Shown in pieces: positions 1 to 42,905 of a stretch of 42,905 bases of DNA. Origin of the DNA: Hyphomonas beringensis (GTDB lineage: Bacteria; Pseudomonadota; Alphaproteobacteria; Caulobacterales; Hyphomonadaceae); NCBI RefSeq assembly GCF_000682755.1, contig NZ_AWFF01000040.1:1-42905 (forward strand), read 5' to 3'. The notes under the pieces were generated by a model that was given only the letters and a program-made list of their open reading frames with translations, did no database searches and was not told where the DNA came from. Both the position numbers and the translations under genes were made by a program. Numbering within the stretch: position 1 is the first letter of the stretch; each line of letters begins with the position of its first letter.

Positions 1-1
1 T

Positions 2-235
2 ACGGCAGCTGAACGCGAAGCGGCCCTCGCCGAACAGAAACAGCAAGATCCGTTTGCGTGGGAACCAGGCAAGGCCTTCGCAGCGGCGCTTGATGGCAGA
101 TCCCTCATGTCCGCTCACCCCGGCGAAAGCCGGGGTCCAGGGCGGCAGGCTCAGGACGCGCAATTCTGGGTCCCGGCTTTCGCCGGGATGAGCGCCAATG
201 CTGCGGGATGTATACTGCCCCCACCAGACACCTGA
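2..235 (+). CDS. C-terminal fragment of an unidentified protein, reading through a REP element
   Basis: The frame beginning at base 2 is open from the window edge to a TGA at 233-235. The first about 35 residues are charged and Ala-rich with codon choice like the neighbouring genes, so they look like a real protein end. The next part is the translated REP palindrome (114-192), giving the SAHPGESRGP...FWVPAFAGM type of peptide seen where such elements fall in frame. I do not recognise the family. Either the REP replaced the original stop and extended the protein, or the true gene ends elsewhere and the frame is fortuitous. Confidence 0.4.
   Translation, partial: TAAEREAALAEQKQQDPFAWEPGKAFAAALDGRSLMSAHPGESRGPGRQAQDAQFWVPAFAGMSANAAGCILPPPDT
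114..192. repeat. REP-like palindromic element
   Basis: Two inverted arms, 114-140 and 166-192, match as reverse complements at all but a few of 27 positions around a 25-base centre. Each arm itself contains the nested palindrome CCCGGCGAAAGCCGGG. This is the dispersed intergenic repeat type common in alphaproteobacterial genomes. I found no second copy in the window. Confidence 0.8.
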
Positions 236-311
236 CCCGTCTCTTTACGGATGAAAATTCAATCTCTGGAAACGAAGCGCCTTCACGGGCGTCGCACGCG
301 CAGCTGGAATC

Positions 312-1241
312 CTAGCCTTCCTTCACGCCGCCCCCGCCGCGCGCCAGCCAGACCCCGCCCAGGATCAGCACAAAGGCCACCAGCGCCTGCCAGCTCTGCG
401 TCTCGCGGAAGAACAACCAGCCCAGCGCCGCGCTCACCACCGGAATGGAATAGCCCGTCAGCGACAGGAAAGTCGCGCTCGTCCGCGCGATCAGGAACAT
501 GTAGAGCGCCTGCGCCACCGCTGACGGCCCGATGCCCAGCGCCAGCACTGCGGCCCAATGGCTCCAGTCCGCATTCACTTCAGACGGCGTCACCGTAAAG
601 GCCAACGGCAGGGAGACGATCGCGGCAACCGTGACAAAGCCGGTCGCAAACGGCATCGCCTCCATCACCGGCGCGCCCCGCGCAACAAGACTGGAAAAGG
701 CATAATTCATCGTGGCGAGGATCAGCAGGATCTGCGCAATGACGCTCGCATTGCCCAGGCCTTTCATCGCATCCGGCCCGAACAGAACGACAATGCCGGC
801 AAAGCCGATCAGCACGCCCAGCAGGGAGCTGCGCGTCATCTTTTCATCATGGAACAGGAAGGTTGCCCCGCTCGCCACGAAGATCGGCACAGCCGCCGTG
901 TAGAGCGCCGCAAGGCTGGAATTGACCGTCTGCTGAGCGGTCGTGATCAGGAAGAACGGAAAGACAGATCCGGTCAGCCCCATACTGACAATCACCAGCC
1001 AGCGCCGCCGGTCGGCCAGAGGCGGCAGGCGCTGGCCGCGCGCCAGCATGATGATCCACAGCACCACGGCCCCGATCACCAGACGCCCCGGCAACACCCA
1101 TGCCACGGGCAGGCCCATCTCCGGATTGCCCTTGTCAACGGCCACCCGCGTCAGCGCATAGGCGCCCGCCCAGAACAGGGTCAGCACAGAAAACAGAGTC
1201 CAGTCAGACGCGCTGCGCCCTGTCGGCAGGCGGGCACTCAT
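312..1241 (-). CDS. EamA/DMT-family membrane exporter
   Basis: This 309-residue protein is almost entirely hydrophobic, with about ten predicted transmembrane segments arranged as two five-helix halves, the pattern of the EamA (drug/metabolite transporter) family. Family members export amino acids, metabolites or drugs through the inner membrane; the substrate cannot be read from sequence. Each half has the expected segments (for example a helix near residue 20 with FWAGAYALTR, and GIGPSAVAQALYMFLI in the second half). Its ATG overlaps the stop of the upstream aldo/keto reductase gene by four bases (1238-1241), so the two are probably translated together from one transcript. Confidence 0.85.
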   Translation of the reverse strand: MSARLPTGRSASDWTLFSVLTLFWAGAYALTRVAVDKGNPEMGLPVAWVLPGRLVIGAVVLWIIMLARGQRLPPLADRRRWLVIVSMGLTGSVFPFFLITTAQQTVNSSLAALYTAAVPIFVASGATFLFHDEKMTRSSLLGVLIGFAGIVVLFGPDAMKGLGNASVIAQILLILATMNYAFSSLVARGAPVMEAMPFATGFVTVAAIVSLPLAFTVTPSEVNADWSHWAAVLALGIGPSAVAQALYMFLIARTSATFLSLTGYSIPVVSAALGWLFFRETQSWQALVAFVLILGGVWLARGGGGVKEG

Positions 1242-2140
1242 GGCATCGGCGTCCCGCGGCTCGCCTCAAGAATGGCGTACCAGTCCCGGCGGGAGAGATT
1301 GACCTCCAGCGCCCGTATGGCAGCCTTCAACCGCTCCGGCGTCTGAGTGCCCAGTAGCGCCACCGGCCGCGCCGGATGCTTCAGCACAAAGGCCAGCGCA
1401 ATGTCACTGCGGGTGACGCCGTGCTGATGCGCCAGCCGGTCCAGCTCCACATGCACGGCCAGCAGGGTGTGCGGATCGCCCTCCCCCGGCACATGGGCAT
1501 CGGCCAGCCTGCCACCCGCCAGCGGAGACCAGACAATCGCGGCGGCGTTCATTTCCTGGCACCAGTCCAGCGTGCCATCATCCATGGGCGCGATATGCAT
1601 CGCGGAAAATTCCGGCTGGGTGCTGACAATGCGCGGCGCAAGATTCGCCTGCAGCGCGCGGGTCTGCGCCGGGCTGAAATTGGACACACCGACCTGGCGG
1701 ATCTTGCCGGCCTCGATCAGGTCTTCCAGCGCACGTGCCACCTCATCCCAGGGGGTCAGCAGGTCTGGACGGTGAATCTGGTAGAGGTCGATCTGCTCCA
1801 CGCCCAGCCGGTCCAGAGAGGCCTCACAGGCCGACACCAGATAGTCCCGGCTCGAATTGTAAGGCTCTGGCGGAATGATTCCGCCTTTTGTGGCCAGCAT
1901 CATTCGGCGCCGGCGGTCAGGATTGGCGGCGATCACCTTGCCCAGCAAAGCCTCGGCCGCGCCAAAGCCCGGCCCGCCATAGCCATAGACATCTGCGGTA
2001 TCGATCAGGCTCATGCCCAGATCCAGCGCCGTTTCGATCAAGGTCTCGGCATGGGACAGGCTGTGGCCCAGAAAGCGCCAGCAGCCATAGCCGAGCACGC
2101 CGACCTGCGGCCCCGTCGTGCCGATTTTTACCTGACGCAT
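1238..2140 (-). CDS. Aldo/keto reductase
   Basis: This 300-residue protein is a complete (beta/alpha)8 NAD(P)H-dependent aldo/keto reductase. The catalytic tetrad is visible: Asp47 and Tyr52 (IDTADVYG), Lys85 (ATKGG) and His123 (QIHRPD). It has an NSSRDYLVSACEASLDRLG segment and a cofactor-binding C-terminal loop (LLGTQTPERL). It is closest in style to the YdhF/oxidoreductase branch. Its natural carbonyl substrate is unknown. It is transcribed divergently from gap and is coupled by a four-base overlap to the EamA exporter, so a linked detoxification or export role is possible but unproven. Confidence 0.85.
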   Translation of the reverse strand: MRQVKIGTTGPQVGVLGYGCWRFLGHSLSHAETLIETALDLGMSLIDTADVYGYGGPGFGAAEALLGKVIAANPDRRRRMMLATKGGIIPPEPYNSSRDYLVSACEASLDRLGVEQIDLYQIHRPDLLTPWDEVARALEDLIEAGKIRQVGVSNFSPAQTRALQANLAPRIVSTQPEFSAMHIAPMDDGTLDWCQEMNAAAIVWSPLAGGRLADAHVPGEGDPHTLLAVHVELDRLAHQHGVTRSDIALAFVLKHPARPVALLGTQTPERLKAAIRALEVNLSRRDWYAILEASRGTPMP

Positions 2141-2331
2141 GAAGTGTTCCTCACTGACAGGCGATCAGGCCATAGGCGGGCGCTTTCGGCAAGTCCATGC
2201 CTTTTAAGCGCCACCTTCCCTTCCTAGATAGCAAGCGTCGGGCTGCCGCATGGCATGCGGGTGGACGAAAACGTCCCAGCGTCGTAAAGGGCCCAACAGA
2301 TTTTCAGCCTGCCGCTCCGAGGAGATTTTTC

Positions 2332-3339
2332 ATGGCCGTTCGCGTTGCAATCAATGGTTTTGGCCGTATCGGCCGTCTCGTTCTTCGTTCCATCATCGAG
2401 CATGACCGCAAAGACATCGAAGTCGTTGCGATCAACGACCTCGGCCCGGTCGAGACAAATGCCCACCTGCTGCAGTATGATTCTGTGCATGGCCGGCTGC
2501 CTTACGAGGTGAAGGTTGAGGGCGACACGATCATCGTCGGCGACCGCAAATTCCTCTGCACCGCCGTGCGCGACCCTGCTGACCTGCCGCATGCCGAGCT
2601 GGACATCGACATCGCGATGGAATGCACCGGCATCTTCGCCGACAAGGAAAAGGCCTCTGCCCACCTGAAGGCCGGCGCCAAGCGCGTTCTGGTCTCTGCT
2701 CCGGCCACCAATGCCGACAAGACCATTGTTTACGGTGTGAACCACGACACGCTGACCAAGGATGACCTGGTTGTCTCCAACGCGTCCTGCACCACGAACT
2801 GCCTGTCCCCGGTCGCCAAGGTTCTGAACGACACGGTCGGCATCAAGCGCGGCTACATGACGACGATCCACTCCTACACAGGCGACCAGCCGACGCTGGA
2901 CCGCATGCACAAGGACCTCTATCGCGGCCGCGCGGCTGCGATGTCCATGATCCCGACCTCCACCGGCGCTGCCAAGGCCGTGGGCCTGGTTCTGCCGGAA
3001 CTGAAGGGCAAACTGGACGGCTCCTCCGTGCGCGTGCCGACGCCGAACGTTTCGGTCGTTGACCTGGTCTTTGATGCCGGCAAGCCGACCAATGTCGAAG
3101 AGATCAACAATGCCATCATTGCCGCTGCAGACGGCGCCATGAAAGGCGTGCTGGCCTATACCGACAAGCCGCTGGTCTCTTCTGACTTCAACCACGACGC
3201 CCACTCTTCCACCTTCGCCCTGGCGCAAACGCAGGTCATCGAAGGTACGATGGTCCGCATCCTGTCCTGGTATGACAATGAGTGGGGCTTCGCGAGCCGC
3301 ATGAGCGACACTGCGCTCGTCATGTCCAAACTGATCTAG
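2332..3339 (+). CDS. gap: Glyceraldehyde-3-phosphate dehydrogenase, type I
   Basis: It catalyses reversible oxidative phosphorylation of glyceraldehyde 3-phosphate to 1,3-bisphosphoglycerate with NAD in glycolysis/gluconeogenesis. The 335-residue length is normal. The Rossmann start INGFGRIGR, Asp36 in the NDL segment, catalytic Cys153 in SNASCTTNC, His180 in TTIHSYTGDQ and the C-terminal SWYDNEWGF are all present. I chose the ATG at 2332 because MAVRVAINGFGRIG is the family start and a GAGGAG Shine-Dalgarno lies just upstream; the reading frame stays open to 2197, but that extension does not resemble the family. It is followed by a methyltransferase gene and pgk in one apparent operon. Confidence 0.97.
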   Translation: MAVRVAINGFGRIGRLVLRSIIEHDRKDIEVVAINDLGPVETNAHLLQYDSVHGRLPYEVKVEGDTIIVGDRKFLCTAVRDPADLPHAELDIDIAMECTGIFADKEKASAHLKAGAKRVLVSAPATNADKTIVYGVNHDTLTKDDLVVSNASCTTNCLSPVAKVLNDTVGIKRGYMTTIHSYTGDQPTLDRMHKDLYRGRAAAMSMIPTSTGAAKAVGLVLPELKGKLDGSSVRVPTPNVSVVDLVFDAGKPTNVEEINNAIIAAADGAMKGVLAYTDKPLVSSDFNHDAHSSTFALAQTQVIEGTMVRILSWYDNEWGFASRMSDTALVMSKLI

Positions 3340-3372
3340 GGCCTTTTACACAGGCGGCTGAAAGGATTGCTC

Positions 3373-4008
3373 ATGAGTGGACCCGACCAGGCAGAATTCT
3401 GGAATTCCAGATTCAGCGAAGACGGGTTTGCCTATGGAGAACGCGCCAGCCGCCTGCTGATGGCCTTTTCAGACCTGTTCCGTCCCGGCCAGAAGGCGCT
3501 TGTTCCGGCAAGCGGTGAAGGCCGGGACGCTGTATTTCTGGCCCGGCTCGGCCTGGATGTGACCGCGGTGGACATGTCTGCCTCGGGCCTTTCCAAGACC
3601 GAAGACCTGGCCGCCAGCCATGGCGTTTTCGTCACCTGTATCGAGGCCGACCTGTCCAGCTGGGACTGGCCCGAAGGCCGCTTCGACCATGCTGCGATCA
3701 TGTTCGCGCACATGCCGCCAGACTTCCGCCCTGCCTTTCACGCCCGCCTGCTGGGCGCCTTGAAGACCGGCGGCCACCTGTTCGTCGAAGGCTTCACCAA
3801 GGGGCAGAGCCAGTATCAGGAGAGCCACCAGTCCGGCGGCCCGCCCAATCCTGACCTGCTGTACGACCCAACAGACATCAAAGCCGATTTCGCCGGTGGC
3901 GAGCCCGTCTCCTTCTGGACCGGCATCGAGACCCTGAGCGAAGGCCCCTATCATTCCGGACCGGCCGCCCTGTTGCGCGCCGTATTCCGCAAAACGGAGA
4001 GCAAGTAA
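3373..4008 (+). CDS. Class I SAM-dependent methyltransferase (TPMT/TehB-like)
   Basis: This 211-residue protein has the N-terminal [21 protein letters not shown] segment and the SAM-binding [13 protein letters not shown] motif (about residues 50-62), then the acidic end of beta2 (VTAVDMS). This is the layout of the thiopurine/tellurite-type small-molecule methyltransferases. The substrate is unknown. The ATG at 3373 has AAAGGA at a good distance; a TTG two codons earlier is also in frame. It lies 33 bases after gap and its TAA shares one base with the ATG of pgk (TAATG), so it is translated within the glycolytic operon. Why a methyltransferase sits there is not explained by either neighbour. 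Confidence 0.85.
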
Positions 4009-5207
4009 TGTCCAGCTTCAAACGCATCGCCGATGCCGGTGACCTGACCGGCAAGACCGCCCTTGTCCGCGTTGACTTCAACGTGCCGATGGAGAACGGC
4101 AAGGTGACGGATGATACCCGCCTGCGCGCGGCACTCGGCACGGTGAACGCCCTGCGCGATGCTGGCGCGAAAGTGGTGCTGATGGCCCATTTCGGCCGCC
4201 CGAAAGGCCAGATCGTTCCGGAGATGAGCCTGGAGCCTGTTGCCGAAGCCTTTTCCAAAGTGCTCGGCGCGCCGGTGCATTTCGCAGAGAATTGCGGCTT
4301 TGGCCCGAAAGCCAAATCCTTTGTCGCCAGCCGTCCCGAGGGCGACGTCATTCTGATGGAAAACACCCGTTTCGAACCCGGTGAGGAAAAGAATGACAAA
4401 GAGCTTTCAGAGCGCATGGCCGCGCTGGGAGACATCTATGTCAATGACGCCTTCTCTGCCGCTCACCGCGCTCACGCCTCCACCGAAGGCATCACGCACT
4501 TTCTGCCCGCCTATGCCGGTGTGACCATGGAAGCCGAGCTGGACGCGCTGGAGAGAGCCCTCGGCACGCCGGAGCGCCCCGTGCTGGCCGTGGTCGGCGG
4601 CGCGAAGGTCTCCTCCAAGATCGACCTTTTGAAGAACCTCGTCACCAAGGTGGACAAACTGGCGATTGGTGGCGGCATGGCAAACACCTTCCTTGCCGCA
4701 AAGGGCGTCGATGTCGGCAAATCCCTGTGTGAGCATGATCTGGCAGATCTCGCCCGTGAGATCATGGAGATCGCCGGGAAGAATGAGTGCGAGATCCTGC
4801 TGCCGGTCGACGTGGTCGTCGCCAAGGATTTTGCCGCCTATGCCGAGAATCGCACCTGCGCGCCGGAAGACGTCGCCGCTGATGAGATGATCCTGGATGC
4901 CGGCATGAAGACGGTGGCCCAGCTGGTCGCCGCGATGGGCCAGTCCAAGACGCTGGTCTGGAACGGGCCTCTTGGCGCGTTTGAAATGCCGCCCTTTGAC
5001 AAGGCCACCGTGTCCGCCGCCCAGGCCGCCGGCATCCGCGCCAAGGAAGGCAAGCTGATCGCTGTGGCCGGCGGAGGCGATACGGTCGCCGCCCTGAACC
5101 ATGCCGATGCGGCGCGTGATTTCACCTTCGTGTCGACCGCTGGCGGCGCTTTCCTGGAGTGGATGGAAGGCAAGCCCCTGCCCGGCGTCGAAGCGCTCAA
5201 ATCCTGA
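4008..5207 (+). CDS. pgk: Phosphoglycerate kinase
   Basis: It transfers phosphate from 1,3-bisphosphoglycerate to ADP in the cytoplasm. The 399-residue length is normal. Recognisable parts are the N-terminal substrate site VRVDFNVPM, the MAHFGRPKG motif, [12 protein letters not shown], the hinge and [13 protein letters not shown], and the C-terminal nucleotide site GGGDTVAAL followed by [14 protein letters not shown]. Its start overlaps the methyltransferase stop by one base. A strong intrinsic terminator follows at 5231-5264, so gap-methyltransferase-pgk looks like a closed transcription unit. Confidence 0.97.
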
Positions 5208-5230
5208 TCTTTTAGTCCCATTTGACCCAC

Positions 5231-5264
5231 AAGGCCTGTCCCCTTCCGGGACAGGCCTTTTTTA
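5231..5264 (+). terminator. Intrinsic terminator after pgk
   Basis: A perfect 12-bp stem (AAGGCCTGTCCC at 5231-5242 with its complement at 5248-5259) closes a five-base loop and runs directly into a T tract ending at 5263. It sits 23 bases past the pgk stop. Confidence 0.92.
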
Positions 5265-5550
5265 TGCCTGCGGCAAATCGCGCAGCATGCGGAAGAATGA
5301 CAACGTTCCCATAAGCCACGCTGCCAGCCTCATAGCAAAACTTGATTGCTGCATTGCACCCTGTTTCCCCTGCAGTCTGGGCTGTTTTACCCCCGTCAAA
5401 CAGGGCGCAAGCCCGCGAATCGCTTGTCTGACAGGCGATTTGAGCCTTTTCCCGTCTCTGCAGCCTGCAGCGGTTGACCCGTGAAAAAGGCACGGTACTT
5501 GAATGCAAACTTTGCAAATGTCGCAATCAAGGATCTGTTGAGAAACTCAT
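5265..5550 (+). promoter_or_regulatory. Leader region of the aldolase gene with a 23-bp palindrome at 5418-5440
   Basis: There is no convincing gene in these 286 bases. The arms AATCGCTTGTC (5418-5428) and GACAGGCGATT (5430-5440) are complementary at 10 of 11 positions around a single T, and the one exception would be a G-U pair in RNA. No T tract follows, so it looks more like a regulator-binding operator than a terminator. A possible -35 (TTGACC, 5474-5479) lies downstream without a clear -10. Near the start codon, GCAAA occurs twice (5505-5518). Confidence 0.45.
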
Positions 5551-6447
5551 ATGACCAAAGCAAACATGGCCCGGCAAATTGCCGAAAAGAATGGCTTCAT
5601 CGCCGCGCTGGACCAATCCGGCGGCTCCACCCCAAAAGCGCTGCGCCTGTATGGCGTTAATGAAGATGCCTATTCCAATGACGAGGAAATGTTCGGCCTG
5701 ATCCATGATATGCGCGCCCGCATCATCAAGGCGCCGGCCTTCAATGGCGAGAAAGTCATTGGTGCAATCCTCTTTGAACGGACCATGGATGGCGAAATTG
5801 ATGGCACGCCGACCGCTGAATATCTCTGGAACGAGCACCAGGTTGTCCCCTTCCTGAAAGTGGACAAGGGCCTGGCAGACGAAGCCAACGGCGTTCAGCT
5901 GATGAAGCCGATGCCCGACCTGGACCATCTTCTGGAGCGCGCCAACACCAAGAGCATCTATGGCACCAAGATGCGCTCTGTCGTCAACGCGGCCAATCGC
6001 GAGGGCATTGCCGCAATCGTGGCCCAGCAATTTGATGTTGGCCGCCAGATCCTCGGCCATGGCCTGATGCCGATCATCGAGCCGGAAGTCACCATCACCA
6101 TCGCCGACAAGGCAGAGGCCGAAGAAATGCTTCTGGCCGAGATCCTGAAGCAGCTGGACGCGCTGGGCGAAGACAAGAAGGTGATGCTGAAGCTCTCCCT
6201 GCCAACCAAGGCAAACCTCTATAAGCCGCTGGTCGACCATCCGCGTGTCATGCGCGTTGTCGCCCTGTCAGGTGGCTATTCCCGCGAAGACGCCTGTGAG
6301 AAGCTCGCCGCGAATGATGGCATCATCGCCAGCTTCTCCCGCGCGCTGACCGAAGGCCTGTCTGCCGGCCAGAGCGATGAGGACTTCAACACGACCCTCG
6401 CCGCCACGATCGACAGCATCTACCAGGCCTCCAAAGCCGGCTGCTAG
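5551..6447 (+). CDS. fda: Fructose-bisphosphate aldolase, class I
   Basis: It cleaves fructose 1,6-bisphosphate to dihydroxyacetone phosphate and glyceraldehyde 3-phosphate, or runs in reverse in gluconeogenesis. The 298-residue protein matches the short bacterial class I aldolase family typified by the Staphylococcus enzyme: [13 protein letters not shown] near the N terminus, [18 protein letters not shown], and the Schiff-base lysine at Lys214 in [14 protein letters not shown]. Being class I, it needs no metal. It follows the pgk terminator and has its own leader and terminator, so it is probably a single-gene unit near the gap-pgk operon. Confidence 0.93.
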
Positions 6448-6470
6448 ACGCGGCCTGCAAGCTGATGACA

Positions 6471-6499
6471 AAAGGCGGCCCCTCCGGAGCCGCCTTTTT
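6471..6499. terminator. Bidirectional intrinsic terminator
   Basis: GGCGGC (6474-6479) pairs with GCCGCC (6489-6494), flanked by AAA on the left and TTTTT on the right. It lies between the converging aldolase and aldo/keto reductase genes and could stop transcripts from both sides. Confidence 0.8.
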
Positions 6500-6523
6500 C
6501 ATGCCTGCCGGAAGAGACCCGGT

Positions 6524-7528
6524 TCAGGTGTTCACGGTCTTCAGGCCCGCCTCAGGGTAGCGGGCCCCCTTCACCGTGCCTGGGGCGAACGCCTCATCAA
6601 GCTGCGCCAGTTCGTCTGCGGTCAGCTCAATCTGCCCAGCAGCGACATTGGCCTCCAGATAGGGGATGCGTTTCGTGCCCGGAATGGCAAAGACATTCTC
6701 CCCCTGATGCAACACCCAGGCGAGCGCGATCTGCGCGGCACTGGCTTCATGTTTTGCACCAATGTCATCGAAAACGTTCATCCGGACGAGGTTCTCCTTG
6801 AGGGCTTCATCCGTAAAGCGTTCGAATATGGTTCGCCGGGCGTCATCCTGTGAAAGCATATCACGCGATGTGATCGCTCCCGACAGCATGCCCCTGCCAA
6901 GAGGGCTATATGCGACAAAGGCGATGCCCAGCTCCTTGCAGGCTGGCAGAATATCCGTTTCGATGTGGCGCGTTTGCAGGGAATATTCTGTCTGCAGAGC
7001 AGAGACCGGGTGGACCGCATGCGCCCGGCGCAATGTTTCTGCAGACACTTCGGACAGGCCTATGGCCTTGACCTTCCCTTCTTCGACAAGGCGCGACAGT
7101 GTGCCGATCGCATCTTCCAGCGGATAGTCCGGGGCGTAGCGGTGCATGTAATACAGATCGATTGTTTCAACGCCCAGCCGTTGTAGTGAGCTTTCGCAGG
7201 CACTGCGTATATAGTCCGGAGAATTGTCGACGATCCGCTGATAGGCGCTGGAACCATCTTCCTTGTCGCGTCTTATCCCGAACTTCGTCGCGATAAACGG
7301 CGTTGCGGCCGTCTCCTTCAGGAATTTCCCCAGGAGACGCTCATTGTGGCCATTGCCGTACATGTCTGCCGTGTCCAGCATCTTCACGCCGAGGTCCATG
7401 GCGCGGTGAAGGACCCGCAGAGACTCGGCGTCGTCTGTCTCGCCGTAAAACTCAGACATGCCCATACAGCCGAGTCCGATAGCGGGCAGAGATACGCCTG
7501 TTTTTCCCAGTTCGCGTTGGTGTTTCAT
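6524..7528 (-). CDS. Aldo/keto reductase (AKR13-like)
   Basis: This 334-residue NAD(P)H-dependent reductase starts with the LGKTGVSLPAIGLGCMGMSEFYG segment typical of the AKR13/perakine-reductase-like branch. The catalytic residues are Asp52 and Tyr57 (LDTADMYG), Lys82 (ATKFG) and His129 (YYMHR). The C-terminal FAIPGTKRIPYLEANV segment is the cofactor loop. It is about 64 bases downstream of a MarR gene on the same strand and has a strong AGGAGG ribosome-binding site that lies inside a copy of the putative MarR operator. It is likely the target of that regulator. The physiological substrate is unknown; reactive aldehydes are a guess. Confidence 0.88.
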   Translation of the reverse strand: MKHQRELGKTGVSLPAIGLGCMGMSEFYGETDDAESLRVLHRAMDLGVKMLDTADMYGNGHNERLLGKFLKETAATPFIATKFGIRRDKEDGSSAYQRIVDNSPDYIRSACESSLQRLGVETIDLYYMHRYAPDYPLEDAIGTLSRLVEEGKVKAIGLSEVSAETLRRAHAVHPVSALQTEYSLQTRHIETDILPACKELGIAFVAYSPLGRGMLSGAITSRDMLSQDDARRTIFERFTDEALKENLVRMNVFDDIGAKHEASAAQIALAWVLHQGENVFAIPGTKRIPYLEANVAAGQIELTADELAQLDEAFAPGTVKGARYPEAGLKTVNT

Positions 7529-7530
7529 TT

Positions 7531-7546
7531 AATTAGCCTCCTAACT
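7531..7546 (-). promoter_or_regulatory. Putative MarR operator copy covering the reductase ribosome-binding site
   Basis: AATTAGCCTCCTAACT matches the site at 8111-8126 at 12 of 16 positions. On the coding strand it contains AGGAGG, the Shine-Dalgarno of the reductase gene. See the paired site upstream of the MarR gene. Confidence 0.45.
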
Positions 7547-7592
7547 TTATGGTTACGTGTTGCGCTGGCGCTGCCTGTGCAGCATTGGATCA

Positions 7593-8102
7593 TCAGGGGG
7601 CTGACAGCAGGTCGGCCCGTCCGTTGAGTTCGTTGATTGCCATCGTGGCCGCTTCGACCTGTTCGTCGGGAATGCCGGCGGTCATGTCTCCGACCCGCCG
7701 ATAATATTCCGGCATGATCGCTTGCAGGAGGTCTGCGCCGGCTTCGGTCAGGCAGATCCTGACACTCCGGCCATCCTCGTCATCCGGAATCCGCCGGACC
7801 AGCCCGTCCATTTCAAGGCGTTGGGTCAACCCGGTCATTGTCGCCCGGCGTACGCCTTGCTTTTCGGCCAGAGTGGCCGGGCGTGCCGACACGTCCGGCT
7901 CCCGCATGAGGAGAACCAGCGTGATCCACCGGCCATGTGTCAGGCCGAACCGTTCCAGGAAGTTGTCGAGTTCAACGAGCAGGTCAGACCCGCTGCGTAG
8001 CACAGTCAGGAACAGGTTCAGCCGTTTAGGCTCGATAGGGCCGTATTTTTGCGAAAACCGCTCCACATAGCGGTCTTCTGGCAGGTCTTTCAGCAGGAAC
8101 AT
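7593..8102 (-). CDS. MarR-family transcriptional regulator
   Basis: This 169-residue protein has the MarR winged-helix fold: a recognition region (ATLAEKQGVRRATMTGLTQRLEMDGLVRR, about residues 76-104), the wing DDEDGRSVRICLTEAG, and flanking dimerisation helices. Family members are usually repressors released by small phenolic or electrophilic ligands. It is the first gene of a two-gene unit with the downstream aldo/keto reductase. A perfect ATTAGC/GCTAAT inverted repeat lies 10 bases upstream of its ATG, consistent with autorepression. Confidence 0.85.
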   Translation of the reverse strand: MFLLKDLPEDRYVERFSQKYGPIEPKRLNLFLTVLRSGSDLLVELDNFLERFGLTHGRWITLVLLMREPDVSARPATLAEKQGVRRATMTGLTQRLEMDGLVRRIPDDEDGRSVRICLTEAGADLLQAIMPEYYRRVGDMTAGIPDEQVEAATMAINELNGRADLLSAP

Positions 8103-8110
8103 ATCAAGGT

Positions 8111-8126
8111 AATTAGCCAGCTAATC
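8111..8126. promoter_or_regulatory. Inverted-repeat operator upstream of the MarR gene
   Basis: ATTAGC (8112-8117) and GCTAAT (8120-8125) form a perfect 6-bp inverted repeat with a CA spacer. A close copy occurs at 7531-7546. MarR proteins bind short dyads of this size next to their own genes. Confidence 0.6.
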
Positions 8127-8198
8127 AATATTCGTCAAGTTCCATGCTGCGGTCAGACATGGCTTGACGCATGTACCTGTTCCAGCCACATCGCGCTG

Positions 8199-8876
8199 AT
8201 GACCGACACTGATTATATCCGCCCGCGCACGCGGCTTTACCTGATCACGCCGCCCCGGATCGAGGATGTGGACGGCTTTGCCGCCTTGCTGGAAACGACT
8301 TTGACGGCGGGCGATGTCGCCTGTCTTCAGCTGCGCCTGAAGACGCCGGAGGGCGAGATTGATCTCGACGCGACGCGCACGGTCGGCACAGCTGTGACGG
8401 AGATGGCGCAGGCCTATGGCGTGGCCGTTCTGGTCAATGACAGCCCCGAACTGGCGGTAGAGCTCAGCGCCGATGGCGTGCATCTCGGTTGGGATGACAT
8501 GCCGGTCAAACAGGCGCGCGAGCTAGTCGGCCCGGAGATGATCATTGGCGCAACGGCCAAGAATTCCCGCCATGTGGCGATGAAGGCCGGCGAAGACGGC
8601 GCAGACTATGTTGCCTTTGGTGCCTTCTACCCCACACACACCAAGGCCGGCACCGTGGAGGCGAGCCCGGACCTGCTGGAAATCTGGCAGGAAAGCATGG
8701 AGATCCCCTGCGTCGCGATTGGCGGGATCACTGCGGAGAATGCCGAAGCGCTGATCACCGCAGGCGCAGACTTCCTGGCCGTATCCTCAGGCGTGTGGAA
8801 CCACCCGGCCGGTGCCCCGGCCGCCGTGGCAGAGTTCAACAAGGTCCTGGACCGTCTGGACCAGAGCGCGAGCTAG
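8199..8876 (+). CDS. thiE: Thiamine-phosphate synthase family protein
   Basis: The enzyme joins the pyrimidine (HMP-PP) and thiazole (THZ-P) halves of thiamine. In the 225-residue product the family motifs run in order: RLYLITPP, QLRLK (44-48), VLVNDS (78-82), GVHLGWDD (93-100), IGATAKN (116-122), ADYVAFGAFYPTHTK (135-149) and CVAIGGI. I start at the ATG at 8199, which gives the family N terminus; the longer open frame back to 8049 crosses the MarR promoter. No other thiamine genes are near. The insert of acidic residues after QLRLK and the ATAKN variant are divergent, so a side branch of the family with altered function cannot be excluded. Confidence 0.82.
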   Translation: MTDTDYIRPRTRLYLITPPRIEDVDGFAALLETTLTAGDVACLQLRLKTPEGEIDLDATRTVGTAVTEMAQAYGVAVLVNDSPELAVELSADGVHLGWDDMPVKQARELVGPEMIIGATAKNSRHVAMKAGEDGADYVAFGAFYPTHTKAGTVEASPDLLEIWQESMEIPCVAIGGITAENAEALITAGADFLAVSSGVWNHPAGAPAAVAEFNKVLDRLDQSAS

Positions 8877-9205
8877 ACCTCAGGTGGCGGCGTTGCCGTA
8901 ACCGGAGCAGCAGGTGGCGTGCCTGTCTTCATTTCCTTGAGTTCCCGCACATCATCGCTGATGCGGAAGAACAGCATGTAGAGCTCGCACATGAAGCGCC
9001 AGAACAAGAGGCTGACCGCGCCGCCGATAATGGCCGCAATGATCATGCCGATACCGCCAAAAAAGCTCTGGCTGACCATTACACCAAGGCCTAACAAAAA
9101 CATGATGACCGCATAAAGCGCGATCCCGATCAGACCGATATAATAGAGCACCTTGATCAGCGTCGTGCCGATCAGCTTGTCAAAAGTCAGAAAGCGTTGA
9201 AGCAT
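8873..9205 (-). CDS. DUF4282 membrane protein
   Basis: This 110-residue protein begins with LTFDKLIGTTLIKVLYYIGL, a pattern of the DUF4282 family, and has two hydrophobic segments (about residues 18-45 and 48-70), then RFMCELYMLFFRISDDVRELK and a Pro/Thr-rich tail. Function is unknown. A GGGGGA ribosome-binding site precedes the ATG. Its TAG stop and the TAG of thiE share the CTAG at 8873-8876. Confidence 0.75.
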   Translation of the reverse strand: MLQRFLTFDKLIGTTLIKVLYYIGLIGIALYAVIMFLLGLGVMVSQSFFGGIGMIIAAIIGGAVSLLFWRFMCELYMLFFRISDDVRELKEMKTGTPPAAPVTATPPPEV

Positions 9206-9304
9206 TGCTTGTCCCCCTTATTTGCCAGTGGAACCGCCATTCTGCCCATAATTGCACTGTTTTGTGAATACTGGCGGGAAGAACCGGCCCCGTTTATAAG
9301 GCAT

Positions 9305-9321
9305 CGCCTGCTTGGCAGGCG
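9305..9321 (+). promoter_or_regulatory. Hairpin upstream of efp
   Basis: CGCCTGC, a TTG loop and GCAGGCG form a perfect 7-bp hairpin about 75 bases before the efp start. No T tract follows, so it may be a 5' leader structure or an operator. No further assignment is possible from sequence. Confidence 0.35.
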
Positions 9322-9396
9322 GATTAACACACCCCGGCTTGACCGTTTCAGGCCAAAGGCTTACGCCCCCGCCAAACCTTTAAAAGGATACCTCCC

Positions 9397-9963
9397 ATGG
9401 TCAAAATCAATGGCAATGAGATCAAGCCCGGCAACGTCATCGAACATGACGGCAGCGTCTGGCGCGCCCTGAAGACCGCATCCGTGAAACCCGGCAAGGG
9501 TGGTGCGTTCAATCAGGTGGAACTGCGCAACCTGCTGAACGGCTCCAAGGCCAATGTTCGCTTCCGCTCTTCAGAGACAGTTGAGAAAGTACGCCTGGAG
9601 CAGAAAGACCACCAATTCCTGTTTGCAGACGATGACGCCTTCACCTTCATGGATCAGGAAAGCTTCGAGCAGATTGCCATCCAGCGTGACTTCATTGGTG
9701 ACCAGGGCGCCTTCTTGCAGGACGGCATGACGGTCGAGATCGAGTTCTATGGTGAGCAGCCGATCGGCGTCTCCCTGCCGGAACAGGTGATCCTGGAAGT
9801 CGAGGAAACCGAGCCGGTCGTCAAAGGCCAGACGGCGGCAAACAGCTTCAAGCCTGCCAGCTGCACCGGCGGTGTGCGCGTCATGGTTCCGCCCTTTGTC
9901 GGCACCGGCGAGAAAATCGTCGTGCAGACCGCTGATTCCACTTACCTCCGCCGCGCAGACTAA
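9397..9963 (+). CDS. efp: Elongation factor P
   Basis: EF-P binds the ribosome between P and E sites and relieves stalling at polyproline stretches. The 188-residue length and three beta-barrel domains are normal. The tip residue is Lys34 in KPGKGGAF, the position modified by EpmA in the lysylation branch of EF-P; no epmA/epmB genes are in the window. The C-terminal signature [20 protein letters not shown] is complete. It is followed eight bases later by suhB, which is probably cotranscribed. Confidence 0.96.
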
Positions 9964-9971
9964 GGTCAGAC

Positions 9972-10787
9972 ATGTCCAAACCCTCCCCCGTCGGAACCGT
10001 GATGATCGCAGCCGCCCGCGCTGCAGGCCGCGCCCTTGCGCGTGATTTTGGTGAAGTCGAAAACCTGCAAGTATCCAAGAAGGGACCTGCCGATTTCGTC
10101 TCCAATGCCGATCACCGCGCTGAAGAGATCATCTACACACAGCTCTCCAAGGCCCGTCCGGGCTATGGCTTCGTCATGGAAGAAAGCGGCATTGTGGAGG
10201 GGACGGACAAGTCCAACAAGTTCATCGTCGATCCGCTGGATGGCACGCTGAACTTCCTGCACGGCCAGCCGCATTATGCCGTTTCCATCGCGCTGGAGCG
10301 GGAAGGCAAACTGCTGACCGGTGTCGTTTATGATGTCGCCAAGAACGAGATCTTCTGGGCTGAAACCGGCCGGGGCGCCTGGCTGGAACAGCGCAAGCTG
10401 CGCGTAGCGACCCGCACCCGCCTGAACGAAGCCGTCATCGCGACCGGCACGCCGTGGCACGGCAAGTCCGAAGCCGCCCATACCGGCTTTGCCCGCGAAT
10501 TGCTGGCCATGACGCCCGCCTGCGCCGGCATCCGCCGCTATGGCTCAGCGGCGCTTGACCTTGCCTGGGTGGCCGCAGGCCGCTTCGACGGGTTCTGGGA
10601 ACGCGACCTGAAGCCATGGGACATTGCAGCCGGTATCGTGCTGGTGCGTGAGGCTGGCGGCGCGGTTCAGGAGATTGATGGCGGCGACGTGATGTCGACT
10701 GGCTCTGTCCTGGCCTCCAATGCGGACCTGCAGCCCCTGATCGAGAAGCAGCTGCGCCACGCAGCCTCTTTCGGCAAGCAGTCCTAG
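9972..10787 (+). CDS. suhB: Inositol monophosphatase family protein
   Basis: This 271-residue Mg-dependent, lithium-sensitive type phosphatase carries the metal-site residues Glu70/Glu71 (MEESG), Asp87 and Asp90 (VDPLDGTLNFLHG) and the C-terminal KPWDIAAG motif. Family members hydrolyse inositol 1-phosphate or related sugar phosphates; SuhB in enterobacteria also acts in rRNA antitermination. The substrate here is not determined. It lies directly behind efp. Confidence 0.9.
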   Translation: MSKPSPVGTVMIAAARAAGRALARDFGEVENLQVSKKGPADFVSNADHRAEEIIYTQLSKARPGYGFVMEESGIVEGTDKSNKFIVDPLDGTLNFLHGQPHYAVSIALEREGKLLTGVVYDVAKNEIFWAETGRGAWLEQRKLRVATRTRLNEAVIATGTPWHGKSEAAHTGFARELLAMTPACAGIRRYGSAALDLAWVAAGRFDGFWERDLKPWDIAAGIVLVREAGGAVQEIDGGDVMSTGSVLASNADLQPLIEKQLRHAASFGKQS

Positions 10788-10889
10788 GCAAGCCTTTCTG
10801 AGGCAGTTTCCTGCACGCACGGTGTCAGAATTATCGTGACACTGGCGTCAAGTTTTGGCTTTATGGGTCAAAACGGGCAGGGAACACGC

Positions 10890-12386
10890 ATGATACAACC
10901 AGATACAGACGTTCTGATCATTGGCGCCGGCCTATCGGGCATCGGCGCAGCCGTGCATCTGGGCAAGCAATGCCCTGGCAAAACCTATCAGATCTTCGAG
11001 CAGCGCGACGCGATTGGCGGCACCTGGGACCTGTTCCGCTATCCGGGCATCCGTTCCGACAGCGACATGCACACGCTGGGCTACAATTTCAAACCCTGGA
11101 CCGCCGCCAAGGCGATTGCCGATGGCCCGTCGATCCGCAGCTATGTCGAGGACACCGCAGACGAGTACGGCATCACGCCCCATATCAAGTTCGGGACGAA
11201 GATCGTCGCCGCCAATTGGTCCACTGAAGATCAGGCCTGGCATGTCACGCATGAGAACAAGGCCGGCGACCGCGCCGTCACGACCTGCCGCTTCCTTTTC
11301 ATGTGCGGCGGCTATTACAATTATGATCAGGGCTATCGTCCGGACTTTCCGGGCGAAGACAATTTCAAGGGCCAGTTCGTGCACCCGCAACACTGGCCGG
11401 AAGATCTCGACTATTCCGGCAAGAAAGTTGTGATCATCGGCTCTGGCGCGACGGCGATGACCCTCTTGCCCGCAATGACTGACAAGGCGGGGCATGTCAC
11501 TATGCTGCAACGCTCCCCCACCTATGTCGTCTCTCGCCCGGCCGTGGACAAATTCGCAAACTTCCTGCGCAAAATCCTTCCGGACAGCTGGGCCTACAGT
11601 TTGATCCGCTGGCGGAATGTTGCCCTCCAGCAATTCTTCTACAAGAAAACACGCAGCAATCCTGAGCAGGCCCGCGAGCGCCTGATCGGCATGGTGAAAG
11701 AGGAACTCGGCCCCGACTATCCGGTCGAGACGCACTTCAACCCGGCCTACAATCCATGGGAACAGCGCCTTTGCCTGGTGCCGGATTCCGATCTCTTCCA
11801 TGCCCTGAAGAGCGGCAAGGCCAACATCGAGACTGACCATATCGAGACGTTTACGGAGCACGGTATTAAGCTGACCTCCGGCAAGACGCTGGACGCCGAC
11901 ATCGTGGTGACGGCCACGGGCCTCAATCTGGTGTTCATGAACGGGGTGGATGTCTCGCTGGATGGCGCGAAGGTAAATCCCGGACAGCTGCTGAACTATA
12001 AGGGTGTCATGCTTTCCAATGTGCCGAATCTGGCCGTAACGTTCGGCTATACGAATGCGTCCTGGACGCTGAAGGCCGATCTGACGAGCGAATATGTCTG
12101 CCGTCTGCTGAAGACGATGGACGAAAAGGGCGCGAGCTCTGCCATGCCCTATCTGTCAGCCTATCCGAACGAGACAGAACCCTTCGTGGACTTCTCATCA
12201 GGCTATTTCCAGCGCGTGATGGACCAGTTCCCGCGCCAGCACACCGAAGCGCCGTGGAAGCTGCATCAGGATTACTTCACAGACCGCAAGAATTTGCGCC
12301 AACTGCCCATTGAAGACGGCGTGATGAAATTCACGACCCCACAAGAGGCGAGCGCCGCAAAGCCCACCCTTCAGGCCGCGGAATAA
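10890..12386 (+). CDS. Baeyer-Villiger flavin monooxygenase, EthA-like
   Basis: This 498-residue FAD/NADPH enzyme inserts oxygen next to carbonyl groups or oxidises sulfur. FAD site GAGLSG (12-17), the GGTWDLFRYPGIRSDSDM block (43-60), the Baeyer-Villiger fingerprint F159-x-G161-x3-H165-x3-W169-P170, and the NADPH site GSGATA (184-189) are all present. Block-by-block similarity to Mycobacterium EthA, the activator of ethionamide, is very high, including GYYNYDQGY, HPQHWPEDLDY, MLQRSPTYVVS and YTNASWTLKADL. I start at the ATG at 10890 with GCAGGGA upstream rather than the GTG 18 codons earlier. The natural substrate is unknown. Confidence 0.92.
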   Translation: MIQPDTDVLIIGAGLSGIGAAVHLGKQCPGKTYQIFEQRDAIGGTWDLFRYPGIRSDSDMHTLGYNFKPWTAAKAIADGPSIRSYVEDTADEYGITPHIKFGTKIVAANWSTEDQAWHVTHENKAGDRAVTTCRFLFMCGGYYNYDQGYRPDFPGEDNFKGQFVHPQHWPEDLDYSGKKVVIIGSGATAMTLLPAMTDKAGHVTMLQRSPTYVVSRPAVDKFANFLRKILPDSWAYSLIRWRNVALQQFFYKKTRSNPEQARERLIGMVKEELGPDYPVETHFNPAYNPWEQRLCLVPDSDLFHALKSGKANIETDHIETFTEHGIKLTSGKTLDADIVVTATGLNLVFMNGVDVSLDGAKVNPGQLLNYKGVMLSNVPNLAVTFGYTNASWTLKADLTSEYVCRLLKTMDEKGASSAMPYLSAYPNETEPFVDFSSGYFQRVMDQFPRQHTEAPWKLHQDYFTDRKNLRQLPIEDGVMKFTTPQEASAAKPTLQAAE

Positions 12387-12458
12387 GCTCAACCTGTCAA
12401 TCCGCGCACCCGGCCCCTATATTTGACATGTAGGGGCCTGATGCATGGAGATAATATT

Positions 12459-12623
12459 ATGTGGTTATGGCTTTTGTGGTGGTGCGTGGACGACCATCTG
12501 GCAGCAGCCCTGAATACGCCGGGGCTGGGCGAGTTGCCAATCTGGGTGCCCCTCATCCTCTCGCTCGCCTTTGCCTTCACAATTGATGGCAAGGTGAAGA
12601 AGGTGCGCAAGAAACGGGGCTAG
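12459..12623 (+). CDS. Small membrane protein candidate, 54 residues
   Basis: The frame encodes a Trp/Leu-rich N terminus, a hydrophobic segment (WVPLILSLAFAF) and a Lys/Arg-rich tail, a layout typical of small inner-membrane proteins. ATGGAG eight bases before the ATG could serve as ribosome-binding site. I recognise no family. The ORF fills the space between the monooxygenase and the convergent ABC exporter. It could also be non-coding. Confidence 0.35.
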   Translation: MWLWLLWWCVDDHLAAALNTPGLGELPIWVPLILSLAFAFTIDGKVKKVRKKRG

Positions 12624-12629
12624 CCCCCC

Positions 12630-14462
12630 CTACCCTTCCGCAAACTGCAATTCGGCGAGGCGGGCATAGAGGCCGCCCTTCGCGACGAGTTCCTCGTGCG
12701 TGCCTTCTTCAACGATATGGCCATGCTCCATTACGATGATCCGGTCTGCGCGGCGTACGGTGGAGAGACGGTGCGCGATGACCAGCGTCGTGCGCCCCTC
12801 GGCAGCATTGGAGATCGCGCGGCGCACAGCCGCTTCGCTTTCTGAATCAAGCGCAGAGGTTGCCTCGTCGAGCAGCAGAACCGGGGCATCCCGCACCAAG
12901 GCCCGCGCCAGCGCAACCCGCTGGCGTTGCCCGCCTGACAGGCTGCGCCCCTTCTGACCAAGATCGGTATCGAGCCCTTCCTTTGCGGCCAGGAAATCCA
13001 TCGCTTCTGCCATGCGGGCGGCATGTTCCAGCACGGCGTCATCGGCATTGTCCGCACCGAACGCAATGTTCTGGCGGGCCGTACCCGTGAACAACGCAGA
13101 TTCCTGGGGCGCATAGGCAAATTGATGGCGCCAGTCACGCGGCGTTGCCTCCAGTGCGGAAACACCATCCAGCATCACCTTGCCGGACTGCACATCGAAC
13201 AGGCGCAGCGCCAGGCGGAAGACGGTGGTCTTGCCCGCGCCGCTGGGGCCGACCAGCGCCACGAACTCGCCCGGACGAATGCTGAGGGAGAAATCCTCAA
13301 GCGCGGAAACATCCTCGCCGCCATAGCGGAAGGTGACATGATCGAAAGTCAGCGCGCCAGTGACCTTCTCCGGCAGGGCAACCGGCTGCAGTGGCGCGGA
13401 GATTTCCTGCTCCGCATTCAGCACTTCCGCCGCCCGGTCCGCCGCGCCCGCCGCGCGCATCACTTCGCCATAGACTTCCGCCAGCATGCCGAACCCGGAG
13501 CCAGCATATAGCGCGTAGAGCACCATGGAGGCGAGATCACCAAAGCTCATCTCCCCTGTCGCCACGGCCCGCGCGCCGAGCCAGAGCACACCAACAAAGC
13601 CCCCAAACAGCAGGATGGAGACCAGCACGATCATGACAGAGCGCGCGCCGATCCGGCGCATGGCCGCCGCAAAGGTTGCTTCCACAGCTTCTGAGAACGC
13701 GGCCAGGCGGCTATCTTCGCGGTTATAGGCCTGGACGAGTTCAATCGCGTCGAGCGCTTCCGCCGCTTCCGAGCCTGCATCGGCAAGGCGCGACTGCGCC
13801 GTGTTCGACATCTTCCGAATGATCCGGCCAATGAACATGACCGGCAGGATGGCAATCGGCAGCATGGCCAGCAGGGTCAGCCCCAGCTTCCAGTTCACAA
13901 CCATCATCATGGTCAGCGCGCCAAACGTGGTCAGCAGCGTGCGCATGGCAAGCGAGGCGGACGAACCGAGGAAGGTCTCGATCAGGGTCACATCGGCCGT
14001 CAGGCGGGACACAGCCTCACCCGAGCGCATCTTGGAATGGTAGCGCGGCGACAGGGTCAACAAGTGGGAATAGAGATCGCGGCGCAGGTCTGCGGCAATC
14101 CGCTCCCCGAAGCGGGAGACAAAATAGAACCGGACAGCCCCCAGAACACCCGACAGAATGGCCGCCAATGCGACCCAGAGAAACGCCTTGTCGACCAGTT
14201 CCAGAAGCTGTGCGGTGGAATCTTCTGCCCGCTGACCGGCATCAGCTGCCATTCCCAGCAACATCGGGATAGCCAGGCTGACAGCGGCGGCCAGCACAAG
14301 GAATACCAGTGCCACGCTCACCGTGATCCAGTGGCGCCGAATGTACGGCATCAAAAGCTTCAATGGTTTCAAGCTCTTGGCCTTGGGCCGATTGACGGCA
14401 GCTCCGCCGTCAGGCTCAGTTGCACGGCGGTCATTCACGTATTGGCTATCAGTGTCAGCCAT
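12630..14462 (-). CDS. ABC exporter, fused membrane and ATPase domains
   Basis: This 610-residue half-transporter has a six-helix type-I exporter domain (about 40-330) and an ATPase domain (about 368-605). Walker A GPSGAGKTT (405-413), signature LSGGQ (508-512), Walker B VLLLDE (528-533) and the H-loop His564 are intact. It would act as a homodimer in the inner membrane and is in the MsbA/ABCB-like bacterial group that exports lipids, peptides or drugs. Substrate is unknown. Its promoter region is shared with the divergent rpmE. Confidence 0.92.
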   Translation of the reverse strand: MADTDSQYVNDRRATEPDGGAAVNRPKAKSLKPLKLLMPYIRRHWITVSVALVFLVLAAAVSLAIPMLLGMAADAGQRAEDSTAQLLELVDKAFLWVALAAILSGVLGAVRFYFVSRFGERIAADLRRDLYSHLLTLSPRYHSKMRSGEAVSRLTADVTLIETFLGSSASLAMRTLLTTFGALTMMMVVNWKLGLTLLAMLPIAILPVMFIGRIIRKMSNTAQSRLADAGSEAAEALDAIELVQAYNREDSRLAAFSEAVEATFAAAMRRIGARSVMIVLVSILLFGGFVGVLWLGARAVATGEMSFGDLASMVLYALYAGSGFGMLAEVYGEVMRAAGAADRAAEVLNAEQEISAPLQPVALPEKVTGALTFDHVTFRYGGEDVSALEDFSLSIRPGEFVALVGPSGAGKTTVFRLALRLFDVQSGKVMLDGVSALEATPRDWRHQFAYAPQESALFTGTARQNIAFGADNADDAVLEHAARMAEAMDFLAAKEGLDTDLGQKGRSLSGGQRQRVALARALVRDAPVLLLDEATSALDSESEAAVRRAISNAAEGRTTLVIAHRLSTVRRADRIIVMEHGHIVEEGTHEELVAKGGLYARLAELQFAEG

Positions 14463-14632
14463 GAGGCTATCAATCCCTTTCAGTGGCCTATAAGATTCCC
14501 TGCGAGGTGCCTCTTGCAGAGATGGCCTCTTTCAGTTACACGCGCCACTTCGAAAACAGGCTGAGACAAGCCCGCGCACCCAAGTGACGGCAGAGCGCGG
14601 TTGTCCTTTAGAGTTCAAGAGAGGCGAAGGCC

Positions 14633-14851
14633 ATGAAAAAAGAAGGTCATCCCGACTATCACTTCATCACCGTAGTGATGACCGATGGCACCGAGTACCA
14701 GACGCGCTCCACTTTCGGAAGCGAAGGCGACCGCCTGGTTCTGGACATCGACTCCAAGTCTCACCCGGCCTGGACCGGTGGCGACGGCAAGATGCTGGAC
14801 CGCGGTGGCCGCGTTTCCCGCTTCAAAGATAAGTTCAAAGGCTTCATGTAA
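14633..14851 (+). CDS. rpmE: 50S ribosomal protein L31, cysteine-free form
   Basis: This 72-residue protein shows [27 protein letters not shown] and [13 protein letters not shown], the L31 pattern. The zinc-binding cysteines of the Cys-containing paralogue are absent (Val/Met and Ser-Lys-Ser replace them), which is the usual state in alphaproteobacteria. A good AGAGGCGAAGG ribosome-binding region precedes the ATG. A terminator follows at 14889-14913. Confidence 0.95.
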
Positions 14852-14888
14852 GCGTTCTTCGCTTCGCGTGATGCGTATAGTGGGAAAG

Positions 14889-14913
14889 CCCTGGCTCTTA
14901 AGCCGGGGTTTTT
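14889..14913 (+). terminator. Intrinsic terminator after rpmE
   Basis: CCCTGGCT (14889-14896) pairs with AGCCGGGG (14901-14908, one wobble pair) around a CTTA loop and is followed by five T residues. Confidence 0.85.
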
Positions 14914-15019
14914 CGTTTTGAACCTTACACTTTTGTCAGACAGGGCCGCCGGCCCGATTGCTTAACCGCGGTTTAACCACGCTGCCCCAGCCTGCCTCCG
15001 ATACTTACGGAGGTAAGCC

Positions 15020-15520
15020 ATGTCATTCGCATCGCAGCTCAAACCCATCCTGTCCTCGGTGGCCGTTCTGGCCGGGGTGGCCGCCGCCATTGCGCTGGCC
15101 GCACAGGCGATGACCGATTATGAACCTGAAGAGCAGGACGGTATTGTCTACTGGTCGGATGGCGATTCCGGGCGGCTTCCCGATGGCACCAAATTCCGTC
15201 TTCACGGCATCGATGCGCCGGAAACCCGCAGCCCGAAGCAGATTGGCGGCGCCGATTGCGAGTCCGAACGCGAGCTTGGCTATCTGGCCAAGGAAAAGGT
15301 GCTGGACCTGACAGAAGGCAAGACGGTTGCCGTGACCAACGACTATGGGCCGGACCGCTATGATCGCCTCGTCGTGGATCTCAGCATTGATGGCCAGGAT
15401 CTGGCAAAAACGCTAATCGCCGCCGGGACGCACCAGGCCTGGGATTATGATGGCGGCGATCCGAAACCGGATTGGTGCACGCCCAGATACAAGCGCGCCG
15501 CAAAGTCCCTCACGCCATAG
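15020..15520 (+). CDS. Secreted or membrane-anchored thermonuclease-fold protein
   Basis: This 166-residue protein has an N-terminal hydrophobic segment (about 10-30) acting as signal or anchor, then an SNase/OB-fold domain. The residues matching the staphylococcal nuclease active site are present: acidic DGD around 47-49, Arg60, Asp65, Glu68 (FRLHGIDAPET) and Arg116 (DRYDR). It is therefore predicted to be an active Ca-dependent nuclease in the periplasm. GGAGG lies just upstream of the ATG. Compare the degenerate paralogue at 32027-32791. Confidence 0.82.
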   Translation: MSFASQLKPILSSVAVLAGVAAAIALAAQAMTDYEPEEQDGIVYWSDGDSGRLPDGTKFRLHGIDAPETRSPKQIGGADCESERELGYLAKEKVLDLTEGKTVAVTNDYGPDRYDRLVVDLSIDGQDLAKTLIAAGTHQAWDYDGGDPKPDWCTPRYKRAAKSLTP

Positions 15521-15598
15521 AGTGACTGCAAAGCGGTTGCGATCATCAGCGGAGCGCTTAGGCTTCACCCCCTGAAGACCGACTGCAGGAGGACGCCC

Positions 15599-16351
15599 AT
15601 GCCGCGCCCACCCCTCTTATATACCGCCACCCTCGGCGCCGCTTTTCTGGGCCTCAGCCTCGTGACAGCCTGCGGGGATGCCGGCCCTCAGCGCCCATCA
15701 TCCTATGCGCCACAAGAGACAGGCCCGCGACAGGATGCGACAGAAATCAACTCGGATGAGACGATCCGCGTCCTGTCCGCTGACAAGCGCCTCGCCTTTG
15801 CGGCCGCCCAGCTGGCGGCAGGTCAGGCCCTCTATGAAGCTGGCGAGACCGAGAATGCGGTCTGGCATTTCTCCCATATCGGCACAGACATCCCCGATAC
15901 AGAACGCGCGCCCCTGCAGGTCATCGGCTTTGACACAAGCCGCTTCGACAATATCGCCCTGGCGATTGAAGCAGGCGCACCGCCTGAGGATATTGATGCG
16001 CGCCTTGCCGCCGCAGACGCCCATCTGGCAGACATGTTCGCCCTGACAGAAAATGATCCCGCCGCCCTGATTGGTTTCCTGATGGATAATTGCGTGAAGG
16101 AATATGACGCGGGCGTGAGGGATTCCGCCATCAGCGAGGCGCACCATTATGAGTTGGCCTATGGACTGGCCGCAGAAGCGCGCAGCCTGGCCTATCAGCT
16201 GGAAGGGGCCAATGATTTGCAGATGGAAGCCGAATTGCTGGTGCGCATGTGGCCCAGCGACGGGCCCATCATGTCTGGCGCGGTGGCCCCGGCCGCCTTG
16301 CTGGCGACCCAGGCCTCCCGCGTGAAGCTGCAGGCCTCAATTCTGGACTAG
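15599..16351 (+). CDS. Predicted lipoprotein of unknown function
   Basis: The 250-residue product has a signal peptide ending in the lipobox LVTAC (Cys25), so it should be lipid-anchored. The mature part is helical, rich in Ala and acidic residues, with repeated AAxLAAGQALYEAG- and AAADAHLADMF-like helices and a region (WHFSHIGTDIP) that I cannot place. Families of helical periplasmic iron- or imelysin-like proteins look broadly similar, but I do not see their signature motif. A strong AGGAGG precedes the start. Its end overlaps the end of the convergent tlpA-like gene by 15 bases. Confidence 0.7.
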   Translation: MPRPPLLYTATLGAAFLGLSLVTACGDAGPQRPSSYAPQETGPRQDATEINSDETIRVLSADKRLAFAAAQLAAGQALYEAGETENAVWHFSHIGTDIPDTERAPLQVIGFDTSRFDNIALAIEAGAPPEDIDARLAAADAHLADMFALTENDPAALIGFLMDNCVKEYDAGVRDSAISEAHHYELAYGLAAEARSLAYQLEGANDLQMEAELLVRMWPSDGPIMSGAVAPAALLATQASRVKLQASILD

Positions 16352-16921
16352 CTTATCGATCAGGCCGATCGCCTCAATGGAGCTCCAGTCCGCATCGCCG
16401 GCCAGGCGGGCAACTTCCTTACCGTCCGCATCATACAGGATCGTTGTCGGGAAGCCCTGAACACCGCTGTCATAGACCAGTTCATATTGTTCCGGCGTGA
16501 CTATGTGGAAGTCGATATTGCTGGCGCCGAGTTCCGTGAGGCGCTGGGCGGCATAGGCTTTATCCTCTTCGGAATCGACGCTGATCGCGACGACTTCGAA
16601 CTTGTCGCTGCCCCGCGCGGTCTGCAGCGCGCCGAGGGATGGCATTTCGCGTTCGCAGGGCGCGCACCATGTCGCCCAGAAATTAACGAGGATCACCTTG
16701 CCCTTATAGTCCTGCAGCGTGACAGGGGTGCCATCTTGCAGATAGAAGGGCGCTTCAGCGGCCGGGGTGCCCGCCTTGGAAAAATCGAGCTTCTGGATTT
16801 CGCCTACCGCGAACTTCTCCAGGCTGTTTTCCGGGGCTTTTCCGCCGGCTGCGCTCATCAGCGCATAGACAATTGCGATCAGGCCGACCAAGAAGAGGGC
16901 GATATAGGCCAGACGGGTCAT
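16337..16921 (-). CDS. tlpA: TlpA-family thiol-disulfide oxidoreductase
   Basis: This 194-residue membrane-anchored periplasmic thioredoxin has one N-terminal helix (3-25) and a thioredoxin domain with the WCAPC active site (Cys86 and Cys89) in FWATWCAPCEREMP and the cis-Pro loop GFPTT. TlpA proteins reduce cytochrome c or cytochrome oxidase maturation factors. It is divergent from argH with only 33 bases between the starts, a conserved arrangement in alphaproteobacteria. Confidence 0.9.
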   Translation of the reverse strand: MTRLAYIALFLVGLIAIVYALMSAAGGKAPENSLEKFAVGEIQKLDFSKAGTPAAEAPFYLQDGTPVTLQDYKGKVILVNFWATWCAPCEREMPSLGALQTARGSDKFEVVAISVDSEEDKAYAAQRLTELGASNIDFHIVTPEQYELVYDSGVQGFPTTILYDADGKEVARLAGDADWSSIEAIGLIDKLVQN

Positions 16922-16954
16922 CAGGCTCAGTCTCCAATGCTAGTTTGAAGGGAT

Positions 16955-18358
16955 ATGGCAGTGACAACAGGCAAAGGCCAGACAATGTGGGGCGGACGCT
17001 TTGCCGCGACCCCCTCCGAGATCATGGAAGAGATCAATGCATCTCTCGATATCGACCGCCGCATGGCCCAGGAAGATATCGCCGGAAGCCGCGCCCATGC
17101 TGACATGCTGGCGGAGATGGGCATCATTTCCGCAGACGATAATGAAGCCATTCAGGCGGGCCTGGATCAGATTCTGGAAGAACTGAAAAATGGCAGTTTC
17201 CCGTTCCGCCGCGAACTGGAAGACATTCACATGAATGTCGAAGCGCGCCTGAAAGAGCTGATTGGCGAACCTGCCGGACGCCTGCACACGGCGCGTTCCC
17301 GCAACGATCAGGTGGTCACTGATTTCCGCCTGTGGACGCGCGGCGCGCTGGACGAGTCCATGCAGTTGGTCGCTGGCCTGCAAGGCGCACTGGTTAAGCG
17401 TGCGGGCGAGAACACCGAGACGGTCATGCCAGGCTTCACCCACCTGCAGACCGCGCAACCGGTCACGCTGGGGCACCATCTGCTGGCCTATGTCGAAATG
17501 GCTGAGCGCGACCGCTCCCGCCTTCTGGGCTGCGCAGAGCGGCTGAACGAGTGCCCTCTGGGCTCAGCAGCCCTGGCCGGTACCGGCTTCCCGATTGACC
17601 GGGACATGACGGCCGAGGCGCTCGGCTTTGCCCGGCCGATGGCGAACTCTCTTGATGCGGTCTCAGCGCGTGACTTTGCGCTTGAGGCCCTCGCGACCCT
17701 CTCTATCGCGGCGACGCATCTGTCCCGCCTGGCCGAAGAGATTGTGCTGTGGACCAGCGCGCAGTTCAGCTTTGCCCAGCTGACCGACGCCTGGTCGACG
17801 GGATCCTCCATCATGCCGCAAAAGCGCAATCCGGATGCCGCCGAGCTGATCCGCGCCAAGGCGAGCCTGATTTCAGGGCTCTACATGTCTCTGCAAGGCG
17901 CAGTGAAGGCCCTGCCGCTGGCCTATGCGAAAGATCTGCAGGACGACAAGCGCCTGACCTTTGAAGCCTTCGACACGTTCAATCTGTGCGTCCGCGCGAT
18001 GACTGGAATGATCGAAACAATCCACTTCAAACCGGAAAACATGCGCGCCGCTGCCGCGAAAGGCTTCTCCACGGCGACCGATCTGGCCGACTGGCTGGTG
18101 CGCGAGCTGGGCCTGCCCTTCCGCGAGGCCCATCATGTGACCGGGCAATTGGTGGCCAAGGCCGAAGAAAAGAACTGCGATCTGGCAGACCTGTCTCTGG
18201 ACGAAATGCAGGCAGTCCATAAGGATATCAATAACAGCGTATTTGATGTGCTGACGGTTGAGGCCTCTGCCTCATCTCGGACATCTTATGGCGCTACAAG
18301 CCCCGTTCGCGTCACTGAACAGGTGACACAGTGGAAACAAAGACTTCGACTGGAGTAG
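16955..18358 (+). CDS. argH: Argininosuccinate lyase
   Basis: It splits argininosuccinate into arginine and fumarate, the last step of arginine synthesis. The 467-residue length is standard. Motifs include [44 protein letters not shown] and the superfamily signature [12 protein letters not shown] (about residue 283 onward) with the catalytic serine. It heads a tight run argH-lptM-lipoprotein-lysA-TIGR02302-mprF. Confidence 0.96.
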
Positions 18359-18364
18359 TCATTG

Positions 18365-18601
18365 ATGAAACGCCCCCTTCTCCTCTCCGCTGCATTGATC
18401 GCTGCCGCCAATCTGGCGGCGTGCGGGCTGACCGGAGACCTTGAACGTCCCGGCCCGCTCTGGGGTGATCCGAAAGGTGATGTCGCCCCTGCCGACTTGC
18501 CCGAGCAGAAACAGGGGACACTGCCCGATCTGCCGGATCGTCCTGACGAGGATGCCGCCGCAGAAGAAGATGCAGATGACGAGCTGCTGGGCGGGACGTA
18601 A
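18365..18601 (+). CDS. lptM: Small LptM-type lipoprotein
   Basis: This 78-residue product has a signal peptide with lipobox LAAC (Cys20), followed by GLTGDLERPGPLWGDP, which resembles the CGxxGPLYxP core of the LptM/YifL family that assists LPS-transport protein LptD maturation. The acidic C-terminal tail is long for the family. Position between argH and lysA is the usual one in alphaproteobacteria. ATG at 18365 is preferred over an in-frame TTG one codon earlier. Confidence 0.7.
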   Translation: MKRPLLLSAALIAAANLAACGLTGDLERPGPLWGDPKGDVAPADLPEQKQGTLPDLPDRPDEDAAAEEDADDELLGGT

Positions 18602-18610
18602 GGAGACCTC

Positions 18611-18877
18611 ATGATTCCTGCAAACCGTCTGACTGCCGTGCGGCTGGCCGCCGGCCTGACCGGCCTGTGCCTGATGGCCGCCTGCCAAAGCGAACCTGCG
18701 GTCACCACCTATTCGGTCACCCCGCAGGCACAGGCCTATGAGCCCGTTGCCGTGGCCAGCAATCTGGACCTGACACAGCCTGAAGAACCCGTTACAAATC
18801 AATGGGGCGGCGTCATTCCTGAGGCCAAACCTACAACGTCCGTCGATGATGGCGGCCTTGGCGAGATCAAAGACTAA
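18611..18877 (+). CDS. Predicted small lipoprotein of unknown function
   Basis: This 88-residue product has an Arg-containing n-region, a hydrophobic stretch and the lipobox LMAAC (Cys25). The mature part is short, Pro/Thr/Val-rich and probably disordered. A GGAG ribosome-binding site precedes the ATG, and its TAA directly abuts the ATG of lysA. No family is recognised. Confidence 0.72.
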   Translation: MIPANRLTAVRLAAGLTGLCLMAACQSEPAVTTYSVTPQAQAYEPVAVASNLDLTQPEEPVTNQWGGVIPEAKPTTSVDDGGLGEIKD

Positions 18878-20152
18878 ATGCATCACTTCACCTATAAGGA
18901 CGGTCGGCTTCATTGTGAGGATGTGGATCTGAACCGGATTGCCGATGAAGTCGGCACACCGTGTTATGTCTATTCCTCCGCCACGCTGGTGCGCCATGCA
19001 GGCGTTATCGCGTCGGCCTTTGAGGGACAGGATTGCCTGATCGCCTTTTCGGTGAAGTCCAATGGCAATATTGGCGTGCTCTCCACCCTGGCCCGTGAAG
19101 GCTGCGGCGCCGATGTTGTCAGCGGCGGCGAGCTGCAGCGCGCCCTCAAAGCAGGCATTCCCGCCAGCAAGATCGTGTTCTCCGGCGTCGGCAAGACAGC
19201 CGAGGAAATGCGCCTGGCCCTGCAGGCCGGTATCCATCAGTTCAATGTGGAAAGCGCGGGCGAGCTGCGTCGACTGTCCGAAGTCGCCACGATGAACAAT
19301 CTGGAAGCCCCGATTGCCATACGCGTGAACCCGGATGTTGCTGCGGGCGGCCACCCCAACATCTCTACCGGCAAAAAGGGCGACAAGTTCGGTGTGCCGT
19401 GGAGCGATGCAGAGCCACTCTATGCCGAAGCGGCCAGCCTGCCCGGCATTCGGGTGGTCGGCGTGGATGTGCATATAGGCAGCCAAATCGGCGATCTGGT
19501 GCCCATGCGTGCCGCGTTTGAGAAAGTGATTGGCCTGACGCGCCGCCTGCGCGAGGCAGGACACGATATCCAGCGCCTGGATCTGGGGGGAGGCCTAGGC
19601 ATTCCCTACAAGGCGGGCGATGATCCTGCGCCACCTTCGGCCTATGCTGCGATGATTGCCGAGGTCACTGCAGGTATGGGACTTCAGGTCATTCTGGAGC
19701 CAGGCCGTGTAATTTCCGGCAATGCCGGCGTGATGCTAAGTACGGTTCTGTATGAAAAACAGGCCCCGGACACGAATTTCCTGATCATTGATGCCGGCAT
19801 GAATGATCTGATCCGCCCGGCGCTTTATGATGCCCATCATGACATCCTGCCGCTGGACGAAAGCGGCGCAGACGCGGACCGCAAGACCTATGATGTCGTC
19901 GGCCCGATCTGTGAATCGACAGACAAATTCGCCAAGAGCCGGGACCTGTCTGCCCTACAGCCTGGCCAGCGCATCGCCTTCATGTCAGCCGGGGCCTATG
20001 GCGCTGTGCTGTCATCCGCCTACAATGCCCGCCCGCTTGTCCCGGAAGTTCTGGTAAACGGAGCGTCATTTGACATTATCCGCCGCCGCCCGGACTTTGA
20101 GGAGATGATTGCTCTGGAAAAGGTGCCCGATTGGCTGACCCCGACGGCATGA
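18878..20152 (+). CDS. lysA: Diaminopimelate decarboxylase
   Basis: This PLP enzyme converts meso-diaminopimelate to lysine. The 424-residue length is normal. PLP lysine is Lys60 in IAFSVKSNGN; also visible are VDVHIGSQ, LGGGLGIPY, the phosphate-binding EPGRVI, and the second-subunit cysteine motif GPICEST. Its stop overlaps the start of the next gene (ATGA at 20149-20152). Confidence 0.95.
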   Translation: MHHFTYKDGRLHCEDVDLNRIADEVGTPCYVYSSATLVRHAGVIASAFEGQDCLIAFSVKSNGNIGVLSTLAREGCGADVVSGGELQRALKAGIPASKIVFSGVGKTAEEMRLALQAGIHQFNVESAGELRRLSEVATMNNLEAPIAIRVNPDVAAGGHPNISTGKKGDKFGVPWSDAEPLYAEAASLPGIRVVGVDVHIGSQIGDLVPMRAAFEKVIGLTRRLREAGHDIQRLDLGGGLGIPYKAGDDPAPPSAYAAMIAEVTAGMGLQVILEPGRVISGNAGVMLSTVLYEKQAPDTNFLIIDAGMNDLIRPALYDAHHDILPLDESGADADRKTYDVVGPICESTDKFAKSRDLSALQPGQRIAFMSAGAYGAVLSSAYNARPLVPEVLVNGASFDIIRRRPDFEEMIALEKVPDWLTPTA

Positions 20153-22881
20153 AAGCGTTAGACGCGAAGGTTTCCGCCACACAGCGGAAGCTGACGCTGC
20201 TTGCCTTTTTCCGGACCTGGTGGCCGTTTTTGGTCTTCATCGGCACCTTCATGGCCATTGCGCTGGCCGGAGGGTTTGACCGGATGAACCGCGCCGCTGC
20301 GGCGGTAACGACCCTTATTTTCCTGGCTGGGTCCGTCGTGTTCATTGTGCGCGGCTGGCGCCGCTTTTCGCCGGCGAGCCGGGCCGAGGCCGCCGCCGTT
20401 CTGGACAGCCAGTCTGATCTGAGACCGGTCTCTTCCCTGTCAGACCGCCCGGCAGACCCGGCGCGCGGCGCCTATGCCTTGTGGCAGAAGCACCGCGCCC
20501 GCCTGTATCGCGAGATTGATCGCCTGAAGCCGCCCTCCCTGAAGGCGGACTGGCAGCGCCTTGACCCCTACCGGATGCGCTTCATTGTGCCGGGACTTAT
20601 CGTGCTGATGGCGATCATTGCCGGACCGGACATTCCGGGCCGCCTGCAACGGGCCTTTTTCCCGGATTATGGCGCGCTTGTCGGCGCGGACAATATGGTG
20701 GTCGAAGCCTGGATCACGCCGCCGGAGCATACGGGCCGCGCACCGATCTTCCTGAAACCAGGCCTGAATGATGTACGGGTTCCGGAAGGCTCTGAAGTCA
20801 CATTGCGCACTGAAGCCCCCACGGCTCCGAAACTGGTGCTGCGCGGAGACAAAACGCGGCGCCAGACCTTTGAAGCGACGCCGGACGGCGCCTATGAAGC
20901 GCGCGCGAAGATCATGGAAGATACCCGCCTCTCCGTGAATTGGTGGGGCGAACGGGCAAGCTGGCAATTGCTGGCCTCGCCTGACGATTCCCCAACGACG
21001 CGCTTTGTGAAAGCCCCGCAAATGGGCCGGCAGGACCGGACAGAATTTACCTGGTCTGCCGCTGACGATTATGGCGTGAACAAGCTGGAACTGGTGATCC
21101 GTCTGAAGGAGCCAAACCCTGCTGCGCCGGAGGCAGAAGACCGCGTCCCTGTTCCCCTTCCCGGCACTGTCCCAACCGAGGTGACGGAGACCACGCAACT
21201 GGATCTGACCCGTCATCGCTGGGCCGGCCTGCCGGTCAAGATGCGCCTGGTCGCCACCGATGGCGCAGGCCAGGAGGGCATGAGCGACGAGGTTGAGTTC
21301 AAGCTGCCGGAAAAACTGTTCCTGGATCCGATTGCCCGCGTGGCGCAGGAAGTCCGCGTGACCGTGCTGCGAGAGCCACGCGACTATGAAGAGCTGCCGA
21401 AGAATGACGGGGCGCTTGAACAGGACGCGGTCAATACGCAGGCCGCAAACCGTCTGGATGCCGCCCCACCTGACATTCAGAAAGCCGCCCTGATGCTGGA
21501 CGCGATGACCTACAAAGGCGAGCGCTACCTGCCGGATCAGGGCGTGTACCTGACCTTCCGCACAGCAGAGGGCATCCTTTCCGCTGCAGGCACGAAAGCA
21601 GAGGCCGAACAGGTGGATCCCCTGTTATGGGCGCTGGCCCTACGCGCCGAGTATGGCAGTGCAGCCGATGCCCTGCGCCGCCTGGAGGCCGCCCGGCGCG
21701 CCCTGGAACAGGCCCTACGCGATGGCGCCTCTGAAGATGAAATCCGTCAGCGGATGGAAGCCTTCCGGGACGCCGCCAATGAATATCTTGCCGCCCGCAT
21801 GGCTGAGGCGATGGCGAATGGCGGGGAAGCCCCGCAAATGCCGATGGATGGCGAAGCCTCTGCTGGCGCGCCAAATTTGGGTGGGCAGGATTTTGAGGAC
21901 ATGCTGAACGCGCTGCAGGATTTGACCGAGACCGGCGCAACGGATCAGGCCCGGCAATTGCTGTCTGACATCACCAACATGCTGCAGAATCTGGAATTCC
22001 AGCAGGGTGGAAGCGGCTCTGGTGGAATGCCCGGCCTGCCGGGACAGCAAGCAGACGGCGAGCAGGAAGATCTGCCCCCGAAGGAACAGGAACTGACAGA
22101 TGCCATGCGGCGGCTGTCCGAAATCCTGCGCGAGCAGCGCCAGCTGAATGATGACACACTGGCCCAGCAGCGCGGCGAACGCCCTGGCGAAAGCGGCCAG
22201 TCTCAGCAAGGCGGACAAGACCCTGGACAGCAGCCTGGGCAACAACCCGGTCAGCAGGGCGGACAGCCAGGCGGCGGCGAATCCAGCGGCGGGCAGACGG
22301 CCTCCCCCGGCGGGGAAGGACAGGAAGGCGGCGAACGCCCCGGCAGCGGAAGCGGCGACTTTGCAGAAACCGATGGCCAGGGCCAAGGCCCCGGTGAGAG
22401 CGAGAGCCTGGCAGACCGTCAGGCGCGGCTCGGCCGTCTGGTGGAGGAATTCGCCCGCCAGAACGGCCTCGGCGAAGGCGCAGGAAGCGAGAATGCCCTG
22501 GAAGGCAAGATTGACCCCAATGCGCTGGAAGCCATTCGCCGGGCACAACGCAGCGCCGAGGATGCCCTTCAGCAGGGCGATGAAAACCGCGCCACGCGGA
22601 ATCAGGAACTCGCCACCGATGGCCTGTCGGCTGTCGCTCGCGATCTGGCGCAAAGTCTCGACGCGCTGCAGCAGGAGCGCACCGGAGAGAGCGCCGCTGA
22701 AAGCGATCCCCTCGGCCGGCCCGCTGGCGGTGCAGGCAATAGTGGAGAACAAGTTACCATTCCGGACCAGACTGAGCGCCAGCGCGCCAAGGATATTCTG
22801 GAAGAGCTGCGTCGGCGATATAATCAGACTGATGACGAAGAAGAACGCGAATATTTGAGACGACTGCTCGACAGATTCTAG
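20149..22881 (+). CDS. TIGR02302/DUF4175-family membrane protein
   Basis: This 910-residue protein has three N-terminal transmembrane segments (about 18-41, 49-69 and 142-162), a large extracytoplasmic region with beta-rich folds (200-380), long helices predicted to coil (480-650), a Gly/Gln/Pro low-complexity stretch (about 645-745), and an acidic helical C terminus (DDEEEREYLRRLLDRF). This layout defines the alphaproteobacterial TIGR02302 family, whose function is unknown. I use the ATG overlapping the lysA stop instead of a TTG six codons earlier. Linkage to lysA and mprF suggests an envelope role. Confidence 0.85.
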   Translation: MKALDAKVSATQRKLTLLAFFRTWWPFLVFIGTFMAIALAGGFDRMNRAAAAVTTLIFLAGSVVFIVRGWRRFSPASRAEAAAVLDSQSDLRPVSSLSDRPADPARGAYALWQKHRARLYREIDRLKPPSLKADWQRLDPYRMRFIVPGLIVLMAIIAGPDIPGRLQRAFFPDYGALVGADNMVVEAWITPPEHTGRAPIFLKPGLNDVRVPEGSEVTLRTEAPTAPKLVLRGDKTRRQTFEATPDGAYEARAKIMEDTRLSVNWWGERASWQLLASPDDSPTTRFVKAPQMGRQDRTEFTWSAADDYGVNKLELVIRLKEPNPAAPEAEDRVPVPLPGTVPTEVTETTQLDLTRHRWAGLPVKMRLVATDGAGQEGMSDEVEFKLPEKLFLDPIARVAQEVRVTVLREPRDYEELPKNDGALEQDAVNTQAANRLDAAPPDIQKAALMLDAMTYKGERYLPDQGVYLTFRTAEGILSAAGTKAEAEQVDPLLWALALRAEYGSAADALRRLEAARRALEQALRDGASEDEIRQRMEAFRDAANEYLAARMAEAMANGGEAPQMPMDGEASAGAPNLGGQDFEDMLNALQDLTETGATDQARQLLSDITNMLQNLEFQQGGSGSGGMPGLPGQQADGEQEDLPPKEQELTDAMRRLSEILREQRQLNDDTLAQQRGERPGESGQSQQGGQDPGQQPGQQPGQQGGQPGGGESSGGQTASPGGEGQEGGERPGSGSGDFAETDGQGQGPGESESLADRQARLGRLVEEFARQNGLGEGAGSENALEGKIDPNALEAIRRAQRSAEDALQQGDENRATRNQELATDGLSAVARDLAQSLDALQQERTGESAAESDPLGRPAGGAGNSGEQVTIPDQTERQRAKDILEELRRRYNQTDDEEEREYLRRLLDRF

Positions 22882-22890
22882 GCCAGACAC

Positions 22891-25473
22891 ATGACACCGA
22901 CGCAAGACCTGCACCCGGAAGACACGCCTCTCACCCCCGAAGCACGCAGGCGTCCGGCCTGGCAAAGTGCTGCTCCCTTCTGGGCCCTGATTGCCTTCAT
23001 TGCAGCGATTTATGTGATCCATACCCAACTGGGCAGCGCCTCAATGCATGCGGTTTACGCGCATCTCAATGCGTATTCCCCGGGCATACTCTTGGCGGCT
23101 ATCATCGCAACATTGCTGGGCCATGCCGCGCTCAGCCTGCAGGATTTCATTGCCTTCCGCCATCTGACGGCCAGACCGCCACGCCAGGATCTGGCCCTCG
23201 CATCTTTCACCTCCAATGCGGTAGGGAATACTGTGGGCAGCCTTGTCTTGCTGGGCAGCGCGCTGCAGACACGCATCTATTTGCAGGCGGGGTTGCCCCC
23301 CGAAGACTGCGCGCTGTTTGTGCGCATCAAACGGCTGGGCCTTTATGTGGGTGCTCTGACCATCGCGGCCGCCGGTCTTTTGCTGGAACCGGGTCCCCTT
23401 CAACGGCATTATGGCATGCCCATTATCCTGTCGGTTGTGATTGGCATGGTCTGTCTGGCGGGCGCAGGGGGGCTGCTGTGGCGCAGCCTGTCCATTACCG
23501 GCGTGACGCCTGGCTCCGCGCTCTATCGCCTGTTTGCCAGCCTTGTGGACTGGTCCATGGCTGCGCTGGTTCTCTATTTGCTTCTGCCGGAAAGTACGCC
23601 CTTGGGCTTTGCGGCCTTCCTGCCAATCTTTGCCCTCGCCTGCCTGGCCGCAGGCCTGAGCGGCCTGCCCGCCGGGATCGGCGCTTTCGATGCCGTGATC
23701 CTCTTGCTGGTACCGTCCCACTCTATTGAGGCTGTGATCGGGGCACTGATCCTGTTCCGGGGAATCTATTATCTGATGCCGCTGGCCCTGGCCGGGCTGG
23801 GCCTTGGCGCCAGCACGTTTGCGCAGTCCCATAAGCATGTTCTGAAAGGTGTGAGCAGCGGCGCCGGAGGCCTCGCGGACCTCTTCACCCCGCCACTGTT
23901 CGCACTGCTGGCCTTTGCAAGCGGTGCCTACATGTTGGCGGCCGCAATGACGCCTGCCCTGCCCGGCGCCCTGCAGGAAGCGGCACGCTTCCTTCCCGTG
24001 CCGGTGATTGAGGTTTCCCACTTCCTGGCATCCATTGTCGGCTTTCTGTTGCTGATCATTGCAAACGGACTTTCCCGGCGACTCAGCCATGCCTGGGCGG
24101 CAGGACTTATCCTGCTGACGCTTGGTATCGGGCTGACCCTGGCGAAAGGCGCGACGCTGGGAGAAGCTGCACCGCTGGCAGTCGTGCTGGCCGTACTGGC
24201 GCTGTCACGCGGTGCGTTCTATCGCGCGACGCCGCTGTCTTCCGTCAAGTTGACCCCCGTCGGCGTGCTGGCCATCACCGCCACGATTGGCGCGGCGATC
24301 TGGCTTGGCTTTTTCTCCTATGAACACGTCGAGTATCGCGATGAACTCTGGTGGCAATTTGCGCTGCATGGCGGTACCTCCCGCTTCCTGCGGGCCGCTG
24401 GCGGCGTCAGCGCGCTGGGTCTGCTCTTCCTTGTCTGGAACTGGCTGCGCCCCGTAAAGACACCGGCACAGGCAGACGCCCCAGTGCCAACAGACGCCAT
24501 TGCCAGCCTGATCAGCGCGGCAAAGGCTGCCCGGCCCGATGCCGCACTGGCCTTGTCCGGGGACAAGCAATTCCATTTCAGCCCCAGCGGCAATTCCTTC
24601 ATCATGTTCGCCCCGCGCGGACGTAGCTGGATCGCGATGAGCGAACCCGTCGGAGACCCGGACGAGTTCCCCTCCCTCGTCTGGTCATTTCGGGAAGCCG
24701 CAGACGCGGCCGGGTGCAGCATCGTCTTCTATTCCGTCAGCCGGGACTTCCTGCCACTTGCCGCAGACCTTGGCCTGACGGTTCAGAAGGTGGGAGAGAC
24801 GGCGGTCATTCCGCTGACGACCTTCTCATTGGAAGGGCCTGCCCGGTCTGGCCTGCGCCAGACGGTCCGCCGGGGCGAGCGCGATGGGCTGAGCTTTGAC
24901 GTCATCCCGGTAGAAGACGTGCCCGGCGTGATGAACCAGCTGATCGCCGTGTCAGAGGACTGGCTGTTAGTGCATGAGGGCGCGGAGAAAAGCTTCTCCC
25001 TTGGCCGCTTTGATCCGGACTATATTGCGCGCTCTCCCATCGGGGTCGCACGCGTTGGCGATGAGATCGTGGCATTCGCAAATATCTGGGAAGGCGCCGG
25101 CAAGCGCGACCGGGCGATTGACCTGATGCGGTTTTCCTCCGATGCACCGAAAAGCGTGATGGAGTATCTTTTCATCCAGCTGCTGCTATGGGCGAAAGAT
25201 CAGGGTGGGGAGAGTTTTGACCTCGGCATGGCGCCGCTGGCCGGCCTTGAAAGCCATCGCCTGGCCCCAGCGCTCAGCCGGCTCGGAACCTTCATCTACG
25301 AGCATGCCGGCAGCGTGTATGGCTTTGAGGGGCTGCGGGCCTATAAGCAGAAATTCCGTCCGGAATGGCAGCCGCTCTATCTTGCGACCTCCAATTCCCG
25401 CGGCGTAGCAACGGCGCTGGCCGATGTGGCCATCCTAACCAGTGGCGGCCTGGTCAGCATGTTCCGCAAATAG
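22891..25473 (+). CDS. mprF: MprF-type phosphatidylglycerol lysyltransferase/flippase
   Basis: This 860-residue protein matches the two-part MprF design: an N-terminal polytopic flippase region (about 28-510, over ten helices, including GLPAGIGAFDAVIL) and a C-terminal GNAT-like aminoacyl transferase (DUF2156, about 540-840) with SGDKQFHFSPSGNSFIMF, the PVGDP segment and FEGLRAYKQKFRPEW. It adds an amino acid from charged tRNA to phosphatidylglycerol and flips the product, lowering surface negative charge. It starts nine bases after the TIGR02302 gene. The amino acid used (Lys or Ala) cannot be told from sequence. Confidence 0.9.
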   Translation: MTPTQDLHPEDTPLTPEARRRPAWQSAAPFWALIAFIAAIYVIHTQLGSASMHAVYAHLNAYSPGILLAAIIATLLGHAALSLQDFIAFRHLTARPPRQDLALASFTSNAVGNTVGSLVLLGSALQTRIYLQAGLPPEDCALFVRIKRLGLYVGALTIAAAGLLLEPGPLQRHYGMPIILSVVIGMVCLAGAGGLLWRSLSITGVTPGSALYRLFASLVDWSMAALVLYLLLPESTPLGFAAFLPIFALACLAAGLSGLPAGIGAFDAVILLLVPSHSIEAVIGALILFRGIYYLMPLALAGLGLGASTFAQSHKHVLKGVSSGAGGLADLFTPPLFALLAFASGAYMLAAAMTPALPGALQEAARFLPVPVIEVSHFLASIVGFLLLIIANGLSRRLSHAWAAGLILLTLGIGLTLAKGATLGEAAPLAVVLAVLALSRGAFYRATPLSSVKLTPVGVLAITATIGAAIWLGFFSYEHVEYRDELWWQFALHGGTSRFLRAAGGVSALGLLFLVWNWLRPVKTPAQADAPVPTDAIASLISAAKAARPDAALALSGDKQFHFSPSGNSFIMFAPRGRSWIAMSEPVGDPDEFPSLVWSFREAADAAGCSIVFYSVSRDFLPLAADLGLTVQKVGETAVIPLTTFSLEGPARSGLRQTVRRGERDGLSFDVIPVEDVPGVMNQLIAVSEDWLLVHEGAEKSFSLGRFDPDYIARSPIGVARVGDEIVAFANIWEGAGKRDRAIDLMRFSSDAPKSVMEYLFIQLLLWAKDQGGESFDLGMAPLAGLESHRLAPALSRLGTFIYEHAGSVYGFEGLRAYKQKFRPEWQPLYLATSNSRGVATALADVAILTSGGLVSMFRK

Positions 25474-25537
25474 CATGGCTTGTGCACAGGCCCCTTCCCT
25501 GCTTTCTGGGGCAAAATATGAGAATCGGGGAAACGAC

Positions 25538-26500
25538 ATGGCGGAACGCTGGACCTATACGCGCGGCCTGAAAGATCTGGGCAATGGCCTCTATGCCTGG
25601 CTGCAACCGGATGGCGGCTGGGGCTGGTCGAATGCCGGCCTGATTGTCGACGGGGACCAGTCGCTGCTGGTCGACACGCTGTTCGACATGCACCTGACGC
25701 GCGACATGCTGGATGCCATGGCGGATGCCTCCGGCGTCCGCGCCGAAGCGATCGGCACAATCGTCAACACCCATGCCAATGGCGATCACTGCCATGGCAA
25801 TGGGTGCTGTCCGTATGCGGAGATCATCGCTTCGGATGCGAGCGCGAAGGAAATGGTCGAAGTGCCGCCCGCCATGCTGGCCCAGTTCAAGAAAATGGGC
25901 GGACAGCTCGGCCCGGCTGGCACCTATTTCGCCGATATTTTCGGCCCGTTCGATTTCGAGAATGTGGAAGAGCGCGCGCCGACACAAACCTTCACCGGCA
26001 AAATGAGCCTGCAGGTAGGCGACAAAGCGGTCGAGTTGATCGAGGTGGGTCCCGCACACACGGCAGGTGACGTGCTGGTGCATGTACCGGCCGACCGAAC
26101 GGTGTTCACCGGTGACATACTGTTCATTGACGGTACGCCGCTGATGTGGGCCGGGCCGGTGTCAAACTGGACCCAGGCTTGCGAGAAGATTTGTGACATG
26201 GATGTGGATGTCATTGTGCCGGGCCATGGCCCGATCACGGACAAGGTCGGGGTACGCCGTGTTGCGGACTATCTGGCCTATGTGGACCGCGAAGCCCGCA
26301 AGCGCTTTGATGCCGGCCTCAGCGTACGTGACGCTGCGCTGGATATCGCGCTGGATGACTATTCAAGCTGGGGCGATGCCGAGAGGATCGCCGTGAATGT
26401 CGATACACTGTACAGGGAATATCGCGGAGACGGCGTGGTGACGCCCGTCATCGAGCTATTCGGCCTGATGGCAGAAGTACGCGACGCCCAGCGGGCCTAG
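25538..26500 (+). CDS. Metallo-beta-lactamase-fold hydrolase
   Basis: This 320-residue protein has metal ligands His79, Asp83, His84 in THANGDHCHGN, His174 (GPAHTAGD), Asp193 (FTGDILF) and His230 (PGHGP). The usual HxHxDH is HxNxDH here (Asn81 replaces the second His), as in some subfamilies of this fold, so a mononuclear site is possible. A GGNWGWSNAG-like N-terminal segment places it near cyclase/quinoprotein-relay type members. Substrate is unknown. I start at the ATG at 25538 with GGGGA upstream. Its TAG shares CTAG (26497-26500) with the convergent gene. Confidence 0.82.
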   Translation: MAERWTYTRGLKDLGNGLYAWLQPDGGWGWSNAGLIVDGDQSLLVDTLFDMHLTRDMLDAMADASGVRAEAIGTIVNTHANGDHCHGNGCCPYAEIIASDASAKEMVEVPPAMLAQFKKMGGQLGPAGTYFADIFGPFDFENVEERAPTQTFTGKMSLQVGDKAVELIEVGPAHTAGDVLVHVPADRTVFTGDILFIDGTPLMWAGPVSNWTQACEKICDMDVDVIVPGHGPITDKVGVRRVADYLAYVDREARKRFDAGLSVRDAALDIALDDYSSWGDAERIAVNVDTLYREYRGDGVVTPVIELFGLMAEVRDAQRA

Positions 26501-27069
26501 CGGTTTGCGCCAGGCACCCATTTCACATCATCGGCGCCATTATTGTTCGCCACGCGTCCGGCCACGAACAGCCAGTCTGACAGGCGGTTGATATAGGCCA
26601 GCGCTTCGGGGCTCAGCGTTTCTGCCTCGTCAGCAGCCAGCTTTGCCACTTCCCGCTCCGCCCGGCGGCAGAGCGTGCGAGCGACATGCATCTGCGCCGC
26701 CAAGGCGCTGCCTCCCGGAAGAATGAAGCTGTCGAGCGGCGCGAGGGATTCATTCATCACGTCAATCTCGGTCTCCAGGCGCTTCACCTGCGTTTCGATG
26801 ATGCGCAGCGGCGTCCATTCCAGAGGCTTGCCCCTGTCAGGCGTGGCAAGGTCTGCGCCGAGATCAAAGAGGTCATTCTGCACGCGGCGAATGGCGGCCA
26901 GCATGTCCCCATCGGCATGCAGGGCCGCAACGCCAAGCGCGGCATTGGTTTCGTCCACGGTGCCATAGGCAATGACGCGCGGGTTCCACTTGTCGACCGG
27001 CTCTCCGGTCGAAAGCCGCGTTTTGCCCTTGTCACCAGAGCGTGTATAGATCTTGTCGAGTTTGACCAT
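26497..27069 (-). CDS. pduO: Cob(I)alamin adenosyltransferase, PduO type
   Basis: It transfers adenosyl from ATP to cob(I)alamin to make coenzyme B12. The 190-residue protein has the PduO N-terminal ATP motif TRSGDKGKTRLSTG, the RVIAYGTVDETNAALG segment, and the C-terminal CRRAEREVAKL and LNRLSDWLFVAGR-type helix (here INRLSDWLFVAGR). I start at the ATG at 27069, giving MVKLDKIYTRSGDKG; the open frame continues upstream without similarity. It follows the HIG1 gene by seven bases. Confidence 0.92.
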   Translation of the reverse strand: MVKLDKIYTRSGDKGKTRLSTGEPVDKWNPRVIAYGTVDETNAALGVAALHADGDMLAAIRRVQNDLFDLGADLATPDRGKPLEWTPLRIIETQVKRLETEIDVMNESLAPLDSFILPGGSALAAQMHVARTLCRRAEREVAKLAADEAETLSPEALAYINRLSDWLFVAGRVANNNGADDVKWVPGANR

Positions 27070-27076
27070 AGCTGCC

Positions 27077-27289
27077 TCAGAAACCGATCTTGATGGCGCC
27101 CATGGCAAGGCCCAGCGCGACCAGAAGCACAATGACGATGGCCTGCACGATGACGCGCATGCGCATCAGCTTGTTGGAGCGGCTGGCCTGTTTGCCATCA
27201 GTACGGGCAAGATTTGCCACGCCGAGCCCGAGAATGATCAGAAGAACGACCATCGCGACATAGAAAGCGATCATCAGGAAGGATTGCAT
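27077..27289 (-). CDS. HIG1 (hypoxia-induced) twin-transmembrane protein
   Basis: This 70-residue protein has two hydrophobic helices (about 3-25 and 47-66) separated by a basic loop SRSNKLMRMRVIVQA, the core of the HIG1 domain. In alphaproteobacteria and mitochondria such proteins stabilise cytochrome oxidase complexes. Its pairing with the PduO-type gene is common in the class. TATAGGTCAAG-type promoter traces upstream are too weak to call. Confidence 0.85.
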   Translation of the reverse strand: MQSFLMIAFYVAMVVLLIILGLGVANLARTDGKQASRSNKLMRMRVIVQAIVIVLLVALGLAMGAIKIGF

Positions 27290-27371
27290 TGGGGCGGCCT
27301 TTCCTAGGCTGTGTATAGGTCAAGCATAGTGCCCCGGGCGTGCATTGCCATGTGCAAAGCGTCGCGGGACG

Positions 27372-27680
27372 TCAGCTGCCGCTTTCCATGCGGGCGGCAA
27401 GCTCGTTGATGCGCGTAGCGGCCTTGACCAATGCCTCTGCTGCACGCGCCTCACTATGCGCTGTACCGGGCCCGGTGCGTTTGGCCACGTCCAGCTCATC
27501 CAGCAGCGCGAGAGCCGTGATCAGAAGCAGGCGCTCATCGCCAATATCCCCGACGGCACCGGCGATCTGTTTCACGCGCGCGTCAAGCTGCTTGGACAAG
27601 GCCTCAATCCGCACTTCCTGTCCCGGCGCGCAGGCAATGGAATAGGACCTGCCGCGAAGTTGTATGTCTGCCTTAGCCAC
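27372..27680 (-). CDS. zapA: Cell division protein ZapA
   Basis: This 102-residue protein stabilises FtsZ filaments. It has the ZapA N-terminal domain (IQLRGRSYSIACAPGQEVRIEALSKQLDARV) and a helical C terminus (DERLLLITALALLDELD) used for tetramer formation. It overlaps the DUF4164 gene by eight bases. The short downstream space leaves no room for the 6S RNA that follows zapA in many proteobacteria. Confidence 0.88.
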   Translation of the reverse strand: MAKADIQLRGRSYSIACAPGQEVRIEALSKQLDARVKQIAGAVGDIGDERLLLITALALLDELDVAKRTGPGTAHSEARAAEALVKAATRINELAARMESGS

Positions 27681-27957
27681 CGGACTGCCCCTCTCCGCGG
27701 CCTATTGCGGCGCGCACTTCTTCAATGGCAGAGCCGAGCGCCGCGCTCGCCTCATCGGCAAGAATCTGAAGCTCGCGCTCACGCGCCAGCGAAGCATCCA
27801 GCTCATCAGCAAGCTGGGCACGGTCTGATACAAGGGCGGCAAGTTCAGCCTTGACCACGTCCGGATCGCCCGCTCGCGCCATCAGGCTGTCGAGCGCGCC
27901 CTCCAATCTTGTCAAAGCATTTTCAAGCTGGCGAATGGCTGGATCGATTTCACTCAT
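27673..27957 (-). CDS. DUF4164 coiled-coil protein
   Basis: This 94-residue helical protein (EIDPAIRQLENALTRLEGALDSL ... ADELDASLARERELQ) has heptad-like leucines throughout and matches the DUF4164 family that sits before zapA in alphaproteobacteria. It may act with ZapA in division. I use the ATG at 27957; a GTG two codons earlier is also possible. It is divergent from tkt. Confidence 0.78.
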   Translation of the reverse strand: MSEIDPAIRQLENALTRLEGALDSLMARAGDPDVVKAELAALVSDRAQLADELDASLARERELQILADEASAALGSAIEEVRAAIGRGEGQSGG

Positions 27958-28000
27958 ATACACAATGAAGTAACCACATTATTTCAATCCGCCAAGCGGC

Positions 28001-28030
28001 TTGACGCAAGGCCCGTAGTCTGGCCTACGA
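28001..28030 (+). promoter_or_regulatory. Probable tkt promoter
   Basis: TTGACG (28001-28006) and CTACGA within GCCTACGA (28023-28030) are 18 bases apart, close to the Caulobacter housekeeping pattern TTGACGs...GCTAnAwC. The likely start lies about 20 bases before the tkt start codon, with AAAGGAGA as ribosome-binding site. Confidence 0.6.
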
Positions 28031-28057
28031 CACTCGCAATCAAAGGAGACCAGCAGA

Positions 28058-30034
28058 ATGGCTGTCACGAACCGCGACATGGCCAACGCCATACGCGCCC
28101 TGTCCATGGATGCCGTCGAGGCGGCGAAGTCAGGACATGTCGGTTTGCCCCTCGGAATGGCGGATGCCGCCACGGTGCTTTTCCGCAAATTCCTGAAGTT
28201 CGATGCATCAAATCCTGATTGGCCGGACCGTGACCGGTTCGTCCTGTCTGCCGGCCATGGCTCCATGCTGATTTATTCCCTGCTGCACCTTACGGGCTAT
28301 AAGTCCGTCAGCCGGGATGACATCCGCAACTTCCGCCAGCTTGGCTCCAACACACCGGGTCACCCGGAAAACTTCGTCACCAAGGGCGTCGAGACGACCA
28401 CCGGCCCGCTTGGCCAAGGCATTGCGACTGCCGTTGGCATGGCCATGGCAGAGCGCCACCTGAATGCACGCTTTGGCGACGATCTGGTTGACCACAAGAC
28501 CTATGTCATCGCAGGTGATGGCTGTCTCATGGAAGGCGTCAGCCAGGAAGCGATCACGCTGGCCGGCCATATGAAGCTGAACCGCCTGATCGTTCTGTGG
28601 GACGACAACTCCGTCACCATTGACGGCAATATCGATGTTGCCGACTCGACCGACCAGTGCGCCCGTTTTGAAGCGGCCGGCTGGGTTACGCGCAAGGTGG
28701 ACGGCCATGATCCGAAAGACATCGAAGCTGGCCTGAAATGGGCCCAAAAGCAGAAGCAACCTGTCTTCCTCGCCATCAAAACCATCATCGGTTACGGCGC
28801 ACCGAAACTGGCAGGCACTGGCAAAGCCCATGGTGGGCCTTACGGCGCCGAAGAAGTGGCGGGCATCCGCGAGAATATCGGCTGGCCACATGAGCCGTTT
28901 GAGGTTCCGGCCCCGATTGAGAAAGCCTGGAAGAAAGTCGGCGAGCGCGGCAAGGACACGCGCAAGGCCTGGAAAGAACGCCTGATGGCGTCTCCGCACA
29001 AGGGCGAGTTCAACGCCGCCATTGCAGGCCGCCTGCCGAAAAACCTCTCCAAGGCGATCATCAAGCACAAGAAAGCTGTTGTCGAAGGCGGCGAGAAAAA
29101 AGCCACCCGCCAATGGAGCGGCGCGGCACTTGAAGTGCTGACGCATTATGTTCCGGAAATGGTGGGCGGTTCAGCCGACTTGACCGGCTCCAACAATACC
29201 AAGACTGCCGTCACCGGCCCGATGACGCCGAAAGACTGGGCTGGACGCTATGTCCATTATGGCGTGCGCGAGCATGGCATGGCGGCCGCGATGAACGGCA
29301 TGTCCCTGCATGGCGGCATCATCCCCTATTCCGGCACCTTCCTGGCCTTTGCGGACTATAGCCGCGCAGCCATCCGTCTGGGCGCCCTGATGGGGGCCCG
29401 TGTGATCCATGTGATGACACACGATTCCATTGGCCTCGGCGAAGATGGCCCAACCCACCAGCCGGTGGAACAGGTCGCCTCCCTGCGCGTGATGCCGAAT
29501 ATGCTGGTCTTCCGCCCGGCAGACGGTGTCGAAACGGCAGAGTGCTGGGAAATCGCGGTCAACCGCGAGAACGGCCCGTCCACCATGGCGCTGACCCGTC
29601 AGGGCCTGACCCCTGCCCGCAAGGAGCACACGGACGAAAACCTCTGCGAGAAGGGCGCCTATGTGCTCTCTCCATCGGGCGTTAAGTCCCGCGAGGCGGC
29701 TGTTCTGATCGCGACAGGGTCCGAAGTGGAAATCGCTCTCGCTGCTCAGGCTGAGCTGGCAAAAGAGAAAATCCACGTTCGCGTCGTCTCCATGCCGTGC
29801 ATGGAACTGTTCGCCCAGCAGGATGAAAAGTATCAGCGTGAGACGCTTGGCGGCGATCTGCCGAAAGTGGGCGTCGAAGCTGGTGTGCGCATCGGCTGGG
29901 ATCGCTGGATCGGCCCGAAGGGCGGCTTTGTCGGCATGGACAGCTTTGGCGCGTCCGCCCCTTATGGCGACCTCTACAAGCATTTCGGCATCACGGCCGA
30001 ACATGTGGCGGATACCGTTAAAGGTCTGATCTAG
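28058..30034 (+). CDS. tkt: Transketolase
   Basis: This thiamine-diphosphate enzyme of the pentose phosphate pathway moves two-carbon units between sugar phosphates. The 658-residue length is normal. Visible are AAKSGHVGLPLGMAD, the SAGHGSMLIYSLLHL segment, the ThDP motif GDGCLMEG...DDNSVTIDG, the catalytic HDSIGLGEDGPTHQPVEQ loop and the C-terminal MDSFGASAPYGDLYKHFGIT. Its TAG shares CTAG (30031-30034) with the convergent hypothetical gene. Confidence 0.96.
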   Translation: MAVTNRDMANAIRALSMDAVEAAKSGHVGLPLGMADAATVLFRKFLKFDASNPDWPDRDRFVLSAGHGSMLIYSLLHLTGYKSVSRDDIRNFRQLGSNTPGHPENFVTKGVETTTGPLGQGIATAVGMAMAERHLNARFGDDLVDHKTYVIAGDGCLMEGVSQEAITLAGHMKLNRLIVLWDDNSVTIDGNIDVADSTDQCARFEAAGWVTRKVDGHDPKDIEAGLKWAQKQKQPVFLAIKTIIGYGAPKLAGTGKAHGGPYGAEEVAGIRENIGWPHEPFEVPAPIEKAWKKVGERGKDTRKAWKERLMASPHKGEFNAAIAGRLPKNLSKAIIKHKKAVVEGGEKKATRQWSGAALEVLTHYVPEMVGGSADLTGSNNTKTAVTGPMTPKDWAGRYVHYGVREHGMAAAMNGMSLHGGIIPYSGTFLAFADYSRAAIRLGALMGARVIHVMTHDSIGLGEDGPTHQPVEQVASLRVMPNMLVFRPADGVETAECWEIAVNRENGPSTMALTRQGLTPARKEHTDENLCEKGAYVLSPSGVKSREAAVLIATGSEVEIALAAQAELAKEKIHVRVVSMPCMELFAQQDEKYQRETLGGDLPKVGVEAGVRIGWDRWIGPKGGFVGMDSFGASAPYGDLYKHFGITAEHVADTVKGLI

Positions 30035-30486
30035 CTCTTCTTGAACAGATCCATCTGGCGGGGATCAATGTAGCGCTTTCGGCGCGGCTTGGTCCTCCCG
30101 GAGCGGAAATACAGATCATCGGTATGATCTTCGACCGGCGGCTCTTCAGTCGCCGGTTTTTCTTTGACTGCCTTTTTGGCCTTGGCTTTCAGGGCCTTTG
30201 GATCCGCGATCTTCCACCAAGTGACGGCGAGGACCGGTTTGCCTTCATTGTCCTCATACCGCTGGAGATAACCTTGGGCCGGTGTTTCCTCGCTATTAGC
30301 AGCCTGAAAATAGGCGGTGGCCTCTTCTTCAGTGACGTTCAGCCAGTCTACAGCCAGCTCCTGAATCACCTCTCCCTCGGCGATGGCCTCGGCCTGTGCA
30401 CGCGTGCGCGCCGCCTGTGCGTCAGGCTTCAGGGCATCCTGCAGGGTCTTTGCGATGGGAAAGGAAAGGCTTGTCATAAGCGTCAC
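30031..30486 (-). CDS. Conserved hypothetical protein, SOS-operon partner
   Basis: This 151-residue soluble protein has an Ala-rich N terminus, a compact central part (EEATAYFQAANSE...LAVTWWKI), a Lys/Glu-rich linker and a basic tail ending RRKRYIDPRQMDLFKKS. The C-terminal QMDLF resembles a beta-clamp-binding pentapeptide (QLxLF-type); this is inference. Its GTG overlaps the mmcB stop (GTGA), so it is translationally coupled; an ATG three codons later (30477) is an alternative. Being downstream of an SOS box, it may be DNA-damage induced. Confidence 0.7.
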   Translation of the reverse strand: MTLMTSLSFPIAKTLQDALKPDAQAARTRAQAEAIAEGEVIQELAVDWLNVTEEEATAYFQAANSEETPAQGYLQRYEDNEGKPVLAVTWWKIADPKALKAKAKKAVKEKPATEEPPVEDHTDDLYFRSGRTKPRRKRYIDPRQMDLFKKS

Positions 30487-30959
30487 GTAAGCAAAGCAGG
30501 TGCCACCGTCCAGCCAGCATCAGCTGCTTGCATGAGGCGCATGGACGCAAGACGCGCCAACCGCAGGGTAACGGCCTTGCGCCGAGCCGCAGCAACCCGT
30601 TCTTCCGGCGCATCCCGGATCACCGCGCCGCCAAAGGCATCTGCCACGATCAGGCCCGTCTCGTCCGGGATTAATTCCTGTGGAAAATCACTCCCCACGG
30701 CGAAAAATAGCCGGTCACAATAGGACATGTAATCCGGCCATTTAGAGTCAGACCGGAAATCAGCGACCGATGATTTCACCTCAATGATCCAGATCTCTCC
30801 GGCAGGCCCAAGCGCAGCAATGTCTGCCCGGCGATTATTGGCCAGCGTCATTTCCGTGACGCCATGGAAGCCAAGCCCCGCCAGCAGACGCATTGTGCCA
30901 CGCACAATCTCTGCGGCACGGCTATCAGGCATATCGGCGGGGCGTTGATCTGGTATCAC
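30483..30959 (-). CDS. mmcB: MmcB-family DNA repair protein
   Basis: This 158-residue protein has a restriction-endonuclease-like PD-(D/E)xK core: RADIAALGPAGEIWIIEVKSS gives the acidic Asp, Glu and Lys set, followed by DFRSDSKWPDYMSYCDRLFFAV. MmcB of Caulobacter is an SOS-induced factor linked to mitomycin C resistance. The open frame begins at a TTG at 30986, but that would put the SOS box inside codons 1-6, so I prefer the GTG at 30959 (an ATG at 30932 is also possible). Confidence 0.85.
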   Translation of the reverse strand: MIPDQRPADMPDSRAAEIVRGTMRLLAGLGFHGVTEMTLANNRRADIAALGPAGEIWIIEVKSSVADFRSDSKWPDYMSYCDRLFFAVGSDFPQELIPDETGLIVADAFGGAVIRDAPEERVAAARRKAVTLRLARLASMRLMQAADAGWTVAPALLT

Positions 30960-30969
30960 GACGCTATTT

Positions 30970-30984
30970 GTTCCCTTAATGTTC
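30970..30984. promoter_or_regulatory. SOS box (LexA site), GTTC-N7-GTTC
   Basis: GTTC at 30970-30973 and GTTC at 30981-30984 are separated by exactly seven bases, the alphaproteobacterial LexA-binding direct repeat. It lies 11 bases before the chosen mmcB start and just past the putative -10, where LexA would block transcription. Confidence 0.75.
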
Positions 30985-30991
30985 AATCCGA

Positions 30992-31020
30992 ACCTAATCC
31001 CGAGCGCTTCTACGGGTCAA
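30992..31020 (-). promoter_or_regulatory. Possible mmcB promoter
   Basis: On the minus strand TTGACC (31015-31020) is followed 17 bases later by TTAGGT (30992-30997). The -10 is a weak match, as expected for a regulated promoter next to the SOS box. Confidence 0.4.
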
Positions 31021-31142
31021 GCTCGGCCGCGCTCTCAGGAATGTGATCAAAATGGGGAACGAATATGATCCGTTACGCGCTGTAGACCGTAGAGGGTGTG
31101 TTACCTTGGCAATAGTCACACTGCAGGAGGAAAGGACCGGCC

Positions 31143-32030
31143 ATGGCCAATGCCTATAGTTCCAATGGACCTGCTGACCGAACTTATGTGAAGACAGCCA
31201 TGAAAGCCCCCATGTTGGAGGCGGATCATGAGCTTGATCTTGCCCGGCGCTGGCGGGAAGCAGAAGACGAAAACGCCCTGCACGAACTGACGCGGGCCTA
31301 TATGCGCCTCGTCATCGCGATGGCAGCAAAATTCCGCCATTACGGCCTGCCCATGCCAGACCTCGTCTCGGAAGGGAATGTCGGCCTGATGATGGCCGCG
31401 GCCCGGTTTGAGCCCGATAGAAAAGTTCGTTTTTCGACCTACGCCAGTTGGTGGATCCGCTCCTCCATACAGGATTATGTGCTGCGCAACTGGTCTATCG
31501 TCCGTACCGGCACGACATCATCCCAGAAGTCCCTCTTTTTCAATCTGCGGCGCCTGCGCGCCCAGATTGATGATACGGGCGATGGCGTGATGACCCAAGA
31601 GAACAAGACTTGGATCGCCGAGCATCTGGGTGTGCCGGAACGCGATGTGGAATCCATGGCGTCCCGCCTGTCAGCCTCTGACCGCTCCCTGAATGCGCCT
31701 ATCGCGGTGGATGGCGATGGCGAGTGGCAGGATCTGCTGCCAGATGAATCCGCGCGCCCTGACGAACAGGTCATGGAATCCCGCGATACGACACGCCGGA
31801 AGGAATGGATTGCCAACGCCCTCAAGGCCCTGAACGCACGCGAAACGCATATCATCCTGAACCGCCGCCTCTGCGAGGATTCCGTCACGCTTGAAAAGCT
31901 CGGCACGGAACTTGGCATTTCGAAGGAACGCGTACGTCAGATTGAACATCAGGCCTTGGGAAAGCTGCGCCGTGCCCTTGAACGTATTGTCGGCGATCCG
32001 GACGAAGCGGGCCTTCTGCCGGGCACCTAG
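31143..32030 (+). CDS. rpoH: RNA polymerase sigma factor, RpoH (sigma-32) type
   Basis: This 295-residue sigma-70-family factor carries the RpoH box QKSLFFNLR (128-136), which identifies the heat-shock group. Region 2 (LVSEGNVGLMMAAARFEPDRKVRFSTYASWWIR) and region 4 with its helix-turn-helix (LEKLGTELGISKERVRQIEHQALGKLR) are complete. A strong AGGAGG lies before the ATG. A short dyad GTGTG...CACAC (about 31096-31125) could fold in the leader. Alphaproteobacteria often have more than one rpoH, so this may be a paralogue for another stress. Confidence 0.9.
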   Translation: MANAYSSNGPADRTYVKTAMKAPMLEADHELDLARRWREAEDENALHELTRAYMRLVIAMAAKFRHYGLPMPDLVSEGNVGLMMAAARFEPDRKVRFSTYASWWIRSSIQDYVLRNWSIVRTGTTSSQKSLFFNLRRLRAQIDDTGDGVMTQENKTWIAEHLGVPERDVESMASRLSASDRSLNAPIAVDGDGEWQDLLPDESARPDEQVMESRDTTRRKEWIANALKALNARETHIILNRRLCEDSVTLEKLGTELGISKERVRQIEHQALGKLRRALERIVGDPDEAGLLPGT

Positions 32031-32791
32031 TCCGGAACCGGGCCAAGCAATTCCAGATCCAGCGGATGGGAGATCTCCATTCTCCCCTCACGCACATAGC
32101 CGCGGGCGCGAATCTGATGGCCCTGCGCCTCCTGACACAGACTGGCGGCAGACTTTGAAAGACTCAATCTCAACGGCGAGCCTACCAGAATGAGGTCGCA
32201 CACAGAGTAAGCGCTCTCGGCCCCCTCCATGCCGGTGACATGGCCGCTCACAATCTGGAACCCTGAGAATTCGTCTGGCAGTTTGTCTGCTGGAGGTATG
32301 CGGTAGGCGCGCATTTTCCACAGTCCTTCCCTGGCCTCACGGGCCCCCTCCTCCAGCTCAAGCAGTGGCGCATTTGCAAGCGCGGTATCCGGGTAGACCC
32401 GCACCCGCGCGCCGCCGCGTCGGATCATTTCCGCATTCAGCCAAAGCGTCGGGCCCAACGCATCGGTGGTACGCACATGGGCAAGCGCCCGATCATATCT
32501 GTCCCGCGTCAGGCCAGCATAATGCAGCTGCACCTCGCGGCCGAGCACCATGTCTTCCAAGAGGCGTTTGGCCTCTTCATGGTAAGGTTGCCCTTCGCGG
32601 TCCTTGTAGGGACGCGCTGGCGCCTCTATGCCAATAAGGCGCACACTCTGGCCGGTATCCAGCACTAAGGCATCCCCATCGATGACGCGCACAACCCGGC
32701 CATGCTCGCCCGGCTCCAGCCCCTGCATCGGGTCCGCCTTGCCACATGCCGCAAGGGCGCACATCAGCCAGAGCACTCGCCAAACGCCCAC
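32027..32791 (-). CDS. SNase-fold lipoprotein with degenerate active site
   Basis: This 254-residue product has a short signal peptide with lipobox LAAC (Cys16) and an SNase/OB-fold domain (about 30-150), then a C-terminal extension I cannot assign. The Ca-site aspartates (VIDGD, 38 and 40), Arg51 and Arg101 are kept, but the position of the catalytic Glu is Ala59 (VRLIGIEAPAR instead of DAPE). It may bind but not cut nucleic acid, or have a structural role. The start is GTG with GGGAG upstream. Its stop shares CTAG with rpoH. Confidence 0.75.
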   Translation of the reverse strand: MGVWRVLWLMCALAACGKADPMQGLEPGEHGRVVRVIDGDALVLDTGQSVRLIGIEAPARPYKDREGQPYHEEAKRLLEDMVLGREVQLHYAGLTRDRYDRALAHVRTTDALGPTLWLNAEMIRRGGARVRVYPDTALANAPLLELEEGAREAREGLWKMRAYRIPPADKLPDEFSGFQIVSGHVTGMEGAESAYSVCDLILVGSPLRLSLSKSAASLCQEAQGHQIRARGYVREGRMEISHPLDLELLGPVPD

Positions 32792-32902
32792 TTTGCTCCC
32801 AACCTCCTATCTCGCTCCACTCCTAGCACGCCGCACATTCCGGCCAAGCGCAATCGGCGTCTTCAACCCCGCCGCCATTTGCCTTATAGCATTATCCCAA
32901 GC

Positions 32903-32979
32903 GGTCCCGTAGCTCAGCAGGATAGAGCAACAGATTCCTAATCTGTAGGTCGCGCGTTCGAATCGCGCCGGGATCGCCA
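32903..32979 (+). tRNA. tRNA-Arg (anticodon CCU), CCA encoded
   Basis: The acceptor stem GGTCCCG (32903-32909) pairs with CGGGATC (32969-32975). The anticodon stem ACAGA/TCTGT encloses TTCCTAA with anticodon CCT (32937-32939), reading AGG. The T arm GCGCG-TTCGAAT-CGCGC (32952-32968) and the D stem GCTC/GAGC are intact. Discriminator G and CCA are encoded. Such rare-codon arginine tRNAs are frequent integration sites, and an accessory region begins right after it. Confidence 0.95.
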
Positions 32980-33004
32980 AGATCATATAAAAAAACAATG
33001 CGTT

Positions 33005-33231
33005 ATAAATTCGGAAAAGTTAGACTTTGCGCTCTCCTTATCCAGAGATCGTTTCTCGGGTCAGTTATACTCGCCCGATACCGCCAAGCTTCTTGCGTCA
33101 GATATAATAGGTCGCATCTGGCACACCTAACGCACGGCAAGTCGAGACAGCATCCAGCCCGTCAGCAAGAGAAACCTCTACCTCACACAACAGCTGCAAG
33201 GCGTCCTCGTCCGAATGCCGCTCCGAGCCAT
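33005..33231 (-). pseudogene. Decayed IS3-family transposase orfA
   Basis: From the ATG at 33229-33231, MAR is followed, after a one-base deletion near 33222, by RHSDEDALQLLCEVEVSLAD, then GLDAVSTCRALGVPDATYYI, a TGA where the family has Trp, and RKKLGGIGRV; another frame continues as RSLDKESAK. This matches IS3-family OrfA (RH.xEE...GVxxxTYYxWRxxFGG...LEKENAxL). There are at least one frameshift and two stops, and the gene is cut off 26 bases from the tRNA end. No orfB remains. The stretch 33232-33327 may hold the insertion-sequence end, but I see no matching inverted repeat. Confidence 0.75.
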
Positions 33232-33327
33232 CACAAACCCCTCTTGAACAGCCAAGACCACTAAGATCAATTAGGTGCAGTTTTAAGGGGGAAGGGCAGG
33301 GTGACGCTAAAGTTCAGATAACTGACC

Positions 33328-35853
33328 TTATCCGACAGCAGGCACATCAACCGATTTTTCCACGCTTCCTGAGTATGGGTACCCGGCTTCCACCGTACTT
33401 ACCTCTTCAGGATAGTGGAAATAGTAACCTTGAAATTTGTGCACCCCCAAGCTCGCGAGGAAGGATGCCGTTGCACTAGTCTCGACGCCTTCTGCAACAA
33501 TTTCCAGACCAAGATGCCTGCATATTCCCAACGCCGCACCAACAAGAGCCTGATCGACAGGACTCGTTATCACATCCTTTATAACAGAATGGTCAAGCTT
33601 CAATCCGTCAACGTTCATAATTTTGAGAACTTCAAACGAATTGTATCCAGTACCAAAATCGTCCAAAAACAATCTGGCGCCTCTAGCTCGCAGAGATTCC
33701 AGGAATGCCTTCTCCTGAGGAGTCCAGCGCATACGCTCAGACTCAGTAAGCTCAAACCAGATCCTCTCCACCAAATCAATATTCTGATCAAGGACGTCTT
33801 CCAGCCAATTTCGAAAGGCAGGGTCAGCAATTGATGAGGCACTCAGGTTGACAGAAATGTACTGCCCCTCTCCAAAAAGTGCGGATTTCTCTTCATCGCG
33901 CAGGACCTGAATAACATGCTCAAACATGACCCGATCCAGCACTGGAATTATTCCGCCACGACGTGCATTTTCTAGAAAGTCGCAAGGACTATAAATACCG
34001 CCCTTCTCCCGCAATCGCATGAGCGCCTCATACCCGACACAACGTCCGCCTTTGGATACAATTTGCTGAAGAAACAGGATAATTCGCTTCTCTTCCACAG
34101 CCTCTAAAAGGCGATGGTACCAACTCCGGCTCTCTTGGGTCTCGGAAACATCCTCGGCCACTTCCTCAAAGTCGCAAACCCTGCCGCGCCCGGAGTTCTT
34201 TGCCGAATAACAGGCTGTATCCGCCTGGGTCATTGCCGTTTCAATGTCCAGTTGGTCTTGAATTTCTACCATCCCTATACTGACACCTATTCGGAAGACC
34301 CGCTCATTATGACTGAGCCGAAATGCGCTTACCTCTGAAACAAGTCTCTCTGCGACCCCACGGGCTCGGACCTTGTCAGTATCGTACAAGATAATACCGA
34401 ACTCATCCCCCCCAATCCTCGCAACCAAATCCGACTCCCGAACATTCTTACGGAGCATTTTACTAACGTCGCGGAGCACATTATCCCCAACCCGATGACC
34501 ACAGAGGTCATTGATAGCTTTGAAATGATCAAGGTCCAAAAACAAAAGAAAGTCCTTCGAGTTGCGCCGCTCACGCTCATTTACCTTCTCCCTCAAACGC
34601 TCTTCGAATGATCGCCGGTTATGGCATCCGGTCATTTCATCCGTATACGCCTGGCTTCTCAACTTCTTCGTGAGGGCAATGATGTCAGAAGCATCCTGCA
34701 GGAGAGCAACCGATCCGATGGGCCTCCCGTCCGCGCTTTGCATTGGTGCTATCGACATGTTGACGGGCTGTTTTTTATCCCCCGCGACTACGAGCTCGAG
34801 CATGGAGTGAAATCTCACCGACTGACCGCGAGCGATTACGCGATCCACCCAGTTGGCCGTATCATCCCCCTCCCTATTGCTCAAAAGCCTGAAGAGATCG
34901 CCGAATCTCCGACCGAGGACATCATTCTTCTCCCGTCCAATCAATCTCATGGCAACCGGGTTACACAGTGTGATAAGACCATTTTCGTCTGTACAAACGA
35001 TTCCCTCACTGGCAGATGAAATAGTAACCTGCGCCAGTTCATTTGCTTTATGTAGCGCCTCACTATGTTGATATTCAGCGGTTACGTCCTCCATGCGCAT
35101 AATGGAGTGTTGCACAGCACCGCGGCCGTCGCGGACATGCCTGATGCATATGCGCAAGCGGATTTCCTCTCCTTCTCCCTTTGGGGTTGATACCTCGTAA
35201 GTGAGACCTATCTCATCCTCTGCCTCAGATTGGCTACACGCACGGATCCTTTCCGCTCCCAATCCGTTCAGTATACCGATATCAGCAAATGGTTTGCCCA
35301 CCAAGTCGGCCACAGGCAGTCCCGTGATCTTGCCAGCGACGCGGTTAGCGAAGGAGATCAGCTTGTTTCCATCGATAACCAGAAGGCCTATGGGTGCATG
35401 ATCAAGCGCTTCTCGGAACAATGCTTCAGACTCCGCCAACGCAATCTGACTCACCTTCAAATCTGTGACATCTCGCAGTACGACAAGTAGTCCTCTAGGC
35501 TTCCCGCGTGGACAATACTGGCGCTCTGTCGATACCTGTACGTCTCGCGCCACCAATCGCGAAGTTACAAGCTTGGCAGGCAGTGATTGATGCCCTTCAA
35601 ACCCTTTCAGAAGCTCAAGGGGACGGTCTTTCTGCCCCACCAGCTTGAAGGCAACTTCAAAGGGGAGTCCTTGGGCATCATCAATCTCTATGCCACACAT
35701 TTCGGAGGCTGAGTTGTTTAAATATTCAATTGCGCCGCGCTCATCGACTCGCACGACCGCATCGCTAATAGCCGTAAGTGTCGCATCGAGAAGACTCGTT
35801 TCTTGCACGACACTACCGCGCAACTTCAATCGTTTGGAGTTGTGGGAAATCAC
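33328..35853 (-). CDS. PAS-PAS-PAS-GGDEF-EAL c-di-GMP signalling protein
   Basis: This 841-residue soluble protein has three PAS domains (about 20-130, 140-260 and 270-390), a GGDEF cyclase domain (400-560) and an EAL phosphodiesterase domain (575-830). Both active sites look intact: GGDEF 481-485 with the product-inhibition RxxD site Arg472-Asp475; EAL 609-611 with Asn669, Glu701, Asp731/732, Lys752, Glu788 and Gln808. It could make or break c-di-GMP depending on PAS input. The start is a GTG with AAAGG upstream. It is the island gene nearest the tRNA. Confidence 0.92.
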   Translation of the reverse strand: MISHNSKRLKLRGSVVQETSLLDATLTAISDAVVRVDERGAIEYLNNSASEMCGIEIDDAQGLPFEVAFKLVGQKDRPLELLKGFEGHQSLPAKLVTSRLVARDVQVSTERQYCPRGKPRGLLVVLRDVTDLKVSQIALAESEALFREALDHAPIGLLVIDGNKLISFANRVAGKITGLPVADLVGKPFADIGILNGLGAERIRACSQSEAEDEIGLTYEVSTPKGEGEEIRLRICIRHVRDGRGAVQHSIMRMEDVTAEYQHSEALHKANELAQVTISSASEGIVCTDENGLITLCNPVAMRLIGREKNDVLGRRFGDLFRLLSNREGDDTANWVDRVIARGQSVRFHSMLELVVAGDKKQPVNMSIAPMQSADGRPIGSVALLQDASDIIALTKKLRSQAYTDEMTGCHNRRSFEERLREKVNERERRNSKDFLLFLDLDHFKAINDLCGHRVGDNVLRDVSKMLRKNVRESDLVARIGGDEFGIILYDTDKVRARGVAERLVSEVSAFRLSHNERVFRIGVSIGMVEIQDQLDIETAMTQADTACYSAKNSGRGRVCDFEEVAEDVSETQESRSWYHRLLEAVEEKRIILFLQQIVSKGGRCVGYEALMRLREKGGIYSPCDFLENARRGGIIPVLDRVMFEHVIQVLRDEEKSALFGEGQYISVNLSASSIADPAFRNWLEDVLDQNIDLVERIWFELTESERMRWTPQEKAFLESLRARGARLFLDDFGTGYNSFEVLKIMNVDGLKLDHSVIKDVITSPVDQALVGAALGICRHLGLEIVAEGVETSATASFLASLGVHKFQGYYFHYPEEVSTVEAGYPYSGSVEKSVDVPAVG

Positions 35854-36327
35854 GTCAAAAAAACCTTTAAGATACCGTCTGTCGCATTGAATACTACTCT
35901 GTTCGCCAGCCCCACAATCGGGTCACTCGGTCTGCAGCCTGAATACGAAACTTCATCTCGCCTGGTTCAGCCGGAACCTATGCGCAATTTCGAAACTCGG
36001 CCATACGCCGGCGGAGTATTCACAATACGATCTCATACATTCCTCACATCAGTTGCTAATATCGCAAATGCACATGAATATGCGCAACGATCCTGAGCAT
36101 TGCATTTGAGAATTGTGCAGCGGGTTAAAAGCTCACCAACAGATGACTCCACTCTGGATCACATCCACCGAAAATCTGTCTACGCAGCATATTTTTCAGT
36201 ACTGGCCACAGTATTTAGTTTTCATAAGTCGCTTCAAGACGGAGTATTTTATGTAGAACAAATGCCTTCTAACAGATTTTCACTTAGACAGGCATCCGCT
36301 AAACGGTCTACTTAGCATTCACCGTGC
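35854..36327. other. Intergenic stretch without a supported gene
   Basis: These 474 AT-richer bases separate two minus-strand genes. Short open frames exist on the plus strand but lack ribosome-binding sites and family features. The leader and promoter of the GGDEF-EAL gene must lie in its left part, but I cannot pick hexamers with confidence. Confidence 0.5.
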
Positions 36328-37101
36328 TCACTCATCTAAATTCAAAGTGCTGATACCGAGCTTCAGAGCCACGACAGCGGCCTGGGTGCGATTCGTCACA
36401 TTAAGCTTCTTAAATACACCGCGTGCCATCTGCTTCACTGCGGCAATCGAAATACCCAAGTTTGAGGCAATAATCTTATTTGATTGTCCGCTGACAATTA
36501 GACGGAGCAACTCTCGGTCGCTACTGGATAGACTGGCCGACAACTCATTTAATTCTTTACTGGAAGCAGAGCCTGATGGGTCTGATCCCAAGGCTCCTTT
36601 GATAATTGAAACTGGCGCATATGTTCCACCCATTTCAATCAAATCTGCAACCCGATCAATAACAGCAACGCCTTCTTCTTTTGAAATATAGCCAGCCGCT
36701 CCGGATTGCAGGGCTCTGATCGCATCTTCATCGGACATCATGCCAGAAAAGAAAATGACTTTGGCGTCTGGAAGCCTCTGGACTATCTCAGCTACAGCAT
36801 CGAGCGCTGACCCCTCAGGCATCACAAAATCCATTATGACGATTTGAGGATTAACACGGTCAAGCGCAGTCAGAACTTCGTTGAAATTGGTGGCCTTCTC
36901 CACCTTGGCATCCGGCCATTTTCCTTTGCAGAAGTCGGCCAGGAATTCCAACACAAACGGATGATCATCCGCAATCAATATTGTTGATACTCCCCTTTGA
37001 GCGCTATGTTCGCCACTGCGCATCAAAAAGTCCCTCCATTCGGGCTCCGCCTTGCTGGCCCCTCCTCCATTCCCCTCAGAAAACACGCGGTGGCTACTCA
37101 T
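36328..37101 (-). CDS. NarL/LuxR-type response regulator
   Basis: This 257-residue protein has an N-terminal extension of about 38 residues, a receiver domain (39-160) and a LuxR/FixJ helix-turn-helix (about 189-250). The acidic pocket is Asp45/Asp46, the phosphoacceptor Asp91 (VIMDFVMPEG), Ser119 and Lys141. The output helix-turn-helix is SNKIIASNLGISIAAVKQMARGVFKKL. The ATG has GGGGGAAGG just upstream. It is the only response regulator with a DNA-binding output in the window and the natural end point for the nearby hybrid kinase and HPt-like protein. Confidence 0.9.
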   Translation of the reverse strand: MSSHRVFSEGNGGGASKAEPEWRDFLMRSGEHSAQRGVSTILIADDHPFVLEFLADFCKGKWPDAKVEKATNFNEVLTALDRVNPQIVIMDFVMPEGSALDAVAEIVQRLPDAKVIFFSGMMSDEDAIRALQSGAAGYISKEEGVAVIDRVADLIEMGGTYAPVSIIKGALGSDPSGSASSKELNELSASLSSSDRELLRLIVSGQSNKIIASNLGISIAAVKQMARGVFKKLNVTNRTQAAVVALKLGISTLNLDE

Positions 37102-37113
37102 TTCCTTCCCCCA

Positions 37114-37142
37114 ATAATAGAATGATAGCGTTCTCTATTATA
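37114..37142 (-). promoter_or_regulatory. Consensus -10 within a perfect dyad upstream of the response regulator
   Basis: On the minus strand TATAAT lies at 37137-37142, giving a leader of about 30 bases. ATAATAGA (37114-37121) and TCTATTAT (37134-37141) form a perfect 8-bp inverted repeat that overlaps the -10 and the expected start site, as an autoregulatory operator would. The -35 is poor. Confidence 0.5.
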
Positions 37143-37442
37143 CGCAATACGAATTCTACAAATATTTGGCAGATACGAACCGGCCAAGTTCAAACACCTC
37201 CGAATGGAGATCAAAAGATATTGATGCAACCTCGTCTCCGGTAAGCTTTTCTCCGTTGGCAAACCCGGTTCAGTACACTCGGCTTCAAGACAGCGGCGAT
37301 CGTGCAGCCTGCTGTTGTAAAGTAACACGTGAAGCCAGAATTTCTAAATAACCGCAGCCCCAAAGCACCTCAATCGCACCGGCACAAGCTCAAGCAATAA
37401 ATGGGTTTTCACGCGACCATGCCATTAGCACGCCCTAATGCT

Positions 37443-37503
37443 CAAAAGATCTAACTTTCGAGCACTCCAGTGACCAAAAGATTTACGAGAATAGCCAAAA
37501 GAT
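37443..37503. repeat. Three CAAAAGAT direct repeats at helical spacing
   Basis: CAAAAGAT occurs at 37443-37450, 37475-37482 and 37496-37503, that is 32 and 21 bases apart (three and two helical turns). A further copy is at 37212-37219. They lie upstream of the MarR-like gene in a 495-base spacer (37102-37596) that otherwise holds only the response-regulator promoter. They may be binding sites for one of the local regulators. Confidence 0.45.
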
Positions 37504-37596
37504 CCGTACACATGCACAGCCAATCCTGTGATCTTGAACCGATCAAGACCGTGCGCCGTTCGCGCATATACTCAGAAAAAAGCGTTGTGCCATAGA

Positions 37597-38082
37597 ATGA
37601 ACAGATATAATCAACAGGCATCCTACCGCGACATTACGATGTCATCTCCGGATATCGCATCCGCTGCAGAGGAGTCTTCATCCCGAAATCAACAGGTGGA
37701 TTTGCGACTAATCAAAGCTTCGTTCCGCATGAGGGAACGGCGCAGAAATCTTGTCCGCGATTACAAGATTGACGACGCAGCGTGGTGGATGCTCTTGGAC
37801 CTATACCAAGCGCATGCCAACAAAACAAAGCTATACGTCTCTGCACTGTGCGCCAATGCTGGCACATCTGCCACGAGCGCGCTTCGCCGCCTGGAAGGCC
37901 TAATAGATGCCGGCCTTGCCGCACGCCTTCCTGATACTGAGGATTCAAGAAGAATATATATTGTGTTGACTGCATGCGGCCTAGAGGCAACGCGGACCTA
38001 TCTGTCGCATCTGAACACGGAACTCTTTGCCGCCCTTGCTCCAGACTTAGCTAATCTAAAAGGCATCAGTAAATCCGAGTAA
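37597..38082 (+). CDS. MarR-like winged-helix regulator
   Basis: This 161-residue protein has a disordered Ser-rich N terminus and a winged-helix domain (about 58-140): DDAAWWMLLDLYQA, the recognition region SALCANAGTSATSALRRLEGLIDAGLAARL, and the wing DTEDSRRIYIVLT. Start is uncertain: ATG at 37597 or 37639, both without a strong ribosome-binding site; a GTG at 37528 is less likely. It stands alone between long spacers in the signalling island. Confidence 0.72.
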   Translation: MNRYNQQASYRDITMSSPDIASAAEESSSRNQQVDLRLIKASFRMRERRRNLVRDYKIDDAAWWMLLDLYQAHANKTKLYVSALCANAGTSATSALRRLEGLIDAGLAARLPDTEDSRRIYIVLTACGLEATRTYLSHLNTELFAALAPDLANLKGISKSE

Positions 38083-38224
38083 AAATGGGTTATTTGTGCC
38101 CTAACAGGCGTAAGGACCTGCGTGCTCCTTCATACCGGAACGGCCAGACCATTTATCACTAGACAGAATGTTCCCACGTTTTTGCGCAGGGCATTGTATG
38201 TTTATTTTCAAGGAAGTTTCGCCC

Positions 38225-38238
38225 TTGGCAGTTGCCAA
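38225..38238. promoter_or_regulatory. Short dyad TTGGCA-GT-TGCCAA
   Basis: A perfect 6-bp inverted repeat with a two-base spacer lies in the 268-base spacer (38083-38350) before the HPt-like gene. It is of operator size. I see nothing else in that spacer that I can name. Confidence 0.35.
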
Positions 38239-38350
38239 AACTCGATTCATTTATTAGCAGCACCTTTGGCGTTTTGGGCTGTATTTTGACCACACCGGGT
38301 CACCATGAGCGCCAGAAACTAGAATGGCTTCATGAATCAGGCTTCCTTTT

Positions 38351-38641
38351 ATGCCACTATCCAAATATTATCAGCTCTTTCATGATACCAATCTGCCTAT
38401 CCTGAAAGCAATTTCCGATGACGTGAAAATCGGTGCATATACGTCAGCAAAGACAAAATCTCACGCCGTCATTGGGGCCGCCCTTCTACTCGGGGCAACA
38501 GACTTGACCGAAGCAATGAGATCTTTTGAACACGCATTACTTTCATTGGATTCCTCTTCTGCAATGCTGCATTTAAACAGCGCCTTCGCACTTGTGTCGG
38601 CATATGATTCGAAATCGACGCATCGTCGGCTCAAAGACTAG
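38351..38641 (+). CDS. Free-standing HPt-like phosphotransfer protein
   Basis: This 96-residue helical protein contains KSHAVIGAALLLGATDLTEAMRSFEHALLSLD, which aligns with the HPt core (AHxLKGxAxxxGAxxLxxxxxxLE). His38 would be the phosphorylated residue, and the following Gly42, Gly48-Ala49 and Leu52 are kept, while the usual Lys after His is Ile41. HPt proteins shuttle phosphate from a hybrid-kinase receiver to a response regulator. It lies between the response regulator and the hybrid kinase, neither of which has an HPt domain. Confidence 0.65.
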   Translation: MPLSKYYQLFHDTNLPILKAISDDVKIGAYTSAKTKSHAVIGAALLLGATDLTEAMRSFEHALLSLDSSSAMLHLNSAFALVSAYDSKSTHRRLKD

Positions 38642-38866
38642 AAATCATAGTACCGAGGCGCATGGTCAAATTGACGGCCTCAAGCCCTCGCATCGTTTGC
38701 AATAAGTCAATTTGGGTGCCGCGCTCTGAGCAGGCAAACCACCATTAGCTTTGGTGGAGACCAAACGAATATGCGACTCAACAAATATAACCAGTGTGAT
38801 AGGTTAAAGGGGCCCGATCCGCCAGAATGCGTCTCGAACTGAAACCGCAGACGAAGTGCATCTAAC
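38642..38866. other. Spacer with one hairpin before the hybrid kinase
   Basis: CCACCA (38739-38744) and TGGTGG (38752-38757) form a 6-bp hairpin with a seven-base loop. No T tract follows. No gene is supported in this stretch. Confidence 0.4.
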
Positions 38867-40648
38867 ATGTATTTAAAAGCTATGCTGCCCCCAGCAATTA
38901 ACCCGCTTGCGGCCGCACGTCGCTGGATGACGCAGTTATCAAAACGGATTGTTCGATCCTATAGCCAGCCAGAAGAAATGGACATCTTCCACGTCGCCGT
39001 CAATTTCATGGCAATCTGGCTTGGCCTTTTCATGACCGTCATGTCCATTGGATTGGGGTTCCTCTATAGCGATAGTTTGCTTCCATTCTTTCTGATAGCA
39101 GGAATCTGGGGATTCAGTGGCGCTATTGTTCCCCTAGTGAAACGCGCTCGCCGAACGGATCGTATTCCGACCTTGTTTTTGGCGTCAGCCTTCTCAATGC
39201 CCCTGCTTTTCCATGCCATGTTCGCCTCAGAACACCATCTGATCGTGTTTAGCGCGGTAGTATTGGGCAGCCACTTGATACTCATTAGACCCGAACGTCT
39301 TGGCTTCAGAATTGCAACTTTTGTCTCCGTGGGGCTTGCCACTTTGCTGTGTTTCCTATGGCAGCCAGCTCCTTTGGCAGAACTCCCCCTGACCAGACGC
39401 GACGAGTTGCTTAACGTGGTCGAATATTTTGTCATCTCGATCATGCTACTGCATCTCCTCGTGATCCCATCTGTTTTAAGCGCGGCAGATAGACAGGTTC
39501 GTCTCGCATCCGCACAGGCAGAAGCCGAAAAAGAATGGGCTCTTAGAGCAGCTAGAGCGCAACGTGATTTCCTGGCGAATGTAAGCCACGAATACCGAAC
39601 GCCTTTAACAACACTCGTAATGGCATCCCAACGCCTGCTCCGGAAACCTGAGGTATCAAAGTTCAGTGATGAGTTCATTGCCGTGGAGGCGGCGACTCTC
39701 CACCTTCTGGCACTCTTCAATAATTCACTCGACTATACCCGTTACAGCGACGGTCGGTTCAAGACTCGATATTCGCCCGTCAATCTCCGTGAGCATATGG
39801 AAAATGTAAGAGATACGCTCTTGCCACAGATCGAGAGCAAATCTCTGTCCATAAACATTGAGGTTAGCGACTCAGTTCCCCAGTCGTTTGACTGCGACCC
39901 GCTGCTCCTCCGTCAATTACTGCTGAATCTACTCTCAAATGCAGTGACGTACTCCACAGAGGGAGCAATACACGTCTTTGCTGACGCGAGCCTCGATGCC
40001 AAAACTCTCCATGTAGAAGTATCTGACAATGGTCCTGGCATACCTGATGACAAGCGCGAACTCATCTTTGAACCGTTTCAAAGAGGGGAAGGAAGGGACA
40101 CGTCCGATAGCCATAGCGTTGGCCTAGGCTTGGCCATATCCAAGCAAATTGCCACTCTGCTTGGAGGAGATATTGGCGTCAGAAATGCTGATAAGGGAGG
40201 TGCCGTTTTCTGGTTTGAACTCCCCTTTTCTGAGACACACGCTGTTCCACAAACAGAATTCCACACCTCACGCACACTACTCGCAGGAACCGCTTCAGTG
40301 CTACTGGTAGAGGATCATGCGTTTAATCGGCATTTTTTGAAAGAGGAACTCGAACGTGACGGCCACACAGTTAAAGCGGCCGCGGGTTACGATGATGCCT
40401 TGGAACTACTCTCGCATGAAGTCTTCGACATTGTGCTGACTGATATGAATTTAAGTGACGGCACGGGAATTGGCCTGCTGACCGAAGCAAGGCAAAATGG
40501 CATCGAAACGCCATTTGTTGCAATTACAGCAAGCTTTTCCGCCAAAGATCTGGAAGAATATCGCTTAGCTGGAATTGAGATTGTCCTGACAAAACCCTTG
40601 TCACTGGCCGAATTCCGGGCTGCTGTTTCATGGACTCGCAGAGGCTGA
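38867..40648 (+). CDS. Membrane hybrid histidine kinase with C-terminal receiver
   Basis: This 593-residue protein has about six transmembrane helices (43-205), a HisKA domain with phospho-His241 (FLANVSHEYRTPL), a HATPase domain with Asn354/Asn358, Asp387 (DNGPGIP) and GLGLAISKQI, and a receiver (475-590) with Glu482/Asp483, phosphoacceptor Asp526 (VLTDMNLSDG), Thr554 and Lys576. No periplasmic sensor domain is evident, so the signal may be sensed in the membrane. The lack of an HPt domain implies an outside partner, for which the gene at 38351 is the best candidate. Confidence 0.92.
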   Translation: MYLKAMLPPAINPLAAARRWMTQLSKRIVRSYSQPEEMDIFHVAVNFMAIWLGLFMTVMSIGLGFLYSDSLLPFFLIAGIWGFSGAIVPLVKRARRTDRIPTLFLASAFSMPLLFHAMFASEHHLIVFSAVVLGSHLILIRPERLGFRIATFVSVGLATLLCFLWQPAPLAELPLTRRDELLNVVEYFVISIMLLHLLVIPSVLSAADRQVRLASAQAEAEKEWALRAARAQRDFLANVSHEYRTPLTTLVMASQRLLRKPEVSKFSDEFIAVEAATLHLLALFNNSLDYTRYSDGRFKTRYSPVNLREHMENVRDTLLPQIESKSLSINIEVSDSVPQSFDCDPLLLRQLLLNLLSNAVTYSTEGAIHVFADASLDAKTLHVEVSDNGPGIPDDKRELIFEPFQRGEGRDTSDSHSVGLGLAISKQIATLLGGDIGVRNADKGGAVFWFELPFSETHAVPQTEFHTSRTLLAGTASVLLVEDHAFNRHFLKEELERDGHTVKAAAGYDDALELLSHEVFDIVLTDMNLSDGTGIGLLTEARQNGIETPFVAITASFSAKDLEEYRLAGIEIVLTKPLSLAEFRAAVSWTRRG

Positions 40649-40676
40649 TCAGCGCCTCCCTTCCTCCGATACTCAG

Positions 40677-42410
40677 CTATCTCCGTAGTGCGACTGAAAA
40701 GCCAAGCCAGTCCCGGTCAAGACGTTCATCCTTTGACTGAATGCTAGCCCACTCCAATTGCAGATTCATCAGCGCACGGTCCGTCAACTGCAACTGACTT
40801 CTGAGTCCCAGGCCTGCGCTTGCGGCGCCGCTATGAGCGCGCTCCAGTTGGCTTACTTGCTCGAGATGGGACTCCCCTGCGGCGACGGCGGCATAGGGCT
40901 GCACGTTAAACAAATCATTCACCCGGACGTTTGACTGTGCTTCAAACCTTCCAGCGACCATCCTATCCCCCGTCACTAGTCCTGAAGGCGGTCCCGATAC
41001 GAGGTCTGCTGACACGAACGAGGTCTGCTCGGATCGCAGTAGTGGCTCGTTGAAGCTGGATTGTGCTTTCACGGTCGCCCGCACCCACAATTGCTCACTA
41101 ACTTTCTTTAGGGCCGTTGCGCCGATGTTCAGCTTCGTGAAGTCTGCATCCGCCCCTTCTCGTGACAAGGGTCGCAAGACTGATGCTTCTGAGGCTCCGC
41201 GCGCACCGAGCCCATCTATCCCTTGTGAGAACTGCACATCATAGCTCAGCGTGCCTGGGCTGGAAAGAGAACGGTAACCAGACAATCCAGCCCTAACCGC
41301 GCGCGTGCGGTCTGAAAATAGCGGCACTTCGTTTGCCAGCAGCTCCACATTCTGTTCTTCAAAAGACGCATCGAAGCCCAGCGACACTGTGGTAGATTTT
41401 TTGCGCGTACGCTCCAGTGCATACGACGCATTGATGCCGGTACGGAAAAAATCGCTTTTGAACTGAACGCCTGCCTCAACAGGGTCTGGCGCATTGCTTG
41501 CCTGCAGCGCCTGAAATCCAACTGACCAGCCATCCACACCCACAGGAGCGCTGGCCGAAACACCGAGATAACTCCGCAAAGCCGTTGAGCCGAAGCCCGG
41601 ATCATCGAGCGCAGTTGCAGCTGTCACGACGACTTGCTCGCCGGCCCCGAGCACTGAGTTGGCCGCTGCAGAGAAGGTAATCTGTTCACGTCCGACATCT
41701 TCAATGACGCGGTTGTCGATTGACACCACGGCATTCAGCGCTTGGTGCTCACCGGTAACCACAAGAGTTGTTGCCCCGATCTCTGCGCCTGGCGTCAGAG
41801 CTGTTCGCAGCCTGAGGCCCTTGGTATCGCCAGCGAGCAGAATACGGCGCTCTAATTCATCGGCTGTCACCATTTGCTCCCCAACCAGTGGCGAAAGCAT
41901 CTTCTCAACTTGGCGCGCAACCTTGTCCGGCAGAGCACTTGAATCGATGTGATCAATATAGCCATCGACAATCAGGAGGCGAACATCACCTCCATTCAGC
42001 TGAATATCCTGGGCCGGTACAGCAACGCGTACGAGTGGGTAGCCTGCTTCGAAGTAAAGCTGTTGCACGTGACCCGCAAACTCGAAAAGGTCAGCAACCG
42101 TTACGGTCGCGCCGGACTTTGGGGCGGCCTCTAGCGCGCGGGCGTTTAGCTCTGGCTGTCCGCCCTCCAATACAATTCCACCTACAACGAACCGGGAGTT
42201 TTCAGCGCCTGGAGGCGCCATCAGGCCCCGCACTTGCGGCAATGAAAGGACAGTATCGCTCTGCATCTCGCCGGCGACTTCGCCTGGAGGCTGTTGGCTT
42301 GGCGAAGTCCCCTGCGCCTGACCATATGAAGCACCTGCCAGCGCCGCCGATGCAACTCCCGACATGAGAAGCTTTGCCCGCAGGCCCGAGCAGGATTTTT
42401 TCTTAGTCAT
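40677..42410 (-). CDS. TpsB (ShlB/FhaC-type) outer-membrane transporter
   Basis: This 577-residue product has a signal peptide (about 1-32), two POTRA domains (about 73-150 and 150-228, the first with YFEAGYPLVRVAVPAQDIQLNGGDVRL) and a beta-barrel of about 345 residues. Such proteins export a TpsA partner in two-partner secretion. I start at the ATG at 42410, which has AAAGGG upstream and gives a proper signal peptide; the frame opens earlier. The L6-loop Arg-Gly-Tyr/Phe motif reads SGPPSGLVTGDR here, and the last residues are Arg, not aromatic, so the barrel is divergent. It is 70 bases behind the tpsA gene. Confidence 0.88.
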   Translation of the reverse strand: MTKKKSCSGLRAKLLMSGVASAALAGASYGQAQGTSPSQQPPGEVAGEMQSDTVLSLPQVRGLMAPPGAENSRFVVGGIVLEGGQPELNARALEAAPKSGATVTVADLFEFAGHVQQLYFEAGYPLVRVAVPAQDIQLNGGDVRLLIVDGYIDHIDSSALPDKVARQVEKMLSPLVGEQMVTADELERRILLAGDTKGLRLRTALTPGAEIGATTLVVTGEHQALNAVVSIDNRVIEDVGREQITFSAAANSVLGAGEQVVVTAATALDDPGFGSTALRSYLGVSASAPVGVDGWSVGFQALQASNAPDPVEAGVQFKSDFFRTGINASYALERTRKKSTTVSLGFDASFEEQNVELLANEVPLFSDRTRAVRAGLSGYRSLSSPGTLSYDVQFSQGIDGLGARGASEASVLRPLSREGADADFTKLNIGATALKKVSEQLWVRATVKAQSSFNEPLLRSEQTSFVSADLVSGPPSGLVTGDRMVAGRFEAQSNVRVNDLFNVQPYAAVAAGESHLEQVSQLERAHSGAASAGLGLRSQLQLTDRALMNLQLEWASIQSKDERLDRDWLGFSVALRR

Positions 42411-42480
42411 CTGAATACCCTTTATGCTGATCTTGTTATGATGGAGCCGAGCCTGCACACCGAGGCAGGCGACCCGTAAA

Positions 42481-42905
42481 TTACTCAACAGGTTGCGCCA
42501 CGGGGCGCCTATCGCAGTCTTGTCCTATGGCGCAGTCCTCAAGGTCGCCGTCGGCTTCATCCTGCTCTGTCGTTTCAGAGGCGCTTTCGGCCTCATTCAG
42601 TGCGCCGAGTTCCGGTGCCCGGTCATCGCCTTCCGAGAGTCCCGAATCCGGGGTCACAGGAGCATTGATGACGAACAGGCTGGCCTCATTGGTCACAGGC
42701 AACTCAGATGTTGGCTGCTCCGGTGAGGGTTGCTCTGGTGATGGCTGCTCCGGTGAGGGTTGCTCCGGGGAGGGTTGCTCCGGTGATGGCTGCTCCGGGG
42801 AGGGCTGCTCCGGCGAGGGCTGCTCCGGTGAGGGCTGCCCTGGCGATGGCTGCTCCGGGGAGGGCTGCTCACCTGCCGCCTGGACCGTCAGGGTGCCGCT
42901 TTCAA
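42481..42905 (-). CDS. C-terminal end of a TpsA-type exoprotein (partial)
   Basis: The frame enters from the window edge and ends at TAA (42481-42483), giving about 140 residues. It starts with ESGTLTVQAAG, a beta-helix-like rung, continues with ten EQPSP pentapeptides, and ends in an acidic tail with two Cys (LEDCAIGQDCDRRPVAQPVE). The position directly upstream of tpsB and the rung sequence indicate the filamentous-haemagglutinin-like substrate of that transporter. The secretion domain and bulk of the protein lie outside the window. Confidence 0.78.
   Translation of the reverse strand, partial: ESGTLTVQAAGEQPSPEQPSPGQPSPEQPSPEQPSPEQPSPEQPSPEQPSPEQPSPEQPSPEQPTSELPVTNEASLFVINAPVTPDSGLSEGDDRAPELGALNEAESASETTEQDEADGDLEDCAIGQDCDRRPVAQPVE
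42721..42870 (-). repeat. Ten-copy 15-bp repeat coding EQPSP
   Basis: Ten in-frame 15-base units encode EQPSP (the third has Gly in place of Glu), followed by a partial EQPT. Codons vary at wobble positions (for example CAG/CAA, CCG/CCA, TCA/TCC/TCG), so the array is not a recent slippage product. It makes a Pro-rich spacer near the C terminus of the exoprotein. Confidence 0.9.

Follow-up and report, generated by a model that had tools for sequence, protein, structure and literature searches.

A tRNA-Arg(CCT) genomic island of Hyphomonas beringensis with surface-protein secretion genes and a recurring regulatory cassette

Can surface-protein secretion genes and the regulators that would control them be acquired together on one genomic island? 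The question is raised by the DNA analysed here (the window, 42,905 nucleotides), which is the entire contig C40 of the Hyphomonas beringensis genome (G000). Our main reading, to which we assign a probability of roughly 0.6, is that of a tRNA-Arg(CCT) island with surface-protein secretion genes and a recurring regulatory cassette that acts through a phosphorelay and c-di-GMP.

Insertion site and extent of the island

The gene for tRNA-Arg (anticodon CCT; positions 32903–32979, + strand) was identified with ARAGORN and Rfam, and the empty site in relatives shows it to be the insertion site and the left boundary of the island. The G+C content per 1-kb segment is 0.56–0.67 before position 33001 and 0.46–0.56 in the nine segments from 33001 to 42000. 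The gene order flhB, GGDEF gene, tRNA-Arg, SNase, with the 3' end of the tRNA facing the GGDEF gene, is found in G016 and G025 and represents the empty site. In G019 the tRNA-Arg also lies beside the flagellar-side GGDEF gene but is reversed, and this is not a clean empty site. In H. beringensis the GGDEF gene and the tRNA-Arg are split over two contigs, C98 and C40. A degenerate copy of the tRNA 3' end is present on C98 (positions 123568–123613; 39 of 47 alignment columns identical, 83%), at the position that corresponds to the end of the tRNA in the empty site. The copy is separated from the start of the GGDEF gene by 111 bp (106 bp in G016), and the two spacers are identical at 88 of 110 positions. 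Because the empty site implies that C40 and C98 face each other, the copy is read as a direct repeat. The locus is a genomic island integrated at tRNA-Arg(CCT); the preliminary description, made from the letters of the window, had proposed this, and it is borne out by the empty site in G016 and G025, the tRNA 3'-end copy and the shift in G+C content.

The left part of the island (32980–42905), recognized by the G+C shift and by the presence on C98 of the empty site's flagellar/GGDEF flank, runs past the end of the contig; the remaining parts are probably on C70 and C98. The island exceeds the window and probably includes a second two-partner secretion (TPS) system with IalB and SapC. The content across contigs was deduced from gene content and not from assembly, and the three contig pieces would together hold two TPS systems, IalB, SapC and signalling genes. 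The order on C70 is TpsA C-terminus, TpsB, IalB, IalB, SapC, a 189-residue protein and a TpsA-like N-terminus (read by eye), which runs off the right end of the contig. Comparison of the contig ends yielded no common stretch of at least 16 bases. The sole match in the genome to PF05860, the N-terminal TPS domain of TpsA, lies on C98. The TpsA of C98 was considered as the TpsA of the window and dropped, since the C70 gene order matches that of the relative G018 better, and on the same grounds the island order C98-C70-C40 is preferred, although not proven. No integrase was noticed among the listed frames of C40 past the tRNA and of the C98 and C70 pieces, and the island proteins scanned included no chaperone-usher fimbrial genes; the assembly has gaps. 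The island adjoins the flagellar cluster.

Secretion, c-di-GMP and phosphorelay genes in the window

All intact genes from the tRNA up to the edge of the window had been described as either signalling or two-partner secretion, and Pfam and the frame list agree. The transporter TpsB (40677–42488, − strand; POTRA_2 and ShlB by Pfam) is preceded by a frame (42481–42903, − strand) with a Pro-rich repeat and an acidic tail. No Pfam family matches this frame, and the contig stops within it, its 5' part lying off the contig. From its position ahead of tpsB and a similarity, seen by eye, to the way the G018 TpsA ends, it is read as the probable 3' end of the partner gene, only the C-terminal part of the adjacent TpsA being in the window. 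The PASx3-GGDEF-EAL protein (841 residues; 33328–35853, − strand; Pfam) showed in a motif check the RxxD I-site motif in the GGDEF domain and EAL-domain motifs.

The response regulator REC-LuxR(GerE) (257 residues; 36328–37101, − strand; Pfam) keeps Asp91 and Lys141 in an alignment of six regulators and has a conserved K-Q pair in the recognition region. Divergent from it is the gene for a winged-helix protein of 161 residues from ATG (37597–38082, + strand; the longest frame begins at 37528). Its score against PF12802 is 18.7 bits, under the curated cut-off of 27, and on this account the name is limited to "MarR-like". It belongs to a rare subfamily, and the gene occurs in 2 of the 42 genomes of the genus, the own genome included.

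A stand-alone HPt-like protein of 96 residues (38351–38641, + strand; motif HAVIGAA) keeps His38 and has Ile in place of the usual Lys. Against PF01627 it scores 17.2 bits, under the curated cut-off of 24.6; the HPt of G018 is also below (19.0 bits), and those of G052 (34.4), G626 (26.3) and G769 (42.5) are above. The His is kept in 10 of 11 aligned HPt rows. The AlphaFold2 model of the window protein has a mean pLDDT of 92.7, and its best fold match is the HPt of E. coli YojN (TM 0.78). The seven best PDB matches are all HPt proteins, with non-HPt four-helix bundles (e.g. PsbQ) from rank 8; the Foldseek E-value is 0.05, with none at 0.001 or better. The predicted structure supports the four-helix HPt fold, and both it and the relatives above the cut-off support the HPt assignment. 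In 61 genomes, a single-sequence search recovered nothing but the query protein; since the HPts of G018 and G052, later located by neighbourhood, had escaped it, its count of absences carries little weight.

The hybrid histidine kinase (593 residues; 38867–40648, + strand) has HisKA-HATPase-REC only by Pfam, in line with the earlier claim of a receiver without an HPt domain. Residue checks showed that His241, Asp526 and Lys576 are kept, and the N-terminal part looks membrane-embedded by eye. In the window and G052, and likewise in a gene model from another assembly, the HPt gene is immediately 5' of the kinase gene; in G626 it is not. Searching the genome contigs with the kinase gave kinase-domain matches of 24–38% identity, none of them full length, and did not find the set. 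All relay phospho-residues are present in the window (kinase His241 and Asp526, HPt His38, regulator Asp91), and relay chemistry of kinase, HPt and regulator is plausible. At the G018 locus the kinase is absent and Asn replaces the phospho-His of the HPt, as expected if kinase and HPt work together. The relay parts named in the preliminary description are all present in the window but not at the G018 locus.

Recurrence of the signalling set

Six loci, from four genera, carry the rare MarR-like gene. At these loci the cassette combines the MarR-like factor, usually divergent from the REC-LuxR regulator, with an HPt and a c-di-GMP protein, and often includes a hybrid kinase. Genes for the MarR-like factor, response regulator, HPt, c-di-GMP protein and secreted surface protein occur together in the window, G018, G052 and G626; the set is thus complete at all four loci with enough sequence, with the surface-protein gene beside the regulators in each. 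G273 and G769 hold partial sets on short contigs. The pair of MarR-like and regulator genes is divergent at four of the five loci that show both (the window, G018, G052 and G626). The c-di-GMP component is a GGDEF-EAL protein in the window and G018, and PilZ in G052, G273, G626 and G769. Among 20 class-wide MarR neighbourhoods that were fetched, HPt and PilZ were present in the 2 close-clade ones, and by the criteria applied none of the 18 outgroup ones had a regulator, HPt, PilZ or SapC. Plasmid searches with the MarR-like, kinase and TpsB proteins yielded matches that all stayed under 60% identity, and none of the three plasmid-match neighbourhoods opened held the whole set.

The surface-protein partner is tpsBA at two loci and a giant autotransporter at the two others (G052 and G626, from two other families). 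Because the partner varies while the signalling genes recur, the constant element is the set and not tpsBA. The preliminary description had joined signalling and tpsBA in one module and had suggested a search for the set around tpsBA in related genomes: the set does recur with surface-protein genes at four loci, but tpsBA accompanies it at only two of them, and tpsBA as a fixed partner has to be given up (TpsB homologues also occur without the signalling set: 14 of 61 genomes have them, counting the own genome, and 2 of the 42 genomes of the genus have the MarR-like gene). Stronger conservation of the regulators than of the adhesin was not borne out, since the autotransporter repeats of G052 and G626 are 77% identical over 626 residues, versus 52% for their kinases.

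Candidate operator, alternatives and wider meaning

The palindrome TCCAN3TGGA (TCCACTCTGGA; 36148–36158) lies in the stretch that separates the genes for the regulator and the GGDEF-EAL protein; C98 and C70 have copies too. In the window alone one copy was found against 0.65 expected, which is not beyond chance. Over the module, it occurs in 7 of 21 intergenic regions, with 3 for the runner-up among all 4-mer dyads, and none of 200 resamples reached 7 regions. Exact copies lie beside the cassette in G052 and G626, upstream of the surface-protein gene. Sites with matrix scores of 12–14.4 were also seen in 4 of 7 comparison loci, the core-operon site apart. These occurrences suggest common regulation via TCCAN3TGGA as a candidate operator. 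The palindrome is also present 60 bp ahead of the leading gene of a core operon on contig C33 of H. beringensis (a gene for a collagen-like secreted protein/lipoprotein, then TpsB), and G016 and G009, two genomes without the MarR-like gene, have it at the corresponding position; this weakens it as proof of wiring to the cassette's own factors.

The route of the phosphate, the genes under control, the function of the adhesin and the turnover of c-di-GMP are inferred, the most likely mechanism being as follows. The kinase would sense a cue in or at the membrane and autophosphorylate on His241, from where phosphate would pass to Asp526 of its own receiver, to His38 of the HPt and to Asp91 of the LuxR-type regulator. 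This regulator and the MarR-like factor would set transcription of the adhesin/secretion genes and the GGDEF-EAL gene, whose product may adjust c-di-GMP and with it the motile/sessile balance.

The core-operon sites fit a core transcription factor of the host that has TCCAN3TGGA as its binding site and mainly reads the adhesin genes, the island joining an existing surface-protein regulon and the cassette tuning something else, such as c-di-GMP. We consider this possible but doubtful: the exact sites by the cassette in G052 and G626 are in families where a core factor of the Hyphomonas subclade need not exist, and in four more distant congeners the core-operon region has no site scoring above 10.7. 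It is improbable to a somewhat greater degree that the phosphorelay is decaying in Hyphomonas, with an HPt that passes phosphate poorly and a regulator that uses another route or kinase. The Ile of the window HPt and the state of the G018 locus agree with decay; against it, the window keeps the relay residues of all three proteins, including the lysines of kinase and regulator, and its HPt is confidently predicted as an HPt fold.

The cassette could also govern the motile/sessile switch globally via c-di-GMP, with the adhesin as one passive output, as the GGDEF-EAL protein with full motifs in the window, the GGDEF-EAL or PilZ proteins at the other loci and the flagellar cluster beside the island might indicate. 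This we hold to be quite unlikely, given the surface-protein gene by the regulators at all four fuller loci, which in G052 and G626 has exact palindromes upstream. A chance neighbourhood of unrelated signalling genes in an AT-richer insertion hotspot is already disfavoured, and we regard it as very improbable. Each component does belong to a common family, and tRNA sites collect unrelated cargo; however, the set recurs in other genera, the divergent gene pair is kept at four loci, and 0 of 18 outgroup neighbourhoods have the set. Overall, we retain the reading of an island whose surface-protein secretion genes are accompanied by a recurring cassette acting through phosphorelay and c-di-GMP.

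Similar associations have been described. On the pathogenicity island PAPI-1 of Pseudomonas aeruginosa PA14, the cupD attachment genes were, according to the abstracts, probably acquired with two-component genes (rcsC/rcsB, pvrS/pvrR), a phosphorelay among them; the response regulator RcsB is an activator of the attachment genes, and the EAL protein PvrR works against it (PMC3842833, PMC2696094). Both islands pair surface-attachment genes with two-component/phosphorelay genes. The PAPI-1 cargo is chaperone-usher fimbriae, unlike the TPS system here or the autotransporter in relatives, and neither a MarR-like factor nor a stand-alone HPt gene is mentioned in the PAPI-1 abstracts. In Bordetella, FhaB is a TPS protein, fhaB adjoins bvgAS, and BvgS carries its own HPt. 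There, a two-component system, an adhesin gene and an EAL-domain protein gene are found as in the window. As summarized in the sources, the bvgAS regulator activates the adhesin gene fhaB, and bvgR, downstream of bvgS, codes for an EAL protein that has lost 12 of the 13 residues of importance for EAL activity (PMC11537037, PMC12805831); in the window enzyme, by contrast, the GGDEF and EAL motifs that were checked are present. CdrA/CdrB of P. aeruginosa, a two-partner secretion type adhesin made under elevated c-di-GMP (PMC2847200), shares the combination of two-partner secretion and c-di-GMP, but its abstract mentions no phosphorelay cassette. Among the matches listed for openly licensed literature (titles and abstract openings), no description of the cassette was found.

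The island looks like a portable on/off programme for attachment. More tentatively, a portable cassette may move between alphaproteobacterial orders and swap its surface-protein cargo (two-partner exoprotein or giant autotransporter) under a shared TCCAN3TGGA operator. If so, a ready-made, self-regulated attachment programme would be gained in one transfer, and one kind of controller would serve different secretion routes. The relative G018, without the locus kinase and the HPt His, would offer a natural experiment, and looking beside the cassette would be a rule for finding unknown surface proteins.

The island behind tRNA-Arg

The tRNA-Arg(CCT) gene lies at 32903–32979 of the window, and the G+C content changes from ∼0.60 before it to ∼0.50 directly behind it. 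The own genome (3.8 Mb, 119 contigs) contains the window as contig C40. For seven congeners, the stretch examined reached 10 kb or more beside this tRNA. In two of these (G016 and G025) the gene order is flhB, a small gene, a GGDEF gene, tRNA-Arg, SNase and RpoH, with the tRNA 3' end facing the GGDEF gene. G019 has the same neighbours, but the tRNA is reversed and further frames lie between tRNA and SNase; G036, G018, G015 and G012 have different genes beside tRNA-Arg. The stretch of an eighth congener, G009, stopped within the tRNA. The own genome splits the empty-site flanks, with the GGDEF gene on contig C98 and tRNA-SNase-RpoH on C40. The tRNA 3' end has a degenerate counterpart on C98 (47 columns, 83% identical), at a distance of 111 bp from the start of the GGDEF gene; in G016, 106 bp separate the tRNA 3' end from the same gene. 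Since the spacers of C98 and G016 match (88 of 110 positions identical) and the likeness ends after the tRNA part, the tRNA fragment on C98 marks the far end of an insertion. The preliminary description had placed an island at tRNA-Arg, and the empty site in G016 and G025, together with the tRNA copy on C98, bears this out: judged by these alignments, the DNA behind tRNA-Arg is a real, integrated island. Gene and domain calls likewise agree with its statement that every intact gene from the tRNA to the contig end serves signalling or secretion. An integrase was not noticed in any of the assembled island pieces. By eye, a remnant of the first frame of an IS3-type transposase is seen just inside the island (33080–33260, minus strand).

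The island extends beyond the window, in which only the end of TpsA is visible. On C98 the tRNA fragment is followed by a TpsA with TPS domain, FG-GAP and YDG repeats, and repeat-coding frames continue up to the contig end. Contig C70 (7.8 kb) carries a TpsA C-terminus, TpsB, two IalB, SapC and a 189-aa protein (L111:7032–7601; no Pfam match), followed by what by eye resembles the N-terminus of another TpsA. The order in G018 is response regulator (RR), TpsA, TpsB, IalB, SapC, MarR, RR, HPt, GGDEF-EAL and a 157-aa protein (L119:433–903; sub-threshold Pfam match only); this set is located behind flhB, yet ∼157 kb away from the tRNA-Arg of G018. The 157-aa protein is a relative of the 189-aa one (32% over 101 residues), and one of the two is found beside each Hyphomonas gene set. 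From the G018 order and these related proteins, the pieces would be arranged C98-C70-C40, an order based on gene content and not on the assembly.

Recurrence of the signalling set

The MarR-like gene was used as a marker for the set. A single-sequence search, which detects solely relatives sharing short words, yielded 8 proteins among ∼5.8 billion, the own one included. The gene was present in 2 of 42 genomes of the genus (own included); with an E-value limit of 1e-8, 8 of the order's 398 genomes had it. Matches in the own genome, G018, G052 and G273 were strong; the four others were weak, and their neighbourhoods (6–20 kb) held no other window or G018 module proteins, barring receiver-domain fragments. 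Within the class, 27 of 385 genomes (own included) had matches with E of at most 1e-10, at 33 places, 21 of which were covered by 20 fetched stretches. HPt and PilZ were found in two of these (G626 and G769), with RR, SapC and kinase in addition in G626. The other 18 showed no RR, HPt, PilZ or SapC and one kinase match at E 1e-3, with 70% query coverage also required for RR, kinase, GGDEF-EAL and TpsB; this coverage filter removed shorter receiver, HTH, kinase or GGDEF-EAL matches present in some of the 18, and in 4 of them the MarR frame itself was unmatched. A further search of 62 genomes of the family returned only G052 and G273, and searches of the orders of G626 (2 genomes) and G769 (5 genomes) gave nothing but the seeds.

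Six MarR-marked loci, spread over four genera, were obtained. G052 has a second kinase, PilZ, kinase and HPt on one strand, and on the opposite strand a 3481-aa protein with autotransporter beta-domain, followed by divergent MarR/RR; its kinase is 34% identical to that of the window over residues 8–588. G626 has divergent RR/MarR, SapC, HlyD, ABC transporter, HPt, PilZ, kinase and a protein running off the contig. MarR, PilZ and RR are present on the 4.2-kb contig of G273, and PilZ, HPt and MarR up to the contig end in G769. A secreted surface-protein gene occurs in four of the six loci, the ones with enough sequence, and its type varies. The earlier expectation of the same gene set around tpsBA in relatives therefore holds for the set, which recurs in other genera, and fails for the surface protein, which differs in type. 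As read from gene content, the set is a regulatory cassette that recurs in association with secreted surface proteins.

The G626 contig-end protein is 77% identical to the G052 autotransporter over 626 residues, and the kinases of these genomes are 52% identical. The giant autotransporters (L233:693–2915 and G052:C2:109869–120314) belong to two different orders, and the closer likeness of their repeats than of the kinases hints that the surface gene may have been transferred or exchanged separately from the kinase. The SapC, HlyD and ABC-transporter genes within the G626 module (L168:10435–14016) suggest a type I secretion system as a possible added partner. Protein P0023, a gene model assigned to the dinoflagellate Durusdinium trenchii, joins HPt, kinase and second kinase of the G052 type and probably stems from DNA of an associated bacterium in that assembly. 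A possible distant parallel is a cluster on the Ochrobactrum plasmid pLM19O1 (L230) with ATP-binding protein, response regulator, IalB and autotransporters; the end of this regulator matches the MarR-like protein, and one palindrome-like site scores 13.0 (at 8692).

Relay residues and a shared palindrome

The window kinase has His241 and receiver Asp526 and Lys576; Asp91 and Lys141 of the regulator are invariant across six regulators from five loci. The window GGDEF has an I-site motif, and all EAL motifs checked are there. The predicted structure of the window HPt (mean pLDDT 92.7) gave HPt proteins as its seven best Foldseek matches in the PDB, with E. coli YojN on top (TM 0.78, E 0.05, probability 1.0); none reached E 0.001, and beyond rank seven other four-helix bundles appeared. 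The phospho-His is present in 10 of 11 aligned HPt rows, and the window protein has Ile at a position that is usually Lys or Arg. The exception is the G018-type protein, a stand-alone HPt (L114:14631–14885) with Asn for His, to which a database entry named 'uncultured Hyphomonas sp.' is identical. No kinase is present in the G018 locus, others being located elsewhere in that genome; kinase and phospho-His are thus absent together. The phosphate path and targets of the cassette are predictions.

All palindromic 4-mer dyads with spacers of 0–12 were scanned in 21 module-locus intergenic regions (10.9 kb). TCCA-N3-TGGA was found in 7 of 21 (8 sites), the runner-up in 3, and the maximum in 200 resampled sets was 5. 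Because the word had first been spotted in these same, hand-chosen regions, the appropriate comparison is with the resampled sets, taken across all dyads. Other intergenic DNA (24.8 kb, a stretch of contig C33 included) contained 3 sites and the own genome 5 in 238 kb; the single site of the window alone equals chance expectation. With matrices built leaving out the genome under test, the highest ranks went to module sites in the window (36148; 12.5 versus 11.6 for the next), C70 (4699 and 2136), G052 (109644 and 109568; a third ranked fourth) and G626 (18510 and 14536). For G018, C98 and G769, which played no part in building the matrix, the top sites lay upstream of TpsB, TpsA and the 157-aa gene in G018, of TpsA in C98 and of HPt in G769, the last with an equal-scoring site within the HPt gene. 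The best sites in G273 were weak.

A simple reading of the palindrome is countered by the chance-level count in the window alone and by the comparison loci: four of seven also had sites scoring 12.1 to 14.4, and a fifth, C33 of the own genome, had one of 18.6. The latter is located 60 bp upstream of a core operon (L112:8429–11260) for a 385-aa collagen-like secreted protein and TpsB; the TPS domain (PF05860) had no match on C33. G016 and G009, both without the MarR gene, have kept operon and palindrome in this arrangement, and four other congeners' stretches of the operon had no site above 10.7. The MarR-like factor is unlikely to be the sole reader of the palindrome. In their recognition region all six module regulators have the same K-Q pair; the window-type helix pattern matched solely the regulators of the window, G018 and G052 within 2.6 Mb of fetched, self-overlapping DNA holding little of G016 or G009.

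The island cassette would work like PAPI-1 cupD/rcsCB/pvrSR (PMC3842833, PMC2696094) and Bordetella bvgASR/fha (PMC11537037, PMC12805831), with different parts. Since a strong site precedes the core operon in the own genome, G016 and G009, the palindrome links the island with core surface genes.
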